Source: Flavobacterium sp. LC2016-12
GTDB lineage: Bacteria > Bacteroidota > Bacteroidia > Flavobacteriales > Flavobacteriaceae
NCBI RefSeq assembly: GCF_015351595.1
Contig: NZ_JADKPT010000001.1
Location: 682,001-746,000, forward strand
DNA: 64,000 bases
Direction of reading: 5' to 3'
This document shows, piece after piece, positions 1-64,000 of this stretch (position 1 is the first letter of the stretch; each line of letters starts with the position of its first letter). The position numbers were made by a program, and so were the translations under genes. The notes beneath the pieces were generated by a model. It saw nothing but the letters and a program-made list of their open reading frames with translations. It ran no database searches and was not told where the DNA came from.

Positions 1-1
1 G

Positions 2-1108
2 GAATTCTATAAAGTGAATACTGACTTTTTAGAAAAACTATCCAAACGTCCGGAAATACAATATGCGACAACACCATTTAATCCTGGTTTTCCACAATAT
101 ATGATGGAAATTAATTTGGCTAAAGCCAAAGATGCAGGAGTTGCCGTAAACTCGATTTTGTCGACGATGCAAGGTTATTATGGTGGATTGTATGCTTCGA
201 ATTTCAATAAATTCGGAAAACAATATCGTGTTATGATACAGGCTTCTCCGGAATTCCGTACCAATACAGAAGGATTAAATAAAATTTTTGTTCGTAACAA
301 TGCGGGAACAATGGCTCCGATTACAGAGTTTGTAAAAATGACCAGAGTTTTTGGACCGGAATCGATTTCAAGATTTAACTTATTTACTTCTATTTCGATT
401 ACAGGAGCACCAAACCCGGGCTTTAGTTCAGGAGATGCTATTAAGGCAATTCAGGAAGTGGCTGCTGAAAATTTACCAGCAGGTTATGGTTATGAATTCT
501 CAGGTTTAACACGTGAAGAATTAGCTTCAGGAAGTGAAACTATTTTCATTTTTATTCTTTGTCTGGTGTTTGTTTACTTTTTATTAAGTGCACAATACGA
601 GAGTTATATATTGCCATTTGCGGTGTTGTTCTCCATTCCGTTTGGATTGGCAGGAGCTTATTTATTCTCGATTATTTTCAAATTAAACAGTAATATTTAT
701 TTGCAGATTTCCTTAATCATGTTGATTGGATTGCTGGCGAAGAATGGTATTTTGATTGTCGAATTTGCATTAGACCGAAGACGAAAAGGATTGCCAATCG
801 TTCAGGCAGCAATTGAAGGAGCCGTAGCTCGTTTACGACCAATTTTGATGACTTCTTTCGCTTTTATTCTTGGACTTGTTCCTTTAATGTTTGCTACCGG
901 AGCGGGAGCTGTCGGAAATAAATCGATCGGAACCGGAGCGGTTGGAGGTATGTTAATTGGAACCATTTTGGGAGTATTTGTTATTCCGGTATTGTTTATC
1001 ATTTTCCAGACTTTACAGGAAAAAGTAAGTGGTCCTGCTAAAGACGGTTATGATGATGACGATGATGATGATGAAGAAGTGCAATTGATCGAAGCTCATA
1101 AAGAGTAA
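2..1108 (+). CDS. RND multidrug efflux transporter, inner-membrane pump (C-terminal part)
   Basis: The reading frame is already open at base 2, so the gene starts outside the window; about 368 residues of a protein that is normally near 1,050 are present. The piece contains the end of the second periplasmic porter loop and then the last membrane helices (hydrophobic blocks around residues 180-205, 215-255 and 275-340). The segment LMLIGLLAKNGILIVEFA is the conserved helix of AcrB/MexB-type HAE1 pumps. In this family the pump exchanges protons for drugs and works as a trimer with a periplasmic adaptor and an outer-membrane channel. The channel gene follows 19 bases later, so the two form one operon. 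The C-terminus is odd: it ends in a run of seven Asp and two Glu encoded by a GAT/GAC repeat. The drug specificity cannot be read from the sequence. Confidence 0.93.
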   Translation, partial: EFYKVNTDFLEKLSKRPEIQYATTPFNPGFPQYMMEINLAKAKDAGVAVNSILSTMQGYYGGLYASNFNKFGKQYRVMIQASPEFRTNTEGLNKIFVRNNAGTMAPITEFVKMTRVFGPESISRFNLFTSISITGAPNPGFSSGDAIKAIQEVAAENLPAGYGYEFSGLTREELASGSETIFIFILCLVFVYFLLSAQYESYILPFAVLFSIPFGLAGAYLFSIIFKLNSNIYLQISLIMLIGLLAKNGILIVEFALDRRRKGLPIVQAAIEGAVARLRPILMTSFAFILGLVPLMFATGAGAVGNKSIGTGAVGGMLIGTILGVFVIPVLFIIFQTLQEKVSGPAKDGYDDDDDDDEEVQLIEAHKE

Positions 1109-1127
1109 ATAATTTAATTCAAAAGAA

Positions 1128-2534
1128 ATGACTCATAGTTCAAATAAATATATTGTACTGGTATTGACAGCCGCACTTTTAAGTGCGTGCTCGATTACCA
1201 AAAAGTACGAACGTCCGGAAACTATTTCGACAGATAAATTGTATCGTGATCAGGCTTCCGCCGATTCGACTACGATTGCGAATATGCCCTGGCAAACTGT
1301 TTTTAAAGATGAAAAACTGAATGCGCTAATTCAAAAAGGATTAGATCAGAATTTAAATCTGAAAAATGCGATTGAAAATATTGTACAGGCTAATGCTTCT
1401 TTAGTTCAAAGTAAATTAGCTTATTATCCAACGCTGAATGTAGATGCTAATGTAACTCGTAATAAACAGTCACAAGCGGGATTAAATTTCCCTGCTGGAA
1501 TAAACATCAACACGTTGACTACAACTTATAAATTAGGTTTGAGTACATCTTGGGAAGCGGATATCTGGGGAAAATTGAGCAGTTCTAAAAGAGCAGCTTT
1601 GGCCACTTATTTAAGTACTGATGCTGCAAGACAAGCGGTTCAAACCCAACTGATAGCTGATATTGCCAACAATTATTTTTTATTATTGGCTTATGATAAA
1701 CAATTGGAAATCACAGAGGAAACCTTAGAAAGCCGAATCAAAAATGTGCAAACCATAAAAGATCTAAAAGAAGGTGCGATAGTTACCGGCGCAGCGGTTG
1801 TACAAAGTGAAGCCAACCAACACGCAGCAGAAGTATTGATTCCAGACTTAAAACGCAATATTCGTGAAGTAGAAAATGCAATTCATATTTTATTAGGAGA
1901 AGCTCCGGGGCCAATTGACAGAGGTGTTTTAGGAACTCAAAATATACCTGAGAATCTGGCGACTGGTTTGCCTTCTCAATTATTAGAAAATCGCCCTGAT
2001 GTTCGTCAGGCGGAATTTAATTTGAGAACGGCTTTTGAAATGACAAATATGGCCAAAACTTATTTTTACCCAAGTTTGACATTAACAGCGAGTGGCGGAT
2101 TTTCGAATCTGCAATTGACAGACTTTTTTACCAATTCAGTCTTCTATTCGTTAATTGGCGGATTGACACAGCCTTTATTTAATCAGGGAATTAATAAAAT
2201 GAGACTGACAACAGCGCAGTCACAACAAGTACAGGCTTATAATAATTTCCAACAAAGTCTTTTGGTTGCCGGACAGGAAGTTTCGAATGCTTTGTACGCT
2301 TATCAAATGGCGGCTGACAAAGAAGATTCAAGAGAAAAACAAATTGAAGCCTTAGAAAAAGCAGTTGATTATACACAACAGCTTTTAGAATACAGTTCGG
2401 CTACAAACTATACAGATGTATTGACATCACAGCAAAATCTTTTAGCGGCACAATTGAGTGGCGTTAACGATAATTTGCAAAAATTACAAGCGGTGGTTGA
2501 TTTGTACCGCGCTTTAGGCGGAGGCTGGAAATAA
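1128..2534 (+). CDS. Outer-membrane efflux lipoprotein, NodT/OprM family
   Basis: The 468-residue protein has a lipoprotein signal peptide with lipobox LLSAC (Cys21) and the paired alpha-helical outer-membrane efflux domains typical of TolC/OprM/NodT channels (Trp-containing SWEADIWGKLSSSKRAA near residues 142-158, and the second half ENRPDVRQAEFNLR near 288-301). It should form the trimeric exit duct for the RND pump encoded just upstream, and the spacing of 19 bases indicates co-transcription. Length is normal for the family. It is probably the last gene of the operon, since a hairpin and then a strong terminator-like stem follow. Confidence 0.92.
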   Translation: MTHSSNKYIVLVLTAALLSACSITKKYERPETISTDKLYRDQASADSTTIANMPWQTVFKDEKLNALIQKGLDQNLNLKNAIENIVQANASLVQSKLAYYPTLNVDANVTRNKQSQAGLNFPAGININTLTTTYKLGLSTSWEADIWGKLSSSKRAALATYLSTDAARQAVQTQLIADIANNYFLLLAYDKQLEITEETLESRIKNVQTIKDLKEGAIVTGAAVVQSEANQHAAEVLIPDLKRNIREVENAIHILLGEAPGPIDRGVLGTQNIPENLATGLPSQLLENRPDVRQAEFNLRTAFEMTNMAKTYFYPSLTLTASGGFSNLQLTDFFTNSVFYSLIGGLTQPLFNQGINKMRLTTAQSQQVQAYNNFQQSLLVAGQEVSNALYAYQMAADKEDSREKQIEALEKAVDYTQQLLEYSSATNYTDVLTSQQNLLAAQLSGVNDNLQKLQAVVDLYRALGGGWK

Positions 2535-2535
2535 G

Positions 2536-2591
2536 TTCTTTATACCGAAAAGCAGTATTGGTCGATAAAATTGGCTGATCGGTATAAAGAA
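2536..2591. repeat. 13-bp perfect inverted repeat after the efflux operon
   Basis: TTCTTTATACCGA (2536-2548) is repeated in reverse complement at 2579-2591 with a 30-base loop. It begins directly after the stop codon of the outer-membrane channel gene. No T-run follows, so it could be an mRNA-stabilising 3' hairpin or a protein-binding palindrome; I cannot tell which. Confidence 0.6.
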
Positions 2592-2705
2592 TTATGCTGA
2601 AGTTGAAGTTGTTATTATTTTTGGAAAGTAATAATAAAAGTCAAAGAAAAAGATCTGAAGTTCCACACAACGATCTCTATTATTAAAAACATGACTAATG
2701 AAGAG

Positions 2706-2730
2706 CGCCTCAATTTTGAGGCGTTTTTTT
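2706..2730 (+). terminator. Rho-independent terminator
   Basis: Stem CGCCTCAA/TTGAGGCG (2706-2713 and 2716-2723), a tight loop and seven T. It ends the efflux operon and insulates the next gene. The same CGCCTCAA stem is reused in the terminator at 3361-3389. Confidence 0.85.
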
Positions 2731-2862
2731 ATACCTCTACATCGGTTAAAAAGTGCTCTCCGTCGATTGGTTTGGTGGTTCTGTATAATGGATGCGATAA
2801 ACGAAATTATTGGCATTACTTTCGATTACTATTAAATGAAATTAAATTTTAAAACAAAAACG

Positions 2863-3342
2863 ATGAAAAAATTAGTATTCGCCTTAGTGCTATTTATGAG
2901 TATATCTTTTGCTCAGGCACAAGTTTCAATTAATGTAAATATTGGAACTCCTCCAAGCTGGGGACCGGAAGGAAATGACGACAGCAGATATTATTATTTA
3001 CCTGATATTGATATTTATTATGATGTTGCCCAAAGGCAGTATATTTATGATAATAACGGTAGATGGACCCGTGATAAAAGACTTCCTTCACAGTACAGAA
3101 ATTATGATTTGTATAAAGGCTATAAAGTGGTCTTAAACGATTATAAAGGAAATACTCCTTATTCGTATCACAAGAAACACAGAGAAAGTTATCCAAAAGG
3201 ATATCATGGAAAACCGCAAAAAAGCAGAGGCAATAAACCGGAGAAAAACAAATCAGATCACAAAGAGAAACATGAAAACCCTAAAAATTCAAAAGGGAAT
3301 TCTAATAATGATAAGAAACATTCTCACGATGATCACCATTAA
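2863..3342 (+). CDS. Secreted His/Lys-rich protein of unknown function
   Basis: I do not recognise the family. From the ATG at 2863 the product has a clean signal peptide (MKKLVFALVLFMSISFAQA, then QVS). An ATG at 2836 in the same frame would only put a polar tail in front of it, so the later start is preferred. The mature part has a Tyr-rich section (residues about 30-100 with repeated YYY, YDVAQRQYIYDNNGRW) and a strongly basic low-complexity tail rich in Lys, His, Asn and Ser that ends DDHH. The His-rich end could bind metal ions, but this is inference. It is a single-gene unit between two terminators. Confidence 0.75.
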   Translation: MKKLVFALVLFMSISFAQAQVSINVNIGTPPSWGPEGNDDSRYYYLPDIDIYYDVAQRQYIYDNNGRWTRDKRLPSQYRNYDLYKGYKVVLNDYKGNTPYSYHKKHRESYPKGYHGKPQKSRGNKPEKNKSDHKEKHENPKNSKGNSNNDKKHSHDDHH

Positions 3343-3360
3343 TTAAAATAGTAGTAATGA

Positions 3361-3389
3361 AAAACGCCTCAATTGTTGAGGCGTTTTTT
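3361..3389. terminator. Bidirectional terminator between convergent genes
   Basis: AAAACGCCTCAA/TTGAGGCGTTTTTT with a 3-base loop. A-run and T-run flank the stem symmetrically, so it can stop transcription from both the forward gene ending at 3342 and the reverse mechanosensitive channel gene ending at 3410. Confidence 0.85.
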
Positions 3390-3409
3390 ATAATTTGGAT
3401 TATCAGTTT

Positions 3410-5758
3410 TTAACTCGAAAAAGTCAATCCTTTAGCTTTAAAACTACTAAAAAGAACCTGACGGGCAGAGCTTACGGTTTCTTCAGTACGATAAATACTG
3501 CACCAGAATTTTACCAGAACTTTATATTTTCCATCAGAAATAGCATTATAGAAAATTTGCGGTGTTTTGGTTGTATTTACCAAAGACAAACTTTCCAGCG
3601 CCTCTATGATCGTTGCATTGATATCGTCTGGAGTAGTGTCGCCACTAATGTCTATTGAAACTTCAACTAATTTAAAATTGTCTGTATACGTCCAGTTGGT
3701 GATGTTTTGAGACAATAAATTTCCATTCGGGATAATGATTTCGGCACCGTTTGGCGCATTGATTTTAGTGGTACGCAATCCCATCGATTTCACTCGGCCG
3801 GATTCAGAACTGATTTCAATAACATCCCCAATCTGAATCGGTTTATCAAAAATTAAGATAATACCCGAAACGAAATTATTAACCACATTCTGAAGTCCAA
3901 GTCCAACACCGACACCTAAAGCTCCTAAAAGAATACTCAGTTTATCCAAAGGCATTCCGGAAGCGGCAACGGCCAAAAGATACCCGCCAATCAAAACAAT
4001 TAGTCTCGTAATGAGTAATTTAGAATGTTGCCTTTTGTTGACATTTTCTTCGTTTTCATCATCAATTTCGCCAAAGAAATAGGCAACATATTTTTGAAGT
4101 AAATGGGCAATCCAAATGATGATAAAAAACAAAACAATGTTTCCTAACGTAAAAGTTATGCTTCCAATATTGTTTGGACGGCTTAGTAACTCTCCTAAAG
4201 AAGTTCGAAGGGATTGCCAAATATTTAAATTCGAGGCAATTACCACCACCCACATATAGCCAATTACCAAAACGAAAGGCTTTTTGAGTGTATTGGATAA
4301 ACTTTCGTGATCAAAAATCTTTTCAATTCCACGTTTTACCCTGGTCGTATATATCTGTAGAAGAATGATTTCTAAGATTATTTTCAATAGCACACTAAGT
4401 GCTACTATCTGCGTAAGCGAAATAAAAGCAGTGAGGCTAAGCATATTCGAAAGTGAAACTCTTCCGAAAAGATTGTAAAGTATCGACAGACCATTAAACC
4501 CGATAAAAATTATACTCGCCCATTTGAAAAATCCCTGTATGTACAATTGCTCTTTGAGCGTTTTGATTTGTACCAGGCCATAGCGTATTCCTAAAACATT
4601 TATGACAATGAATGCGCAGCGTTGCAGGAATCCAACTTCAATAAAAAGATCCAGGAAACAAAGCGTGAAGAACAAACCTAGAAGAAATAGCCAATTTTTC
4701 ATCGCTACTTTTGACCATTGATTCTTGAAAAGAATTGTCAAAATTCCGAGCAAAAGCATTTGAAGTAATTCTATAAACAAAGCCGGTGCAAATAAATTAC
4801 TGACAACGGCAATATTAAGTCCGATTACAGCAACCGGAATAAGAAACCCTCTGTTTAAATATTTGAAATTAAATAATGAAAGGTTTTCTGAATGTCCATT
4901 TGTTTTAAGGTATTTTAAATTACGTGAAACATACCAGGCCAGAAGTCCCATAAAAAAGAGCAGTGTAATGAGTCCGCCTGTACGGTAACTCAAGTAGTAA
5001 GCAGCAACCTTTTCCTCAATTACTATTTTGGCTCCTATGTTTTGTGCCACAGTTTTTTTAGGAACCGAATCGTTAATACTCCATAAAAAAGGATATTCTT
5101 TATGCAGCATACTAATTCCAGACTTTTCAAGCTTACCTTCAACAACCAGCAATGCGTTCGAAACGGCTATTTTTCGTTGTACAGTTATTCTTTTTTTCTT
5201 GTTTAAGATTCCCTGATTTTTCGTCATCAGGCTATCTGTACTAAGATATTTTTTTCTTAGGTTGGCAAATTCTTTTTTGAACTGCTTGCGGCGGATAGTA
5301 TCTTTTAAAAGCGCCATTAGATTTTTGTCTTTACGCAGCTCGATAAATCGGCCTTTAATCTTCTCCAGATTTTCATTGCGTAAATTGATAGCCTTATTCT
5401 GTTCTTCCAGCTGTTGCTGAATTTCTTCCAACACGGTTTGATACATTTGCTGGTTACGCACATTTGGATTGGCACCTTTCAGGCTTTCAAGAATAAGGTC
5501 AAGTTTGCCTTGTGTTCTTTTAATTTCTCCAAACAAATGATGAGAAGCACTATCAAAATCAGCATCATTATAAGCTGATTCCATCATTTCATTGGCCTTT
5601 TCAATAGCCATAAGATACTCACTGTCTGTGGTGGCTTCTTCAAATAATTTTGAACGGGTTTCCTTTTTGGGAGCAGTGGTTTGTGAATAGGAGAGTGGTG
5701 CGTAAAATAACGCAAGAAGTAAGGCTAATAAACAAAGAAAATTTCTTTTTTGTAACAT
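3410..5758 (-). CDS. MscS-family mechanosensitive ion channel with long N-terminal extension
   Basis: The 782-residue protein starts with a signal peptide (ends APLSYSQ), has a predicted periplasmic helical and coiled-coil region (residues about 30-220), then many membrane helices (about 255-640). It ends in the canonical MscS pore and beta domain: a Gly/Ala/Leu-rich pore helix (LGALGVGVGLGLQNVVNNFVSG), followed by DKPIQIGDVIEI and IPNGNLLSQNITNW. In this family the channel opens under membrane tension to release solutes during hypo-osmotic shock. The layout resembles large MscK/MscM-type proteins rather than the 286-residue MscS. It is transcribed alone. Confidence 0.9.
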   Translation of the reverse strand: MLQKRNFLCLLALLLALFYAPLSYSQTTAPKKETRSKLFEEATTDSEYLMAIEKANEMMESAYNDADFDSASHHLFGEIKRTQGKLDLILESLKGANPNVRNQQMYQTVLEEIQQQLEEQNKAINLRNENLEKIKGRFIELRKDKNLMALLKDTIRRKQFKKEFANLRKKYLSTDSLMTKNQGILNKKKRITVQRKIAVSNALLVVEGKLEKSGISMLHKEYPFLWSINDSVPKKTVAQNIGAKIVIEEKVAAYYLSYRTGGLITLLFFMGLLAWYVSRNLKYLKTNGHSENLSLFNFKYLNRGFLIPVAVIGLNIAVVSNLFAPALFIELLQMLLLGILTILFKNQWSKVAMKNWLFLLGLFFTLCFLDLFIEVGFLQRCAFIVINVLGIRYGLVQIKTLKEQLYIQGFFKWASIIFIGFNGLSILYNLFGRVSLSNMLSLTAFISLTQIVALSVLLKIILEIILLQIYTTRVKRGIEKIFDHESLSNTLKKPFVLVIGYMWVVVIASNLNIWQSLRTSLGELLSRPNNIGSITFTLGNIVLFFIIIWIAHLLQKYVAYFFGEIDDENEENVNKRQHSKLLITRLIVLIGGYLLAVAASGMPLDKLSILLGALGVGVGLGLQNVVNNFVSGIILIFDKPIQIGDVIEISSESGRVKSMGLRTTKINAPNGAEIIIPNGNLLSQNITNWTYTDNFKLVEVSIDISGDTTPDDINATIIEALESLSLVNTTKTPQIFYNAISDGKYKVLVKFWCSIYRTEETVSSARQVLFSSFKAKGLTFSS

Positions 5759-5781
5759 AATTGCAATGAATTTAGGGTTTC

Positions 5782-5789
5782 CAAATTTA
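5782..5789 (-). promoter_or_regulatory. Possible -7 promoter element for the mechanosensitive channel gene
   Basis: Reading the minus strand, TAAATTTG matches the Bacteroidota -7 consensus TAnnTTTG, 24 bases before the start codon. I do not see a good -33 TTTG at the right distance, so this is a weak call. Confidence 0.4.
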
Positions 5790-5951
5790 ATTGTTTTTAA
5801 AACACTTTAGCAGAAAATATCGAAATATTCTGGTACAAAACAAGTAAAAGTGTTTTCAATTCTGTGTTGGATTATTTAATGTTTTTTATAATAAAATATT
5901 ATATTAGTTCTCTATTTTGAGTATAATCAAAAAATCTATAAACAGCAGTAA

Positions 5952-7553
5952 ATGGAAAATATTACAGTAATCATTATGTTACTATTTGGCGTTGCTTTTC
6001 TTAGCCTGATCAGTAAGAGATACAATTTTCCAATTCCAATTGTTTTGGTACTTTGCGGGGTTGTCATTAGTATTGTTCCCGGGCTTCCGGTTATTGCCCT
6101 GAACCCTGAAGTCGTTTTTATTATTTTTCTACCTCCGCTTTTATATCATGCCGCCTGGTATACGAGTTGGTTTGAATTCAAAAAAACGATTCGGCCAATA
6201 ACGATGGCAGCTGTTGGTTTAGTTTTATTTACCACGATAGCAGTTGCTCTCGCAGCACATTGGCTTATTGAAGATATGTCCTGGCCTTTGGCTTTTTTAC
6301 TAGGCGCTATTATTTCACCTCCAGATGCGGTTTCGGCTACTTCAATAACAAAAGGTCTGGGTCTTCATCCTCGTCTGATTGCGATACTCGAAGGCGAAAG
6401 TCTGCTTAATGACGCCAGTGGATTAGTAGCTTATAAATATGCATTGGCAGCAATTCTGGCTGGAAATTTTGTGCTTTGGGAGGCTGGTTTGAATTTCTTT
6501 ATCATGTCAACACTTGGTATTGCCATTGGTTTAGTGGTAGGTTTTGTAATGAGCATTGTTCATAAAAAATTTGTTTGCGATGATATAATAGAAGCGACAT
6601 TAACGCTCTTAACGCCTTTTGCTTCTTATTTAATTACAGAACATTTTGAATGTTCCGGTGTACTTGCCGTGGTAACAACCGGGCTTTATCTTTCGGCACG
6701 ATCCGGAAGTATTTTTACACATGAAAGCCGTATTATGGCCGTAACCATCTGGAGTATTTTGACTAATATTTTAAATGGTCTTATCTTTATATTGATTGGT
6801 TTACAGCTTCGTCATATTATCATCGGAATCAGTAATTATTCTGGCAGTTCTTTGTTGCTATGGGGAGCGAGTATTAGTGCAGTTGTTATTGTAGTACGTT
6901 TTCTATGGGTAATTCCGTCAACATTGTTGCAGAAGTACTTAAGCAGTAAAAATAAACAGAAAGAAGAATTTGATTATCGAAACATGATCATTTTTGGGTG
7001 GTCGGGAATGCGAGGCGTAGTTTCGATGGCAGCCGCTTTGGCATTGCCCTTAATGATGAATGAAAAAGAGGCGTTCCCTTTGCGTAATCTTATTATTTAT
7101 CTGGTTTTTTGTGTCATTCTTTCGACATTGGTCATTCAGGGATTAACACTTCCGTGGCTGATCAAAAAATTAAAAATTCACCCTTATTCAATTATAGCCG
7201 AAGAATACGAGATCAGGAATGTTATAGTTTCTGAGACAATTGCCCATATTGAAGATAACTTTTCATTGCTTAATGACGATTTACTTCATAACATTAAAAG
7301 TAAATATGAAGTGAAGTTTAATCGTTTGCAGAAAACTGAACTACCGGCTAATTTTTTTGGCAATGGTAAAGTAATGGGAGGACAGATTTTTAATGAGTTT
7401 ACTAAACTTCAAATTGATCTGCTAAATATTGAGCGGGCAAAACTGGAAGTGATGCACAAACAAGGGTCAGTGAATGAAGAAATTTTTCGAAAAATAGAAA
7501 AAGAACTGGATCTTGAGGAGACCCGTTTGTGGATGGAAATGTATGAGGAGTGA
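5952..7553 (+). CDS. Na+/H+ antiporter, CPA1/NhaP-type
   Basis: The 533-residue protein has about 12 hydrophobic segments across residues 1-415 and a hydrophilic cytoplasmic tail of about 120 residues. The ion-binding motif of CPA1 exchangers is visible as GESLLNDASG (N153, D154), with SPPDAVSAT (D125) before it and GWSGMRGVVSMAAALALP in a later helix. It should exchange cytoplasmic sodium (or potassium) for protons and support pH and salt homeostasis. The ion preference cannot be assigned from the motif alone. The gene is divergent from the mechanosensitive channel gene (193-base gap), which would fit joint osmotic functions. Confidence 0.9.
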   Translation: MENITVIIMLLFGVAFLSLISKRYNFPIPIVLVLCGVVISIVPGLPVIALNPEVVFIIFLPPLLYHAAWYTSWFEFKKTIRPITMAAVGLVLFTTIAVALAAHWLIEDMSWPLAFLLGAIISPPDAVSATSITKGLGLHPRLIAILEGESLLNDASGLVAYKYALAAILAGNFVLWEAGLNFFIMSTLGIAIGLVVGFVMSIVHKKFVCDDIIEATLTLLTPFASYLITEHFECSGVLAVVTTGLYLSARSGSIFTHESRIMAVTIWSILTNILNGLIFILIGLQLRHIIIGISNYSGSSLLLWGASISAVVIVVRFLWVIPSTLLQKYLSSKNKQKEEFDYRNMIIFGWSGMRGVVSMAAALALPLMMNEKEAFPLRNLIIYLVFCVILSTLVIQGLTLPWLIKKLKIHPYSIIAEEYEIRNVIVSETIAHIEDNFSLLNDDLLHNIKSKYEVKFNRLQKTELPANFFGNGKVMGGQIFNEFTKLQIDLLNIERAKLEVMHKQGSVNEEIFRKIEKELDLEETRLWMEMYEE

Positions 7554-7557
7554 GGTT

Positions 7558-7634
7558 AATTAGATAATTAGATAATTAGGCAATTAGATAATTAGGCAAT
7601 TAGGCAATTAGATAATTAGACAATTAGATAATTG
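7558..7634. repeat. Tandem array of an 8-bp unit (ATTAGATA)
   Basis: About nine to ten head-to-tail copies of ATTAGATA with variants ATTAGGCA and ATTAGACA, starting right after the antiporter stop codon. It has no coding potential. It is probably made by replication slippage and is directly followed by a second array of the same period but a different word. Confidence 0.9.
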
Positions 7635-7636
7635 GA

Positions 7637-7770
7637 AGTTGGATAATTGGAATGTTGGAATGTTGGAATGTTGGAATGTTGGAATGTTGGAATGTTGGAA
7701 TCTTGGAATGTTGGAATCTTGGAATTTTGGATGTTTGGAATACTGAAATGTTGAAATGTTGGAATATTGG
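7637..7770. repeat. Tandem array of an 8-bp unit (TTGGAATG)
   Basis: Roughly 16 copies of TTGGAATG that become degenerate toward the right (TTGGAATC, TTGGATGT, CTGAAATG). Together with the previous array it fills most of the 324-base gap between the antiporter and the LacI regulator. The remaining 107 bases hold the regulator's leader and promoter, where TATATTTA (7851-7858) is one mismatch from TAnnTTTG. Confidence 0.9.
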
Positions 7771-7877
7771 ATTTTCATCATTAGATAGTGATATTGGCTG
7801 ATCGTAAAATGGAAGGTTAATTTGGAAAAATATACTTGTTGTAAAATACTTATATTTACATTTTATATATTTAATTC

Positions 7878-8915
7878 ATGGAAGAAAATAAACACGTAAC
7901 GATCTATGATATTGCAGAAAAGCTTAATCTGGCAACTTCTACAATTTCAAGGGCTTTAAAGGATCATCACTCAATAAGTGATAAGACGATCAAGAAAGTT
8001 AAAAAGGCTGCAAAAGAAATGGGATTTGTACCCAATACTCTTGCTGCAGGTTTGCGTGGAAACAAAACAAAAACAATTGGCGTACTGATACCAACAGTTA
8101 CACAACCCTTTTTGTCATCACTAATTAGTGGTATCGAAATTACGGCTCAAAAATCGGATTATTCGGTAATCATTATGCAATCGCATGATTCTTATCATGA
8201 TGAAGTGAATATGGCGAAATCCTTATACAGTAACCGTGTGAGTGGCGTTATTTGTTCGCTTGCGATGGAAACCAGAGATACTTCGCACTTTCATCAATTT
8301 TCAAACAATAATATTCCGTTGGTTTTTGTCGACAGGGTTCCCAAAGATTATAATACCTTCAGAGTTGTAATTGACAATTATTCAGCTGGTTATAAAGCGA
8401 CTAAACATCTAATAGAACAAGGCTGTCTTCGTATTGCGCATTTAACAGCAGGTTCAGAATTCGGTAATTTATATAATGAAAGAAAAAGAGGCTATGTTGA
8501 AGCTTTAAGAGATCACAATTTACCTGTTGATGAGGAATTGATTATTGATTTGAAAGCCGTTACTTATGAAGAAGGAGTAAAGGCAAGTAATAAATTGTTT
8601 GACATAAAACCACTTCCTGACGGCGTTTTTGCTTCTGGAGATATCATTGCGGTCAGTGCGGTGCAAACAGCCAAGAAAAGAGGTATAAAAGTACCGGAAG
8701 ATATTGCTATTATTGGTTTTAATAATGACCCTATTTCTCAAATTATTGATCCAAATTTATCGACTATCACGCATCCTGCTGAAAAAATGGGAAAAGCGGC
8801 TGCAGATATTATTATTAAGAATCTTAAGTCTGCGAAAAATGAAGATGTACAGGAAATTGCTTTCTTAAATACGGAAGTACTTGTACGGGAATCTTCAAGA
8901 AGAAAAGAATCTTAA
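7878..8915 (+). CDS. LacI-family transcriptional regulator of the xylan locus
   Basis: The 345-residue protein has a LacI helix-turn-helix at residues 8-30 (TIYDIAEKLNLATSTISRAL), a hinge helix around 52-62 (NTLAAGLRGNKT) and a periplasmic-binding-protein-like sugar-sensing domain (about 65-335, ending in the conserved GFNNDPISQIIDPNLSTITHP). It lies upstream of and co-directional with the susC/susD/xylanase genes, so it most likely controls them in response to a xylan-derived sugar. Two LacI-type palindromes (9035-9046 and 9373-9384) in the gap to susC support this. The effector sugar is unknown. Confidence 0.9.
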   Translation: MEENKHVTIYDIAEKLNLATSTISRALKDHHSISDKTIKKVKKAAKEMGFVPNTLAAGLRGNKTKTIGVLIPTVTQPFLSSLISGIEITAQKSDYSVIIMQSHDSYHDEVNMAKSLYSNRVSGVICSLAMETRDTSHFHQFSNNNIPLVFVDRVPKDYNTFRVVIDNYSAGYKATKHLIEQGCLRIAHLTAGSEFGNLYNERKRGYVEALRDHNLPVDEELIIDLKAVTYEEGVKASNKLFDIKPLPDGVFASGDIIAVSAVQTAKKRGIKVPEDIAIIGFNNDPISQIIDPNLSTITHPAEKMGKAAADIIIKNLKSAKNEDVQEIAFLNTEVLVRESSRRKES

Positions 8916-8987
8916 GCTTTATCGGGTAAAAGTTAGTTCTTTTCAGGATTAAATATTTATCAAATAAACTACTATTGATATTATATT

Positions 8988-9023
8988 AAACTCCTTTCAA
9001 TTTAGTTTGAAAGGAGTTTTTTT
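8988..9023 (+). terminator. Rho-independent terminator after the LacI regulator
   Basis: Stem AAACTCCTTTCAA/TTGAAAGGAGTTT (8988-9000 and 9007-9019) followed by a T-run. It separates the regulator transcript from the susC operon. Confidence 0.9.
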
Positions 9024-9034
9024 ATGCTTAATAA

Positions 9035-9046
9035 GCAACCGATTGC
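9035..9046. promoter_or_regulatory. LacI-type operator, upstream site
   Basis: GCAACCGATTGC is a 12-bp palindrome of the form GCAANCGNTTGC with the central CG typical of LacI-family operators. It sits directly after the regulator's terminator, 484 bases before the susC start. With the second site at 9373 it could allow DNA looping by a regulator tetramer. Confidence 0.6.
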
Positions 9047-9372
9047 CCTTTTGTCTTTTTTTGGAAAAATTTTGTGATTTAAATCCTTCTTAAAATTTTC
9101 TCTAACTTATTGAAGGGTCTGCTGGAACGTTTTCTCTTTTTGTACGAATTATTTGTATTTAATTTTTTACTAAAACCAAGGACAGGAAAAAAAATATATA
9201 AGATACTCATTTTTGCATTTTCTATAATTTTTTTAATCATACATAATTTTATCTACAACGTTTTCGTTGTTTTAAATCTTGATTTTAATAAATATCTAAA
9301 ATTTTATTAATAAAAATATAGATACTGTTTTTTTTGGAGAGTTTTTTTTAGAAATTCAAATAAAAAATTTAC

Positions 9373-9384
9373 ACAACCGATTGC
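9373..9384. promoter_or_regulatory. LacI-type operator overlapping the susC -33 element
   Basis: ACAACCGATTGC shares 11 of 12 bases with the site at 9035. Its right half covers the TTG at 9381-9383 that I take as the -33 element, so a bound repressor would block RNA polymerase. Confidence 0.65.
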
Positions 9385-9410
9385 GTATTGTTGTAATTTA
9401 TATATATTTG
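9381..9410 (+). promoter_or_regulatory. Promoter of the susC/susD/xylanase operon
   Basis: TTG at 9381-9383, a 19-base spacer and TATATTTG at 9403-9410 match the Bacteroidota primary-sigma consensus. The transcript would have a leader of about 100 bases before the susC ATG at 9519. Apart from this promoter and the two operators, the 603-base gap 8916-9518 is A+T-rich sequence without a convincing gene. Confidence 0.7.
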
Positions 9411-9518
9411 TTTTCAGGAAAGGTTCTTTAGTGATTTATTTCTAATAAGATTTGAGAAGTAAAGAGTCAATCAATAAAAACGAACTAAACCATATATTAA
9501 CTATTAAACCAATCATTT

Positions 9519-12500
9519 ATGACTAACTTTTTACTTACTAAAAGCAAATCAAAATACTTTAAAAATTTGGGTTTTATGATCCTGTTGTTAGTGTTTTCTG
9601 CTTCGGTAAATGCTCAGACAACTGTGTCAGGAACAGTTTCAGATAATAGTGGACCGTTACCGGGAGTCAATATTATTGTAAAAGGAACAAAAACAACTGC
9701 AGCTACCAATTTTGATGGCACTTATTCCATTCAGGCCACACCAAATGCGGTTTTGGTTTTTAGCTTCATCGGTTTTAAATCAAAAGAAGTTTCATTAAAT
9801 AATCAAACTCAGATTAACATAATTCTTGAAGAAGATTTAAATAGCTTAAAAGAAGTTGTAGTTGTAGGATACGGTACAATGAAAAGATCAGATTTAACCG
9901 GAGCTGTTTCTACAGTTACCAGTGCGGCTGTACAACAATCTGTTGCAACAACAATTGATCAGGTTTTACAGGGTCGTGCAGCTGGTGTTCAAATTCAGTC
10001 GAACAGTGGTGCGCCAGGCTCAAGCTCTTCTATTCGTATTCGTGGTATCAGTTCCTTAAACGGATCAAATGAACCCATTTTTGTAATCGATGGTGTTATT
10101 ATAGACGGATCTACAAGTTCTGTAAATACAAATCCGCTTGCGAATATCAATCCGGCCGATATTGTTTCGATGGATATTTTGAAAGACGCTTCAGCAACAG
10201 CTATTTACGGATCAAGAGCGGCAAATGGAGTGATCATGATTACAACAAAACGTGGTAAAAAAGGAGATATGGTTCTGAATTTCGACAGCTATGTAGGCTG
10301 GCAGGAAATTCCGAAACATTTAGATTTATTAAATCTTAAAGAGTACGGTACCCTTAAAAATACCCGTTCTGATTTAGGAATCGTACAACGTGATAATTAT
10401 TTCATTAGAACTGATTTATTAGGAGAAGGAACAGATTGGCAAAAAGAACTTTTTGACACAGCTTTGATGCAAAGCTATAATTTATCAGCTTCAGGAGGTA
10501 CTGAAAACACTACTTACGCCATGGGAATAGGCTATTTAGATCAGGAAGGCATTGCGATCGGATCTGGATTTGATCGTTTTAATCTTAGAGGTGTTGTGGA
10601 TTCTCAGGTAAAAAGCTTTTTGAAAGTGGGAGTAAATTTCGCTTTAAGCAAAACCAATCAAACCACTACAGTGCAGGATGATGCCCTAATATTAACAGCC
10701 CTTAAACAAACGCCAAACGTTGCAGTTCGTAATGCTGACGGTACATTTGATGGTCCGGATACTAAAGAATTTGTTCAAAACAATCCAATAGGTTTAGCTT
10801 CTATCAAAGACAATCATAATATCAATTACGGAATAAGAGCGAATGCTTATGCTGAGATTGGTTTTACCAAAGACCTTAAATTCAAAACAACTTATTCGCT
10901 AGATTATGGTTTTGCCAATAATTACACGTTCAATCCATCGTATACTTTTGGAGCATTAGTAAATGACGTGAGAGAAGGTTCAAGAACGAAATCTAATAGT
11001 GAATTCTGGAGCTGGAACAATGTTTTAACCTACGATAAAACTTTTGGGGATCATAAAATTATAGCTATGTTAGGTCAGGAGATGCAGGAATCAAACTGGG
11101 AAAACCTTTATGGGTACAGAACAGGATATCTGACAAATGGCGCAACAGATCTAAATGCAGGAGATGCTACAACAGCTAAAAACTCAAACGGAAGTAATAC
11201 AAGTTCATTAAGTTCTTATTTCAGCAGAGTCCAATATTCGTTCAATGATAAATATTTCGTGACCGGGACAATAAGAAGAGATGGTTCTTCTAAATTTTAT
11301 AAAGACAATCAATGGGGTTGGTTTCCATCAGCGGCCTTAGCCTGGAAAGTTTCAAATGAAAATTTCCTAAAAGAAAGCAAAGTAATCAGCAATATGAAAT
11401 TACGTTTGGGTTGGGGAGAAGTTGGTAGTCAAAATGTACCAAACTATGCCTATACATCAACGTACAATGCTTCTGCAACCAATTGGGGAACAGGGTTGTT
11501 GGCAGCAAATACAGCTAATAAAGATTTACAATGGGAAACAACAAGTTCAAGCAATTTAGGTCTTGATATTAGCTTCTTAGACAACAGAATCGAACTTGTT
11601 GCTGATGTTTATTACAAAAAAACAGATAATTTATTATTGCAATTGCCTCTTCCGGCTTACGTGGGAACAACGGGGCAAGGATCAACTTCTGCTCCGTGGG
11701 TAAATATTGGCTCTCTTGAAAATAAAGGGCTTGAGTTCACATTGAATACTTTAAATATGGACAGAAGAGACTTTACCTGGAGATCAAATGTGACCTTCTC
11801 TATGAACAGAAGTAAAGTATTGGCATTGAATACAGAAACCGGAATCTTAAATAAATCACTTCAACAAGGTTCTGATGTAACTATTGTTACCCGTACAGCA
11901 GTAGATCAGGCAATTGGTCAGTTTTATGGATACAAAGTAATTGGACGTTTTGAAAAAGCTACTGATTTTTATTATAAAGATGCAGCCGGAACTGTGAAAC
12001 CTACCGCTTTACCAGAAGGAATGGCGATCGGCGAAAATGGTGTCTGGATTGGAGATTATATTTTTAAAGATGTTAATAATGATGGTGTAATCAACGAGAA
12101 AGACCGTGATTATATTGGTAATCCTAATCCTGATTTTACTTTCGGAATCAACAACTCATTTTCTTTCAAAGGATTTGATGTGAGTATTTTAGTAACAGGT
12201 TCTTATGGAAACGATGTGGCAAATTATCAAAGACGCTGGTTAGAAAATCCTCGTGAAAACACGAATTTATTGTCATCAGCTTTAGGATATGCACAATTGG
12301 GATTAATTGATCCTGCTGGTCCTAATGATTACCGTAATGTGCAAATTGTAGGCGGAGATCCTTATATGCCAAGAATTGCAGCTTCATCAGCAGCCTCGGC
12401 TTCTAATTATCGTTTTAGCGACAGATTTATAGAAGACGGATCGTATGTAAGAGTGAAGAATATCTCGATTGGTTACAATTTACCAAAATCATTGTACTCA

Positions 12501-12683
12501 AAATATGGTATTTCGAACATCAAAGTATATTCAAACGCTCAAAACGTATTGACATTCACCAAATATAAAGGTTACGATCCGGAAGTTGGTTCTCTTAATC
12601 AGGATGCGCTTTTAACCGGTATTGATAATGGACGCTATCCATCGCCAATGATCACGACTCTTGGATTAAATGTTAATTTCTAA
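9519..12683 (+). CDS. SusC/RagA-type TonB-dependent outer-membrane transporter
   Basis: The 1,054-residue protein has a signal peptide (ends ASVNAQ), a carboxypeptidase-regulatory-like domain (about 35-112, VSGTVSDNSGPLPGVNI), a TonB box region and plug (about 115-240, starting VVVGYGTMKRSDLTGAV), and a long beta-barrel ending in a terminal Phe (LGLNVNF). SusC proteins import oligosaccharides across the outer membrane with a SusD lid. The next gene is the SusD partner, 13 bases away. Given the GH10 enzyme downstream, xylo-oligosaccharides are the likely substrate; this is inference from context. Confidence 0.96.
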   Translation: MTNFLLTKSKSKYFKNLGFMILLLVFSASVNAQTTVSGTVSDNSGPLPGVNIIVKGTKTTAATNFDGTYSIQATPNAVLVFSFIGFKSKEVSLNNQTQINIILEEDLNSLKEVVVVGYGTMKRSDLTGAVSTVTSAAVQQSVATTIDQVLQGRAAGVQIQSNSGAPGSSSSIRIRGISSLNGSNEPIFVIDGVIIDGSTSSVNTNPLANINPADIVSMDILKDASATAIYGSRAANGVIMITTKRGKKGDMVLNFDSYVGWQEIPKHLDLLNLKEYGTLKNTRSDLGIVQRDNYFIRTDLLGEGTDWQKELFDTALMQSYNLSASGGTENTTYAMGIGYLDQEGIAIGSGFDRFNLRGVVDSQVKSFLKVGVNFALSKTNQTTTVQDDALILTALKQTPNVAVRNADGTFDGPDTKEFVQNNPIGLASIKDNHNINYGIRANAYAEIGFTKDLKFKTTYSLDYGFANNYTFNPSYTFGALVNDVREGSRTKSNSEFWSWNNVLTYDKTFGDHKIIAMLGQEMQESNWENLYGYRTGYLTNGATDLNAGDATTAKNSNGSNTSSLSSYFSRVQYSFNDKYFVTGTIRRDGSSKFYKDNQWGWFPSAALAWKVSNENFLKESKVISNMKLRLGWGEVGSQNVPNYAYTSTYNASATNWGTGLLAANTANKDLQWETTSSSNLGLDISFLDNRIELVADVYYKKTDNLLLQLPLPAYVGTTGQGSTSAPWVNIGSLENKGLEFTLNTLNMDRRDFTWRSNVTFSMNRSKVLALNTETGILNKSLQQGSDVTIVTRTAVDQAIGQFYGYKVIGRFEKATDFYYKDAAGTVKPTALPEGMAIGENGVWIGDYIFKDVNNDGVINEKDRDYIGNPNPDFTFGINNSFSFKGFDVSILVTGSYGNDVANYQRRWLENPRENTNLLSSALGYAQLGLIDPAGPNDYRNVQIVGGDPYMPRIAASSAASASNYRFSDRFIEDGSYVRVKNISIGYNLPKSLYSKYGISNIKVYSNAQNVLTFTKYKGYDPEVGSLNQDALLTGIDNGRYPSPMITTLGLNVNF

Positions 12684-12696
12684 AATATTGCAAACT

Positions 12697-14328
12697 ATGA
12701 AAACAAAAAATATATTTTACTCGGTTCTTATGATCGCATTGCCATTTGTTTGGACTAGTTGTAGTGATCATTTAGACGTTGAACCAAACGATCAGATTAC
12801 AAAAGAGAATTTTTATAAAACAGAAGCCGATTTTCAGGCTGCAACTGGACCCTTATACAATAAAGTTTGGTTCGATTTTAATGATAAATTTTATTACGGT
12901 TTAGGAGACGGACGTGCCAATAATTTATACGCTCCGTACTCAGATTATATTTATCCTTTTACCGATCTGTCTGAAACCGGATTAACAGGGCCTTTGGTTT
13001 CTGCCTGGGGATCTTTGTACAATGTAGTACAACAATCAAATAATGTAATTATCGGAATCTCTGATAGTGAAGTTAGTGCTGCGGTTAAGAATAAATATAT
13101 TGCTGAAGCCCGTTTTATGAGAGGTACAGCCTATTGGTATTTGGCTTCACTTTGGGGAGATGTTATTATTTCGACTGACCCGAGAGAATTGGTTAAAAAT
13201 CCAATAGTGAACAAAAATCCATTAAAAGATGTTTATGAATTTGCTATTCGCGATTTAGAATTTGCAGCTAAATTTCTTCCTGAAACTGCTGGTCAGGCTG
13301 GTAGATTGACAAAATATAGTGCTTACGGAATGTTGTCTCGTGTGTACTTGTCATTTTCAGGAGTAAGTGAGAATCCAAATAGTGGAACGAGAAAACAAGA
13401 ATATCTTGATTTGGCTAAAAAAGCTGCTGAAAAAGTAATCACTGCCGGGCCATATAAACTGTTAGCTAATTATGACGATTTATTTAAGATCGATAATAAT
13501 AACAATACAGAATCTATGTTTGCGCTTCAATGGGTTCCAAACGGGGATTATGGCGTAACAAACACACAGCAGGCTTATTTTGCATTGGGATCTGACATTA
13601 CAGGAGATGATACCGGATGGGGTTATTGGACAAGAGCATCTTATAATGTTTTACAGGAATACGAGTCAGCAGACAAACGCAGACAAGCAACCTGGATGGC
13701 GGATAATGATTTTTATCCTGAAATCAATAAAGCAAATGGAGGTTATACGGTTGATCATACTAATGATTTCCTTACGGTTAAAAAAGGTGTTGTAGGTTCT
13801 ACAAAAGACAATGCTAAAACATCTCGTATGAACTCAGGGTTAAATACCTACATGTTACGTTTAGGAGAAGTGTATTTAAATTATGCCGAAGCAGCTTTAG
13901 GAAACAACGCTACAACTGCTGATGGTCTGGCTATTGCGTCAGTAAATGAACTTCGTACACGTGCAGGTCTTAATCCTAAAACAACACTTTCTTATGCTGA
14001 TATTATTCACGAAAGAAGAGTAGAGTTGTGTATGGAAGGACAATATTGGTATGATTTAGTTCGCAGAGCCTATTACAAACAACAAGAAGTAATCAACTAT
14101 GTGACAAGCCAGAATAGAGGTACTATCGTTCCGATTTTGTATGACAATACAATCAATAAAGTAACAATCGATGATACAGGAAGCAGCAGTACGCGCTCTA
14201 TTGGTGTAATTGATGCAACGATTTTTCTTTTGCCTTATCCGGAATCTGAATTGGTTCAAAATCCTTTGTTAAGAGAAAATCCAGTTCCTTATGAGTTTAC
14301 AGAGGAAAAAATAAAAGACTTGTTCTAG
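12697..14328 (+). CDS. SusD/RagB-type surface glycan-binding lipoprotein
   Basis: The start at ATG 12697 gives a lipoprotein signal with lipobox (WTSC, Cys22). A same-frame ATG at 12670 would overlap the end of susC and add a non-hydrophobic stretch. The protein (543 residues) has the SusD N-terminal TPR-like region ([16 protein letters not shown]), the conserved [23 protein letters not shown] segment and the C-terminal region with [15 protein letters not shown] and the [17 protein letters not shown] motif. It should cap the SusC pore and capture glycan at the cell surface. Confidence 0.95.
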
Positions 14329-14365
14329 TATTATGAAAAATAATAATTTAAAAAGATTGATCAAT

Positions 14366-15736
14366 ATGAAGCAATATATATTAAATAAAAGATATTGGGC
14401 AGCCCTTGCATTTATTGGAATGATGTTCTTTGGGTTACTGTTTACCTCTTGCGATAATAACGATTCAGCAAGTAGCTCAATAGTAGTCAAAAAAGTTTTC
14501 TTAGAAGATGTAAATTCAGCTGTTCCGGACAGAGAAGTTAATTTTGTAAGATTAGGACAAACAATACGAATTGAAGGTTCTGGATTTAGTGGACTTAAAA
14601 AAGTGTACATCAACGGCTATTCGACTTATTTTAATGTCGTTTTTGTATCGGATAATTCGATAATATTGACTGTTTCCGGTGATACACCAACTATAGAAGC
14701 AGAGCCGGCAGACAGAAATACAATTCGTTTTGTAAATGATAATACCGAAACAGTATTTCCATTTCAGATTCGTGCCTCAAGTCCAACTATTAGCAGTATT
14801 TCTAATACAATGCCAAATCCGGGTGAAAAAATTACAGTTTCCGGTGCTGGTTTAACTGAAATAAACAAAGTAGTTTTTCCTGGAAATGTTACAGTAACGA
14901 CCGGAATCGTATCAGATCCTGATGGTGAATTCTTTACAGTTACAATGCCAGGCGGAGTTTCAGATACTGGAGGTTCAATATTTGTTGAAGGTTCAAATGG
15001 AGGTGCTTATTCTCCAGCTTATTTTAACTTTAAAAAAGGTCTTTTATTAAATTTTGACGGAAGCGGCTCTCACGGCTATTGGGGAACTTCAACTAGTATG
15101 ATTCAACCGGAAGATTTAGAGTCAGGAACTATTGGAACTGATAATATTTCGCAAGGCAAATATGTTCCGCATCGTCCGGCGCGTATCGCTTCTTTTGATG
15201 CTGCCAAAAACCGTTGCACTGAAGTTTGGACAGCAGGAAATGGCGTTGACAACTGGAGAGCACAATTAACACCTTATATTCCGGCAAACACAGCATTAGA
15301 TCAAGTGGCTTTTCAGTTTGATGTTTATGTACCGGATACCTGGAAAGATTCAGGGTTTTTAAAAATATGTACAATCAATAATTTTAATGGTGGAGAATGG
15401 ACTGGAGGTTGTTACAATTATGTGCCTTGGATTGTAGACGGAAAATCGGTTGCTTTTCAAACTACTGGCTGGACAACGGTTACGATTCCGTTAAACAAAT
15501 TTTATGCATGGTCTAAAGAAGCTTTTACTTTCGAAACTGTTTTAGCATACCGTGAGGCTGCAACGTATCAAAATTTTGGTATTTTCTTTGAAAACTCTGA
15601 TGTTAAATTGAAAGATGTTACAGGAAATGATAGTACTGTAGAGTTTCCTTCAAAAGCAACTTCTGTGAAAGTATATACAGACAACTGGAGAATTGTTTCC
15701 TTAAACACACCAACTTATAATGATTTCCCTAACTAG
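14366..15736 (+). CDS. Surface glycan-binding lipoprotein with IPT/TIG domains
   Basis: From ATG 14366 the protein has a signal peptide with lipobox LFTSC (Cys29); an ATG at 14333 is also possible. Two immunoglobulin-like IPT/TIG domains are visible (about residues 38-145 and 146-235; [33 protein letters not shown] is a typical TIG start). The C-terminal region (about 240-456, [16 protein letters not shown] at its start, several Trp) resembles the glycan-binding domain of SGBP-B proteins in xylan and xyloglucan loci. It would help SusC/SusD hold the polymer at the cell surface. Assignment to that C-terminal family is by resemblance only. Confidence 0.8.
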
Positions 15737-15797
15737 TATAAATCTGTAAAAGAGGAATATAAAAAAGAAAAATCATATAATTTAAAAAATAGAACAA

Positions 15798-17990
15798 ATG
15801 AAATACAAATATATAATCCCAATAATTGCTTCCTCTCTAATGATCTTAGGATCATGCGATGATAATTTAATGGAATGGGAAAAAGACCCGGAACACGGCG
15901 CCATAACCGGAGCAGAATTGCCTTTAGAACTGGTTGAAAAAATCAGCCGTTATGAACCATTAAAAACCTATACTGATTTTGTTTTAGGAAACGGAATCGG
16001 AACTGATTTATACATGAGCGATGCCGCATACCGAAAATTAGTCAATGAAAATTTTGACGAAGTTACTCCTGGTTATGCGATGAAACATGGTGCCATGGTA
16101 AATTCAAAAGGAGAAATTAATTTTACGACTATGGATGCTTTTATTGCTGCTACTAAATCGGCTGGTTTAAGCGTTTTCGGACATACTTTGGTTTGGCATT
16201 CGAATCAAAATGCAAGTTATTTAAATAGTATTATTGCGCCAACCGTAATTCCGGGTTCAAGCGGAGCAAATGCAATGGATATTGCGGGTTTAAAAAATGG
16301 CACTTTTTCTAATTGGAGTAGAAACAATCCGGGTCAGGGAATTACAATTGTGGATAATGCGGGATTAACGGCTAATTCTAAAGCAGTGCAATTAATTTCA
16401 TCTGCATCATCAGCCAATTATTGGAATTTACAACTTGCATCTCCAAGCATTCCGGTTGTCGCTGGTCATAGTTATGAGGTTTCTTTCTACATCAAATCAG
16501 ATCAGGCCGGTAAAGGACGTATTTCTTTTACAGGACTGACAAATGGTTACCCGTGGATCAATTGGGATGGTACAGGTGGAGCAGAAGCATTTATGACAGG
16601 TTCACAATGGAAACAAATCAAATTTACATTAAATGCAAATGATTTTGCTGTCGGAAGTAATAGCCTGCAATTAAGCTTTGATTTAGGATCTCTTCCAAAC
16701 GTAACTTATCTTATTGATGTAAATACGTTAGCTGTTACAGATCTTGACGCAGCACCAACTGTAGTTAATTTGGTAGCCAATGGTACTTTAAACACTGATA
16801 TCAATGGCTGGGCAAAATACAATGGAGCTGATAATGCTTTAAGTTTTGCCGGAGCAGCAAATGCGTATGAAGGAAATGGCGCGATGAAAGTGGTTAATGC
16901 AACAAGTGATGCTGCCAATCAGTGGAAAACACAAATTCATGCTGATTTTACAAGTGTAATGACTTTAGATAAAGATTATACGATTTCGTATATGATTCGT
17001 TCAGAAGCTGCGGGATCTGTTCGTTGTTCAACAACAGGTACATCAGCCCATTATCAGGGCGATCAGACTACTTCTACAACATGGAAATTAGTAGAGTGGA
17101 AGTTTAAAGGAAACGGGACTGAAACAGGTTTGAATTTTGATTTGGGCGGAACCGCAGGCACTTATTACATTGACAATGTTGTGGTGACTTCAGGTGATTC
17201 AAATGGAGGACCAACTGCACCAGTGACGATCGAGAAAACAGATGCTGAAAAAACAATCATTATTGGCAAGTCTATGGAGGATTGGATTTCTAAAATGATG
17301 ACGCATTACAAAACTTCTGTTTTTGCCTGGGATGTGGTTAATGAACCAATGAAAGAAGACGGAACATTAAGAACCGGAAATGAAGGAGATACAGCAGCAG
17401 ACTATTTTTCATGGGCGAAATATCTTGGAAAAGATTATGCTGTAACAGCTTTTAAACTGGCACGTCAGTACGGAAATGCAACCGATAAACTGTTTATTAA
17501 TGATTACAATTTAGAGTCAAGCTTAAGCAAATGTGATGGTTTAATTGAGTATGTAAACTATATCGAAAGCAAAGGTGCTACTGTTGACGGTATCGGAACG
17601 CAAATGCACATTTCGTTAACAACAGATAAAGACAAGATTGCTCAAATGTTCCAAAAATTAGCTGCCAGCGGAAAATTGATTAAAATTTCTGAATTGGACA
17701 TCAGGTTAGGAACAAATGCACCAACTGTTGCACAACAAGCCGCTCAGGCAGAAATGTACCAGTATGTGATCGATATGTACAAAAAACACATTCCGACAGC
17801 ACAGCAATATGGAGTAACCATTTGGGGACTTTCTGATAGTGTCAAAGAACATGAAAACTGGCTTCCGGATGAATCTCCAAACCTTTGGGATGCCAACTAC
17901 GTTCGTAAACATGCATACAAAGGAACCGCTGATGGTCTTGCCGGAAAAGATGTCAGTAAAGATTTTTCAGGCGAATTAGTAAAAAATTAA
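15798..17990 (+). CDS. Endo-1,4-beta-xylanase, GH10, with CBM modules inserted in the catalytic domain
   Basis: The 730-residue lipoprotein (lipobox MILGSC, Cys20) starts with the first part of a GH10 barrel (GHTLVWHSNQ near residues 128-137). The barrel is interrupted by about 330 residues holding two jelly-roll-like modules (LKNGTFSNW about 163-310; VANGTLNTDINGW about 325-475), then resumes. The acid/base is E516 (WDVVNEP) and the nucleophile E632 (ISELDIRL). GH10 enzymes with CBMs inserted at this point are known from Bacteroidota xylan degraders. The enzyme should cut xylan on the cell surface into oligosaccharides for the SusC/D pair encoded upstream. It is the last clearly operonic gene before a hairpin. 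Confidence 0.93.
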   Translation: MKYKYIIPIIASSLMILGSCDDNLMEWEKDPEHGAITGAELPLELVEKISRYEPLKTYTDFVLGNGIGTDLYMSDAAYRKLVNENFDEVTPGYAMKHGAMVNSKGEINFTTMDAFIAATKSAGLSVFGHTLVWHSNQNASYLNSIIAPTVIPGSSGANAMDIAGLKNGTFSNWSRNNPGQGITIVDNAGLTANSKAVQLISSASSANYWNLQLASPSIPVVAGHSYEVSFYIKSDQAGKGRISFTGLTNGYPWINWDGTGGAEAFMTGSQWKQIKFTLNANDFAVGSNSLQLSFDLGSLPNVTYLIDVNTLAVTDLDAAPTVVNLVANGTLNTDINGWAKYNGADNALSFAGAANAYEGNGAMKVVNATSDAANQWKTQIHADFTSVMTLDKDYTISYMIRSEAAGSVRCSTTGTSAHYQGDQTTSTTWKLVEWKFKGNGTETGLNFDLGGTAGTYYIDNVVVTSGDSNGGPTAPVTIEKTDAEKTIIIGKSMEDWISKMMTHYKTSVFAWDVVNEPMKEDGTLRTGNEGDTAADYFSWAKYLGKDYAVTAFKLARQYGNATDKLFINDYNLESSLSKCDGLIEYVNYIESKGATVDGIGTQMHISLTTDKDKIAQMFQKLAASGKLIKISELDIRLGTNAPTVAQQAAQAEMYQYVIDMYKKHIPTAQQYGVTIWGLSDSVKEHENWLPDESPNLWDANYVRKHAYKGTADGLAGKDVSKDFSGELVKN

Positions 17991-18005
17991 AACCCTTTTT
18001 ACCTT

Positions 18006-18055
18006 AATCCATCTTATAATGCCAGATGTTGGTTTTATAGGATGGATTATTTATT
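18006..18055 (+). terminator. Hairpin after the xylanase gene
   Basis: AATCCATCTTATAA (18006-18019) pairs imperfectly with TTATAGGATGGATT (18034-18048), followed by a weak T-rich tract. It may be a terminator or only a processing signal, since the next gene starts just 80 bases after the xylanase stop. Confidence 0.5.
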
Positions 18056-18070
18056 TGATTTAATATTAAA

Positions 18071-19708
18071 ATGAGAATTATGTTTAATCTTCTAATAATG
18101 AGATTTTTTTTATTGCTGGTAATGGCAATGCAATTAGGCTTTAGTCAGGAAAAAACAACTCATCTTCAAAAAAAAGGAAATAAGACACAATTGATCGTTA
18201 ACGAAAAACCGTTTCTTATTTTGGGTGGAGAATTGGGAAATTCTTCGGCTACCAGTATGGAAAGTATGGAGCCTATTTGGCCAAAATTGAAGGATATGAA
18301 TCTCAATACAGTTTTAACCCCGGTTTATTGGGAATTGATTGAAAGGGAGGAAGGCAAGTTTGATTTTTCTTTGGTTGATGATTTAATTCTTCGCGCCCGA
18401 AAAGAAAATTTGAAATTATTTTTTCTTTGGTTTGGATCCTGGAAAAACAGTATGTCAAGCCACGCTCCGGCCTGGGTAAAATTAAATCAGAAGAAATACC
18501 CGAGAGTAAAAGATGATAAAAACATAAGCCATGAAATACTAACGCCTTTTAATGAAAACAATCTGAAGGCAGATATAAATGCTTTTCAGAAATTAATGGC
18601 GCACCTTAAAGACTTTGATCAGAAAGAACAAACCGTAATCATGATTCAGGTTGAAAATGAAATCGGAATGCTGCCAACAGCGAGAGATTATTGTCCACAG
18701 GCAAATGAAGCTTTCAATAAAGAAGTGCCGGCAGAATTAGTACAATATCTTCAGAAAAATAAAGAAAAATTGGTTCCAGAATTTTTAGAAGTATGGAAGA
18801 AAAATGGTTTTAAAGCAAAAGGAAATTGGGAAGCTATTTTTGGAAAAAGCCTCCAAACCGATGAGATTTTTATGGTCTGGTATTTTTCTAAATTCACCAA
18901 TGCTGTTGCTAAAGCCGGAAAAGACAGTTATGCCATTCCAATGTTTGTAAATGCTGCTTTGAATGCTGCTGAAAAAAAACCGGGAGAATACCCAAGTGCC
19001 GGACCTTTGCCACATTTGATGGATGTTTGGAAAGCCGCTGGAAATTCGATTGATTTTCTTTCTCCAGATTTTTATAATCCATCATTTAAACATTGGAACG
19101 ATTTATTTACTCGTCAGGGTGATCCTTTATTTATTCCGGAACATAAATTTGATAAAACAGCGGCATTCAAGGGGCTTTATGCAATTGGACATTATGAAGC
19201 AATTGGTTTTTCACCGTTTTCTATTGAATCAGTTGAAGATGGAAAAAAAGAACCTCTGGGAAAAATATATGATTTAGTAAGACAATTAACGCCGGTTATA
19301 GAAGCCAATAAGGGATTACATAAAATAGACGGTGTTTTGTTAGATAAGGAAAACCAATTGCAGGTTATTCAGTTAGGAGATTACGAATTTACTTTTAAAC
19401 ACGATTATACGCTAAATTGGTCTGATGGAGCCAAAGAAGAAATCTGGCCAACGACAAGCGCCATTATAATTGAAATTGCACCAAATGAATTTTATATTGC
19501 CGGTTCGGGAATTGTGATCACGTTTAAACCATTAAAAGATAAAACAGCTAACGCAGGAATCTTAAAAGTCGATCAGGGAACTTTTGAAAATAAGGTTTGG
19601 AAAACATTTCGTCATTTCAATGGCGACCAAACACATCAGGGGAGGCACGTGAGAATTGCCGTTGATGATTTCGAAATTCAGAAAGTGCAATTGTATACTT
19701 ATGAATAA
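18071..19708 (+). CDS. GH35-like beta-galactosidase/glycosidase (DUF5597-type)
   Basis: The 545-residue exported protein (signal peptide ends LGFSQ; an alternative ATG at 18101 also gives one) begins its catalytic barrel near residue 50 (PFLILGGELGNSSATS). The clan GH-A glutamates are visible: E197 in IQVENEIG as acid/base and E357 in FIPEHKFD as probable nucleophile. The C-terminal section (about 420-540) matches the beta-rich DUF5597 extension seen on such proteins in Bacteroidota. It probably removes side-chain sugars (galactose or arabinose type) from the glycan targeted by the locus. Actual substrate specificity is not readable here. Confidence 0.8.
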   Translation: MRIMFNLLIMRFFLLLVMAMQLGFSQEKTTHLQKKGNKTQLIVNEKPFLILGGELGNSSATSMESMEPIWPKLKDMNLNTVLTPVYWELIEREEGKFDFSLVDDLILRARKENLKLFFLWFGSWKNSMSSHAPAWVKLNQKKYPRVKDDKNISHEILTPFNENNLKADINAFQKLMAHLKDFDQKEQTVIMIQVENEIGMLPTARDYCPQANEAFNKEVPAELVQYLQKNKEKLVPEFLEVWKKNGFKAKGNWEAIFGKSLQTDEIFMVWYFSKFTNAVAKAGKDSYAIPMFVNAALNAAEKKPGEYPSAGPLPHLMDVWKAAGNSIDFLSPDFYNPSFKHWNDLFTRQGDPLFIPEHKFDKTAAFKGLYAIGHYEAIGFSPFSIESVEDGKKEPLGKIYDLVRQLTPVIEANKGLHKIDGVLLDKENQLQVIQLGDYEFTFKHDYTLNWSDGAKEEIWPTTSAIIIEIAPNEFYIAGSGIVITFKPLKDKTANAGILKVDQGTFENKVWKTFRHFNGDQTHQGRHVRIAVDDFEIQKVQLYTYE

Positions 19709-19729
19709 TGCTATGTTGTAGTAATAGTT

Positions 19730-19763
19730 AAAAAGTACCTGAAAGTTTTAGGTACTTTTTATT
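19730..19763 (+). terminator. Rho-independent terminator of the xylan locus
   Basis: AAAAGTACCT (19731-19740) and AGGTACTTTTT (19750-19760) form the stem, ending in a T-run. Confidence 0.85.
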
Positions 19764-19786
19764 TGTAGTGGAAGCCCATTAACCAC

Positions 19787-20041
19787 TCAAATTGAATTTG
19801 AAAAGTGACTTTCTATGATATACCTTACATGGACAATAAAAACATCCGTGTTTTTAATCTGGTGTTTGATTAAAGAATCATAATCCGTTAGGTTAAACTG
19901 TTGGATCATGTCTTTTTTCAAATATTTTATAATGGATTCAATACTGCGAGTATCACTATCCTGCTGTTTTTTTAATTCTCGCTGTTTGCTTTCCAAATAT
20001 TGCAAACTTTTTTTTAATCTCTGAATTTCAGGCTTTTCCAA
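19787..20041 (-). CDS. Small helical protein of unknown function
   Basis: The 84-residue product is charged, with a heptad-like helical first half (IQRLKKSLQYLESKQRELKKQQ) and no signal peptide or Cys. I do not recognise a family. It lies alone between the xylan locus and oxyR. Amino-acid composition looks like a real soluble protein, but a chance reading frame cannot be excluded. Confidence 0.4.
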   Translation of the reverse strand: MEKPEIQRLKKSLQYLESKQRELKKQQDSDTRSIESIIKYLKKDMIQQFNLTDYDSLIKHQIKNTDVFIVHVRYIIESHFSNSI

Positions 20042-20329
20042 TCTTTTACGGCTTTTATAAATTTAACGAAATAAAACGATAACCCGGAAGGTCATTAAAC
20101 TCAATATGCTCCAAAAACTTCACCATTTGAATTTAAGCCATTCCAGAGTATTGTATATTGATACATACGTACAATTTGAGATTTTGGTTTTGTTAAAAAT
20201 TATAGAATTATTGAAAAATGTTGTAAAATTTCTATATTTATGTTTTAAGTAATTGATTATGGGTTTTTTATGTTTTTGTCGAAAAGAATTTTTTTAATAA
20301 ATTTTTTATTTGATGTAACAACTTTGAGG

Positions 20330-20453
20330 TTTAACCGCAAAGTATGCTAAGAATTACGCAATGTGCACAAAGTTATATTCACATAGCTTTATGAACTTTG
20401 TGTTTTTACAAAGCCGTCCACATCAAAAAATCTTCGTGTACTTTGTGGTAAAA
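20330..20453. repeat. Nested inverted-repeat element in the gap before oxyR
   Basis: Outer arms TTTAACCGCAAAG (20330-20342) and CTTTGTGGTAAA (20441-20452) enclose inner arms CACAAAGTT (20366-20374) and AACTTTGTG (20394-20402). The arms share the word CAAAG. Otherwise the 474-base gap 20042-20515 is A+T-rich; I see no gene in it. Confidence 0.65.
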
Positions 20454-20515
20454 TCTCTACAGTTTTATAATCAAAATTGATATTTCTGTATCTTTATAAA
20501 ATAAAATTATAATCA

Positions 20516-21487
20516 ATGACGATTCAGCAATTAAAATATATCGTAGCCTTAGACGAAGAACGCCATTTTGCAAGGGCTGCCGAAGTCTGTATGGTAACCC
20601 AGCCCGGATTAACAATTCAGTTAAAGAATCTGGAAGAGGAAATCGGAATTAAGATTTTTGATCGGAATAAAGTACCCTTGACACCAACTATATTAGGAAC
20701 CGAAATTATCAACCGGGCAAAGAAAATTCTCCGTGAAGCAGATGAAATTCGGGATTTTGTGGTGAATGAGAAAAATCTGCTGGAAGGGGAGATTAAAGTG
20801 GGTATTATTTCCACTTTATCGCCTTATCTGATTCCGTTGTTTATTAAAGCGATGAAAGAGGCGACTCCAAAAGTGCATTTTATTATCAGAGAATCGAATA
20901 CCGGTCAGTTGATGAAAGATGTAGAAACGGGAACGATTGATGTTGCTATTATGGCAACGCCAACCGGAAATCCGAATTTAATTGAACATCCCATTTTTAA
21001 AGAACCTTTTGTGGCGTATTTGAATGAATCCCATCCCATGGCGAAAGAAGCGTTTTATGAAATGCAGCCCGGAGATAAAACCGAATTATTGTTATTACAT
21101 CACGAGTTTTGCTATAATGCACAATTACTGGATATCTGCGGTTTAAAATCCTCAGATAAAATAAAAGAGCAGTTTACTTACGATATCAGTTCGATTGAAA
21201 CTCTAAAAAATCTGGTCAGAGCCCATTTGGGATTTGCGATTATTCCACAGCTTTCTATTTTGAACGACGCACCATCAGGGCTTTTTAAACCTTTCACAGA
21301 ACCCATTCCCGTAAGAGAAATCAGTTTGGTGGTTTCCGATTCTTTTTCAAAGAAATTAATATTGGAGAAAATGAATGAAGCCATCTGGAATTCCCTCCCG
21401 GATTCCCTTAAAAAAGACTTCGCCTATCGAAAAATCCGTTGGAACGATTCGCCTTATTTTGTGAAAGCGGTGAGTAAGTTTATGTAA
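20516..21487 (+). CDS. oxyR: Hydrogen-peroxide-sensing LysR regulator OxyR
   Basis: The 323-residue protein has the LysR helix-turn-helix in residues 1-60 (QLKYIVALDEERHFARAAEVCMVTQPGLT) and a two-lobed effector domain. The redox pair of OxyR is present at the same positions as in E. coli: C199 (HEFCYNAQ) and C208 (LLDICGL), separated by eight residues. Oxidation to the disulfide would switch on peroxide-defence genes. An OsmC peroxidase gene lies 1.2 kb away on the other strand, consistent with an oxidative-stress neighbourhood. It is transcribed alone, convergent with the hydrolase gene. Confidence 0.92.
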   Translation: MTIQQLKYIVALDEERHFARAAEVCMVTQPGLTIQLKNLEEEIGIKIFDRNKVPLTPTILGTEIINRAKKILREADEIRDFVVNEKNLLEGEIKVGIISTLSPYLIPLFIKAMKEATPKVHFIIRESNTGQLMKDVETGTIDVAIMATPTGNPNLIEHPIFKEPFVAYLNESHPMAKEAFYEMQPGDKTELLLLHHEFCYNAQLLDICGLKSSDKIKEQFTYDISSIETLKNLVRAHLGFAIIPQLSILNDAPSGLFKPFTEPIPVREISLVVSDSFSKKLILEKMNEAIWNSLPDSLKKDFAYRKIRWNDSPYFVKAVSKFM

Positions 21488-21488
21488 T

Positions 21489-21622
21489 TTTAAACACATA
21501 GAAACATAGTTTTCCTTTGTCGAGAAAGGCGTTTCACTTGCTTGAAAACACATAGCTATGTGTCTCGAAACAAGTGAAACGCCTTTTTGCAGTATAAAAA
21601 TCTATGTTTCTATGTGTTTAAA
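21489..21622. repeat. Triple-nested palindrome between convergent oxyR and hydrolase genes
   Basis: Three perfect inverted repeats sit one inside the other: outer arms of 21 bp (21489-21509 and 21602-21622; core ACACATAGAAACATAG), middle arms AAAGGCGTTTCACTTG (21525-21540) with CAAGTGAAACGCCTTT (21571-21586), and a central 16-bp palindrome ACACATAGCTATGTGT (21548-21563). The centre repeats the ACACATAG word of the outer arms. It probably serves as a bidirectional terminator, but it is far larger than needed. Confidence 0.9.
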
Positions 21623-21648
21623 TACTTAGCTCAAAGCTGAAACAATTA

Positions 21649-22425
21649 TTATTTTTTCGATGCCTCAATAATCACATTAGCAACTTTTGCTGGTTGTGAA
21701 ATAAAAACCACATGGCTTCCTTTTATTTCTGTGATTTTTGTGTTCGAACGTTTGTACATCGCACGTTGAATATCTGGTGTGATACTTTTGTCTTCTGTTG
21801 CTACGATTCCGTATGAAGGTTTATCTCTCCAGGCTGCTTTTGTAATAGGCGTTCCAAAACCTTGTGCGTGGAAAGCACCTTGAGAAGCGTACATAAAATC
21901 AGCTTGTTCTTTGCTTAAATCTCCGGCAAAACCAGCGTGGAATTTAGCTTTGTCATAATAAGCTATTCCTTTATCATCTGGAGCTAATACACCATTTTCA
22001 GGAGCAGGAGGCGCAGTTTGCAACCATTGAATAGAGTTTTCTCCGTTATCAGGCTGTAAAGCGGCTACGTAAACCAATGCCGCTACTTTTGGGTGATTCC
22101 CGGCTTCTGTAATTACAGTTCCGCCCCATGAATGTCCAACCAAAATAGTTGGTCCGTCTTGTCTGTCTAACGCTAAGTTTGTAGCAGCAACATCATCTGC
22201 TAAAGAGCTTAATGGGTTTTGAACAATAGTCACGTTATATCCTTTTTTAGTCAAAATTTGGTATAACCCCTGCCATCCTGAACCGTCTGCGAAGGCACCG
22301 TGTACCAATACAACGTTTTTAATTTGTGGAGCAGCAGTTTTAGTTTGTGCGCTAACATTTACAGTTGTAAATACTAAACTTAAGATTAAAGCAGCAAATG
22401 CGAAATAGCGATTAATTGTTTTCAT
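21649..22425 (-). CDS. Exported alpha/beta-hydrolase
   Basis: The 258-residue protein has a signal peptide (ends VNVSAQ), the oxyanion-hole motif VLVHGAF (residues 39-45), nucleophile elbow GHSWGG (S99), and plausible catalytic D212 and H238 (IKGSHVV). The lid region is short. This layout fits small esterases of the alpha/beta-hydrolase superfamily (EstC/salicylate-esterase-like). The substrate is unknown. It lies downstream of osmC on the same strand, but a 265-base gap with an inverted-repeat element separates them. Confidence 0.85.
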   Translation of the reverse strand: MKTINRYFAFAALILSLVFTTVNVSAQTKTAAPQIKNVVLVHGAFADGSGWQGLYQILTKKGYNVTIVQNPLSSLADDVAATNLALDRQDGPTILVGHSWGGTVITEAGNHPKVAALVYVAALQPDNGENSIQWLQTAPPAPENGVLAPDDKGIAYYDKAKFHAGFAGDLSKEQADFMYASQGAFHAQGFGTPITKAAWRDKPSYGIVATEDKSITPDIQRAMYKRSNTKITEIKGSHVVFISQPAKVANVIIEASKK

Positions 22426-22493
22426 AATAATAAAATTTAAATTTTAGATTTTGTGTTGATGTTTTTACTGATAAATTCCAACTTTCGTAATCT

Positions 22494-22607
22494 TTGTCAA
22501 TTCCGACGAAGGAGGAATCCCCGCAAGTAGCTCCGTTCCTAATAGTCAATCTTTGTCGAGCTTCTCGCAAGGATTTCTCTCCCGAAGCCTCGGGATCGAA
22601 ATGACAA
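22494..22607. repeat. Imperfect inverted-repeat element between osmC and the hydrolase gene
   Basis: The left end (TTGTCAATTCCGA, then GGAGGAATCC at 22511-22520) is the imperfect reverse complement of the right end (GGATTTCTCT at 22571, then TCGAAATGACAA up to 22607). Between them lie CGCAAGTAGCTCC and a smaller stem CCCGAAGCCTCGGG (22581-22594). G+C is clearly higher than in the surroundings. From memory, similar intergenic elements recur in flavobacterial genomes; I could not verify this here. Confidence 0.65.
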
Positions 22608-22690
22608 GACTGTGTTGATTTTGTCTTTAAAGTAATTGGAATTTGGAATTTAAAAAATTTGGAATTTATCTAAAAGTTGTTGCTATTTAA

Positions 22691-23107
22691 TTAATTTAAT
22701 GTTACAGATAAAGTAATTTCAGTGTTTAATAATTTTGAGATCGGACAAATTTCTTTTGCTTTTTGAGCTGCCAGTTGAAAGTCTTCTGCAGAAATTCCAG
22801 GAACTTTTCCGGTCAATTCCAATTGAATTAAAGTTATAGTTCCGTCCTCGAAAGTAACTTTCGCTACTGTATCTAAATCTTCCGGAACAAAACCAGCTTC
22901 AGATAATAAAAAGCTTAATTGCATGGTGAAACAGCCTGAATGTGCCGCTGCGATTAATTCTTCCGGGTTAGTTCCAACTCCTTGTTCAAAACGGGTTTTG
23001 AAAGATAATTGTGCTTCGTTTAAAGTTGTGCTTTGTGTACTGATGGTTCCTTTTCCTTCCATTCCTGTACCTTTCCAATTTGCGTTTGCTCTTCTTGTAA
23101 ATTTCAT
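22691..23107 (-). CDS. osmC: OsmC-family peroxiredoxin
   Basis: The 138-residue protein matches OsmC in length and layout. The peroxidatic Cys is C59 (AAAHSGCFTMQLS) and the resolving Cys is C121 (KEICPISKLL), with an Arg/Glu-containing N-terminal half (FKTRFEQGVGTNPEELIAA). OsmC proteins reduce organic hydroperoxides with thiols in the cytoplasm. A well-formed promoter lies about 60 bases upstream. OxyR, encoded 1.2 kb away, is a plausible regulator, but no binding site was identified. Confidence 0.92.
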   Translation of the reverse strand: MKFTRRANANWKGTGMEGKGTISTQSTTLNEAQLSFKTRFEQGVGTNPEELIAAAHSGCFTMQLSFLLSEAGFVPEDLDTVAKVTFEDGTITLIQLELTGKVPGISAEDFQLAAQKAKEICPISKLLNTEITLSVTLN

Positions 23108-23167
23108 GATTTCTATTTTTTTAAGTTGTTTTAATTATTTAAAATCAATTGTTTGATTTTGATGAGA

Positions 23168-23199
23168 CAAATTTATGGTGAGTATTTTTATTAATCAAA
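23168..23199 (-). promoter_or_regulatory. Promoter of osmC
   Basis: On the minus strand TTTG (23199-23196), a 20-base spacer and TAAATTTG (23175-23168) match the Bacteroidota -33/-7 consensus almost perfectly. The predicted transcript start is near 23161, giving a leader of about 54 bases. Confidence 0.75.
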
Positions 23200-23303
23200 T
23201 TAATAATTTTTGAGTGTTATTAAAATAATTTATAATGATTGTGTTTAGAGGTTTTGTAGAAGGAAGCGTCGTTATGAAAATTTTTGAGGATTGAATAGAA
23301 TAA

Positions 23304-23380
23304 AGAGTCAAGAGTCAAGAGTCAAGAGTCAAGAGTCAAGAGTCAAGAGTAAAGAGTCAAGAGTAGAGAGTAAAGAGTAA
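23304..23380. repeat. Tandem array of a 7-bp unit (GAGTCAA)
   Basis: About eleven copies of GAGTCAA with variants GAGTAAA and GAGTAGA. It lies between the divergent osmC and met promoters. Confidence 0.9.
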
Positions 23381-23469
23381 CTAATAACTAATAAAATTAT
23401 TTAATCTACTATTTTGATAGGTTAATAAAAGTTTTAATGATTTATGAGGTAAAATTGAAAATTACTCTT

Positions 23470-23477
23470 TAAATTTG
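23470..23477 (+). promoter_or_regulatory. -7 promoter element of the met leader transcript
   Basis: TAAATTTG matches TAnnTTTG. No good -33 is visible at 19-21 bases. Transcription would start near 23484, almost at the first ATG of the leader peptide, so either the leader is translated leaderless from 23486 or translation begins at the second ATG (23507). Confidence 0.5.
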
Positions 23478-23485
23478 CAAACGCA

Positions 23486-23578
23486 ATGAGAAATAAGAGC
23501 CACAATATGAAGAATTATTATAACAGCAACAAAATGATGTGCTGGGATACTGTAATGATTATAGGGGCTTCTATATAA
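23486..23578 (+). CDS. Methionine-rich leader peptide of the metNIQ attenuator
   Basis: A 30-codon frame with Met at positions 1, 8, 17, 18 and 24 (five of 30), including the tandem Met-Met-Cys-Trp (ATG ATG at 23534-23539). If translation begins at ATG 23507 it has 23 codons. It ends 17 bases before a 13-bp terminator stem, and the methionine-import operon starts 75 bases downstream. This is the layout of ribosome-mediated attenuation: stalling at the Met codons when methionyl-tRNA is scarce would free GGGGCTT (23564-23570) to pair with AAGCCTT in the terminator's left arm. The peptide itself is not expected to have another role. Interpretation is inference; the frame and pairing are directly visible. 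Confidence 0.65.
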   Translation: MRNKSHNMKNYYNSNKMMCWDTVMIIGASI

Positions 23579-23595
23579 AATAATACTATTTTTTC

Positions 23596-23634
23596 AAAAA
23601 GCCTTTCATGAGTAATTTGAAAGGCTTTTTTGTT
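23596..23634 (+). terminator. Attenuator terminator upstream of metN
   Basis: Perfect 13-bp stem AAAAAGCCTTTCA (23596-23608)/TGAAAGGCTTTTT (23618-23630), 9-base loop and T-run, located between the promoter and the metN start at 23654. A strong terminator in a leader only makes sense if it is conditional. The left arm can pair alternatively with GGGGCTT at 23564-23570 at the end of the leader peptide frame. Confidence 0.8.
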
Positions 23635-23653
23635 TTTAAACTAAAATTAAAGA

Positions 23654-24685
23654 ATGATTGAATTAAAAAACGTTAGTAAAACTTTTCATCAGAAAGACCG
23701 AATTGTTTCGGCGCTATCGGATGTCTCGCTAAAGGTTCCGCCAGGGAAAATTTTTGGTGTAATTGGAACTTCGGGAGCAGGAAAAAGTACTTTAATCAGA
23801 TGCGTTAATTTACTGGAAAGACCAACTTCAGGAGAAATTATCGTGGATGGAAAATCCCTGATACAATTATCAAATGCTCAATTGGCTATTGAAAGAAGGC
23901 AAATCGGAATGATTTTTCAGCATTTTAATTTACTTTCTTCGAGAACAGTCTTTGAGAATGTTGCTTTTCCTTTGGAATTAGCCGGAACATCAAAAGCAAT
24001 AATTAAGGAAAGAGTTTTAGAATTACTTCAATTGGTTGGTTTATCCGAAAAAGCAAATGATTATCCGGCAAGTCTTTCGGGAGGGCAAAAACAAAGAGTT
24101 GCCATTGCGAGAACATTAGCCAATAATCCAAAAGTTTTATTGTGTGATGAAGCAACAAGCGCATTGGATCCTGCAACCACAAGATCTATTCTGAATTTAT
24201 TGAAAGACATTAATCGCCGACTTAATATTACAATTTTACTGATTACACACCAAATGGAAGTGGTAAAATCAATTTGTGATGAAGTAGCCGTAATTAGTCA
24301 CGGAAAACTGATAGAGCAGGGAAGTGTAGGCGAAATTTTTGCCGACCCAAAACACGAACTGACAAGAGAATTTATAGCTTCTTCTTTGCATCTGGATATT
24401 CCTGCTGTTTATCAGGAAAGATTACAAAAGGAAGATGGAGAAAATTTAAACCCGTTATTAAGACTTGAAATGACAGGGAAATCAGTAAATGAGCCTGTTA
24501 TTTCAGAAGTTTCACGATTATTTGATACTAATTTTAAAATTATTAGTGCCCAAATGGATCAGGCGGGTGAAGTTAATTTCGGGATTATGCTGATCGAGTT
24601 ATCCGGTAAGCGCGAAAACTACAAGGCTGCCATCGAATATTTTATATCAAAACATATTAAAACTGAAATCATAGGTTATGTCTGA
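23654..24685 (+). CDS. metN: Methionine ABC transporter, ATP-binding subunit
   Basis: The 343-residue protein has Walker A GTSGAGKS (residues 38-45), Q-loop in MIFQHFN, signature LSGGQKQR (141-148) and Walker [13 protein letters not shown]. The C-terminal about 80 residues form the NIL domain that in MetN senses methionine and inhibits transport (ending [15 protein letters not shown]). It energises uptake of L- and D-methionine through MetI with binding protein MetQ. The frame overlaps metI by 8 bases, indicating translational coupling. Confidence 0.93.
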
Positions 24686-25331
24686 ATCCATTATTGAATT
24701 ATTATTAAAAGGAACCTGGGAAACGATCATCATGACATTTTTGTCTGGCTTTTTCGGCTTCCTGCTAGGACTTCCAACAGGTATTTTCCTTTTCCTTACC
24801 CGAAAAAATCAAATATTAGAACAGCCTGTATTAAATAGAGTTTTATCTGTTTTGGTGAATATTTTCCGTTCTATTCCCTTCATTATCTTAATTGTCTGGA
24901 TGATTCCGTTTACCCGCGCGATTGTTGGAACATCAATTGGCGTTAGTGCGGCATTGGTTCCGTTAAGTATTGGGGCAGCGCCCTTTATTGCACGATTGGT
25001 AGAGAATAGTCTTTTAGGTTTGCCATCAGGATTAATTGAAGCGGCAAGAGCTTTAGGTGCAACGCCTTTTCAAATTGTATATAAAGTATTATTGCCGGAA
25101 GCATTGCCTTCTTTGATAAATGCAGCCTCTATCACTTTAATCACTCTTGTAGGATATTCTGCAATGGGCGGAGCAGTAGGAGCAGGCGGTTTAGGACAAG
25201 TGGGCTATCAGTACGGTTATATTGGGTATGATGCGGTAACCATGAATTCGGTATTGGCTTTATTGGTGATTCTGGTATTCCTGATCCAGTTTGCCGGTGA
25301 TACCTTATCAAAACGATTTGATCACAGATAA
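24678..25331 (+). CDS. metI: Methionine ABC transporter, permease subunit
   Basis: The 217-residue membrane protein has five hydrophobic segments and the EAA loop that docks on the ATPase ([24 protein letters not shown], about residues 127-150). Size and composition fit MetI. It sits between metN (8-base overlap) and the binding protein (37-base gap). Confidence 0.93.
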
Positions 25332-25368
25332 TTGCCAATTAAAAACTTAGAATTAAAAATTAAAAAAT

Positions 25369-26193
25369 ATGAAGATGAATACGAAATTAAATTTCTTTAA
25401 AACAGCCGGAATTATTGCCTTATCACTTGTTTTATCAAACTGTGGAGAAAACAAGAAGAACGATCCGCACCACATTAAAGTAGGAGTTGCTTCCGGACCA
25501 GAATTAAAAGTGGCAGAAGCTGCTAAAAAAGTAGCCAAAGAAAAATACGGACTTGAGGTGGAATTGGTTTCGTTTAATGATTATGTTATTCCAAACGAAG
25601 CGTTGAGTCAGGGCGATATCGATGCCAATGCTTTTCAGCACAAACCTTATTTGGACGAGCAGTCGAAACAACGCGGTTATAAATTGGCCATTATTGGAAA
25701 AACATTTGTGTACCCGATTGCGGCTTATTCTAAAAAAATAAAAAGCCTTTCTGAATTGAAAAACGAAAGCACTATCATTATTCCAAATGACCCAACAAAC
25801 GGAGGACGGTCGTTATTGCTTTTAGAAAAAAACGGTTTATTGAAATTGCGCTCTGGAGTTGGTTTGCTGCCTAAAGTAACAGACATTGTAAGTAATCCTA
25901 AAAATCTAAAAATATTAGAATTAGAAGCGCCTCAGTTGCCTCGTGCTTTAGACGATCAAAATGTTTCGATTGCTATTATCAACAACACTTTTGCTTCTCA
26001 GGCAGGTTTGGTTCCGGCGCGTGATGCCTTATTTGTAGAAGATAAAGATTCTCCATATGTAAATCTTGTAGTAAGCCGCGAAGACAATAAAAATGAAGAA
26101 AAGGTAAAACAATTTCTTCAGGCATTCCAATCTGCAGAAGTAGAGCAGGCAGCGGTTCGTGAATTTAAAGGTGGGGCTGTGAAGGGCTGGTAG
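25369..26193 (+). CDS. metQ: Methionine-binding lipoprotein MetQ
   Basis: The 274-residue protein has a lipoprotein signal (VLSNC, Cys25) and the NlpA/MetQ fold: IKVGVASGPELKVAEAAKKVAKEKYGLEVELVSFNDYVIPNEALSQGDIDANAFQHKPYL is characteristic of the family. It captures methionine in the periplasm for MetNI and ends the operon. Confidence 0.93.
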   Translation: MKMNTKLNFFKTAGIIALSLVLSNCGENKKNDPHHIKVGVASGPELKVAEAAKKVAKEKYGLEVELVSFNDYVIPNEALSQGDIDANAFQHKPYLDEQSKQRGYKLAIIGKTFVYPIAAYSKKIKSLSELKNESTIIIPNDPTNGGRSLLLLEKNGLLKLRSGVGLLPKVTDIVSNPKNLKILELEAPQLPRALDDQNVSIAIINNTFASQAGLVPARDALFVEDKDSPYVNLVVSREDNKNEEKVKQFLQAFQSAEVEQAAVREFKGGAVKGW

Positions 26194-26213
26194 TTGTGGG
26201 TTAAATGTTAGAA

Positions 26214-26257
26214 TAAAAAAAACTCCGTAAAATCCTAAAAGGATTTTACGGAGTTTT
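26214..26257. terminator. Bidirectional terminator between metQ and the T6SS immunity-like genes
   Basis: A stem of at least 15 bp (AACTCCGTAAAATCC at 26221-26235 with its complement at 26241-26255) has a 5-base loop, an A-run on the left and a T-run on the right. It lies between two convergent genes. Confidence 0.9.
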
Positions 26258-26322
26258 GAAGTTTTAAAATGTTGCATTTATAGTTGAAATTGTGTTGTTA
26301 TAAAAAATCCTACTTTTATTGG

Positions 26323-27357
26323 TCAGTTTCTAAGTTGGATAATACTTCTCTCATTTTTAGATTGATATTGATCTTTAAATATAAAGTTCGAATTTGTTTT
26401 TGTATTTTTAAGACTAACTTTTATTGCATCATTATGGTCATTTACGACTAGTTCTAAAACCAGTGAATCTACTGAATCTCTATTACTACTTTCTTTTCTG
26501 AAAGCTTCTAAGGCCTCATCTTCATCAAAAGAAAATTGTGTAGTAAACCTTTTTTTTCCATTGCTCCATTCCAAATCAAATTCTTTTGGTAGAAAATCAA
26601 AACTTAATACTGTTTTTAGTTCTCGTTCACTAAAACGCCAAATGTGCTGATTAAATAATTCGAAGTAAGAATTGTTTAGGATATATCCTTCTGGTAATGA
26701 AATATTTAATTTATAAAAATGTCGTTCCATCACTAAAGCCACTTTTTTAGAAATATCGATTTCTGATATTTTATTGGTTTCTGAACTATCATCAAAAATA
26801 TGCCAGCCAGCTTTTGTCTCTTTGGCGTGGTAAGTAGCAATTTTTAATTTTGTTGAATTACGGTTTTCATCAAATTTTTGTATCCATACTGCAATCTTTC
26901 CTTTTTGCTGAACTTCAGCAATAAAGTGAAGGACTCTATAATCATTATGATCATTCTGAACGCTGGGAAACATACCCATTTGTATTGCTTTTGTCTCAAT
27001 AGTTTCGTTAGGTAAAGCAAAACTACCATTGTAAAATTTTTGCTCACTGTACGAAAACCATTTTATTGATAGACTATCTGGAAAAAAAGTATCTTTCACA
27101 TTATTTTCAGTATCATTTGTTTTATCCCAGCCATTGTCGAGTATTATATTTTTATTAATATCGTATGGGTTACCTTTAAAAGTACAATTTGAAACCTGTA
27201 CTATATTTCCTTTGCTACTTATAGCATTAGTTGTCCAGTCATATCTTTTGTTTGCTTTGAAATAATAGCTTTGAACACAATTTGCAATTACAATAATTAT
27301 CAATAGCAATAAAAGTAATTTGTTTGTTGGATCACTATATTTACTTTCTCTTTTCAT
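26323..27357 (-). CDS. Membrane-anchored protein, DUF2931-like, possible T6SS immunity protein
   Basis: The 344-residue protein has one N-terminal membrane segment (LLLLLLIIIVIANCVQSYY, residues 14-32) and a large outside domain. The stretch LSIKWFSYSEQKFYNGSFALPNETIE (about 96-121) and GKIAVWIQKF recall DUF2931, the family of the better-matched lipoprotein encoded two genes upstream. The two would then be diverged immunity paralogs. It is the last gene of the VgrG/lipase transcript (2-base gap to the previous gene). The domain call is tentative; the membrane anchor is clear. Confidence 0.6.
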   Translation of the reverse strand: MKRESKYSDPTNKLLLLLLIIIVIANCVQSYYFKANKRYDWTTNAISSKGNIVQVSNCTFKGNPYDINKNIILDNGWDKTNDTENNVKDTFFPDSLSIKWFSYSEQKFYNGSFALPNETIETKAIQMGMFPSVQNDHNDYRVLHFIAEVQQKGKIAVWIQKFDENRNSTKLKIATYHAKETKAGWHIFDDSSETNKISEIDISKKVALVMERHFYKLNISLPEGYILNNSYFELFNQHIWRFSERELKTVLSFDFLPKEFDLEWSNGKKRFTTQFSFDEDEALEAFRKESSNRDSVDSLVLELVVNDHNDAIKVSLKNTKTNSNFIFKDQYQSKNERSIIQLRN

Positions 27358-27359
27358 AA

Positions 27360-27638
27360 TTAATTTTTAAAAGCTTTGCCTAATTGAAATAAATATCCAA
27401 AAAACACAAAATAGATTGCTGAAATAATTAAGGAATATTTTAATATAGTTTTTATGGAGTCATTGTATTCCGAATTTTCTTTATGAGTAATGTAAATCAA
27501 GAATAACAGTATATTAATCGTTATAGGAACTGCAAATAATATAGCCTCTTCAGAATGTCTTTCACCATTTAATAAGTAAGTTTGCATTGATATCGCGATT
27601 AATATCAAGAGAAAATGGGTCTTAGTTAATTTATCCAT
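27360..27638 (-). CDS. Small three-helix membrane protein
   Basis: The 92-residue protein has three hydrophobic segments (about 8-24, 33-50, 67-86). I do not recognise a family. Tight packing between two immunity-like genes suggests it is a real part of the cassette, perhaps an accessory immunity or membrane factor; this is inference. Confidence 0.6.
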   Translation of the reverse strand: MDKLTKTHFLLILIAISMQTYLLNGERHSEEAILFAVPITINILLFLIYITHKENSEYNDSIKTILKYSLIISAIYFVFFGYLFQLGKAFKN

Positions 27639-27673
27639 TGTATTTTCTTTTTGTTAATTGTTGTATGTCGCAA

Positions 27674-28732
27674 TTATTTATAAGATTCTTTAAATTCCCT
27701 ATCAGTTGTAAAAACTCTTTTATTGACTGTTTCTAAAGGGTAGCCATTTATTAGTACTTCAAAATCGCTATTGTCAGGATTAATTTTTATTTGAATTTCA
27801 TTATCCCCATTATCTTCATTTTTAAATTGTTCGTTTGTTTTCTCCCAATTAAAAAATGCCCTGCCTTCGAATTTTTCTCCTTTACCGGTTTCCCAAAAAA
27901 AAGTAATAAGACTTGGAATAGCCCTTTCTCTTTTGGCAGGATGCAATAAAATTGGGCGAACTGCATTCTCAGTCTCAGCATTAAAATATTCTGTTAATAT
28001 CCAGAAAAGTTTAAAGTTTTTATTTTCAGAAGTTATGTCAGGACGCCAGACATATTTTTTACGGTAATTGTCCAATTTTTGAGGACTGGCATCTGCAATT
28101 AAATATTTTTCACGTACTTCTTTTCGATTCATTGACCAGGAAGCAAATAACTTTTTCTCAAGGATCTTATCATCTTTTATGACCTCAGCCTGATAGCGCC
28201 CCAGTTCTTTTTGTGAAGCACCATATCGCAGCCAAACCACGACCATTCCCTTTGGCGCAAAGCCAAAAACAAGATCTCTAAATTCTGTATACGCTCCATA
28301 CTGATTAGGTTTACGTTCATATACATATTCCTTTAGTTCTTCATCATTTTCTAAATCTTCATCAGTAGCATATAACCTTTTGGCTAAATCTACAATCGTA
28401 TCTACCTGGAAATCTACATTTAGGCGATAAAAAATATCTTCATATCCTACATAATACGTAATGTCTGCGCCAATAGGGGTACCATATTGCTCTGTCCATG
28501 ATTTATGAGAATCTCCCCATACGCCGGAGGAACCTCCATAGGGGAATGAGGCAGAAATACCCTCCAAAGTTTTTATTTTATCATAAACAAGCTCTATTCT
28601 GTATTTGCTTTCAGCATGGCACATTTCTACATGAAACTGCGGTAATTCTTTTTTCATTTGGCAACTGATTAATTGGGTAAAAATAATGGTAAGTAAACTA
28701 CAATGCAGTAATAGTTTTTTTCTTTTATCCAT
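27674..28732 (-). CDS. DUF2931-family lipoprotein, probable immunity protein of the lipase effector
   Basis: The 352-residue protein has a lipoprotein signal with lipobox QLISC (Cys24) and a DUF2931-type domain (GADITYYVGYEDIFYRLNVDFQVDTIVDLAKRLYA and FAPKGMVVVWLRYGA). Its start overlaps the end of the lipase gene by 8 bases, so the two are translationally coupled. Tle-type lipases act on periplasm-facing phospholipids, and their known immunity proteins are periplasmic or lipoproteins. The gene order effector then lipoprotein therefore fits an effector/immunity pair. The family name is by recognition, the immunity role by context. Confidence 0.8.
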   Translation of the reverse strand: MDKRKKLLLHCSLLTIIFTQLISCQMKKELPQFHVEMCHAESKYRIELVYDKIKTLEGISASFPYGGSSGVWGDSHKSWTEQYGTPIGADITYYVGYEDIFYRLNVDFQVDTIVDLAKRLYATDEDLENDEELKEYVYERKPNQYGAYTEFRDLVFGFAPKGMVVVWLRYGASQKELGRYQAEVIKDDKILEKKLFASWSMNRKEVREKYLIADASPQKLDNYRKKYVWRPDITSENKNFKLFWILTEYFNAETENAVRPILLHPAKRERAIPSLITFFWETGKGEKFEGRAFFNWEKTNEQFKNEDNGDNEIQIKINPDNSDFEVLINGYPLETVNKRVFTTDREFKESYK

Positions 28733-30377
28733 GATGTATTTCTCTTTTTCTATATTGTTGTTTTAGGGCTCCTTCTTTAGATGGAGCCTGACTTTCACGT
28801 GTTTTCAATCCCAGTCTATTGGCTTTAACAGACCAGTGAAGGTATTCGTTTCGAAGAGTTTTTAAATCCTCAGGATCTATATAGTCAAGGTATGATATTT
28901 GGCGCAGCTCTTTTAAGTATTCCTGATCTGACGTTGGTTTATTCTTGATATACTCATTACGCAGATTGTTGCATGCTACCATATAGTTGAATAACTGATT
29001 ATACACTTGCTGTAAAAAAGCATGGTTAATTCCATGTGTTTTTTTTACAATATCTTCATCGTACATCACTCCAAATTGACCGGAGTAATACAGCATTTTT
29101 TTTAGTGGGATCTTGTCATAAATATTGCGCAGGCCTTTTCTTGTACCGACAACGGTGTAAAAAGTTTCTGTATCATCAATGCTTCCTTTTGTTTCTGTAC
29201 CCAGGTCTGAATCGCGAAGAACTCCGGCAGTAATTTGATAAGGTTTGTACCAGCCTTCGTTAATTACTATTTTCCTAAATTTTTCTATTTCGGTATCAGT
29301 ACCATGAATTATCCTGTTGTAAACAGATTCTCTTTTATAATATAAAACAGAAACTTCGTCTTCGAGATCATTATAAGCACCGCCAATATCACAATGGACG
29401 CCGGGCAGTGTATACTCCAGCCCATTTAAACCTGCACTGGTAATATCAGTAAGGTCAAAGTTTTCCCGGTATTCATCATCTGCCGAAAGCTGAAAAACAA
29501 AATGTGAATTTTTAATGGCATCAAGATCTAAATCACTTACATCATTTCCATGATAAACCCCGTAAGAAGCAACGGTATCATAAAGCCCTGTAAAATTGAA
29601 TTTAATTTTTTTTGGATTAATTTGGTTTTTCAATAAGCAGGCGGCAAAATAACCATGTTTGTCTAATATAGGGCTGTAAGGTACCTTAAACCTAAAATCC
29701 TGAGTTTCCATCCCCTGATAGCTTCGAGGTGTATTTATTGTTATATTATTATTTCCATCTGTATTAAAAACAATAGCAGGACTATTGGCGATATGCAAAA
29801 AATGTCTGGCAGCTGCCGCGCCACGGCTAAAACCAAAAACATTTACTTTTAATTCATCAATCTCTTTTCCTTTATACTTGAAGGCTCTTTTGCCAGCTTC
29901 GACACAAGCCTTAACAACTTTTGCTACTATACCTCTGTCACCCATACCCGTGGCAACATCAGGAAGAACATCATCACTTTGCTCATCATGGGTTCCTATT
30001 CCTTCAATATAAATACTTTCCTGAAAAGGTTCATCGGCCTTTATAGTGTCATAACCACGTGCCACGTTCGAGAAATCATTGGTATAACTGTCATTTTCAT
30101 GGTTCGACTCCTTGTAATCCCTGCCTTTTGTTGTATTGGTTTTATTGTTTTGTGTGCCGTCAAAAAATATATTTAAAGTAATATCGATTGTAGTGGCTAA
30201 TGTATCTGATGGATGAAGAGGTTCATAATCATGATAGATAATTCCTTCTTCTTGCCCATGCCAAATATTATGCTGAGCAGCAATAAAATCTATATTTCCT
30301 TCTGTTGCCCGTATGTCTATATTTCCGGTTGTGGCGGTTTTAGTTAATGTTCCGCCAATAATTCTTGTAATGCTCAT
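28725..30377 (-). CDS. T6SS phospholipase effector, Tle1-like (DUF2235)
   Basis: The 550-residue protein has the DUF2235 alpha/beta-hydrolase domain from about residue 65 (IDITLNIFFDGTQNN) with nucleophile elbow FGFSRG (S184), D267 (GLYDTV) and H328 (PGVHCDIGGAY), the triad of Tle1 lipases. There is no signal peptide, as expected for type VI cargo. The first 45 residues (GGTLTKTATTGNIDIRATEGNID) look like the repeats of the VgrG beta-helix needle rather than a lipase, so they may dock the effector on the spike. The gene follows vgrG by 2 bases and overlaps its likely immunity gene. Confidence 0.85.
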   Translation of the reverse strand: MSITRIIGGTLTKTATTGNIDIRATEGNIDFIAAQHNIWHGQEEGIIYHDYEPLHPSDTLATTIDITLNIFFDGTQNNKTNTTKGRDYKESNHENDSYTNDFSNVARGYDTIKADEPFQESIYIEGIGTHDEQSDDVLPDVATGMGDRGIVAKVVKACVEAGKRAFKYKGKEIDELKVNVFGFSRGAAAARHFLHIANSPAIVFNTDGNNNITINTPRSYQGMETQDFRFKVPYSPILDKHGYFAACLLKNQINPKKIKFNFTGLYDTVASYGVYHGNDVSDLDLDAIKNSHFVFQLSADDEYRENFDLTDITSAGLNGLEYTLPGVHCDIGGAYNDLEDEVSVLYYKRESVYNRIIHGTDTEIEKFRKIVINEGWYKPYQITAGVLRDSDLGTETKGSIDDTETFYTVVGTRKGLRNIYDKIPLKKMLYYSGQFGVMYDEDIVKKTHGINHAFLQQVYNQLFNYMVACNNLRNEYIKNKPTSDQEYLKELRQISYLDYIDPEDLKTLRNEYLHWSVKANRLGLKTRESQAPSKEGALKQQYRKREIHHG

Positions 30378-30379
30378 AA

Positions 30380-32188
30380 TTAACCGTTTTTAGATGTTTC
30401 GCCACTGTGGTTGTTTACGTTTTTGGCACCTCGTACATTTATACTTTTCTCGACGCTGTTTAACAGAACTTCCTGAGCTATTTCTTTAATATCTTTACTC
30501 TCTGTTTCTTTATTTCCTTTTATCCATTCAGCCATATTCCCTATAACATTTAGCATAAAATTGATACCAATAGAAATGGTTTTCGAGCCAGTAATAGTTT
30601 CAGTATGATTACCGCCAATAGTATCCGTTTTATTGAGTCCTATTGTTGTGGTCATGTTTTGCCCTGCATTCATATTGATGTCCTCTCCTGCATTGAATGT
30701 CATATTTTTAGGAGCTTCTAACTCTATATTTCCATTTCCGTCCATGAAATATTTGTTTCCGCTTGGGTCTTGGATTAAAACGCTTCCATCAGCATCGTTA
30801 AGAATTATTATAATTCCGGATCGCGTTCGTATGACTTTTAAATCATTTTTGGGAGTGTTGTAGCCAGAAAATGCTTGTCCGTTATATTGGGTTCCCATCA
30901 CAAAAGGACAATCAACATTGCCACCTTCAAAACCAACTAGTACTTCTTCGCCAATTTCAGGAATGAAATAAAAGCCTTTTCCTGAACCGGAGTGAGGTTG
31001 TATCATACGCATCCACTCACTCGTATTTCCCCAGCCGGGCCAATAGAAATCGACTTTGATGCGTCCCATGCCTTCGGGGTCGTTGTTATCTTTTACCAAG
31101 GCGGACTGGCTTTCGGCGGTTGCGAAAGAGGTAACGTCTGTGTAATGGGGCGCGGCGACATCGGCGGGGATGGCTTTGAATTCGCAGCTGTAGTTTCCGT
31201 TTACTTCTGAGTGGTGGGTTATTTCGATGGCTATTAGTTCGTGTTCTACGGTTTTGTTTTGGATGGTGAAAACTTGTCCTACGCCGATTGGTAAATAGGA
31301 GGTACCACTGTAAAAAATACTGTTGGCATCTCTGCCTGCGGTTTGCAGTTTGACCATTTCGTCGATTTCGTCTTTGTTTTGGGCATTGTTGGTATAGGCG
31401 CCATTGCTTAAACCCTGGCGGACGATTGATCCCTGATTGAAACCAACCGATTTTGCAAAACGATCCTGACTTCCGCTGGTGCTTTTTTCGGAGGCGTTTT
31501 TGATGTTGGATGCGTTGTTGGGGTCGTATCCGCCAAAAGAAGTTTTATGCGAAACTAACTGTGCCTGAATCTTAAAGTGATGAAGCGAAGAACCGTTGAT
31601 GAGTTTTACTTTGCTGGTTTTGGTTTGCCCGAATTGCATGCGCATGCCGTCGAAGTAAAACCATTGTCCGTAACGTGTTGCTAATCGTTTCAGGAATTCA
31701 AAACTGGTTTCGTTGTACTGTGGTTTGTATTTGAAGGGTTTTGTGAAAGTGGGCAAAATAGCTTCACGCTGATAAAACTCTCCGAAACTTTCTTCTGAAA
31801 AGATTTCCAGTGCAATATCCTGAAGGTTCTTTTCGAGAAAGATTCTTGATTTTTTCATGTCATCAATGACTACGGTGTGGCTTATTCCCGAAACTAATAT
31901 TCCCGCCGGACTTCCGTGGCGGTCAACGGATTCTACGCCGTTTATTATGCCTTTAGACATTAATTGAATGCCGTTGACTTTAAACGTAAAAATGACTTCA
32001 GCGCCTATATGTTTGCTTAAAGCAGCCGCTTGATCAGCGGGTTCGATTACGGCTTTGGATGTATACTGCCACATAAAAGAGAAATAATGATGCTCTGCCA
32101 TTTTTTGTGAAAGCTGCAAATCGTAATAAATAACGTTTTGCGAAAAACTGCTGATAGCAATATGTACCTGCTCGGAAAATTTACTCAT
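30380..32188 (-). CDS. vgrG: Type VI secretion spike protein VgrG
   Basis: The start is placed at ATG 32188 (MSKFSEQVHIAISS); an upstream in-frame ATG (32242) lies in a duplicated intergenic repeat and adds atypical residues. The 602-residue protein has gp27-like domains, the gp5 OB-fold (GRIKVDFYWPGWGNTSEWMRMIQPHSGSGKGFYFIPEIGEEVLVGFEGG, about residues 390-440) and a C-terminal beta-helix with repeated Asn/Gly/Thr (NAGEDINMNAGQNMTTTIG). It forms the tip that delivers the lipase. No other T6SS structural gene is in the window, so the apparatus must be encoded elsewhere. Confidence 0.9.
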   Translation of the reverse strand: MSKFSEQVHIAISSFSQNVIYYDLQLSQKMAEHHYFSFMWQYTSKAVIEPADQAAALSKHIGAEVIFTFKVNGIQLMSKGIINGVESVDRHGSPAGILVSGISHTVVIDDMKKSRIFLEKNLQDIALEIFSEESFGEFYQREAILPTFTKPFKYKPQYNETSFEFLKRLATRYGQWFYFDGMRMQFGQTKTSKVKLINGSSLHHFKIQAQLVSHKTSFGGYDPNNASNIKNASEKSTSGSQDRFAKSVGFNQGSIVRQGLSNGAYTNNAQNKDEIDEMVKLQTAGRDANSIFYSGTSYLPIGVGQVFTIQNKTVEHELIAIEITHHSEVNGNYSCEFKAIPADVAAPHYTDVTSFATAESQSALVKDNNDPEGMGRIKVDFYWPGWGNTSEWMRMIQPHSGSGKGFYFIPEIGEEVLVGFEGGNVDCPFVMGTQYNGQAFSGYNTPKNDLKVIRTRSGIIIILNDADGSVLIQDPSGNKYFMDGNGNIELEAPKNMTFNAGEDINMNAGQNMTTTIGLNKTDTIGGNHTETITGSKTISIGINFMLNVIGNMAEWIKGNKETESKDIKEIAQEVLLNSVEKSINVRGAKNVNNHSGETSKNG

Positions 32189-32232
32189 GATTGTATTGTT
32201 TTGATTAGATCGATTCGTAAATATAGGCCTAG

Positions 32233-32521
32233 CTATTTCCAATGGATTGCTAGGAAAAGGTATTAGAATAGTAGTAAAAGGTTTTTTAAATGGATTGATT
32301 ATAAAATAAAGTAGGAGAGAAGTACAAAAAGAAAAACCTTAAAAGACGATACTTGGGAGTACTGTCTTTTAAGGTTTTGTTTGATTCTATTTTTAAGTAA
32401 AATTTAGTTTAAAGTCGGAGACTTTGAGGAGTTCTTGTTTTCAATTGTGGGCTTTGTTGAAATGGCGCAAAGTCAGAGACGTTTGCGCAGCGAAAGTAGA
32501 GAACACTTAGGAGAGCAGGGG
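32233..32521. repeat. Tandem duplication, copy 1 (unit about 289 bp)
   Basis: This unit is repeated at 32522-32814 with scattered differences. Inside it are a terminator-like stem (AAAACCTTAAAAGAC pairing with GTCTTTTAAGGTTTT, about 32330-32375), a small stem AAAGTC/GACTTT and a stem GCGCAAAGTC/GACGTTTGCGC (about 32465-32488). No coding frame is evident. It abuts the vgrG start, so the vgrG promoter must lie in it. Confidence 0.85.
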
Positions 32522-32814
32522 TATTTCTAAGGGATTACTAGTAAAAGTTATTATAGTGGTAGTAAAAGGTTTTTTAAATTGAATAGTTTGTAAGATGAGT
32601 AGGATAGTAGTATAAAAAGAAAAACCTTAAAAGATGGTACTTTTGGAGTACTGTCTTTTAAGGTTTTGTTTGGATTGTATTCTAAACAAAATTTAGCTTA
32701 AAGTCGGAGACTTTGAGGTGTTTTTATTTTCAATTGTGGGCTTTGTTGAAATGGCGCAAAGTCAGAGACGTTTGCGCAGCGATTGACAAGAACACTTTTG
32801 GGAGCGGGGGAGTG
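32522..32814. repeat. Tandem duplication, copy 2
   Basis: It keeps all three stems of copy 1. In the first stem the loop is replaced by a further short palindrome (GGTACT...AGTACT), so the structure, not the loop sequence, is conserved. Between 32815 and the hsdM start (32953) I see only A+T-rich leader sequence with TACTTTAG as a poor -7 candidate. Together the two copies explain most of the 764-base gap between vgrG and hsdM. Confidence 0.85.
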
Positions 32815-32952
32815 GGGTAGAATGAATATTTCATAGAATTTTAGTGATGTTTTTATTCACTTTTACAGATTACCACACTCTTATTAGTGAAATATTCGAT
32901 ACTTTAGCCATTTAATAAAAATCAGAATAAATACAAGTTTTTACAATATTTC

Positions 32953-34533
32953 ATGACCCAACAACAAATAAAAAATTTAGAAAAAGAACTCTGGGATGCT
33001 GCTGACGAACTAAGAGGGAACTCCAAACTTACAGCTGCCGAATATAAAGACCCTTTGCTAGGATTAGTGCTCTTACGTTTTGCACAAAACCGTTATGAAG
33101 ATGTCAAAATTATTTTAGCCAATTCTTTAGCTATAAATCCGCGTACAGGTAAACAACTGGAACCAACTAAGAATGACTATGCTGGAGCTGGAGCGATTCT
33201 TTTACCTGAAAAAGCTAAATATGAATACTTAGTATCTCTACCAGAAACTGAAAATATATCGGAAGCCATCAACAATGCTATGAAATTGATTGAAGCTGAA
33301 TATCCAGATTTAGCAGGTATTTTACCAAAAAGTTATCAGGAATTTGACGAAAAATTATTACGTGATTTGGTTCGTGTGTTTAATAAAGATGCTGTTCGAC
33401 ATGCCAAAGGAGATGTCTTTGGGCGTATTTACGAGTTTTTCTTGATGAAATTTTCTATGCAAGGTGCTGGTGCGCAAGAAGGTGGAGAATTCTTTACGCC
33501 TCCATCACTGGTAAACCTTATTGTGAATTTTATTCAGCCTAATCATGGAATCATACATGATCCTGCTTGTGGTTCTGGTGGAATGTTTGTTCAAACCGCT
33601 CATTTTGTTCAGGACCATGAAAATAAAAAGGTAAATGAAGCCATTCATGTTTATGGTACAGAGCTAAAAAGCAACAATGCCAAATTAGCTAAAATGAATT
33701 TAGCCATTCACGGTATCGAAGGCAAAATTATAGAAAGCAATAGCTTTTATACTAACCCGCATAATCTTACCGGAAAATGCGATTTTGTTATGGCAAATCC
33801 TCCCTTTAATGTGGATAAGGTCGATGCCAAAAATAAATTCTTGGCCGAAGACGAGCGCCTTCCTTTTGGAGCACCACTTACAGGTAATGGAACTGTAAGT
33901 AATGGAAATTATTTATGGATGCAATATTTCTATTCCTATCTAAACAGTACAGGACGTGCAGGATTTGTCATGGCTTCCTCGGCTACGGATGCGGGTAATG
34001 CCGAAAAAAGAATTCGTAAAGAACTAATAGAAACCGGAGCTGTAGAATGTATCGTTTCGGTAGGGAATAATTTTTTCTATACCCGTTCTTTACCCTGTCA
34101 TGTATGGTTTTATAACAAAGGAAAAAAGAAGGAAAACAAAAATAAAATACTGATGATTGATGCTCGTAACACTTTCCGTAAAGTAAGTACGACCATCAAT
34201 GATTTTAGTGAAGAACAATTAGAAGGACTTACCGCTATCATGCAGTTATTTCGTGGTGAAAAGCCAGAACTTAGTGCTAATAATACATGGTTTAACGAAA
34301 AATTCCCAACAGGCAAATATGAAGATGTAGAAGGCTTGTGTAAAATTGTAGATCTTAAAGAAGTTGCTTTGCAAGATTATAGTTTGACTCCCGGTCGCTA
34401 TGTAGGTGTAGTAGTTAATCTCGATATGGATTTTGATTACCAAGGGCGTATGATCGAAATTCATGATGAATTGACAACTTTGAGTGAAGAAGCTAATCGA
34501 TTGATGCAACAAATTCAAAGTGTGCAATTATGA
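32953..34533 (+). CDS. hsdM: Type I restriction-modification system, DNA methyltransferase subunit
   Basis: The 526-residue protein has the HsdM N-terminal helical domain (about 1-140) and the N6-adenine methylase domain with SAM-binding DPACGSGGMF (from D203) and catalytic NPPF (282-285). With HsdS it methylates adenine in a bipartite recognition site. It overlaps hsdS by 4 bases (ATGA-type junction), showing coupling. It is the first gene of a five-gene restriction locus. Confidence 0.95.
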   Translation: MTQQQIKNLEKELWDAADELRGNSKLTAAEYKDPLLGLVLLRFAQNRYEDVKIILANSLAINPRTGKQLEPTKNDYAGAGAILLPEKAKYEYLVSLPETENISEAINNAMKLIEAEYPDLAGILPKSYQEFDEKLLRDLVRVFNKDAVRHAKGDVFGRIYEFFLMKFSMQGAGAQEGGEFFTPPSLVNLIVNFIQPNHGIIHDPACGSGGMFVQTAHFVQDHENKKVNEAIHVYGTELKSNNAKLAKMNLAIHGIEGKIIESNSFYTNPHNLTGKCDFVMANPPFNVDKVDAKNKFLAEDERLPFGAPLTGNGTVSNGNYLWMQYFYSYLNSTGRAGFVMASSATDAGNAEKRIRKELIETGAVECIVSVGNNFFYTRSLPCHVWFYNKGKKKENKNKILMIDARNTFRKVSTTINDFSEEQLEGLTAIMQLFRGEKPELSANNTWFNEKFPTGKYEDVEGLCKIVDLKEVALQDYSLTPGRYVGVVVNLDMDFDYQGRMIEIHDELTTLSEEANRLMQQIQSVQL

Positions 34534-35723
34534 GAGAGGGTTGGAAAGAGATAACTATTGGAGATTTAGGTCAGGTAATTACGGGAAATACGCCCCCAAG
34601 AAAACAACCTGATTTATATGGAAAACATACAATATTTGTAAAACCAACTGACATGGAGGTTGATAAAAAATATTGTTATAACCCAGAAGAATATTATTCG
34701 GAAAAAGGATTTATTAAGTATAAAAAAAGCCTTATTCCTAAAGGATCTACTTGCGTTGTCACAATTGGGAGTATTGGTCAAAAAATGATAAAGGCGCATA
34801 CCGAACTCTTTATAAATCAAGCCGTAAATGCAATTGTTCCAAACAATTATTACGATGAAGATTTTGTGTATTATTTATTAAAAATTAATTTATTTCAGTT
34901 AAAAACTTTTGATTCCGGGACCGCTTCAGGTAGAGAAAATGTTTCTAAATCTTCATTTTCGAATATTAAGCTTATTGTACCTAAATCCAAAAGAACCCAA
35001 AGCAAAATTGCATCAATTTTATCATCTTATGATGATTTAATTGAGAACAACCTGAAACGAATTAAATTATTGGAAGAAAAAGCCCAAATTACTTATGAGG
35101 AATGGTTTGTGAAAATGCGTTTTCCGGGTTATAAAACTGCTAAATTTGATGAGGTTACTGGATTTCCTGAGGGTTGGGAAAGAAAAAATATTGGGCTATT
35201 TACAGATATATTGAAAGGGAAAAATATTACTAAAAGTACAATTTGTGATGGAAAGATTCCTGTAGTCGCTGGAGGATTAAATCCTGCTTATTATCACGAT
35301 ACGGCTAATACATTCAATCCAGTCATAACTGTAAGCGCATCTGGTGCAAATGCAGGTTTTGTTAATTTATATTTAGAAGATGTATGGGCGTCAGATTGTT
35401 CTTATGTAGATTCAAAAATGTCCAAACATGTATTTTTTATATATTCTACATTAAAACAAAATCAAGATATAATAACTAATTTACAACAAGGTGCAGCTCA
35501 GCCTCATGTATATCCGAAAGATTTAAAAAAAATTGAGATTTTAATTCCCGAATTAAAATATTTGAATCAATTTGAATCAATTGCATTATCAATTTTTGAT
35601 TCAATAAGAAATTTTAAGATGCAAAATAAACTTCTAAAAGAAGCAAGAGGCATTTTATTACCGAGGTTGATGAGCGGTATGATTGATGTTGAACAATTAC
35701 AAATAGAAACCTTAAATGTCTAA
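34530..35723 (+). CDS. hsdS: Type I restriction-modification system, specificity subunit
   Basis: The 397-residue protein has the standard two target-recognition domains: TRD1 from about residue 3 (GWKEITIGDLGQVITGNTPP), a central conserved helix (LLEEKAQITYEEWFVKMRFPGY, about 181-202), TRD2 from about 213 (GWERKNIGLFTDILKGKNI), and a final helix (LLKEARGILLPRLMSGMI). Each TRD reads one half of the DNA site; the recognised sequence cannot be derived by eye. The DNA is visibly more A+T-rich than hsdM, as is common for exchangeable hsdS genes. Confidence 0.93.
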   Translation: MREGWKEITIGDLGQVITGNTPPRKQPDLYGKHTIFVKPTDMEVDKKYCYNPEEYYSEKGFIKYKKSLIPKGSTCVVTIGSIGQKMIKAHTELFINQAVNAIVPNNYYDEDFVYYLLKINLFQLKTFDSGTASGRENVSKSSFSNIKLIVPKSKRTQSKIASILSSYDDLIENNLKRIKLLEEKAQITYEEWFVKMRFPGYKTAKFDEVTGFPEGWERKNIGLFTDILKGKNITKSTICDGKIPVVAGGLNPAYYHDTANTFNPVITVSASGANAGFVNLYLEDVWASDCSYVDSKMSKHVFFIYSTLKQNQDIITNLQQGAAQPHVYPKDLKKIEILIPELKYLNQFESIALSIFDSIRNFKMQNKLLKEARGILLPRLMSGMIDVEQLQIETLNV

Positions 35724-37797
35724 AATGAAAATATTTTTTGGTAAGATATCGGGGAACTTCGATACAAAACAAATTGATGACGGATATTACCAAGCACCTA
35801 AGGAAAGTACATGGTATAATGGTATTGATGTGGGAGATTATGCTTTTATCATAGGAGGAAATCGTATTCAGTTATGGAAGGCTAGAGCTTGGAATAAAAT
35901 GACTACTAATCAAAATGATAAGCTTGAGTTTGATATTTTAATTTCTGATACAGGATTAAAAATAAAAGATTTAATTGCGTTTAAATTTTTAAAATTAACA
36001 GTCAGTTTAATTGTAAAAACTACGAGGTCAACTGGTGGTGAGAAAAAAGCATTTTTTGAATTAGAAATGGAACCCACATTTTTAGAGACAGACCTTTTAA
36101 ATCCTGAAATATATAGGAATAAAGATAATTTTAGAAATATTAGAACTGTTTTACCTAAACAGAGTATAGATTTTAATTCCTACGATGTTCAATTGCAATT
36201 TAAAGAAGGACGATTGATTCTTCATCCAATTAAGAATTGCGAACAGGGAATTATAGATAAATATATAGATAATACCTCAAAAATAGGAAAAGGCCAGCCT
36301 TTAAAAGACAAGACATTATCTATATTAAGAGCATCTAAAAATATTTTAAGACCTTTAGATATTTCGATCAAAGATCTTTATGATGCTTGTATGTGTAAAT
36401 ACAAAGTAATAACCCAAAAGACAAAATATTGGGTAGTAAATGGCTATGAGCAAGAAAAAATAAATTATGATTTAGAAAATGATAGTTTTGTTATGTATTT
36501 TCAATACACAGTTCAAAAGCAAGGACCAGTAACGCAAACTCTTAATACCGCTAAAAGAATAAAACCTGGCGATAAGGTACTCCTATTTAATCAAAATAAA
36601 TTTTTTGGACATTCAACCTTTATTGAAACAGAAGTTGAAAGTACTTTAGAAACAACTCTAGATGATTTATTAAGAAATCGATCAAGGAATGATGACGGTG
36701 AAATCGTAACTTTTACAGATGCTCCCTGTATTTATGAAGATTTGACAGTTGAAAATGGTTTTAATGGAGAATGGGGTCAAAGACTTTCATTAGAAGTTTG
36801 GGAAGATGTACATAAAAGTGGAATTAATGTTCCAGGTATTATGGACAACCTGGGGCCAAATAGTATAATTACAAATACAATAATCCAACTTAGTGATAAT
36901 TCCTTTTTTGATCTAGTTAAAAAAATCCTTTCGGGAGAAGTTCAAAATAGTAAAGAGTATAAAAAGATGAATTCAATAATAGACTTACTTCAATATAAAA
37001 AACAAATTATTCTTCAAGGGCCTCCTGGAACTGGGAAAACCTATTCGGCAAAAAAAATGGCATTTGAACTTTTGGGAGGTGATATTCCAGATAGGTGTAA
37101 ACTTATTCAATTTCATCCTTCTTATACTTATGAAGATTTTGTTAGAGGAATTGTTTCTGAAATAGATGAAGAGGGAAACATTTTCTATCAAACAAAAAAT
37201 AAAATTATTGCGGAATTTGCTGAAACGGCAGCAGCTTCTGAAGAAAATCATGTTTTAATAATTGACGAAATAAATAGAGCTAACCTTCCATCTGTTTTAG
37301 GAGAATTAATCTATGCTTTAGAGTATCGTAATGAACCTGTACAGAGTCTGTACGATATTGATGGAGATAACACCATAATTATACCGGATAATTTATTCAT
37401 CATAGGTACAATGAATACAGCAGATAGAAGTGTAGGTCATATTGATTATGCAATAAAAAGACGTTTTGCATTTGTTGATGTTTTTCCGAATGTAGACGTT
37501 ATCAATACAGCAAAGGGGAAAGCATTATTTATTTGTGTTGCAAATCTTTTTGTAAAAGTAAAAGACGGGATAAATATCAATTCAGATTTTTTAGCTTCAG
37601 ATTTTAATTTTAAAGAGATTCAGTTAGGGCATAGCTATTTTCTATTGAAAGGAACAAGCACAGAGGAACAGAAAGCTGAACTCGAAATGCGATTAACGTA
37701 TGAAATAATTCCAATCTTGAACGAATATGTAAAAGATGGCTTATTACTTGAAACAGCAAAAGAAGAAATTAAAAAAATAGCAGAATTTGAGTGTTAA
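35716..37797 (+). CDS. mcrB: McrB-type AAA+ GTPase with PUA/EVE-like modified-DNA sensor
   Basis: The 693-residue protein ends in the McrB motor: Walker A GPPGTGKT (435-442), Walker B LIIDEINRA (D517, E518) and the McrB GTPase signature MNTADRS (566-572). In front are about 420 residues with two beta-rich sections. The region 237-330 (KYWVVNGYEQ ... AKRIKPGDKVLLFNQNKFFGHSTF) resembles EVE/PUA-like domains that read modified cytosine. The first 65 residues (YYQAPKESTWYNGIDVGDYAFIIGG) may be another of the same kind. With McrC it should cleave DNA carrying modified bases. The gene is very A+T-rich, overlaps hsdS by 8 bases, and lies inside the hsd operon. Confidence 0.88.
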   Translation: MSKMKIFFGKISGNFDTKQIDDGYYQAPKESTWYNGIDVGDYAFIIGGNRIQLWKARAWNKMTTNQNDKLEFDILISDTGLKIKDLIAFKFLKLTVSLIVKTTRSTGGEKKAFFELEMEPTFLETDLLNPEIYRNKDNFRNIRTVLPKQSIDFNSYDVQLQFKEGRLILHPIKNCEQGIIDKYIDNTSKIGKGQPLKDKTLSILRASKNILRPLDISIKDLYDACMCKYKVITQKTKYWVVNGYEQEKINYDLENDSFVMYFQYTVQKQGPVTQTLNTAKRIKPGDKVLLFNQNKFFGHSTFIETEVESTLETTLDDLLRNRSRNDDGEIVTFTDAPCIYEDLTVENGFNGEWGQRLSLEVWEDVHKSGINVPGIMDNLGPNSIITNTIIQLSDNSFFDLVKKILSGEVQNSKEYKKMNSIIDLLQYKKQIILQGPPGTGKTYSAKKMAFELLGGDIPDRCKLIQFHPSYTYEDFVRGIVSEIDEEGNIFYQTKNKIIAEFAETAAASEENHVLIIDEINRANLPSVLGELIYALEYRNEPVQSLYDIDGDNTIIIPDNLFIIGTMNTADRSVGHIDYAIKRRFAFVDVFPNVDVINTAKGKALFICVANLFVKVKDGININSDFLASDFNFKEIQLGHSYFLLKGTSTEEQKAELEMRLTYEIIPILNEYVKDGLLLETAKEEIKKIAEFEC

Positions 37798-39070
37798 TTT
37801 ACTAACATATCGGGAGCATGACGAGGAATCATTTCTAGATGATATGCTTGTAATACCAACAGATCTTTATGAGCCACTTTTTACAAAAAAGCACAGAGGT
37901 AAAGATACTAGTTTACCTTGTTTTTCAATTAGAAAATCTCAAACAGCGCTTAATTCATATAGAATAAAAACAGGTTACTTCATTGGTGTTGATTGGATTC
38001 AAACAAACCACTCAGCTTTACATGTTAGGCCAAAACTGAATGAATTAGACAAAGAAGTTGATTTTATTAAAATGCTTTTTTCATCTCTTCGACATACTGA
38101 TGTAGCAAAGGAAATAAATGAATTATTTGAGGTAAAATGGGACTTACCCACTATTGAAATTGATCAAAAGCAAGATTTGTTAACGCCTTTTTTGGTAGTA
38201 GAGTTTTTAAGTTTAATTAAAACGATTGTTAGGAAAGGATTAAAGAAATCATATTATAAGGTTGAGCAAAATCTTCATAGTAAAGTAAAAGGAAAGATTT
38301 TGGTTGGTAAATCAATTAAACTTAATCTTCAGCAAAATAAAAATTTATATACTTATTGTAGTTATGAAGAGTTTGGATTAAATAATAAAGAAAATCGTTT
38401 GTTGAAAAAAGCATTAACTTTTGTAAAAAGATATTTGCCACATTATCCAAACTTCACTAATAATAAAGATTTACAGGATACTTTTAATTACATAAATCCT
38501 ACATTTCATGAAGTTTCAGATAAAATTGATTTAAACGAAATTAAGCATAGTAAAACAAATGCGTTTTATAAAGAGTACGAACCTGCAATTCATTTAGCAA
38601 AACAAATTTTGCGACGATTTGGGTATAATATTTCTAATACAGAGAAAGTTACAATTAAAACGCCTCCTTTTTGGATTGATATGAGTAAATTGTTTGAACT
38701 CTATGCTTTAGGATTGCTAAAAGACCGATTTCAAAATCAAATAAAATTTCAATTTAAGCATTATGGAAATGAACTTGATTTTTTACTAAAAACGCGTGAT
38801 TATCAAATGGTCATAGATGCTAAATATAAAATGATTTATCTAAATGGTAGTCATGATGAAGACATTCGTCAAGTTAGCGGATATGCCCGTTTACAAAAAG
38901 TTTATGAAGAATTGGATAAAAAGCAAGGTGAGGTTATTGATTGTTTAATTATTCATCCAGATCAAGAAAATGGATTAGAAGACTTAATAAATGTTGATCT
39001 GAAAAGTGCTAAAATTCCAAGATATTTTGATGTTTATCAAATTGGATTAAAATTACCTTATATCAAATAA
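37787..39070 (+). CDS. mcrC: McrC-type nuclease subunit of a type IV restriction system
   Basis: The 427-residue protein has the McrC N-terminal region (HSALHVRPKLNELDKEVDFIKMLF) and a PD-(D/E)xK nuclease core with D331 (GNELDFLL) and D344-A-K346 (VIDAKYK). It cuts DNA when driven by the McrB GTPase encoded just upstream. The frame has no ATG near its beginning; the likely start is TTG at 37787, overlapping the end of mcrB by 11 bases. The first in-frame ATG (37835) would remove 16 residues including conserved-looking sequence. A TTG start suggests expression is tied to translation of mcrB. Confidence 0.88.
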   Translation: MSVNLLTYREHDEESFLDDMLVIPTDLYEPLFTKKHRGKDTSLPCFSIRKSQTALNSYRIKTGYFIGVDWIQTNHSALHVRPKLNELDKEVDFIKMLFSSLRHTDVAKEINELFEVKWDLPTIEIDQKQDLLTPFLVVEFLSLIKTIVRKGLKKSYYKVEQNLHSKVKGKILVGKSIKLNLQQNKNLYTYCSYEEFGLNNKENRLLKKALTFVKRYLPHYPNFTNNKDLQDTFNYINPTFHEVSDKIDLNEIKHSKTNAFYKEYEPAIHLAKQILRRFGYNISNTEKVTIKTPPFWIDMSKLFELYALGLLKDRFQNQIKFQFKHYGNELDFLLKTRDYQMVIDAKYKMIYLNGSHDEDIRQVSGYARLQKVYEELDKKQGEVIDCLIIHPDQENGLEDLINVDLKSAKIPRYFDVYQIGLKLPYIK

Positions 39071-39071
39071 T

Positions 39072-42000
39072 ATGAGCTACGAATATTCAGAAGACGCCCT
39101 CATAGAACAAGCCACTCAGGATGTATTGGAAGAGCTGGGTTGGAAAGTGGTTACGGCATGGACAAAAGAAAGCTTTGGAGAACAAGGTTTATTAGGCCGT
39201 GAAAACAAATCGGAAGTAATTTTAAAACGTTTTGTTATTAAAGCGTTAGCAGATCTAAATCGTGATTTACCTCTTTTTGTCTATGAACAAGCGTATGAAA
39301 TTCTAGCTCAAAAAGCGGCTGACAAAACGTTAGCCAGCACCAATAAGGAAAAGTATGAACTTCTCAAAAATGGTATTCCTGTAAGTTATACCAATGATAA
39401 AGGCGAGCTGATAAAAAAGAAACTTAAAGTATTTGATTATTACGATTATACAAACAATAATTTTTTAGCTGTTCGACAGTTAGAAATTGTTGGAGAATTA
39501 TATAGTCGTCGTCCGGATGTAATCGGATTTGTAAATGGTATTCCCTTAGTTTTCTTTGAACTAAAGGCCCATTGTAATGATTTACGTAATTCCTATAATG
39601 ATAATATCAAAGATTATAAAGATACCATTACACAGGTTTTTCATACCAATGCTTTCATCATATTGAGTAATGGCGTTGACAGCAAAGTAGGAACTGTGAC
39701 AAGTCCTTACAAATTCTTTTTGGATTGGAAAAGAATCGAAGAAGAACAAGAAGGAGTAGTAAGTTTGGACACAATGTTAAGAGGTACTTGCGCACCGCAT
39801 CGCTTGATGGATTTATTCGAAAACTTTTTGTTATTTGATGATAATAGTGGCGATGTAGTCAAGTTAATGGCGAAAAATCACCAGTATATTGGTGTAAACA
39901 AAGTATTAGAAAACGTTCGCAATATCGAAGATCTGCAGGGAAAACTGGGAGTCTATTGGCATACTCAAGGAAGTGGAAAATCTTATTCAATGGTTTTTTT
40001 ATGCGAAAAAGTACACCGTAAATTTGGCGGCGCATTCACATTCTTAATTGCTGTCGATAGGACTGAATTAGAAAATCAGTTGTATGATACTTTTTCTGGA
40101 GTTGGAATAGTCAATGATAAAAATATAGTTGCAGGAAAAAAAACAGGACTCACGGGACGTGATCATCTTCGAGAATTACTTGCAGAAAATCATCGTTATG
40201 TTTTTACTTTAATTCATAAATTTTCTATTGATCCTGAAAAGGAATCTGAATATCCGTTAATTACTGATCGTAAAAATATTATCGTAATTTCGGATGAAGC
40301 ACATCGTACGCAAGGAGGAACTTATGCTCGAAATATGCGTTTCTTTGGTTTGCCAAATGCTTCTTATCTTGGTTTTACAGGAACTCCAATCATTAAAGAT
40401 GAAGAGGAATTAACTAAAAATATTTTTGGTGAATATGTTTCAGTTTATGATTTCAAACGAGCAATCGAAGATGATGCAACTTTATCATTGTTATATATTA
40501 ACCGAGGCGAAAAATTAGGAATTGAAAATCCTGAGCTTGATGAAAAAATGGCTGAAGTTTTGGAAGACGAAAATCTTGATGAAGATAAAAAGAAAAAATT
40601 AGCTTATTTATTTCAAAAAAATTACCCAATACTTACTGCAGAACATCGATTAGATGCTATTGCAAAAGATTTAGTTTGGCATTTTAATGAAAGAGGTTAT
40701 CAAGGAAAAGGGATGTATGTTGCACTCGATAAGCCAACTGCTGTACGCATGCATCAATTGATCGTGAAATATTGGCCAATCTATTTAAAAGAATTAGAAG
40801 ATAGAATTTCTAAAGCACAAGATCAACAAGAAGTGCAAGAATTAAGACGTAAATATGATAAAGTCGCTGAAACAGAAGTTTGTGTTGTAGTTAGCAGTGA
40901 GCAAAACGAAGTAGATAAATTCCGCAAAATGAATTTAGATATTGAGCAACATCGCCGTAAAATGGTTGAACGTAATTTAGAAAAAGAATTTAAGGATGCC
41001 GAAAACCCTTTTCGTTTAGCCATTGTTTGTGCAATGTGGATTACTGGTTTTGATGCACAATGTGTCTCGACTGTTTATTTAGACAAGCCTATAAAAGGAC
41101 ATACACTCATGCAAACGATTGCCAGAGCCAATCGAGTTTATGACGATGAAAAGGAAAATGGTTTGATTGTCGATTATGGGAATGTGTATAAACAGTTAGA
41201 ATTGGCATATTCTGTTTACGGAGAAGGCGGAAAGGGCGACAAAGATAAGGAAGGTGGAAAAGCTGTTGAAGAGATTGAAGATTTAGAAATTGAATTAAAA
41301 AAAGCAATCAAAGAAACAAAAGATTATCTGCATTCTGTAAATTTTAAACTTTCTGATTTATTTAATGTTAAACCAATGGAAAAAATTGGTCTACTTAAAA
41401 AAGCAGGAGATTGCGTTTGTTTAAACGAAACAACTCGTACAAGTTTTGAGATTATGGCTCGTAATGTTTTTAGAAAGTATAAAGCCTTATTTCCTGAAGA
41501 ACAATCAAAACTGTATATCAAAGAATTTAATGCTATTGACGCTATTTATAATTTACTAAATCAAAGTGTAAAATCGGCAGATGTAACTGAAATAATGATG
41601 CAATTGCAAAGTATTGTGAACGAGAGTGTACATTTAAAAGAAGAAGTAAATGAGCCAAAGAATGAAGTTTATGTTGATTTAAGTAAGTTAGATTTTGAAA
41701 AGTTAAAAGCTGCGTTTGCAAAAGTGCCAAACAAAAACACTTTAGTTTATGACTTACAACAAGCTATCGATCAAAAGTTGCAACAAATGCTAAAAGAAAA
41801 TCCAATGAGATTGGATTTTTATGAACGATATAAAAAAATCGTTGAGGAGTATAATAAAGGAAAATCGCTAGAAGATACGGTAACAGCTTTTAATAATTTA
41901 AATAATTTTTTTAAAGATCTAAGTTTTGAAGAACAAAGAGTTGTTAGAGAAAATCTGGAAGATCAAGAAACTTTGGCAATTTTTGATTTGCTTCGAGAAG

Positions 42001-42275
42001 GGAAAGAATTAAAAGGTAATGATCTTAAACAAGTAAAGAAAGTTGCTCAAGAAACATTAACAAAGCTTAAAACAGAAAAATTAAAAATTGATCGTTGGCG
42101 AGAAAAAAGAGAAGTTACAGCTCAGGTAAAAAGTGAAATCTATAATCAATTGCTTTGGCTTCCTCAAGAACTTTATACAGATGAAGAAGTAAGTTTAAAA
42201 ACGGTTACTATTTACCAACATATTTATTCAAATTATTACGGAGCTGGAAATAGTGTTTATAGAAATGCTGTTTAA
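39072..42275 (+). CDS. hsdR: Type I restriction-modification system, endonuclease/translocase subunit
   Basis: The 1,067-residue protein has an N-terminal nuclease domain (RPDVIGFVNG with D149, then FFELKAH with E163 and K165), an SF2 helicase motor with Walker A GSGKS (300-304), DEAH (408-411), and the motif SYLGFTGTPI. The second helicase lobe has ITGFDAQCVSTVYLDKP and QTIARANRVYDD. The C-terminal helical domain (about 860-1060) holds it to the methylase core. It should translocate DNA and cut far from unmethylated sites. It follows mcrC by one base, so the operon order is hsdM-hsdS-mcrB-mcrC-hsdR. Confidence 0.95.
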   Translation: MSYEYSEDALIEQATQDVLEELGWKVVTAWTKESFGEQGLLGRENKSEVILKRFVIKALADLNRDLPLFVYEQAYEILAQKAADKTLASTNKEKYELLKNGIPVSYTNDKGELIKKKLKVFDYYDYTNNNFLAVRQLEIVGELYSRRPDVIGFVNGIPLVFFELKAHCNDLRNSYNDNIKDYKDTITQVFHTNAFIILSNGVDSKVGTVTSPYKFFLDWKRIEEEQEGVVSLDTMLRGTCAPHRLMDLFENFLLFDDNSGDVVKLMAKNHQYIGVNKVLENVRNIEDLQGKLGVYWHTQGSGKSYSMVFLCEKVHRKFGGAFTFLIAVDRTELENQLYDTFSGVGIVNDKNIVAGKKTGLTGRDHLRELLAENHRYVFTLIHKFSIDPEKESEYPLITDRKNIIVISDEAHRTQGGTYARNMRFFGLPNASYLGFTGTPIIKDEEELTKNIFGEYVSVYDFKRAIEDDATLSLLYINRGEKLGIENPELDEKMAEVLEDENLDEDKKKKLAYLFQKNYPILTAEHRLDAIAKDLVWHFNERGYQGKGMYVALDKPTAVRMHQLIVKYWPIYLKELEDRISKAQDQQEVQELRRKYDKVAETEVCVVVSSEQNEVDKFRKMNLDIEQHRRKMVERNLEKEFKDAENPFRLAIVCAMWITGFDAQCVSTVYLDKPIKGHTLMQTIARANRVYDDEKENGLIVDYGNVYKQLELAYSVYGEGGKGDKDKEGGKAVEEIEDLEIELKKAIKETKDYLHSVNFKLSDLFNVKPMEKIGLLKKAGDCVCLNETTRTSFEIMARNVFRKYKALFPEEQSKLYIKEFNAIDAIYNLLNQSVKSADVTEIMMQLQSIVNESVHLKEEVNEPKNEVYVDLSKLDFEKLKAAFAKVPNKNTLVYDLQQAIDQKLQQMLKENPMRLDFYERYKKIVEEYNKGKSLEDTVTAFNNLNNFFKDLSFEEQRVVRENLEDQETLAIFDLLREGKELKGNDLKQVKKVAQETLTKLKTEKLKIDRWREKREVTAQVKSEIYNQLLWLPQELYTDEEVSLKTVTIYQHIYSNYYGAGNSVYRNAV

Positions 42276-42325
42276 ATAAGAATTTTTAGTAAAATTTTTA
42301 AACATAAAACTTCTTATGAAAAAAA

Positions 42326-42410
42326 CTCCCCTAGCCCCGATAGTAGCGTAAATCCTTTTGTGCCGGTGTTCGGCACAAAAGATTGCAGCGGATAGCGGGA
42401 AACAGCTCCT
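42326..42410. repeat. Palindromic intergenic element after hsdR
   Basis: The element starts CTCCCCTAGCCCCGATAG and ends GATAGCGGGAAACAGCTCCT, so its ends are roughly complementary. The middle is a perfect hairpin TTTTGTGCCG/CGGCACAAAA (42356-42365 and 42371-42380). It is more G+C-rich than its surroundings. From memory, this wording is common in flavobacterial intergenic regions; its function is unknown to me. Confidence 0.7.
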
Positions 42411-42417
42411 AATAAAA

Positions 42418-42453
42418 AAAACGAGACCTTCTCTAAAAGAAACATCTCGTTTT
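42418..42453 (-). terminator. Terminator of the kai operon
   Basis: AAAACGAGA (42418-42426) and TCTCGTTTT (42445-42453) form the stem around an 18-base loop. Read on the minus strand it ends the response-regulator gene. A nearly identical hairpin, loop included, ends the SDR gene at 47089-47125. Confidence 0.75.
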
Positions 42454-42459
42454 ATATTT

Positions 42460-42870
42460 TTATTCTTCAATACTACTTAAAATCGTCTTCGGGATTTCGG
42501 CGAAAGCCTCGTAGGAGTAGGGCTTAATGAGATAGCCTTTTACGCCCAGTACATCGCATTTTTGTTTGTAAGAAGGGTTTATGCTCGTGGAATAGACAAA
42601 GCAGGGAATGTTTTTGAGGTCGTTGTGGTTTAAAATTTCCTGCAGGGCTTCGATGCCGTTGAGTATGGGCATGTTAATATCAGTCAGGATCACGTCGGGG
42701 TTTTCGTTTGCCGCATTTTTTAGGAAATGGAGCAGTTCTTCGCCATTGGCTACGAGGCTCACTTTCGCAAAACTGGGGTTGTTGTTGAAGATTTCACGGA
42801 TTACATCGGCATCGTCATCGTCATCTTCGGCAATTATGATATGAAGGTTTTTTTGCGGCATTTTATACAA
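42460..42870 (-). CDS. Single-domain response regulator
   Basis: The 136-residue protein is a lone receiver domain: acidic cluster IIIAEDDDDDAD (11-22), phospho-acceptor D64 (ILTDINMPIL), and the switch Thr/Ser and Lys region (VYSTSINPSYKQK, KGYLIKPYS). It has no output domain, so it must act by protein contact. It overlaps the histidine kinase gene by 8 bases and is the last gene of the kaiC operon. A second ATG (M4) could equally be used. Confidence 0.92.
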   Translation of the reverse strand: MYKMPQKNLHIIIAEDDDDDADVIREIFNNNPSFAKVSLVANGEELLHFLKNAANENPDVILTDINMPILNGIEALQEILNHNDLKNIPCFVYSTSINPSYKQKCDVLGVKGYLIKPYSYEAFAEIPKTILSSIEE

Positions 42871-44122
42871 TTGGAAAGTAAAGATTAAAAGTTGTTCCTT
42901 CGTTCAGTGTACTTTCGACAGTGATGTTTCCGGAGTGGTTTTCCATAATTTTTTTACAAATCGCGAGGCCAATACCGTTTCCGGAATATTCGTTTCGGGC
43001 ATGGAGGCGCTGAAAAATCGTAAAAATCTTAAGAAGATGTCCGGACTCCATTCCAATACCGTTGTCCTTGATCTGAATCTTTACAAATTTACTATTTTGA
43101 TTTGGTATTTCAACGTCTAAATCAGCTGCCTGAAAAATTTGTATTACGGGAGGCTTATCGGGCCTGCAATATTTAATGGCATTGGATATTAAATTCGAGA
43201 AAAGCTGGCGCATTTGCACGCGTGACGCTTTGATAACAGGCAGGTCGCCGATTTTTATTTCGGCATTTCTGTCAGTGATCGTTACTTCAAGATCTTCTGT
43301 TACTTCGGCAATAACAGAGGCGAGATTAATTTCGGTGCGTTCTTCCTGTGCGGTATGCGAGGAGTATTGCACCAAATCATCAACCAGGGAATTGAGTCGC
43401 AAGACCGATAATTTTATGATTTCCATCGATCTGGCGTCTACTCCGTTTAAATAAGTACCGTCAATTTTTCCGTTGTGCATGACGATTTTACGCAGCGGTT
43501 CTTTTAAATCGTGCGAAATCACGTGAATGAATTCTTCCAGATTGCTGTTGATGCGGTTGAGCTCGTTGATTTTTCCTTCGAGTTCCTGCTGATGCCTGAT
43601 TAAAGCTTCTTCGTGTTTTTTCTTTTCGGTTAAATCAATAACGATGATTCCGATCGCGTCTACAGACGGTTCAAGGTCTGTCAGCGAAATATAAGCCGTA
43701 AAGGTAGTAGGGGAGCCGCCATCACTTTTAAAAAGGATTTCGTGCGTGCCCAATCCGTACTTTAAACCTTCAATGAGCGTTACAAATTGCGAGGCATTAT
43801 CGAAATATTCCTGAAGGTAATTCCCAATGATTTTTTCTGAGGGCGTATTGACCAGTTTTGCAAAATAATCGTTGCAATATAAGATCAGGCCGTTTTTGGC
43901 GATACTTAGTGCACCCTGTCTGAATTTCTCAATCAGGAGTCGGTAGGTATAATCGGCTGTTTCCAGTGAGTACAGCTGCGGTGTTCCGTTGGTGTTGACC
44001 ACAAGGGCATCAACATCTCCTTCTTTTATGGCATCAATGATACTGTTTGATTCGTAAAGCTGTTGCTTTAACGATTCAATTTCTGCCAATAAGGAGTCAA
44101 TATTTTTATCGTTTACTATCAA
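42863..44122 (-). CDS. PAS-domain sensor histidine kinase of the kai operon
   Basis: The 419-residue cytoplasmic protein has a short coiled coil (1-35), a PAS domain (about 55-170), a second coiled coil (170-198), and the HisKA/HATPase core with H204 (VISHDLKEP), N-box FSNLISNAIKYC, G1 DNGIGM (353-358) and G2 GNGIGLAICKKIM. It should phosphorylate the receiver protein encoded by the overlapping next gene. In cyanobacteria, kinases SasA and CikA read the KaiB/KaiC state; this kinase is the obvious counterpart here, although it lacks SasA's KaiB-like domain. Confidence 0.92.
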   Translation of the reverse strand: MIVNDKNIDSLLAEIESLKQQLYESNSIIDAIKEGDVDALVVNTNGTPQLYSLETADYTYRLLIEKFRQGALSIAKNGLILYCNDYFAKLVNTPSEKIIGNYLQEYFDNASQFVTLIEGLKYGLGTHEILFKSDGGSPTTFTAYISLTDLEPSVDAIGIIVIDLTEKKKHEEALIRHQQELEGKINELNRINSNLEEFIHVISHDLKEPLRKIVMHNGKIDGTYLNGVDARSMEIIKLSVLRLNSLVDDLVQYSSHTAQEERTEINLASVIAEVTEDLEVTITDRNAEIKIGDLPVIKASRVQMRQLFSNLISNAIKYCRPDKPPVIQIFQAADLDVEIPNQNSKFVKIQIKDNGIGMESGHLLKIFTIFQRLHARNEYSGNGIGLAICKKIMENHSGNITVESTLNEGTTFNLYFPIV

Positions 44123-44125
44123 ATT

Positions 44126-44425
44126 CTATTCACTTAAATTAAGTATTCTCAATACCTTTTCCTTGTCTGACAAATCGCCTAAAATGATTCGCCTAGGAGC
44201 GGGCTGTATTTTTATTAAAGTTGGGATCGCTACAATTTGATGTATGACGGCCTGTTCTGTATCCCGGCTAATATCTATGATTTCCAGTTCATAGTTTTCG
44301 CGGAGGTGCTTGTCGCATATTTTGCGTAAATTTTCGATAGCATGTCCTGATTTAACAGACATACCCGAAACAAAAAGCATGAACTTATGTTTGGTTGTAC
44401 TTGTCCCATCAGCTGAATTATCCAT
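44126..44425 (-). CDS. kaiB: KaiB-family protein, second copy
   Basis: The 99-residue protein has the KaiB thioredoxin-like pattern: FMLFVSGMSVKSGHAIENLRKICDKHL (beta-alpha), YELEIIDISRD, and the cis-Pro region VAIPTLIKIQPAPRRIILGDLSDKEKVL. Its N-terminal 12 residues are a Ser/Thr/Asp-rich extension absent from the other copy. It differs enough from its neighbour to suggest separate binding roles. It is 3 bases upstream of the kinase gene. Confidence 0.88.
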   Translation of the reverse strand: MDNSADGTSTTKHKFMLFVSGMSVKSGHAIENLRKICDKHLRENYELEIIDISRDTEQAVIHQIVAIPTLIKIQPAPRRIILGDLSDKEKVLRILNLSE

Positions 44426-44430
44426 TTTTT

Positions 44431-44727
44431 TTAAGTGTTTAAGGGTTTAATATTAAGCCCTACAAGTACTCTTTCCTCATTCGAAAGATCGCCAATGATC
44501 TTGCGAATAGGTTCGGGAAATTTTCTGACTAAGGTTGGTACCGCCAAAATCTGATCACCTTCGGCCAATTGGGGATTTTTCAGCAAATCGATAATTTCGA
44601 TGCTGTATTTCCCGGCCAGGTGTTCTTCTGCGTACTTTTTTATGTTTTCAAGCGCCTTGATCGATTTTGGTGTTTGACCTGCTATATAGAGCAGTAACTG
44701 CCATTCGGCTACGACTTCTTTTTTCAT
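44431..44727 (-). CDS. kaiB: KaiB-family protein, first copy
   Basis: The 98-residue protein is the more canonical Kai[79 protein letters not shown]. KaiB binds KaiC in cyanobacteria after a fold switch. The gene is 7 bases from kaiC and 5 from the second kaiB, so all are co-translated. Confidence 0.93.
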
Positions 44728-44734
44728 CTTGTTG

Positions 44735-46405
44735 TTATTTTTTCTTAGAAAATGATGCCTGTAATTCTTCTGTGGCTTTCAGGGAGCTTAATTCTTCCTG
44801 TGCCGATTCGAATTCGTTTCTAAGTGCTTCTATATTGGCTTCCAGAACTCTGCGTTTGCGTTCAATTTCTCTGTCTTTACGACTAATTTCGTTCTGAAGC
44901 TTAATATCTGATATTGTTTTCTTGAATTTCTGAGTTTGTCTTGCAGTACCGGTCAGGATTCCGTTTGGACCTAGTTCTACATCCAGCAATTCAATTCCTT
45001 TACTGGTAATCACAAATTCCCTCACCTGATTGGAATGTCCCATTCCTCTCGCTTTGATAATAAAGATCCCGCGGTTTCTTTCGCCAATACCTTCCATATC
45101 GCGCACCGTGATCCAGGTATCGACTAATGACGACACGGATTCTTCAGCCAAATCGGGTCTGAAATTATCGGTTTGTTTATTTAAAGACGTAAAAAGAGCG
45201 GTTATATTGTGTGCTTTCAGCATATCAATAAGCCTAACCAGCATCGAACGTACTTCGTGTTCGCTTCCTACCGTGATCAAATTACTGATAGGATCAATAA
45301 TGATGGTAGTGGGTTGAAACTCTTTAATTAGTTTTCTAAGCGTTAGCAAATGCAATTCTAGGCCGTTTAATGAAGGACGGGAAGAATGGATTTGCAATGT
45401 TCCTTTTTTGATGTGTTTTTGAAGATCAATACCAATCGATCTCATATTACGCACCAATTGCTGTGGAGACTCTTCAAACGCGAAATAGATCGTTTTTTCG
45501 TTCTTTTCGCATTGTTCATTGGCAAAGTAACAGGCTACGGTTGTTTTGGCTGTTCCGGCTGTTCCTGAAATTAGGATATTGCTGCCACGGAAAAATCCAC
45601 CGCCATGAAACATATCGTTTAAGCCCGGAACTCCTGTCGAAACCACATCAGAACTTACTTCATTATCGAGTTTTAAAGACGTAATAGGCAATACTGAAAT
45701 TCCTTCTTCGTCAATTAGAAACGGATATTCGTTGGTTCCGTGAGTAGATCCTCTGTATTTTACGATTCGCAGTCTTCTCGTCGAAACCTGTTCGATTACA
45801 CGATGATCGAGTACGATAACGCAGTCTGAAACGTATTCTTCCAAGCCCTGACGGGTTAGGGTTGCTTCTCCGCGTTCTCCGGTTATGATTGCGGTTACGC
45901 CTTTGGCTTTAAGCCAATGAAATAAACGGCGCAGTTCGGCTCTCAGGATCGCCTGATTGTCCAGTCCTGCAAATAAGGATTCTATGGTATCTAATACTAC
46001 TCTTGTCGCTTTTACGGAATCAATAGCATAGCCTAATCGGATGAATAAACCATCGAGATCGTATTCGCCTGCTTCTTCAATCTCTGATCGCTCTACGCGC
46101 ACGTGATCGACTACGAGTTTTTTGTCTTTTTTTAGTTTTTCAATGTCGAAACCTAGTGATTTGACATTTAAGGTAAGGTCGTCCGACGGCTCTTCAAAAG
46201 ACATAAAGACCCCGGTTTCGTTATGATCGGTGATTCCTTTTATCAGGAATTGCATTGACATTAATGTTTTCCCACAGCCAGCACCTCCGCAGATTAAAGT
46301 AGGGCGCCCTTTTGGGAATCCTCCATTCGTAATCTCGTCCAGTCCGTCTACTCCGGTTGGAGTTTTGGGGAATATAAAACTTGGTGTTTTTGTTTTTTTC
46401 TGCAC
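44735..46405 (-). CDS. kaiC: KaiC-family double-domain RecA-like ATPase/kinase
   Basis: The 556-residue protein has two RecA domains. CI carries Walker A GGAGCGKT (40-47) and the catalytic pair E71-E72; CII carries GTAGTAKT (281-288) and E311-E312. The autophosphorylation site of cyanobacterial KaiC (S431-T432) lines up with S425-S426 in [11 protein letters not shown], so phosphorylation is possible but on two serines. The C-terminus (about 490-556) is a charged coiled coil instead of the cyanobacterial A-loop tail that binds KaiA, and no kaiA is present. It likely works as a KaiB-linked timer or stress switch feeding the kinase/receiver pair downstream. Confidence 0.93.
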
Positions 46406-46429
46406 TTTATTTAAATATACTGTTTACTC

Positions 46430-46437
46430 AAATATAC
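46430..46437 (-). promoter_or_regulatory. -7 promoter element of the kai operon
   Basis: On the minus strand TATATTTG fits TAnnTTTG, 25 bases before the kaiC start. No clear -33 was found. Confidence 0.5.
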
Positions 46438-46644
46438 GTTTTCTTACAGAATTAACGATTAGTTTTTATTGAAAATTTAACAGCTGTTTAAAGGAAATGT
46501 CAAGAATTACGGGAAAATAAGGGTTTTGATTGATTTTAAATTGGAAATGGAGTTAAATTTTTGAGATTATGGATAGGGTTTGAGGTGGGGATTATGTAAG
46601 GTTTTTGGGGGAAGATGTAATGGCGGTTGTTTAGGGGGATTTTT

Positions 46645-46915
46645 AGAGGAAAGAGGCAAGAAGCAAGAGGCAAGAATTTAGAATATAGAATATAGAAAAT
46701 GGGAAATAGAAGAAAGAGGCAAGAAGCAAGAGGTAAGAAAATAGAATATAGAACATAGAATATAGAAAATAGAATATAGAAAATAGAAAATAGAAAATGG
46801 AAGAAAGAGGCAAGAAGCAAGATGCAAGAATTTAGAATATAGAGCATAGAAAATAGAGCATAGAAAATAGAGTATAGAAAATGGAAAATAGCAGAAAGAG
46901 GCAAGAAGAAAGATT
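46645..46915. repeat. Degenerate tandem repeats (GGCAAGAAGCAAGA and AATATAGA words)
   Basis: Blocks of AGAAAGAGGCAAGAAGCAAG alternate with blocks of repeated AATATAGA/AAATAGA. The higher-order block occurs about four times, and the same pairing of words recurs at 57451-57496. The 739-base gap 46406-47144 contains this, the kai promoter element, the CTGAAAC array and a terminator, but no gene. Confidence 0.85.
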
Positions 46916-46995
46916 TGAAATTTAAACTTTCATTTATAACCGGTTTAAGAAATAATCTATTTAAGAAATAATCTAATATAAAAACTGCTGCTTAA

Positions 46996-47066
46996 ATTGA
47001 AACTTGAAACCTGAAACCCGAAACCTGAAACCCGAAACCTGAAACCTGAAACTTGAAACCTGAAAC
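46996..47066. repeat. Tandem array of a 7-bp unit (CTGAAAC)
   Basis: About ten copies of CTGAAAC/CCGAAAC/TTGAAAC. The same unit occurs in a shorter array at 50665-50697 upstream of the thioesterase stop. Confidence 0.9.
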
Positions 47067-47088
47067 AAAACAAAGCAAAACCAAAAAA

Positions 47089-47125
47089 ACGAGACCATTT
47101 CCTAAAAAGAAACAATCTCGTTTTG
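47089..47125 (-). terminator. Terminator of the SDR gene
   Basis: AACGAGA and TCTCGTT stem with loop ACCATTTCCTAAAAAGAAAC-like sequence; it matches the terminator at 42418-42453 in both stem and loop. Confidence 0.75.
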
Positions 47126-47144
47126 CAATCAACTTAAAAAAAAA

Positions 47145-47954
47145 TTATCCGTGTGCTGCTACAGAAACGTCATTCCATTCTTCCCAGGTGGCTAGTTTTT
47201 GTTGATAAACTTGTTTGGCTAGTGGTAAAGCTACTTTTCCTAAGAATAGGCGTAGAGGAGGGTTTTCGGCTTCGACTAGTTTGATGATGGCCGGAACAGT
47301 AGCGCTTGTTTGTCCGAAAGTATCAGGATCATGTCCTTCTGCAATGGCTTTTTTAAGTCCGTCGTAAGCTTCAATTTTTTCGCTATTGAATCCGTTACCC
47401 CAGATATCGGTGAAATAACCGTTTGGTTCTACCAAAGTCACGTTGATTCCGAATTGTTTTACTTCCTGAGATAAGGTTTCAGTAAGACCTTCAACCGCAA
47501 ATTTAGAGGCATTGTAAAGACCTAAAACCGGTAAAGTGGTGATTCCTAAAATAGATGAAACCTGAATAATATGACCGCTTTGTTGTTTTCTCATAATAGG
47601 CAAAACAGCTTGTGTTAACCATAAAGTTCCGAAGAAATTGGTTTCGAATTGTGCTCTTGCTTCTTGTTCTGAAGCTTCTTCAACTGCACCGTTTAAAGCG
47701 TAACCTGCATTGTTGATCAGGATATCAATGGTCCCGAAATGTTGCTGTACTTTTTCTACTACTGCTAAAGATTCTGCGCGATTGTTTACGTCTAGTTTAA
47801 GAGGTAAAATAGCGTCTCCGTATTGCGCTTTTAAGTCGGCTAAGGTGTCGATATTTCTTGCTGTTGCAGCTACCTTGTATCCTTTTGCTAAAAATGCTTC
47901 TGCCCAGGCTCTTCCGAATCCTTTTGATGCTCCTGAAATTAAGATTGTTTTCAT
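47145..47954 (-). CDS. Short-chain dehydrogenase/reductase
   Basis: The 269-residue protein has the classical SDR Rossmann motif GASKGFG (8-14), NNAG (81-84), catalytic S133/S134, Y147 and K151 (YNASK). ARN at the end of beta-2 suggests NADP(H) preference. The substrate is unknown. The tetR gene upstream on the same strand is 222 bases away, and a TetR-type palindrome lies between them, so the enzyme is probably under that repressor's control. Confidence 0.92.
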   Translation of the reverse strand: MKTILISGASKGFGRAWAEAFLAKGYKVAATARNIDTLADLKAQYGDAILPLKLDVNNRAESLAVVEKVQQHFGTIDILINNAGYALNGAVEEASEQEARAQFETNFFGTLWLTQAVLPIMRKQQSGHIIQVSSILGITTLPVLGLYNASKFAVEGLTETLSQEVKQFGINVTLVEPNGYFTDIWGNGFNSEKIEAYDGLKKAIAEGHDPDTFGQTSATVPAIIKLVEAENPPLRLFLGKVALPLAKQVYQQKLATWEEWNDVSVAAHG

Positions 47955-48007
47955 AATTGTTACTTGTTAGTGGTGAAATGTGAAATGTGAGTTGTTAAAT
48001 GTTAATT

Positions 48008-48063
48008 GTTATATGTTAATCGTTATATGTTAATCGTTATATGTTAATCGTTATATGTTAATC
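48008..48063. repeat. Four perfect tandem copies of a 14-bp unit
   Basis: GTTATATGTTAATC is repeated four times without change. Immediately left (47970-48000) is a short GTGAAAT-type array. Both lie in the leader region of the SDR gene. Confidence 0.95.
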
Positions 48064-48142
48064 GTTTAACGGTTTATGCTTCCTTGGTAGCTATTGACCT
48101 TTGCCCCTTTGTAACTTTGCCTCTTTGAACCTTTTTTAAAAA

Positions 48143-48158
48143 GTGACCGAAAGGTCAT
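48143..48158. promoter_or_regulatory. TetR-type operator upstream of the SDR gene
   Basis: GTGACCGAAAGGTCAT is a near-copy of the palindrome at the tetR promoter (ATGACCGATTGGTCAT at 48792). It lies 189 bases before the SDR start, just downstream of the tetR stop. Confidence 0.65.
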
Positions 48159-48175
48159 TTTTAAAACAAAAAAAA

Positions 48176-48763
48176 TTAGAGACTGTTTTCCTCTATTGTT
48201 TTTTTGAGGGTTTTGACGATGATTTGCATTTTATCATTGTTGCCTGACATTCTTGAAATTAGGTGACCGCCTTCCATCATGGCGAAAATTACGGTGGCGA
48301 ACTCTCCGGCGTTCCAGTCTGGTTTAAATTCACCGTTGGCGATGCCTTTTTTGATGCTGCTTTCTAATAATTGCTGATTGTATTTTATGCCCTGATTGAT
48401 CTTTTCTTTTACAACAGGGTTGGTGTCATCGGCTTCTGTTCCGAAATTCAATAACGGACAGCCTCCGGTTAGGGGCGGATTTACCGCATTGCTGAAAAAA
48501 TCGATATACGTGAATAGTTCTTCTTTGGCTGTTTTGCTTTGGCTGATTTTAGCCATTAGTTTATCGCCTAATACTTTCATATTATGATCTACGGCGGCGC
48601 AGGCCAGAACTTCTTTGTTTTCAAAATGAACGTACATGCTGCCTTTGGACAATTTGGTTGCTTCCATAATATCGCTCATAGAGGTTGCTGCAATCCCTTT
48701 TGTGTTAAAGATGGGTGCTGCTTTATCGATGATGAATTGTCTGGTTTCTTCTCCTTTTGCCAT
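48176..48763 (-). CDS. TetR/AcrR-family repressor controlling the SDR gene
   Basis: The start is set at ATG 48763 (MAKGEETRQFIIDKAAP) because an earlier ATG (48787) lies inside the -7 promoter box. The 195-residue protein has the TetR helix-turn-helix (IAATSMSDIMEATKLSKGSMYVHFENKEVLA, about 25-55) and a C-terminal ligand domain with GGCPLLNFGTEADDTNPVV, a signature shared with the second TetR of this window (51282). The ligand is unknown. Operator-like palindromes occur at its own promoter and before the SDR gene. Confidence 0.92.
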   Translation of the reverse strand: MAKGEETRQFIIDKAAPIFNTKGIAATSMSDIMEATKLSKGSMYVHFENKEVLACAAVDHNMKVLGDKLMAKISQSKTAKEELFTYIDFFSNAVNPPLTGGCPLLNFGTEADDTNPVVKEKINQGIKYNQQLLESSIKKGIANGEFKPDWNAGEFATVIFAMMEGGHLISRMSGNNDKMQIIVKTLKKTIEENSL

Positions 48764-48784
48764 GATAGCTTTTATTTTACAGAA

Positions 48785-48807
48785 CAAATATATGACCGAT
48801 TGGTCAT
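48785..48807 (-). promoter_or_regulatory. tetR promoter with operator in the -7/-33 spacer
   Basis: On the minus strand the -7 box TATATTTG (48792-48785) directly adjoins the palindrome ATGACCGATTGGTCAT (48792-48807). A bound repressor would cover the spacer and block initiation, a typical autoregulation layout. Confidence 0.75.
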
Positions 48808-48915
48808 GTAATCTAATTTTTTATGATTTATTTGTGATTGCGTGAAATGTGAACTGTGAAATGGGACACGGATGACGCGGATTTAGGCAGATTTAGGCTG
48901 GTAAAAAAAAAGATC

Positions 48916-48998
48916 GCCACGAATTCACGATTTTTTTTATTACTATGCGCAATCATTCGTGAATTGCTTCGCCTGTTCACTATCGCTCGGGTCGTGGC
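48916..48998. repeat. Interrupted inverted repeat (GCCACGAATTCACGA)
   Basis: Left arm GCCACGAATTCACGA (48916-48930). The right arm is split into TTCGTGAATT (48956-48965) and CGTGGC (48993-48998) by about 27 bases of G+C-richer sequence. This looks like a palindrome into which another short segment was inserted. Confidence 0.65.
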
Positions 48999-49044
48999 TA
49001 TTTAAGCGTATAGAAACTAATCCTTTAAATCTGTGGTAAAAACT

Positions 49045-50595
49045 TTAATGATCAGAGAGTATAATATTTGTTTTTGGTTTTTTGGATTTGTTCATTACTA
49101 ACAATAATAGGGGCAAGGTGAGGGCGAAAAATAAGCCGACGAGGAAAAAAGCATCTCTGTAACTTAATAAGGAAGATTGTTTGGTTACGATGTTTTCCAT
49201 TAGTTTTAAGGCTTTTGCCCTTGCTTCGTTGTAGGCAAAACCTCTGTGTTGGAAATAACTGATGTAGGCGTTTATTCTGTCCATTGCGTTGGCGTTGTCT
49301 GGTGTTACGTTTGAAATTAATACGTTTCGGTGTTCAGCATAACGATGCGCGATATACGTGTTGATGATTGAGACACCAAAGGAACCGCCCAATTGTCGCA
49401 TCATATTGTTGAGGGCTGCGCCTTGTCCAACATCTTTATCGTCAAGTGAAGAGACGGCCAGCATTGTTAGCGGAACGGTTAACAAAGCCAATCCCAAAGC
49501 GCGGAAAATAAGCGCGGTTGCGACTTCAAAAGCGCTGGTGTCTAATGATATTCCGGACATTCTCCAATTAAAATAAATGAACAGCAGAAAACCAGTTGCG
49601 ATAATGAGGACAGGAGAAACACCTTTTTGCAGTAAAGTTCCACAGAGTTTTAGCGCGACCAAAGCAAACAAAGCACCCGGAAGCAAAAGTAATCCCGTTT
49701 GATAGGGCGAAAAACTCAAAAGACGCTGTGCCACAACGGGACTGATGTAAATCGAAATAAACATTCCGAAACCGGTAACGAAAGTCAGAATCGCAGCTAT
49801 ACTTAATGATTTGCTTTTCAGTACACGCAGATTCACGACGGGTTTATCGATTTTTAATTCCCAATAAATAAAAGCCAGTAAAGTGACTGTGGCAATGGCG
49901 GTTAAAACTACAATATAGCGGGTTTCGAACCAATCTTCGACTTCGCCTCTTTCAAGAACGGTTTGCAAGGCACCAACTCCGATGGCTAATAAGGTAATTC
50001 CGGTCCAGTCGACTTTTGAGCTTTCGGGTTTTACGGGTGGTTCTTTTAGTAGAAAATAACACGAAATCGCAACCAGAATTCCAATCGGAATATTAATTAA
50101 GAAAATCCACGGCCAGTCGTAATTCTCGGTAATATATCCACCCAGCGTTGGTCCGATCGTTGGTCCGATGAAAATTCCGGCTCCGAATAAAGCGCCGGCG
50201 GTAGATTGTTTGTCTTTCGGAAAAAGTTCAAAAACGACAACCTGAGAGATGGACAATAAAGCACCACCACCAATTCCCTGAAGAAATCTAAAAAAGACCA
50301 ACATCCAGATATTCGACGAATGCCCGCACATAAACGAACAAAACGTAAAAAGAATAATCGATCCGATATAATAATTGCGACGCCCCAAATTGGCGCTCAA
50401 AAAGCTCGTAATCGGAATGACAATAACATTGGCAATAGCATAAGCGGTAATGACCCAGGAAGTATCTTCCAGCGTCGCACCCAAATTCCCGCTCATGTGC
50501 GAAAGCGCCACATTGACAATAGAAATATCAATAAGCTCCATAATCGCGGCGAGGATTACGGTAAAGATGAGTAATTTTCGTTGTAGAGATGTCAT
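49045..50595 (-). CDS. EmrB/QacA-type multidrug exporter (MFS, DHA2 family)
   Basis: The start is placed at ATG 50595 (MTSLQRKLLIF); the longer frame from 50667 would include an operator palindrome and unlikely residues. The 516-residue protein has about 14 hydrophobic segments, the MFS loop motif (SANLGRRNYY), and motif C region (GPTIGPTLGGYITENYDWPWIFLINIPIG) of DHA2 exporters. It should use the proton gradient to export drugs or lipophilic compounds. No membrane-fusion partner (EmrA) gene is adjacent. It follows the thioesterase gene and has its own TetR-type operator. Confidence 0.92.
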   Translation of the reverse strand: MTSLQRKLLIFTVILAAIMELIDISIVNVALSHMSGNLGATLEDTSWVITAYAIANVIVIPITSFLSANLGRRNYYIGSIILFTFCSFMCGHSSNIWMLVFFRFLQGIGGGALLSISQVVVFELFPKDKQSTAGALFGAGIFIGPTIGPTLGGYITENYDWPWIFLINIPIGILVAISCYFLLKEPPVKPESSKVDWTGITLLAIGVGALQTVLERGEVEDWFETRYIVVLTAIATVTLLAFIYWELKIDKPVVNLRVLKSKSLSIAAILTFVTGFGMFISIYISPVVAQRLLSFSPYQTGLLLLPGALFALVALKLCGTLLQKGVSPVLIIATGFLLFIYFNWRMSGISLDTSAFEVATALIFRALGLALLTVPLTMLAVSSLDDKDVGQGAALNNMMRQLGGSFGVSIINTYIAHRYAEHRNVLISNVTPDNANAMDRINAYISYFQHRGFAYNEARAKALKLMENIVTKQSSLLSYRDAFFLVGLFFALTLPLLLLVMNKSKKPKTNIILSDH

Positions 50596-50606
50596 AATAA
50601 TATTTT

Positions 50607-50622
50607 TATACCAATCGGTATA
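50607..50622. promoter_or_regulatory. TetR-type operator before the MFS exporter gene
   Basis: TATACCAATCGGTATA, identical to the site at the tetR promoter (51901-51916), ends 12 bases before the exporter's start codon. Confidence 0.8.
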
Positions 50623-50664
50623 TTTTTGATTAAAAAAAAGCGTAACTATTTTATAAGCACATTT

Positions 50665-50697
50665 CAAACCTGAAACCTGAAACTTGAAACCTGAAAC
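50665..50697. repeat. Short CTGAAAC array
   Basis: Four to five copies of the CTGAAAC/TTGAAAC unit found also at 46996-47066. Confidence 0.85.
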
Positions 50698-50703
50698 AAA
50701 AAC

Positions 50704-51144
50704 TTAAAGTTCCTGTTTCACCAAATTCGTCTTAAATAAATTAGAGTACGCAGTCGCAATTAACCTCGTCTGGGCTTCGTTCCAGATTTCGCATTGCGCA
50801 TTCACGAATTGTCTTCCTTTTTTAATAATCGATGTTCTGGCGATAATGGTATCGCCCACACGCGCCGGAGCAAAATAATCAACATTTAGATTGATGGTGG
50901 TATAGAAATTCTGTTCATTCAAAGAAAACATCGTAGCACCAATACAATCGTCCGCAATAGCTGCAATAACACCTCCATGAAGTGATTTAACCGGATTTGA
51001 CATTTCTTCTCTGACTAAGTATTGAAAAGTAACACTTCCGTCTTCAGCGGCTAATACTATTGGTCGCATCCAAAGCATAAAAGGCGATGGCGAAGCGGTA
51101 AATTCTCTGTCGATGTGGTTTTGAAGTACTTGTAAACGTGTCAT
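50704..51144 (-). CDS. PaaI-type hotdog-fold thioesterase
   Basis: The 146-residue protein shows the hotdog thioesterase core with SLHGGVIAAIADDCIGATMFS (about 56-76), where the HGG and the Asp on the central helix are the usual catalytic features, and DYFAPARVGDTIIARTSIIKKGRQFVNAQCEIWN. It would hydrolyse an acyl-CoA. It belongs to one TetR-controlled group with the exporter downstream, which hints at a shared lipophilic substrate. Confidence 0.88.
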   Translation of the reverse strand: MTRLQVLQNHIDREFTASPSPFMLWMRPIVLAAEDGSVTFQYLVREEMSNPVKSLHGGVIAAIADDCIGATMFSLNEQNFYTTINLNVDYFAPARVGDTIIARTSIIKKGRQFVNAQCEIWNEAQTRLIATAYSNLFKTNLVKQEL

Positions 51145-51205
51145 TTTATTTTAGATTTTAGATTTTAGATTGTTGGATTTTAGATTGTTGGATTGTTGGA
51201 TTGGA
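51145..51205. repeat. Tandem array of 7-bp TTTTAGA/GTTGGAT units
   Basis: Copies of TTTTAGA merge into GTTGGAT copies, all with period seven, just upstream of the thioesterase gene. Confidence 0.8.
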
Positions 51206-51224
51206 ATTGACATTAAATATTTTT

Positions 51225-51240
51225 TATACCTATCGGTATA
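51225..51240. promoter_or_regulatory. TetR-type operator before the thioesterase gene
   Basis: TATACCTATCGGTATA differs from the other two sites by one base in the centre. It lies 80 bases before the thioesterase start. Confidence 0.8.
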
Positions 51241-51281
51241 TTTTATTTGATAAAAAAAGAAATATCCTTGAAATTATTGCT

Positions 51282-51872
51282 TTATTCTAATTCTTCTATA
51301 ATTTGAGTTACCGAAAGCATTACAGTGGACAAATCTTTTACATTTCCGGTTACTTTTGCAATCATAACGGCGCCTTCAATCAAAGCAATTATGGTCAAGG
51401 CTGTTCTTTCGACATCAATTGATTTGGCTTTGAATTCGCCTTCAAGAATGCCCTGCTCAATGAAATACATTATTTTTTCTTTCCAAAAGAGGATTACTCT
51501 TTCTACACTTTTTCGCAGTACAGGATGCGTATCATCTGCTTCTGATGCTGTGTTTAGAATCGGACAGCCGCCTTTTGTGACTCTTAAGTCATAATAATGA
51601 GAATACAAGCGTGGGTAAACTAATAATTTATTTTTGAAAGTCTTTTGTTTTTCGATTTCACTTCCAAAAGCATCCTGAAGTTTCTTGATGTTGTATTTAA
51701 AAGCAGCAAGGGCAACCTCATCTTTATTCTCAAAATTGCCATAAATACTTCCTTTTGTCAATCCTGTTGCCTCTGTAATATCACTCATAGATGTACCGCT
51801 GTAACCCTTTGTATTAAAAAGAGGAGCTGTTTTTTCTATGATAAACTGTTTGGTTCTTTCTGCCTTACTCAT
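51282..51872 (-). CDS. TetR/AcrR-family repressor of the thioesterase/exporter group
   Basis: The start is taken at ATG 51872 (MSKAERTKQFIIEKTAP) because the longer frame (51908) would run through the operator and -7 box. The 196-residue protein has the TetR helix-turn-helix (YSGTSMSDITEATGLTKGSIYGNFENKDEVA) and the same GGCPILNTASEADDTHPVL signature as the TetR at 48176, so the two are paralogs. Three matching palindromes (50607, 51225, 51901) mark its probable regulon. Confidence 0.92.
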   Translation of the reverse strand: MSKAERTKQFIIEKTAPLFNTKGYSGTSMSDITEATGLTKGSIYGNFENKDEVALAAFKYNIKKLQDAFGSEIEKQKTFKNKLLVYPRLYSHYYDLRVTKGGCPILNTASEADDTHPVLRKSVERVILFWKEKIMYFIEQGILEGEFKAKSIDVERTALTIIALIEGAVMIAKVTGNVKDLSTVMLSVTQIIEELE

Positions 51873-51894
51873 GATTTCGTATGATTTACGACTG

Positions 51895-51916
51895 CAAATA
51901 TATACCAATCGGTATA
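51895..51916 (-). promoter_or_regulatory. tetR promoter with overlapping operator
   Basis: The minus-strand -7 box TATATTTG (51902-51895) runs directly into TATACCAATCGGTATA (51901-51916). The arrangement is the same as at the other tetR gene. Confidence 0.8.
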
Positions 51917-52194
51917 ATTATTTATAATTTTTGTGAATTATTTTGATAAGCTAGTCAAAAAATGACATCAGAATTTTTAAGTAGATTGTAGGCAAAACAT
52001 TTGAAAGAAGGGAAATGTAAGTGTAAACAAATGTTGTTTTCTAAAGGTTTATTTTTTTTCGTTTTGCCTTCTAATTTTTCATTTTTTATTTAAATAAAGC
52101 ATCATAAATAAAATCGATAGTAGTTTTTTATTGTTTTGTTAGTCTGATACATATGTAGTTCTTTATAATGTGATACTTTATGTTATTTTTGAAT

Positions 52195-52800
52195 TTAAAA
52201 CTTATTAGGTTTGCTTACATATTTATTGTCTTTTACGAAAAATCTCCAGGGCAAAAAAGCGTCTTCCTGTGCGTATGCGACACCTATTCTTGGGGTTGCG
52301 GCTATGTCATTTTCTGAATATCGGATGCCGTGGTCTTCAATCCAGATTTCTTCTCCGCCTAAATCTTTTTGATTAAAAGTCTTGTCAATTCCTAAAGCTT
52401 TAGCCGCAGAACCGGGACCCGATGAAATAGCGCTTTTAGTGATCGGCATATTGCGTCGTAATTCCATTGTTTCTGTGCCAATCAGGGGCTCAATAGCCCG
52501 TATGAGCACAGCATGCGGTTCATTTTTAACGGAAGTTACGATATTGAATAAGTGATGAATGCCATAACATAAGTACACATAGGAGACGCCGCCTTCGCTG
52601 TACATGATTTCGGTTCGGTTGGTACGTCGGCCGCCGTAGGCATGGGAGGCTTTGTCTATTTCGCCAAAGTAGGCTTCAGTTTCTACGATTATACCTGCCG
52701 TTATTTGGCCTTCGATTTGAGTGAATACCACTTTTCCGAGCAAATCTTTGGCCAGAAAAAGGACGTCTTTATGGAGATAATAGGATAATGGTAACTTCAA
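52195..52800 (-). CDS. DNA-3-methyladenine glycosylase, AAG/MPG type
   Basis: The 201-residue protein matches the mammalian-type alkyladenine glycosylase family: AKDLLGKVVFT at the start, catalytic VETEAYFG (E42 or nearby as general base), DKASHAYGGRRTNRTEIMYSEGGVSYVYLCYGIHHLFNIVT and GPGSAAKALGI. It excises alkylated purines in base-excision repair. It appears to be a single gene; a terminator of the upstream small gene stands between them. Confidence 0.92.
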   Translation of the reverse strand: MKLPLSYYLHKDVLFLAKDLLGKVVFTQIEGQITAGIIVETEAYFGEIDKASHAYGGRRTNRTEIMYSEGGVSYVYLCYGIHHLFNIVTSVKNEPHAVLIRAIEPLIGTETMELRRNMPITKSAISSGPGSAAKALGIDKTFNQKDLGGEEIWIEDHGIRYSENDIAATPRIGVAYAQEDAFLPWRFFVKDNKYVSKPNKF

Positions 52801-52940
52801 AATGACTTAATTTAATACTTTAGTAAATGATTTTTAATTATATGATATTTAGTTTTTTATGATAAAATTAAAACTTGTCTTAGCTTAGTTTTTTTCTAAA
52901 ATAGCTTTATTTTGGAATTGCATTTTAAGGATTAAAAATA

Positions 52941-52970
52941 AAGAAGCTCAATTGTTTAATTGAGCTTCTT
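52941..52970 (-). terminator. Terminator after the small acidic protein gene
   Basis: AAGAAGCTCAATT/AATTGAGCTTCTT, a 13-bp perfect stem with a 4-base loop; on the minus strand a T-rich run follows. Confidence 0.85.
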
Positions 52971-53014
52971 CATGAAATAAATTTCAAATTTAGTTATTGC
53001 GACTAAGATTATAT

Positions 53015-53242
53015 TCAGGAATCAGATTTGTCTCTTTTATCAAAATCTTCATCTGAAAAATTTATAAGATCTTCATCTAAAGCGTCATCAAGAGCATCAT
53101 CAGGATTTTTGTCGGGTTCGGTTTCTAAGTCTTGTTTTAATCTTTTGTTTCTCTTTTTTTTACTGACAGAATGGATTAACTGTTCTTCCGGGTGAAAATT
53201 GCGATCGTCCAGACCGAAATCTTCGTTGATTTCTTTTGGCAT
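53015..53242 (-). CDS. Small acidic protein of unknown function
   Basis: The 75-residue product has a basic centre (SKKKRNKRLKQ) and a very acidic end containing a repeat (DDALDDALDED). It has no signal peptide or Cys. I do not recognise it. A clear terminator after it and a second tiny gene before it support that it is a real gene. Confidence 0.55.
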   Translation of the reverse strand: MPKEINEDFGLDDRNFHPEEQLIHSVSKKKRNKRLKQDLETEPDKNPDDALDDALDEDLINFSDEDFDKRDKSDS

Positions 53243-53267
53243 AATCTAAAGGTTTTATGGGTATTAA

Positions 53268-53408
53268 TTATTTATTTATCTGAACTGATTTTCTGGTTTC
53301 AATGCTTGACTTCTCATTACTTCTCGCCGAGGTTGCTATTATTTTAGTTTTTTTAGCAGAGGTTCTGGAGCTGTTTTCAACGTTGTTTTTCTGATTTGAA
53401 ATATTCAT
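53268..53408 (-). CDS. Small basic Ser/Lys/Asn-rich protein
   Basis: The start at ATG 53408 gives 46 residues (MNISNQKNNVENSSRTS to KSVQINK), rich in Lys, Ser, Asn and Thr. A longer frame from 53459 would pass through the promoter. A -7 box (CAAATCTA on the plus strand, 53435-53442) lies 27 bases upstream. The gene is 26 bases from the acidic gene and probably co-transcribed with it. Function is unknown. Confidence 0.45.
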   Translation of the reverse strand: MNISNQKNNVENSSRTSAKKTKIIATSARSNEKSSIETRKSVQINK

Positions 53409-53434
53409 CTCGTTGTTTTTATAAATTGATACTA

Positions 53435-53442
53435 CAAATCTA
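53435..53442 (-). promoter_or_regulatory. -7 promoter element for the two small genes
   Basis: TAGATTTG on the minus strand matches TAnnTTTG. A TTTG lies upstream but only 14 bases away, shorter than usual. In the rest of the 349-base gap 53409-53757 I see nothing else. Confidence 0.45.
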
Positions 53443-53757
53443 AAAAGCATTAGAAACAAAATCTTATACTTTTTGTGTTTTTAATTGTATTATTATCAGA
53501 ATGTTATATCGTTTTGTTTGTTCTTTAAAGGTACTCTTTTCTCTTTTACGAATGATGCATTTTACAACATTTAATAAATATCAGGTTTCAACTTATAATA
53601 TGAAACGGAGTTGATTTAGATTTTGTTTTTTTAAAATCTATTACAGCATAACTTTATACTGTTCTTAAAATTAGGGGAGTTTTAAGAATTTGATTTTTGT
53701 TTTTTATAAGGTGCTTTTTGAAGTCTTAAATTTAATCAATTTAAAAAATCACATAGT

Positions 53758-53997
53758 ATGGCTGTTCCTAAAGAGTTGTATAATGCAAAATTCGCAGAGT
53801 ATATAGAATCGCTTAAGATTTTATATTTAGTAGACGACAAGTTTAAAATGATTTGTGATGACTATTGTACCAGCAGGCTGCAAGCGGATAAGTTTAAGAA
53901 AAAATTCGAAAAGTACTTTCAGCATAAACTGGAGTGCGAGAATCTGTCAAAAGAATTAGAAGATGAAATATTGATTTATCTCATCAGAAAAGGATAG
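53758..53997 (+). CDS. Small cytoplasmic protein of unknown function
   Basis: The 79-residue protein (MAVPKELYNAKFAEYIESLK) is helical and charged with three Cys and no export signal. I do not recognise it. It lies 61 bases before the first sulfatase gene on the same strand and may share its transcript. Confidence 0.55.
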   Translation: MAVPKELYNAKFAEYIESLKILYLVDDKFKMICDDYCTSRLQADKFKKKFEKYFQHKLECENLSKELEDEILIYLIRKG

Positions 53998-54058
53998 TGA
54001 TGGGGTCTTTTATATAAAAATACTGCAATTCCAATTAAATTTTAAAATCTATTACTCT

Positions 54059-56455
54059 ATGAGAAAAATCTATTATAGTAAAAAAAAATCCAATAATAAG
54101 ACATTATGTTCTTTCCTATTTATTAGAAAAAAGATTTTAATTCTATCCTTTCTATTAGGATCATTTGTTAATCTTCAGGCACAGGATGTGTTACCATTTC
54201 CGCCCGTTCCAAGTGCCAGTACGGCCAACGAAACACTTGCAGAAAGTACGCACAAACGAAGAGCGCAGCCCGATCATTTGCCAAAAGATGCACCAAATAT
54301 TATTATTGTTTTAATGGATGATGTGGGTTTTGGAACACCAGGTACTTTTGGCGGTGGTGTCAATACGCCAACATTGTCAAAAGTATATAGTGAAGGAATT
54401 GCTTATAACGAATTCCATACCACTTCTATATGTTCCCCAACCAGAGCAGCCCTACTTACAGGACGTAATCATACCAGAGTCAGCAGCGGAACTATTGCGG
54501 AAAGAGCGGTAGACTGGGATGGCTATACCAGAATTATTCCGAAAGAAGCCGCAACAGTTGCCGAGGTTTTAAAGAATTATGGCTATAGTACATCCGCCTT
54601 TGGAAAATGGCACAATACGCCAGCCAACCAAACTACCGTTGCCGGACCATTTGATTATTGGCCTGTAAATTATGGTTTTCAACATTTCTACGGTTTCCTT
54701 GCGGGAGAAACTTCTCAATACGAACCGCGCTTGGTTGATGATTTCACGCCAGTTGAGCCTCCAAAAACAGAAAATTATCATTTAACAACCGATTTGGCTG
54801 ATCACGCCATCACCTGGATGAATCAACATAAAGCGTATGCTGCAGATAAACCCTTTTTACTTTATTTCGCCCCTGGAGCTGGTCACGCACCGCACCATAT
54901 TTTTAAGGAATGGGCAGATAAGTACAAAGGAAAATTTGATGACGGCTGGGATGCATACCGTGAAAAAGTTTTCAAACGTCAAAAAGAATTAGGTTGGATT
55001 CCGAAAAGTGCACAACTTACACCACGCGACAAAACTATGGCTTCGTGGGAAAGTATTCCGCAGTCTGAAAGAGCTTTTCAAATCAGAATGATGGAAGTTT
55101 TTGCCGGATATGTAGAACACGCCGATCATGAAGTTGGCCGAGTTTTAGATGCGCTTGAAGCAAACGGACAAAAAGAGAATACCATCGTATTTTTTATTTG
55201 GGGAGATAATGGATCAAGTGCCGAAGGACAAAACGGCTCTATAAGCGAATTATTAGCGCAAAACGGAGTCTCCAATACTATTGAACAGCAATTAGCGGCT
55301 TTAGATAAATTGGGAGGTTTAGATGCTATTGGCGGGCCTTTATTAGAAAACAATTATCATTCTTCCTGGGCTTGGGCTGGAAATACGCCTTTTAAGTTTA
55401 CAAAACTGGTTGCTTCTCATTTTGGTGGAACTCAAAACGCCATGGTGGTAAGATGGCCAAAAATGATCAAACCAGACAAAACACCACGAAGTCAATTTCA
55501 TCACATAAATGATATAGTGCCAACGATTTATGATATTTTAAGTATAAAAGCACCAAAAGTGGTAAACGGTTTTGATCAAATGCCAATGGACGGTGTGAGT
55601 ATGAAATACACTTTTAATGATCCTAAAGCCAAAGAAGTTTCGAAGGTTCAGTTTTTTGATAATAACGGAAGTCGTGGTGTTTATAAAGACGGCTGGTATG
55701 CCTGTACTTTCGGACCTTTATTTCCTTGGATTCCGGCTCAAAAAGGTTTAGCGCAATGGGATTCGAGCAAAGATGTTTGGGAACTGTATAATATCAAAGA
55801 AGATTTTACGCAATACAATGATTTGGCAGCTAAAAATCCGGAGAAACTGAAAGAACTAAAGGATATTTTCAATAAACAGGCAAAAGACAATAAAGATTAT
55901 CCTATTGGCGCCGGAATCTGGCTTCGTATTCATCCAGAAGATGTAATCAGATCGCCTTATAATTCATGGGTTTTTGATGAAAATACGAAAAGAATGCCAG
56001 AGTTTAGTGCGCCCGGTTTAGGAAAAAAGAGCAATAAAATTGTAATTGATTTGGATGTAAAAGAGAATACGTCCGGTGTTTTATATGCATTGGGAGGAAA
56101 CGGCGGTGGCGTTACTTTATTTATGGAAAACGGAAAATTAGTATACGAATACAATATGCTGATAATCGAAAGATATACAGTTGAAGCCGATCAAAAAATA
56201 TCAGCAGGAAAGCATATAATTGAAGTCTTGACAACAATTGCAAAACCCGGAGCTCCAGCAGAAGTAGTTATTACGCTTGACGGAAAAGAATATGCCAAAG
56301 GTGAAGTAAAAAGAACAGTTCCAGCGGCATTTACCGCCAGCGAAACTTTTGATGTTGGAGAAGATCTTGGAGGTTCTGTTTCGATGCGATATTATAAAAA
56401 AGCGCCATATAAGTTTGAAGGCAAAATCAACAGTGTGAAAGTGAATTTGTTATAG
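54059..56455 (+). CDS. Secreted type I sulfatase (arylsulfatase-like), first paralog
   Basis: The 798-residue protein has an N-terminal export signal after a basic stretch (ILILSFLLGSFVNLQAQ) and the sulfatase domain: metal ligands in IIVLMDDVGFG, and the formylglycine site C125 in ICSPTRAALLTGRN (CxPxR). The Cys must be converted to formylglycine by a maturase not encoded in the window. The C-terminal about 150 residues are beta-rich (GVLYALGGNGGGVTLFMENGKLVYEYN), as in Pseudomonas-type arylsulfatases. It is closely similar to the sulfatase at 59564 on the other strand, mature N-terminus QDVLPFPP included. The substrate is unknown. Confidence 0.93.
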   Translation: MRKIYYSKKKSNNKTLCSFLFIRKKILILSFLLGSFVNLQAQDVLPFPPVPSASTANETLAESTHKRRAQPDHLPKDAPNIIIVLMDDVGFGTPGTFGGGVNTPTLSKVYSEGIAYNEFHTTSICSPTRAALLTGRNHTRVSSGTIAERAVDWDGYTRIIPKEAATVAEVLKNYGYSTSAFGKWHNTPANQTTVAGPFDYWPVNYGFQHFYGFLAGETSQYEPRLVDDFTPVEPPKTENYHLTTDLADHAITWMNQHKAYAADKPFLLYFAPGAGHAPHHIFKEWADKYKGKFDDGWDAYREKVFKRQKELGWIPKSAQLTPRDKTMASWESIPQSERAFQIRMMEVFAGYVEHADHEVGRVLDALEANGQKENTIVFFIWGDNGSSAEGQNGSISELLAQNGVSNTIEQQLAALDKLGGLDAIGGPLLENNYHSSWAWAGNTPFKFTKLVASHFGGTQNAMVVRWPKMIKPDKTPRSQFHHINDIVPTIYDILSIKAPKVVNGFDQMPMDGVSMKYTFNDPKAKEVSKVQFFDNNGSRGVYKDGWYACTFGPLFPWIPAQKGLAQWDSSKDVWELYNIKEDFTQYNDLAAKNPEKLKELKDIFNKQAKDNKDYPIGAGIWLRIHPEDVIRSPYNSWVFDENTKRMPEFSAPGLGKKSNKIVIDLDVKENTSGVLYALGGNGGGVTLFMENGKLVYEYNMLIIERYTVEADQKISAGKHIIEVLTTIAKPGAPAEVVITLDGKEYAKGEVKRTVPAAFTASETFDVGEDLGGSVSMRYYKKAPYKFEGKINSVKVNLL

Positions 56456-56470
56456 TTTAAAACATAAAGT

Positions 56471-57436
56471 ATGAAAAGAGTACAGCTAAATTTTAAGTAT
56501 TTTATTTTATTATTTTTAATGATCAGCTTGCCAGCTATGGCGCAAGGAGACGGACCTAGGAATTTATTATGGAGCCCAAAAAACACCTTTGCTTTTCTGC
56601 CGAAATGGATGAGTATGAATCAAAATATTACACCGGGAAATGTACTTATTGAAGATGCCGATTTGCATATTAATGCTTTTCCGCTTACGTTGGTTTATAA
56701 TTTTGGTCTTGCAAATAGATTTGCTCAGGTAATGGTAAATGCCGTTCCAGGTGATGTTTCGGGAAGTTTAACAGCAAGTCAGCCCGGACTTCCGGCACCA
56801 CATATAAGTTCGTCCGGTTTTGCAGATGGTTTTATAGGTTTTAAACTTGGATTGGTAAATCAGCCTGCTTTGAATGTTATTGAATATAGTCAATATGAGA
56901 AAAAGACATTTTCGATGATGTTTTATGGTAGAATATGGTATTCAGGATCATACGATAGTGCAAAACCTCTTAATTTGGGATCAAACAGGTTAACTTTTCA
57001 AGTGGGTTTTCCAATTGATATTTGGCTCAGTAAAAATCCGAAAAGACCAACATGGCTGGAAATTTATCCTTCAATTCATATGTACACGGCAAATAATGAT
57101 CCGACATTTATAACAATGGCTAATAAATCACAACAACATGCTTTGTATTCAATAGAGAATCACTTATCTCATAATTTTACTGATAATTTTTGGTTAAGTG
57201 CAGATCTCGGATATCAATATGGAGGTGATCTAGAATTAGACGGTGTGGATCAGGATGATAAACAGAATCTTTTTTCCGGAGGTATTACGGCAGGTTATCA
57301 GGTAATGAAAATGTTAGGATTAAATGCAACGTATGGAGGAATAATTGCCGGCGATAACGGTGCGCAATCCAATATGATTAGAATTACTGCTGTTATATCT
57401 TATGCTAATTTGAAAAAGTTGCAGAAGCCGGAGTAG
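56471..57436 (+). CDS. Outer-membrane beta-barrel protein (transporter-like)
   Basis: The 321-residue protein has a signal peptide (ends PAMAQ) and alternating hydrophobic strands with many aromatic residues, ending ITAVISYANLKKL. The pattern recalls the MetA-pathway phenol-degradation-associated barrel family (Phenol_MetA_deg). It starts 15 bases after the sulfatase stop, so it is in the same operon and might pass the sulfatase's substrate or product. Family assignment is tentative. Confidence 0.7.
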   Translation: MKRVQLNFKYFILLFLMISLPAMAQGDGPRNLLWSPKNTFAFLPKWMSMNQNITPGNVLIEDADLHINAFPLTLVYNFGLANRFAQVMVNAVPGDVSGSLTASQPGLPAPHISSSGFADGFIGFKLGLVNQPALNVIEYSQYEKKTFSMMFYGRIWYSGSYDSAKPLNLGSNRLTFQVGFPIDIWLSKNPKRPTWLEIYPSIHMYTANNDPTFITMANKSQQHALYSIENHLSHNFTDNFWLSADLGYQYGGDLELDGVDQDDKQNLFSGGITAGYQVMKMLGLNATYGGIIAGDNGAQSNMIRITAVISYANLKKLQKPE

Positions 57437-57450
57437 TTTTTATTTTAGAT

Positions 57451-57496
57451 TAGAAGAAAGAGGCAAGAGGCAAGAGAAAAGAATATAGAATATAGA
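57451..57496. repeat. Short GGCAAGA/AATATAGA repeat block
   Basis: AGAAAGAGGCAAGAGGCAAG then AATATAGAATATAGA. This is the same two-word combination as at 46645-46915, here inside an operon gap. Confidence 0.85.
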
Positions 57497-57532
57497 TTTT
57501 TGAGATAAAATGGTTTAGAGTTTAATTTAAAA

Positions 57533-57967
57533 ATGATTAAAATGAAACATGTTTTAATATTGATTTGTATTGGTGCTTTTAGTTTTAATAATCTACAAGC
57601 GCAAAAAGTTATTCATCCCAAACATAATAACAACGTCAAAGCTGGAAGCTGGCGTGTTTTAGGGACCGTTCATGCTAAACACACGGCAGATCATGATGCG
57701 CTTGCGGTTCCGGGACCACATGATTATTATAGAAAAATAAAGTTTAAAGTGACAGATTCGCCTGTAAACATTCAGCGATTAGTGGTTCGCTACGATGATG
57801 GTGCGCCTGAAAACATCAATACCAGAGTAGAAATTCCGAAAGGTGGCGAAAGCAGAGTCATTGATTTACATGGAGGCAAAAGAAAATTAAAATCAATTGA
57901 ATTTTGGTATGATACTAAAGGTTTTTTAAACGGTAAAGCTGATGTTACAGTGTTTGGAATGAAGTAA
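57533..57967 (+). CDS. Small exported protein, DUF2541-like
   Basis: The 144-residue protein has a signal peptide (ends NNLQAQ) and a beta-rich domain (GSWRVLGTVHAKHTADHDALAVPGPHDYYRKIKFKV, then RLVVRYDDGAPENINTRVEIPKGGESRVIDLHGGKRKLKSIEFWYD). The order of motifs recalls DUF2541 proteins. Its role is unknown. It ends the sulfatase operon before a long palindromic terminator. Confidence 0.65.
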   Translation: MIKMKHVLILICIGAFSFNNLQAQKVIHPKHNNNVKAGSWRVLGTVHAKHTADHDALAVPGPHDYYRKIKFKVTDSPVNIQRLVVRYDDGAPENINTRVEIPKGGESRVIDLHGGKRKLKSIEFWYDTKGFLNGKADVTVFGMK

Positions 57968-57981
57968 ATTAAAATTCAATT

Positions 57982-58033
57982 AGCTATAAAAAATAAAGCT
58001 CCTCTATCTAGAGGAGCTTTATTTTTTATAGCT
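57982..58033. terminator. 25-bp perfect bidirectional terminator hairpin
   Basis: AGCTATAAAAAATAAAGCTC (and on to 58006) pairs perfectly with 58009-58033 across a two-base centre. A- and T-runs are inside the arms, so both convergent transcripts (ending 57967 and 58041) are stopped. Confidence 0.9.
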
Positions 58034-58040
58034 TAAAAGG

Positions 58041-59546
58041 CTATTGCTTAATAACCTGTGGAATTTTATATTTTCCGCTTAAAACTTCATCTGTTGGCTG
58101 GTAAAGTCTTAAAATTAAATAAAAACCACCATCAGGAGCTGGAAGCCAGTTGTTTGTGTTGGTCGGTTTTGCATGCGAAATGGTAACTTCAAAACTACCA
58201 TCTGCTTTTTTGACAAACCCTTTTATATCATTACTTATTTTGTATCTGTTAAGATCATTTTTAACTAACAGTTTGTTATTGGCGTCGTACATAGTCAATG
58301 ACCAAAAAGCATTCACAGGAGGTTCTTTATCAAAGGTTATCTTATAAGTGTTTTTACCAGTCAATGCATTGTTTTCGCTATCTGCAAACCGAATAGGGTA
58401 TAAGGCTTCTTTTTCGCCCTGTCCGCCTAAATAAGGTCCTGCAACAACAGAACGCAAGGCATAATCGTAACCAAAATTATCTAATTTCGTTACCCATTGC
58501 CAACCGTTTACTACAGCTGCGGCAGATCGAATAGACGCAATAATGGTTAGTGGTGCTTCAAGAGTAGCATCGTACAAACCTTTTAATTGCTCTTTATTCA
58601 GCTTTGAAGGATCAAATTTTCCAGGAGTCAAACCTATTTTTTCAAATTGCCCCACTAAACCTTTATCAACTTCAGAAATTGGATTTTGCGACATTGCAAA
58701 GGCTAATTTTTTGTAAAATACTAAACTATCTTTAGTATTAAGTTGTGGAAATGATGGCAAACTATAATTTCCATTTGCCTTACCACCATTAAATTCAGTC
58801 TGAGTCTGAAGTTTAAACTGATCCTGTAATTTATGAAGTTCATCAATATTATCTCCGTCTTTAACTGCTAATCGACCCCAAAGCCATACTTTAGGAGTTG
58901 TAGCTGTTATTACTTTTGTAACGCCCTTCGGAATTGCTCCTTTCCATCCAGGAGGAACAATAGCGAATTTGCCTGATTTTGTTCCTGTTGTTCTTCTTCC
59001 AATATAACTGATAAGATTTTGGTACATATCAAATACGTCTACGACATAATAGCGGTCTTTTGTGTCGGGAGTTATTAAAACCATTGGCTCCTTAAGATCG
59101 ACAACTGCACTTAAATAAAAAGTATCATTATTTGCTGTTGGCATATCAGCATCTGCCGCAGTTGGGAGAGATCTTGCCCAACCTATTTGGTTTAACGGTG
59201 CTCTGTAACTTGTAGCAGGTTTCGGATTCGGAACTTTTACATATTCCCTCATTGTTTCTTCCATTCTTACCGGAGCATATCCCCATTGATAAGCTAATAT
59301 CCCAATTGTTTTTGCAGCGGCATAATCTCCTAATTTTTGGACTTCATCACTGCCGGCAATTTCAATTACAGGGTCTTTTTTAGATGCAGCTTGCTTTAAT
59401 AAATCAGTTGAATCAGTTGGTTTTTCTGCGTTTTCTTTTATAATTGAATCATTTTTGTCTTTACAGCCAACCGATAAAATTGAAAACGCGATTGTCATAA
59501 CTATTGGTGTAAATATTCTTTTTATCGTTCTGATTGTCTTCATCAT
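58041..59546 (-). CDS. DUF1254/DUF1214 lipoprotein
   Basis: The 501-residue protein has a lipoprotein signal (ILSVGC, Cys28), an N-terminal DUF1254 region (RMEETMREYVKVPNPKPATSYRAPLNQIGWARSLPTAADADMPTANNDTFYLSAVVDLKEPMVL) and a C-terminal DUF1214 region (YPIRFADSENNALTGKNTYKITFDKEPPVNAFWSLTMYDAN and NNWLPAPDGGFYLILRLYQP). The biochemical role of the family is not established. It follows the second sulfatase by 17 bases and is co-transcribed with it. Confidence 0.88.
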   Translation of the reverse strand: MMKTIRTIKRIFTPIVMTIAFSILSVGCKDKNDSIIKENAEKPTDSTDLLKQAASKKDPVIEIAGSDEVQKLGDYAAAKTIGILAYQWGYAPVRMEETMREYVKVPNPKPATSYRAPLNQIGWARSLPTAADADMPTANNDTFYLSAVVDLKEPMVLITPDTKDRYYVVDVFDMYQNLISYIGRRTTGTKSGKFAIVPPGWKGAIPKGVTKVITATTPKVWLWGRLAVKDGDNIDELHKLQDQFKLQTQTEFNGGKANGNYSLPSFPQLNTKDSLVFYKKLAFAMSQNPISEVDKGLVGQFEKIGLTPGKFDPSKLNKEQLKGLYDATLEAPLTIIASIRSAAAVVNGWQWVTKLDNFGYDYALRSVVAGPYLGGQGEKEALYPIRFADSENNALTGKNTYKITFDKEPPVNAFWSLTMYDANNKLLVKNDLNRYKISNDIKGFVKKADGSFEVTISHAKPTNTNNWLPAPDGGFYLILRLYQPTDEVLSGKYKIPQVIKQ

Positions 59547-59563
59547 AGACTTTCTATTTTAAA

Positions 59564-61933
59564 TTACTTTTTAATATAAGATATAGTTGTTTTCCCAATT
59601 TTTCCATTAAAAGTAAATGGCGCCTGATCATAATAATCCAGAGAAACCGGAGAATCAATATCAGTACCAATATCAAAAGTAGCGTTTGAAGTAAAGTGTA
59701 ATGACATCGCTCTTGGAACCTGGCCTTGTGCAACCACTTTATTGTTTACTTTTAAAACAACATTCATGGCACCGCCAATTTTATCTACTAGTTTTGATTC
59801 CACTTCAATTTTAGCTTTTCCGGAAGCTATTTTGTCTTTTGATTTAATCTTTGTTCTTTCTACTTCAAATAAATTAAACTCATAATTAAGATAGCCATCT
59901 TTCATATAACAAGTTACACCGCCAGAAAAACCAGCCAATGCGTACAAAACTCCATTTGCATTTTCAGGAACTTCGACATCCATGTTTACGGTACTGCTGT
60001 TTTTACCCAATTTAGGCGCAGCTGATTCCGGCATTCCCACAATTGGAGATTCAAAATCCCAGCTGTTATAAGGTGGAGCAGGAGCATCTTCAGGATGGTA
60101 TAAAGCGGTTGACCATAAACCGCCGCCAATTGGCAGGTTTTTGTTTTTAGCCGATTCGGTTAAGAAAAGCGCTTTCATTTCTTCCAATTTTTTTGGCTCT
60201 TTTGCTGCCAAATCGGTTGATTGAGACCAATCGGCATCTATATTATACAATTGCCAGGTATCGGTTAAGGGTGTCCAGGATTTAATGCCTTTTGGGATAC
60301 CGCCAACCCAAGGTTCGCGAGGCCCGCGTGCAGAAGCAAACCACCCATTATTATAAACACCTCTACTGGCCATAATATCAAAAAACTGAGTGTGACGTGT
60401 ATCTTTCGCGGAAGCGTCATTTAAAGAATAAACCATACTCACGCCATCAATTTCATCTTGGGCAAAACCATTTACAATTTGCGGTGCTTTAATATGCGCT
60501 ATTTCATAAATCGTAGGAACAATGTCAATTACATGATGAAATTGAGGATGCGGTTTTGTATCATGTTTGATTCCTTTTGGCCACGAAATTGCCATTGGCT
60601 GACGTGTTCCTCCAAAATAAGCACCCTGCAATTTTGTTCCCTGATAAGGCGTACTCATTGCCCAGGCCCAGCCAGCGTGAAACATATTGTCCGTTTTTGG
60701 TCCACCAAGAACATCTAATCCGCCCAATTTATTTAAGGCATCAATATGTTCTGATATTTTGGTCGGAATACCATTCTGAGCTAATTGCTCGCTAATAGTT
60801 CCGTACAATCCTTCTGCTGAAGAACCGTTATCTCCCCAAATATAAATGATGATTGTATTATCTAATTTTCCTTGTTTTTTGATTTCATCAATAACACGTC
60901 CTGCATTATAATCAGCATGTTCAGCAAATCCTGCCCAGATTTCCATTAATCGGCGTTGAAAAGGTTTTTCCGTTTCCGGAATTGATTCCCATGAAGCCAT
61001 CGATTCAGCTCTTGGTGAAAGCAAGGTGTTTTCTGGAATCCAACCTAATTTTTTCTGTCTTGCAAAAACGCGTTCTCTGTATTTATCCCAACCATCATCA
61101 AATTTTCCTTTGTATTTGTCTGCCCATTCTTTCATAACATGATGTGGACCATGTGCCGCACCAGGAGCCCAATACATGAAAAAGGGTTTATCCGGAGCAT
61201 AAGCTTTTTGTTCCTGAAGCCAATGAATAGCATCATCCGCTAAATCTTCAGATAAATGATAATAGTTATGACCGCCCGATGTTTTAGGTGTTTCTACATA
61301 AGTTGTGTTTCTTACCAAAGTGGGTTCGTATTGAGAAGCTTCTCCAGCCAAAAATCCATAGAAATATTCAAAACCGTATCCGGTAGGCCAGTAATCAAAC
61401 GGACCTTTGGAAGTAATTAATTCTTCGGGTGTATTATGCCATTTTCCAAAAGCAGAAGTATTGTAACCGTAATCCTTTAAAACTTCAGCCATTGTTGCTG
61501 AGTTTTTCGGAATAGTTCCGCTAAAACCATCAAAATCATTGGCTATAGCCGCAATTTGCCCGTTTCCGACTCTCGTATGATTTCGCCCGGTAAGCAGAGA
61601 GGCTCTTGTTGGTGAACACATTGCCGTAGAGTGAAATCTATTATAAGAAACACCCTGATTGGCAACACTGGCTAAAACCGGAGTATTAATCTCTCCCCCA
61701 TAAGCAGAAGGTGCTCCATAACCGGCATCATCAATCAAAATAATTAAAATATTCGGAGCGTCTTTGGCTAAATGTTTGGGTTCTTCCCTTTTTTTATAGA
61801 AAGAGGTTTCTATAGTTACTCCGGCTTGTGAAGCTGATGGAGCAGGAGGGAATGGAAGTACATCTTGTGCACAAATTGTTCCTGTTCCTGATAATAAAAC
61901 TAACAATAATAATCGGGATTGAATTGATTTCAT
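59564..61933 (-). CDS. Secreted type I sulfatase (arylsulfatase-like), second paralog
   Basis: The 789-residue protein has a signal peptide (ends TICAQ) and the sulfatase core with IILIDDAGYG and the formylglycine site C106 in MCSPTRASLLTGRN. It parallels the sulfatase at 54059 over its whole length, including the C-terminal beta-rich part (GVLYALAGFSGGVTCYMKDGYLNYEFN). The pair stands tail to tail around the outer-membrane protein, DUF2541-like and DUF1254 genes, suggesting duplication with inversion or two halves of one pathway. Substrate unknown. Confidence 0.93.
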   Translation of the reverse strand: MKSIQSRLLLLVLLSGTGTICAQDVLPFPPAPSASQAGVTIETSFYKKREEPKHLAKDAPNILIILIDDAGYGAPSAYGGEINTPVLASVANQGVSYNRFHSTAMCSPTRASLLTGRNHTRVGNGQIAAIANDFDGFSGTIPKNSATMAEVLKDYGYNTSAFGKWHNTPEELITSKGPFDYWPTGYGFEYFYGFLAGEASQYEPTLVRNTTYVETPKTSGGHNYYHLSEDLADDAIHWLQEQKAYAPDKPFFMYWAPGAAHGPHHVMKEWADKYKGKFDDGWDKYRERVFARQKKLGWIPENTLLSPRAESMASWESIPETEKPFQRRLMEIWAGFAEHADYNAGRVIDEIKKQGKLDNTIIIYIWGDNGSSAEGLYGTISEQLAQNGIPTKISEHIDALNKLGGLDVLGGPKTDNMFHAGWAWAMSTPYQGTKLQGAYFGGTRQPMAISWPKGIKHDTKPHPQFHHVIDIVPTIYEIAHIKAPQIVNGFAQDEIDGVSMVYSLNDASAKDTRHTQFFDIMASRGVYNNGWFASARGPREPWVGGIPKGIKSWTPLTDTWQLYNIDADWSQSTDLAAKEPKKLEEMKALFLTESAKNKNLPIGGGLWSTALYHPEDAPAPPYNSWDFESPIVGMPESAAPKLGKNSSTVNMDVEVPENANGVLYALAGFSGGVTCYMKDGYLNYEFNLFEVERTKIKSKDKIASGKAKIEVESKLVDKIGGAMNVVLKVNNKVVAQGQVPRAMSLHFTSNATFDIGTDIDSPVSLDYYDQAPFTFNGKIGKTTISYIKK

Positions 61934-62159
61934 ATTACAGTGGTTTATAAAATGGATTGTTATAGTAAAAGTAGAAACTTATGAGAAAGGAAGTTCGAAA
62001 CTGCTGAATGTTAAAGGTTTCAAATTATAAGATGCAACCAAATTTTGATCAAAAGAATGTGTATAGGTACTGTTATTGTAACATTTGTTTATATTTTTTT
62101 TCGATAAATTCTAAGACAAAAGCAGTTTTTAAAATGTATTAATTTAATATTCAAAAGCT

Positions 62160-62852
62160 ATGATAACAAATAAGCAAATGAAAATTGGGGCAGCTATAAT
62201 GGCTGTGATTTATATAGTAGTTCAAACCTTTCAATGGTGGGTTTTTGTAAAAGTACCCGAAACCGGAAATGTAATTACTGATTTTCTTAATGGCGGAAAT
62301 AAACTCAATATTTACAGGTCCTGGCTGATGCTTTTGAGTATGTTTGGACTACTGTATTTGTTTTTTACTATTTGTTTTGATGATTTTAGGCAGGATAAAG
62401 GCTGGCGGATTCTTGCTTTTTTAGGTTTTTTTATCTTTTGTTTATTAGAACTTTTTATCCGTTCGATTGAATTGTTTTTTGTACAGGGTTATTTAGTTGA
62501 TACTTATGCAACCTCAATTGCAACAGATCGGGCAGCAATAATTAAAACCGTTACATCGATACAGCAAGTTTGGTGGGCGTTGTATTTTCCGTTGGGACTC
62601 TCTCAATTGTTAGGAAGTATTATTTTGGCGGGTTTGTATTTGAAATCAACGGGAATTGATCGTCTGATAAAAGTCGTTTTCATTATCAACAGTTGCCGAT
62701 TATTTTTACGAATGCTCGATTCTTATCTCGATATTAATATTCTGGGTATAAGTACTTTATTGAACAATGAGTTATACTTGCCATTGGTGATCATTATGTT
62801 TGGATTGAAGGCAGTTTGGCTGGTCAAATCGCCTCTTAAAGAACCGTCCTGA
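62160..62852 (+). CDS. Integral membrane protein (possibly DUF4386-like)
   Basis: The 230-residue protein has six predicted helices (about 8-25, 52-72, 83-103, 135-158, 167-185, 200-225). The second-half pattern (ALYFPLGLSQLLGSIILAGLYLKS) recalls DUF4386 membrane proteins, but I am not sure. It is divergent from the second sulfatase with a 226-base gap in which I see no clear promoter (the best is TAACATTTG, one base too long). Confidence 0.65.
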   Translation: MITNKQMKIGAAIMAVIYIVVQTFQWWVFVKVPETGNVITDFLNGGNKLNIYRSWLMLLSMFGLLYLFFTICFDDFRQDKGWRILAFLGFFIFCLLELFIRSIELFFVQGYLVDTYATSIATDRAAIIKTVTSIQQVWWALYFPLGLSQLLGSIILAGLYLKSTGIDRLIKVVFIINSCRLFLRMLDSYLDINILGISTLLNNELYLPLVIIMFGLKAVWLVKSPLKEPS

Positions 62853-62887
62853 TTTTTGTTAGTATTGCTTTAGATTTATATGAAAAG

Positions 62888-62920
62888 AAAATACGCCATA
62901 ATGACTCTGGCGTATTTTTT
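62888..62920. terminator. Bidirectional terminator
   Basis: AAAATACGCCA (62888-62898)/TGGCGTATTTT (62908-62918), 9-base loop, between convergent genes ending at 62852 and 62920. Confidence 0.85.
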
Positions 62921-63303
62921 TAATGTATTTTGACGTTCTTTTTCCAATAAAAATAAACCGTAAAAACAGTTATCAAAACTAAAATCCATAAAACCGGACT
63001 GCTGAAAAAGCTTTGATAACTTCTGCCATTTGGAATTTCTACAAAAGGCACTGTTATAAAAATATCCAATAACAAGGCTGTTCCTGCTATTATAATTCCA
63101 ACTATCATTCCGTTAGTTTGATATCCTTTTTTATAATAAAACTGAGCCGCCAGAAAAACATAAAATGAAATAACAATCATAACTATAAAAGCTTGCGCGA
63201 AGAATGAATCTTTAATTACTGGAATACTTCCCAAAATATAAAAAGATAAACTCACACAAGTCCAGACGAATAAACCAGACAACATTCCTCTCAAAAAATG
63301 CAT
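62920..63303 (-). CDS. Four-helix membrane protein (DUF5367-like)
   Basis: The 127-residue protein has four hydrophobic segments and begins MHFLRGMLSGLFVWTCVSLSFYILG, which recalls DUF5367. Function is unknown. It follows the NmrA-like gene by 6 bases and is probably co-transcribed with it. Confidence 0.65.
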   Translation of the reverse strand: MHFLRGMLSGLFVWTCVSLSFYILGSIPVIKDSFFAQAFIVMIVISFYVFLAAQFYYKKGYQTNGMIVGIIIAGTALLLDIFITVPFVEIPNGRSYQSFFSSPVLWILVLITVFTVYFYWKKNVKIH

Positions 63304-63309
63304 TTTGAT

Positions 63310-64000
63310 TTAATTATGAGGTACAGTCTGATTCCAAATGCCGGTTTTAGCTGTTTCTAAAGCATAAGCAGAGAAATCTTTGGCTTTTCTGCCTAAAACC
63401 TTTTCTATATCTGAAGTAATGGATGAATTTCGGCCATCCAAAACCTGTTCAAATAAATAGTTAACCAGCCAAATATGATCTTCCGGAACCTGGTATTCTC
63501 TCAGCATCTGAATATATTCTTCTAAAGTTAGAGATTGAAAAGCGATTTCTCTATCCGTAGCTTTCGCAATTTCTGCAATAACTTCCTTGAAAGTTAATAA
63601 TCTTGGCCCTGTAAGTTCGTAGGTTTGTCCGTTGTGCTTGTCATCTAAAATCGAAGCTACAATTACATCGGCAATATCATCAGCATCTGTAAAAGGTTCT
63701 AGTGCTTCGGCTCTTGGTAATGCAACGTAACCTGCTAATATTGGCTCCAGAAAGAAGCTTTCGCTAAAGTTTTGGTTGAACCAGCTTGCTCGTACGATTG
63801 TCCATTTTTTGGCATTGGTTTTCACTATTTCTTCACAAATTTGCGCTTCTTTTTCGCCTCTTCCGGAAAGTAAAACCATTTTCTGAACGCCCATTTGCGT
63901 AGCTAAGCCACTAAAAAGCTGAATAGCAGTTGTTGCTGAAGGAATAGCCAAATCAGGCTGGTAACTAATATAAACGGCATCTATGTCCTGAAGCGCCGCT
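63310..64000 (-). CDS. NmrA-like NAD(P)-binding protein, atypical SDR (N-terminus outside window)
   Basis: The minus-strand frame stays open to the window edge (reading AALQDIDAVYISYQPDLAIPSA before the first listed start), so about 230 C-terminal residues are present and the N-terminal nucleotide-binding motif lies outside. The visible part (MGVQKMVLLSGRGEKEAQ, WTIVRASWFNQNFSESF, EPFTDADDIADVIVASILDDKHNGQTYELTGPRLLTFKEVIAEI) matches the NmrA/TMR-like atypical SDRs, many of which are quinone or NAD(P)H redox sensors. Substrate unknown. Confidence 0.88.
   Translation of the reverse strand, partial: AALQDIDAVYISYQPDLAIPSATTAIQLFSGLATQMGVQKMVLLSGRGEKEAQICEEIVKTNAKKWTIVRASWFNQNFSESFFLEPILAGYVALPRAEALEPFTDADDIADVIVASILDDKHNGQTYELTGPRLLTFKEVIAEIAKATDREIAFQSLTLEEYIQMLREYQVPEDHIWLVNYLFEQVLDGRNSSITSDIEKVLGRKAKDFSAYALETAKTGIWNQTVPHN

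Follow-up and report, generated by a model that had tools for sequence, protein, structure and literature searches.

Introduction

The classical leader-peptide attenuators are those of the trp, his, thr, ilv, and pheA systems of the E. coli and Salmonella type, some of which are multivalent, as in the case of thr (Thr and Ile) and ilv (Ile, Val, and Leu). Methionine genes, for their part, are mostly governed by SAM riboswitches, T-boxes, or MetJ.

Reports from other bacterial groups are fewer in kind. According to the available text of one study, leader peptides had, to the knowledge of its authors, been undemonstrated outside Proteobacteria and Actinobacteria before their own Firmicutes case (PMC2965389). 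Within Actinobacteria, the accessible part of a comparative study predicts cysteine leader peptides in Mycobacterium, Propionibacterium, and Bifidobacterium, without obvious terminators, and states that RNA structures were not seen upstream of methionine operons (PMC1262725). Mycobacteria have leaderless ORFs with polycysteine runs (Canestrari et al. 2020), which the available portion of PMC13236596 cites as examples of translation attenuation. In Bacteroidota, leader-peptide attenuation has been hinted at in Bacteroides thetaiotaomicron, in the part of the report available (PMC7366714), and in Flavobacterium psychrophilum, where the accessible text describes 5′ regions with structure and leader peptides ahead of operons for amino-acid biosynthesis (PMC9723704). 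In that study, pheA and hisG are among the conserved elements, and the word "methionine" is absent from the main text as available. Among the matches listed in our search of the open-access literature, as far as their accessible text goes, there is none on a leader attenuator for Met, or for Met and Cys, in Bacteroidota. Leader-peptide attenuation as such is long known, and a specificity for Met plus Cys would be the new part.

Here, we describe a leader upstream of the methionine importer genes metNIQ in a 64-kb stretch of Flavobacterium DNA, which we refer to as the window. This leader is very probably a ribosome-mediated transcription attenuator that would read charged Met-tRNA and Cys-tRNA. 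The basis for this reading in the sequence consists of the parts themselves, their conservation, their recurrence at other sulfur genes, and a compensatory change in one lineage. The locus shares with the classical attenuators a short ORF with a run of pathway codons, a set of 1:2, 2:3, and 3:4 pairings, and an intrinsic terminator before the first gene. It differs from them in that its codons are those of Met and Cys, its target is an importer, its start is near-leaderless in this genus, and its host belongs to Bacteroidota. As with the F. psychrophilum elements, in the text available (PMC9723704), we are dealing with leader peptides before amino-acid genes in Flavobacterium. The actinobacterial cysteine leaders resemble it in being short ORFs with Cys runs before sulfur genes, and the mycobacterial ones are leaderless, whereas the metN leader has an intrinsic terminator and an antiterminator, and has Met beside Cys. 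When the locus is compared to the mycobacterial polycysteine leaders specifically, we find that the terminator is conserved and that the window copy reads Cys-Trp, with Cys-Cys in relatives only. Finally, the metN leader would share methionine-gene control with the SAM-I riboswitch (RF00162), but it has no RF00162 match, unlike SAM-I, which binds SAM directly.

Results

Parts of the metN leader

The identities of MetN, MetI, and MetQ follow from NCBIfam cut-offs, all of which are passed (Table 1). Upstream of metN, the parts that a first-pass annotation had read from the bare sequence are all present. These include a frame of 30 codons, or of 23 codons when counted from an inner ATG at 23507, with five Met codons (start included) and a tandem ATG ATG at 23534-23539 followed by TGC TGG. 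They also include a perfect 13-bp terminator with a 9-nt loop (23596-23630, -15.7 kcal/mol) and the GGGGCTT segment (23564-23570) that can pair with AAGCCTT. A small stem, CAGCA/TGCTG, surrounds the Met codons as that annotation had described, although it spans 23524-23544 rather than ending at 23543. This stem is partly kept in relatives (88.5% of alignment cells paired, with one pair broken in 15/39), and as it overlaps the Cys codons, its conservation says little.

Table 1. Features of the metN locus in the window (positions within the 64-kb stretch).
Feature	Position	Strand	Remarks
Imperfect palindrome	23404..23421	+	CTAYTAnnTTGATAG type; possible regulator site upstream of the putative promoter
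Putative promoter -7 box	23470..23477	+	TAAATTTG; fits TAnnTTTG
Leader peptide ORF	23486..23578	+	MRNKSHNMKNYYNSNKMMCWDTVMIIGASI; 30 codons + stop (stop 23576-23578); predicted near-leaderless
Segment 1	23497..23501	+	GAGCC; partner of segment 2 in the predicted ribosome-free fold
Proposed control codons	23534..23545	+	ATG ATG TGC TGG (Met-Met-Cys-Trp); MMCC in 27/41 close leaders
Segment 2	23564..23570	+	GGGGCTT; putative antiterminator, left half; within the last codons of the peptide
Segment 3	23596..23608	+	AAAAAGCCTTTCA; terminator left arm / putative antiterminator right half
Segment 4	23618..23630	+	TGAAAGGCTTTTT; terminator right arm; continues into T tract
metN	23654..24685	+	methionine importer ATPase; TIGR02314, 549 bits vs cut-off 499.7
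metI	24678..25331	+	methionine importer permease; NF008049, 380 bits vs cut-off 212
metQ	25369..26193	+	methionine-binding lipoprotein; NF008285, 436 bits vs cut-off 374

The metN leader matches no Rfam family at gathering score. In agreement with the first reading of the sequence, in which no SAM riboswitch motif was visible, neither RF00162 nor any other SAM family matches the leader at gathering thresholds, and the same library detects SAM-I elsewhere in the genome. The T-box family is also without a match in the window at gathering thresholds. The folding energy of the leader is low relative to that of shuffles (z = -3.6). Among the 21 combinations of short ORF and terminator that our script lists on both strands of the 64-kb window, only one is rich in Met and Cys, namely the metN leader.

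In F. psychrophilum, the TAnnTTTG box occupies positions -12 to -5, according to the available text of PMC9723704. By this spacing, transcription of the metN leader would start at approximately 23482, and the ATG would follow approximately 4 nt later; both promoter and transcription start are thus predicted from the box. A near-leaderless start of this kind would be unusual, as leaderless mRNAs amount to just 5.5% in F. psychrophilum in the same text (PMC9723704).

Conservation within Flavobacterium

A search for MetN in 249 genomes of the genus and 395 of the order returned 96 distinct genes (E <= 1e-95). A leader occurs at the corresponding position in 41/41 metN genes whose products are 89.8-100% identical to that of the window, all from the same genus, with F. 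araucananum, F. aquidurense, F. pectinovorum, and F. hercynium among the relatives at 92-95% identity. The distance from box to ATG is 8 nt in every one of these 41 leaders. L177, which scores under the threshold of the script, was counted by eye. The script, which requires a TAnnTTTG box within 450 nt, reports no leader for 7/48 MetN genes of the genus (L171, L172, and L198-L202; 55-78% identity). At the DNA level, a search of 150 genus genomes with the metN leader recovers 22 further loci with long matches; apart from metN leaders, it returns short matches only, mostly to the terminator part. Two rows of an early 23-row alignment, L008 and L022, are blank (metN start string missing), and their peptides could still be read.

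The Met/Cys core is kept in 40/41 close leaders, the exception being L143, which reads YC. Within the core, CC is found in 36 leaders, MM in 31, MMC in 30, and MMCC in 27. The window copy reads MMCW, which places it among the minority without the second Cys, while L140 and L147 read NNCC, having retained Cys-Cys with both Met residues gone. The first-pass annotation had taken the Met codons to be the controlling ones. The presence of MM in 31/41 leaders agrees with this, but CC is at least as frequent, and the TGC TGG of the window turns out to be a minority form.

Several measures bear on whether this is a translated frame. A Met/Cys run of at least three is found in frame in 35/41 leaders, in the other two frames in 0/41 and 5/41, and in 3% of shuffled leader bodies. 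By eye, indels preserve the frame. The Cys codons are divided between TGT (54) and TGC (46), and because both are in use, it is the residue rather than a single base string that is conserved. Over the first 12 codons, minor letters number 62, 61, and 125 at codon positions 1, 2, and 3, respectively, and synonymous single changes are slightly above expectation (14% vs 11%). These counts indicate that, apart from its core, the peptide is modestly constrained.

metN leaders in other genera

Outside the genus, we observe metN leaders in two further genera. The Chryseobacterium type (g240, in another family) has 39 MetN genes, of which 17 carry a leader, such as MKSNFRNQSIKKHTINTMMMYCCMPELRNCCG, with a different terminator; Chryseobacterium taiwanense (L111) is a named example. 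These leaders, with a core that is mostly MMxYCCMP, are unrelated to that of Flavobacterium. MM is found in 17 of the 17, CC in 14, and Met-Pro after the core in 17. In the third genus (g276), 5/5 metN leaders have Cys-Cys and no Met pair, as in MTGKMFCCCDLTFRIYMKK and in MLKFVCCIRFI; these leaders, too, are unrelated to the Flavobacterium one and have other terminators. The box lies 18-28 nt from the ATG in both genera, and these leaders are therefore not near-leaderless. Over all three genera, the 63 metN leaders contain Cys in 63 cases, CC in 55, and MM in 48.

Many distant metN genes have no leader, and most of these have a distinctive gene context. At an identity of <=58%, there are 42 MetN genes, 25 of them without a leader. 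For 23 of these 25, metN is preceded at a distance of 12-59 nt by the end of an open frame 285-384 codons long, which suggests that metN is probably an inner operon gene at these loci. Among the leader-bearing distant metN genes, 0/17 have a frame of at least 100 codons that ends within 150 nt upstream.

Leaders at metY and at a metX-like gene

An ungapped search of the genome for the MMCC motif points to contig C10 and a cluster of sulfur genes there. Here, two tandem leaders, MKLIVCNMSCMMPEPSAETLL and MKTIAKTNMMCCSMMQMCIQPCYCQK, each with a terminator behind it, lie upstream of metY, which encodes O-acetylhomoserine sulfhydrylase (TIGR01326, above cut-off). Further along the cluster, a third leader, MKMQEFKITNKSQMNKSLQMNKMFTVAFICVCVC, and its terminator are followed by a small frame and then by a SAM-I riboswitch upstream of a metX-like gene, for which the best NCBIfam match is MetX at 190 bits, under the cut-off of 500. 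Of the C10 leaders, the second and third are conserved in five relatives, and the first was detected by the scan in 1/5. The genome has two SAM-I riboswitches (RF00162), one before the metX-like gene and one before a metH-like gene. In addition, a SAM-II riboswitch (L284:11987-12093, + strand) lies upstream of metK, divergent from metY; with it, leader-peptide control would exist in this genome beside both SAM-I and SAM-II. In L284, a small ORF comes right after the second metY leader and another right after that of metX, ahead of the SAM-I riboswitch (61 and 66 aa; one at L284:11154-11339, - strand). Both have an SLLFxMY stretch near the C-terminus and no Pfam match at E <= 0.1.

In these metY and metX leaders, the last part of the peptide frame contains a segment complementary to the left arm of the terminator (e.g., CCAAAAG : CTTTTGG). 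In 12/14 leader cases, this pairing is equaled by <=3.5% of shuffles; the two exceptions are the genome's own second metY leader (4.5%, a middling result) and its own metX leader (22%, a weak one).

Across the family, metY was found in 106/159 genomes, and all 106 upstream regions were examined. A Met/Cys leader is present in 12, SAM-I in 79, SAM-II in 1 (L359), and neither in 14. The upstream stretch is short, at a contig end, in L299 and L381, which are without leader or with SAM-I. Two of the 12 leader-bearing regions belong to this genus and ten to other genera. Tandem Met/Cys leaders occur in 8/12 (L290, L291, L294, L297, L298, L363, L392, and L393); examples of metY leaders are MKSLLNKMMCCCMMCMCMHPARYVLKGGT (L294), MNTIFNFLTFMMMCCMRMMCCYMIRYCQT (L393), and MKLNTNIMSMMMWKVSARATIM (L368). 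Although leader and SAM-I coexist before the metX-like gene in this genome, they are never found together in the 106 metY regions (p = 8e-9, relatedness uncorrected).

Upstream of metY, 20/29 candidates with a short ORF and a terminator are Met/Cys-rich, versus 0/20 of the other candidates in the window, 0/14 in 24 loci with an MMCC pattern, and 0/11 when 60 metY regions were read on the other strand (Fisher p = 2e-11). The three sets of metY regions in which the 20/29 were counted give 11/13, 5/9, and 4/7. The 24 loci are those at which the strict pattern of MMCC plus GGCTT occurs among 299 family genomes (22 genomes with matches); they have no Met/Cys-rich short ORF with a terminator and hence look like chance matches, and we set them aside. 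What the leaders of metN, metY, and metX share across several genera is that Met and Cys codons precede a terminator at genes for sulfur amino acids, a pattern that fits attenuation in which the ribosome responds to Met-tRNA and Cys-tRNA.

Methionine, cysteine, or both

Although the first-pass interpretation as an attenuator held up when relatives were compared, its restriction to methionine did not, as Cys is at least as conserved as Met. A leader that senses methionine alone, with incidental Cys codons, now appears unlikely. The genes downstream are those of a Met importer, and Met pairs are indeed present in 31/41 close leaders and in 17/17 of the second genus; furthermore, the metY leaders of L306, L368, and L369 are Met-rich with no or one Cys. 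Against these observations stand the counts over the 63 metN leaders given above, in which Cys exceeds MM, the loss of both Met residues with retention of CC in L140 and L147, the third genus with its CC and no MM, and the use of both TGT and TGC, which points to conservation of the Cys residue and not of one base string.

The converse, that cysteine alone is sensed and that the Met codons provide pacing or context, is quite unlikely. It would account for the fact that all 63 metN leaders have Cys while not all have Met pairs, and Actinobacteria offer a parallel in their predicted cysteine leader peptides, in the text available (PMC1262725). On the other hand, it leaves aside the Met runs retained in Cys-free metY leaders, such as that of L306 (MILNTMMRFMFMMWKSSAARAIV, a Met run without Cys) and that of L368, as well as MM in every leader of the second genus. 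The bias itself varies: several first metY leaders lean toward Met, the metN leaders of g276 lean toward Cys, and many have both. We retain the reading in which Met-tRNA and Cys-tRNA would both be sensed.

Some residues beyond the core are also kept, in particular YY in 36/41 close metN leader peptides, and adjacent Cys residues could in general bind metal. Both points would suit an arrest peptide, in which a metabolite, a metal, or the redox state, and not a shortage of tRNA, would cause the nascent chain to stall the ribosome. Arrest peptides depend on specific residues, whereas the peptides of other genera and those of metY and metX share, by eye, little except Met and Cys. With sulfur amino-acid genes behind all of the leaders examined, we judge an arrest mechanism to be very improbable.

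Alternative pairings and predicted folds

Pairings were assessed on 40 distinct genus sequences, L153 being a duplicate of L152 that was left out of the alignment. The terminator (3:4, 12 pairs) has 98.3% of its cells paired, and two of its pairs show double changes. Both the codons and the alternative pairing, which the first-pass annotation had proposed to follow through relatives, are conserved: alongside the core (40/41), the 2:3 pairing (GGCTT:AAGCC) is intact in 97.5% of cells. It shows no double change in the window's genus and thus neither supports nor refutes the antiterminator there. A third pairing, 1:2, was absent from the first-pass annotation. It is mostly CCAG:CTGG in relatives and conserved in the genus, with 96.9% of cells paired, and two of its pairs each have a double change in a single cell. 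The GGCT of segment 2 begins between -10 and +14 nt from the first base of the stop codon in 41/41 close leaders, and is thereby within reach of a ribosome halted at the stop.

The covariation that the first-pass annotation had proposed as a test is found in part, and in another lineage than the window's. In the 17 sequences of the Chryseobacterium type, the predicted antiterminator is GUGGU:ACCAC, with its partner in the terminator loop, where the terminator itself hardly constrains it. In three related sequences, two pairs of this antiterminator have changed on both sides to give GGAGU:ACUCC. Because this is a single event, and because GTGGT is displaced by a few bases in the alignment in four Chryseobacterium-type sequences, we consider the compensatory change to be moderate support. 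The share of shuffles with a 2:3 energy as low is 4%, a clear result, for the Chryseobacterium type and 9%, a weak result, for the window's genus. In the third genus (g276), the energy of the 2:3 duplex is no better than that of shuffles (47% as low).

Ribosome positions were mimicked by folding truncated leader RNA. An RNA that begins past the Met-Cys codons and runs up to the terminator loop is predicted to adopt the antiterminator (-10.6 kcal/mol), one that begins past a ribosome at the stop adopts the terminator (-15.7 kcal/mol), and in the entire leader 1:2 and 3:4 form together. Once the right arm is included, the terminator is favored even in the stalled-ribosome fold, and it follows that the switch would have to be kinetic, like that of the classical attenuators.

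A constitutive terminator or insulator, behind a frame that is there by chance, would have in its favor that a short frame next to a terminator-like hairpin is not rare, as the 20 other candidates in the window illustrate. Chance would not, however, keep the frame in position in 41/41 leaders or the core codons in 40/41, nor would it conserve the alternative pairings or produce the same design at other sulfur genes, and we give this explanation next to no weight.

Other features of the window

The imperfect palindrome upstream of the putative promoter (Table 1) resembles others that we noted by eye. Similar palindromes (CTAYTA..TGATAGGGTAAT-like) occur upstream of metY in L284 and upstream of sulfate-assimilation genes in L283, as well as before metN in Pedobacter and Dyadobacter, where the leader was not detected. 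They are possibly a shared site for a sulfur regulator. When up to 3 mismatches are allowed, a scan of this genome returns 48 places versus 94 in the reversed control, and as the scan is below its control, no regulon can be claimed from the palindrome. Just 5′ of the metN promoter region, a run of 7-base repeats (AGAGTCA-like) is visible by eye at approximately 23303-23381 of the window. Farther away, at 42329-42406, the window contains a Flavo-1 RNA (RF01705, 78.8 bits), a motif of unknown function.

Discussion

The arrangement before metNIQ suggests the following mechanism, in which translation of the leader, stalling of the ribosome, and the response to starvation are predicted. When Met and Cys are plentiful, the ribosome would reach the stop codon and cover segment 2, such that the 3:4 terminator forms and transcription ends before metN. 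When charged Met-tRNA or Cys-tRNA is scarce, the ribosome would stall at Met-Met-Cys(-Cys), leaving segment 2 free to pair with segment 3, and the polymerase could proceed into metNIQ. In the absence of a ribosome, segment 1 would sequester segment 2, and the terminator would form.

A wider proposal is that metN, metY, and metX belong to a flavobacterial attenuator regulon for sulfur amino acids, in which Met-tRNA and Cys-tRNA are read jointly. The attenuator would stand in place of SAM-I at metY in several lineages and ahead of SAM-I at metX, and its Cys codons may be needed because Met starvation weakens fMet-dependent initiation. We regard this proposal as a whole as evenly balanced. Its last element deserves separate comment, as methionine starvation should slow initiation too, which could blunt an attenuator that reads Met. 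That the Cys codons are a remedy for weakened initiation under Met starvation is speculation.

If the attenuator reading is true, it would add a new specificity, Met plus Cys in Bacteroidota, to leader-peptide attenuation. It would also mean that a metabolite-sensing riboswitch and a ribosome-sensing leader have been exchanged at one and the same gene, metY. Finally, it would raise the question of how the supply of methionine can be sensed by an attenuator, given that every protein begins with this amino acid.
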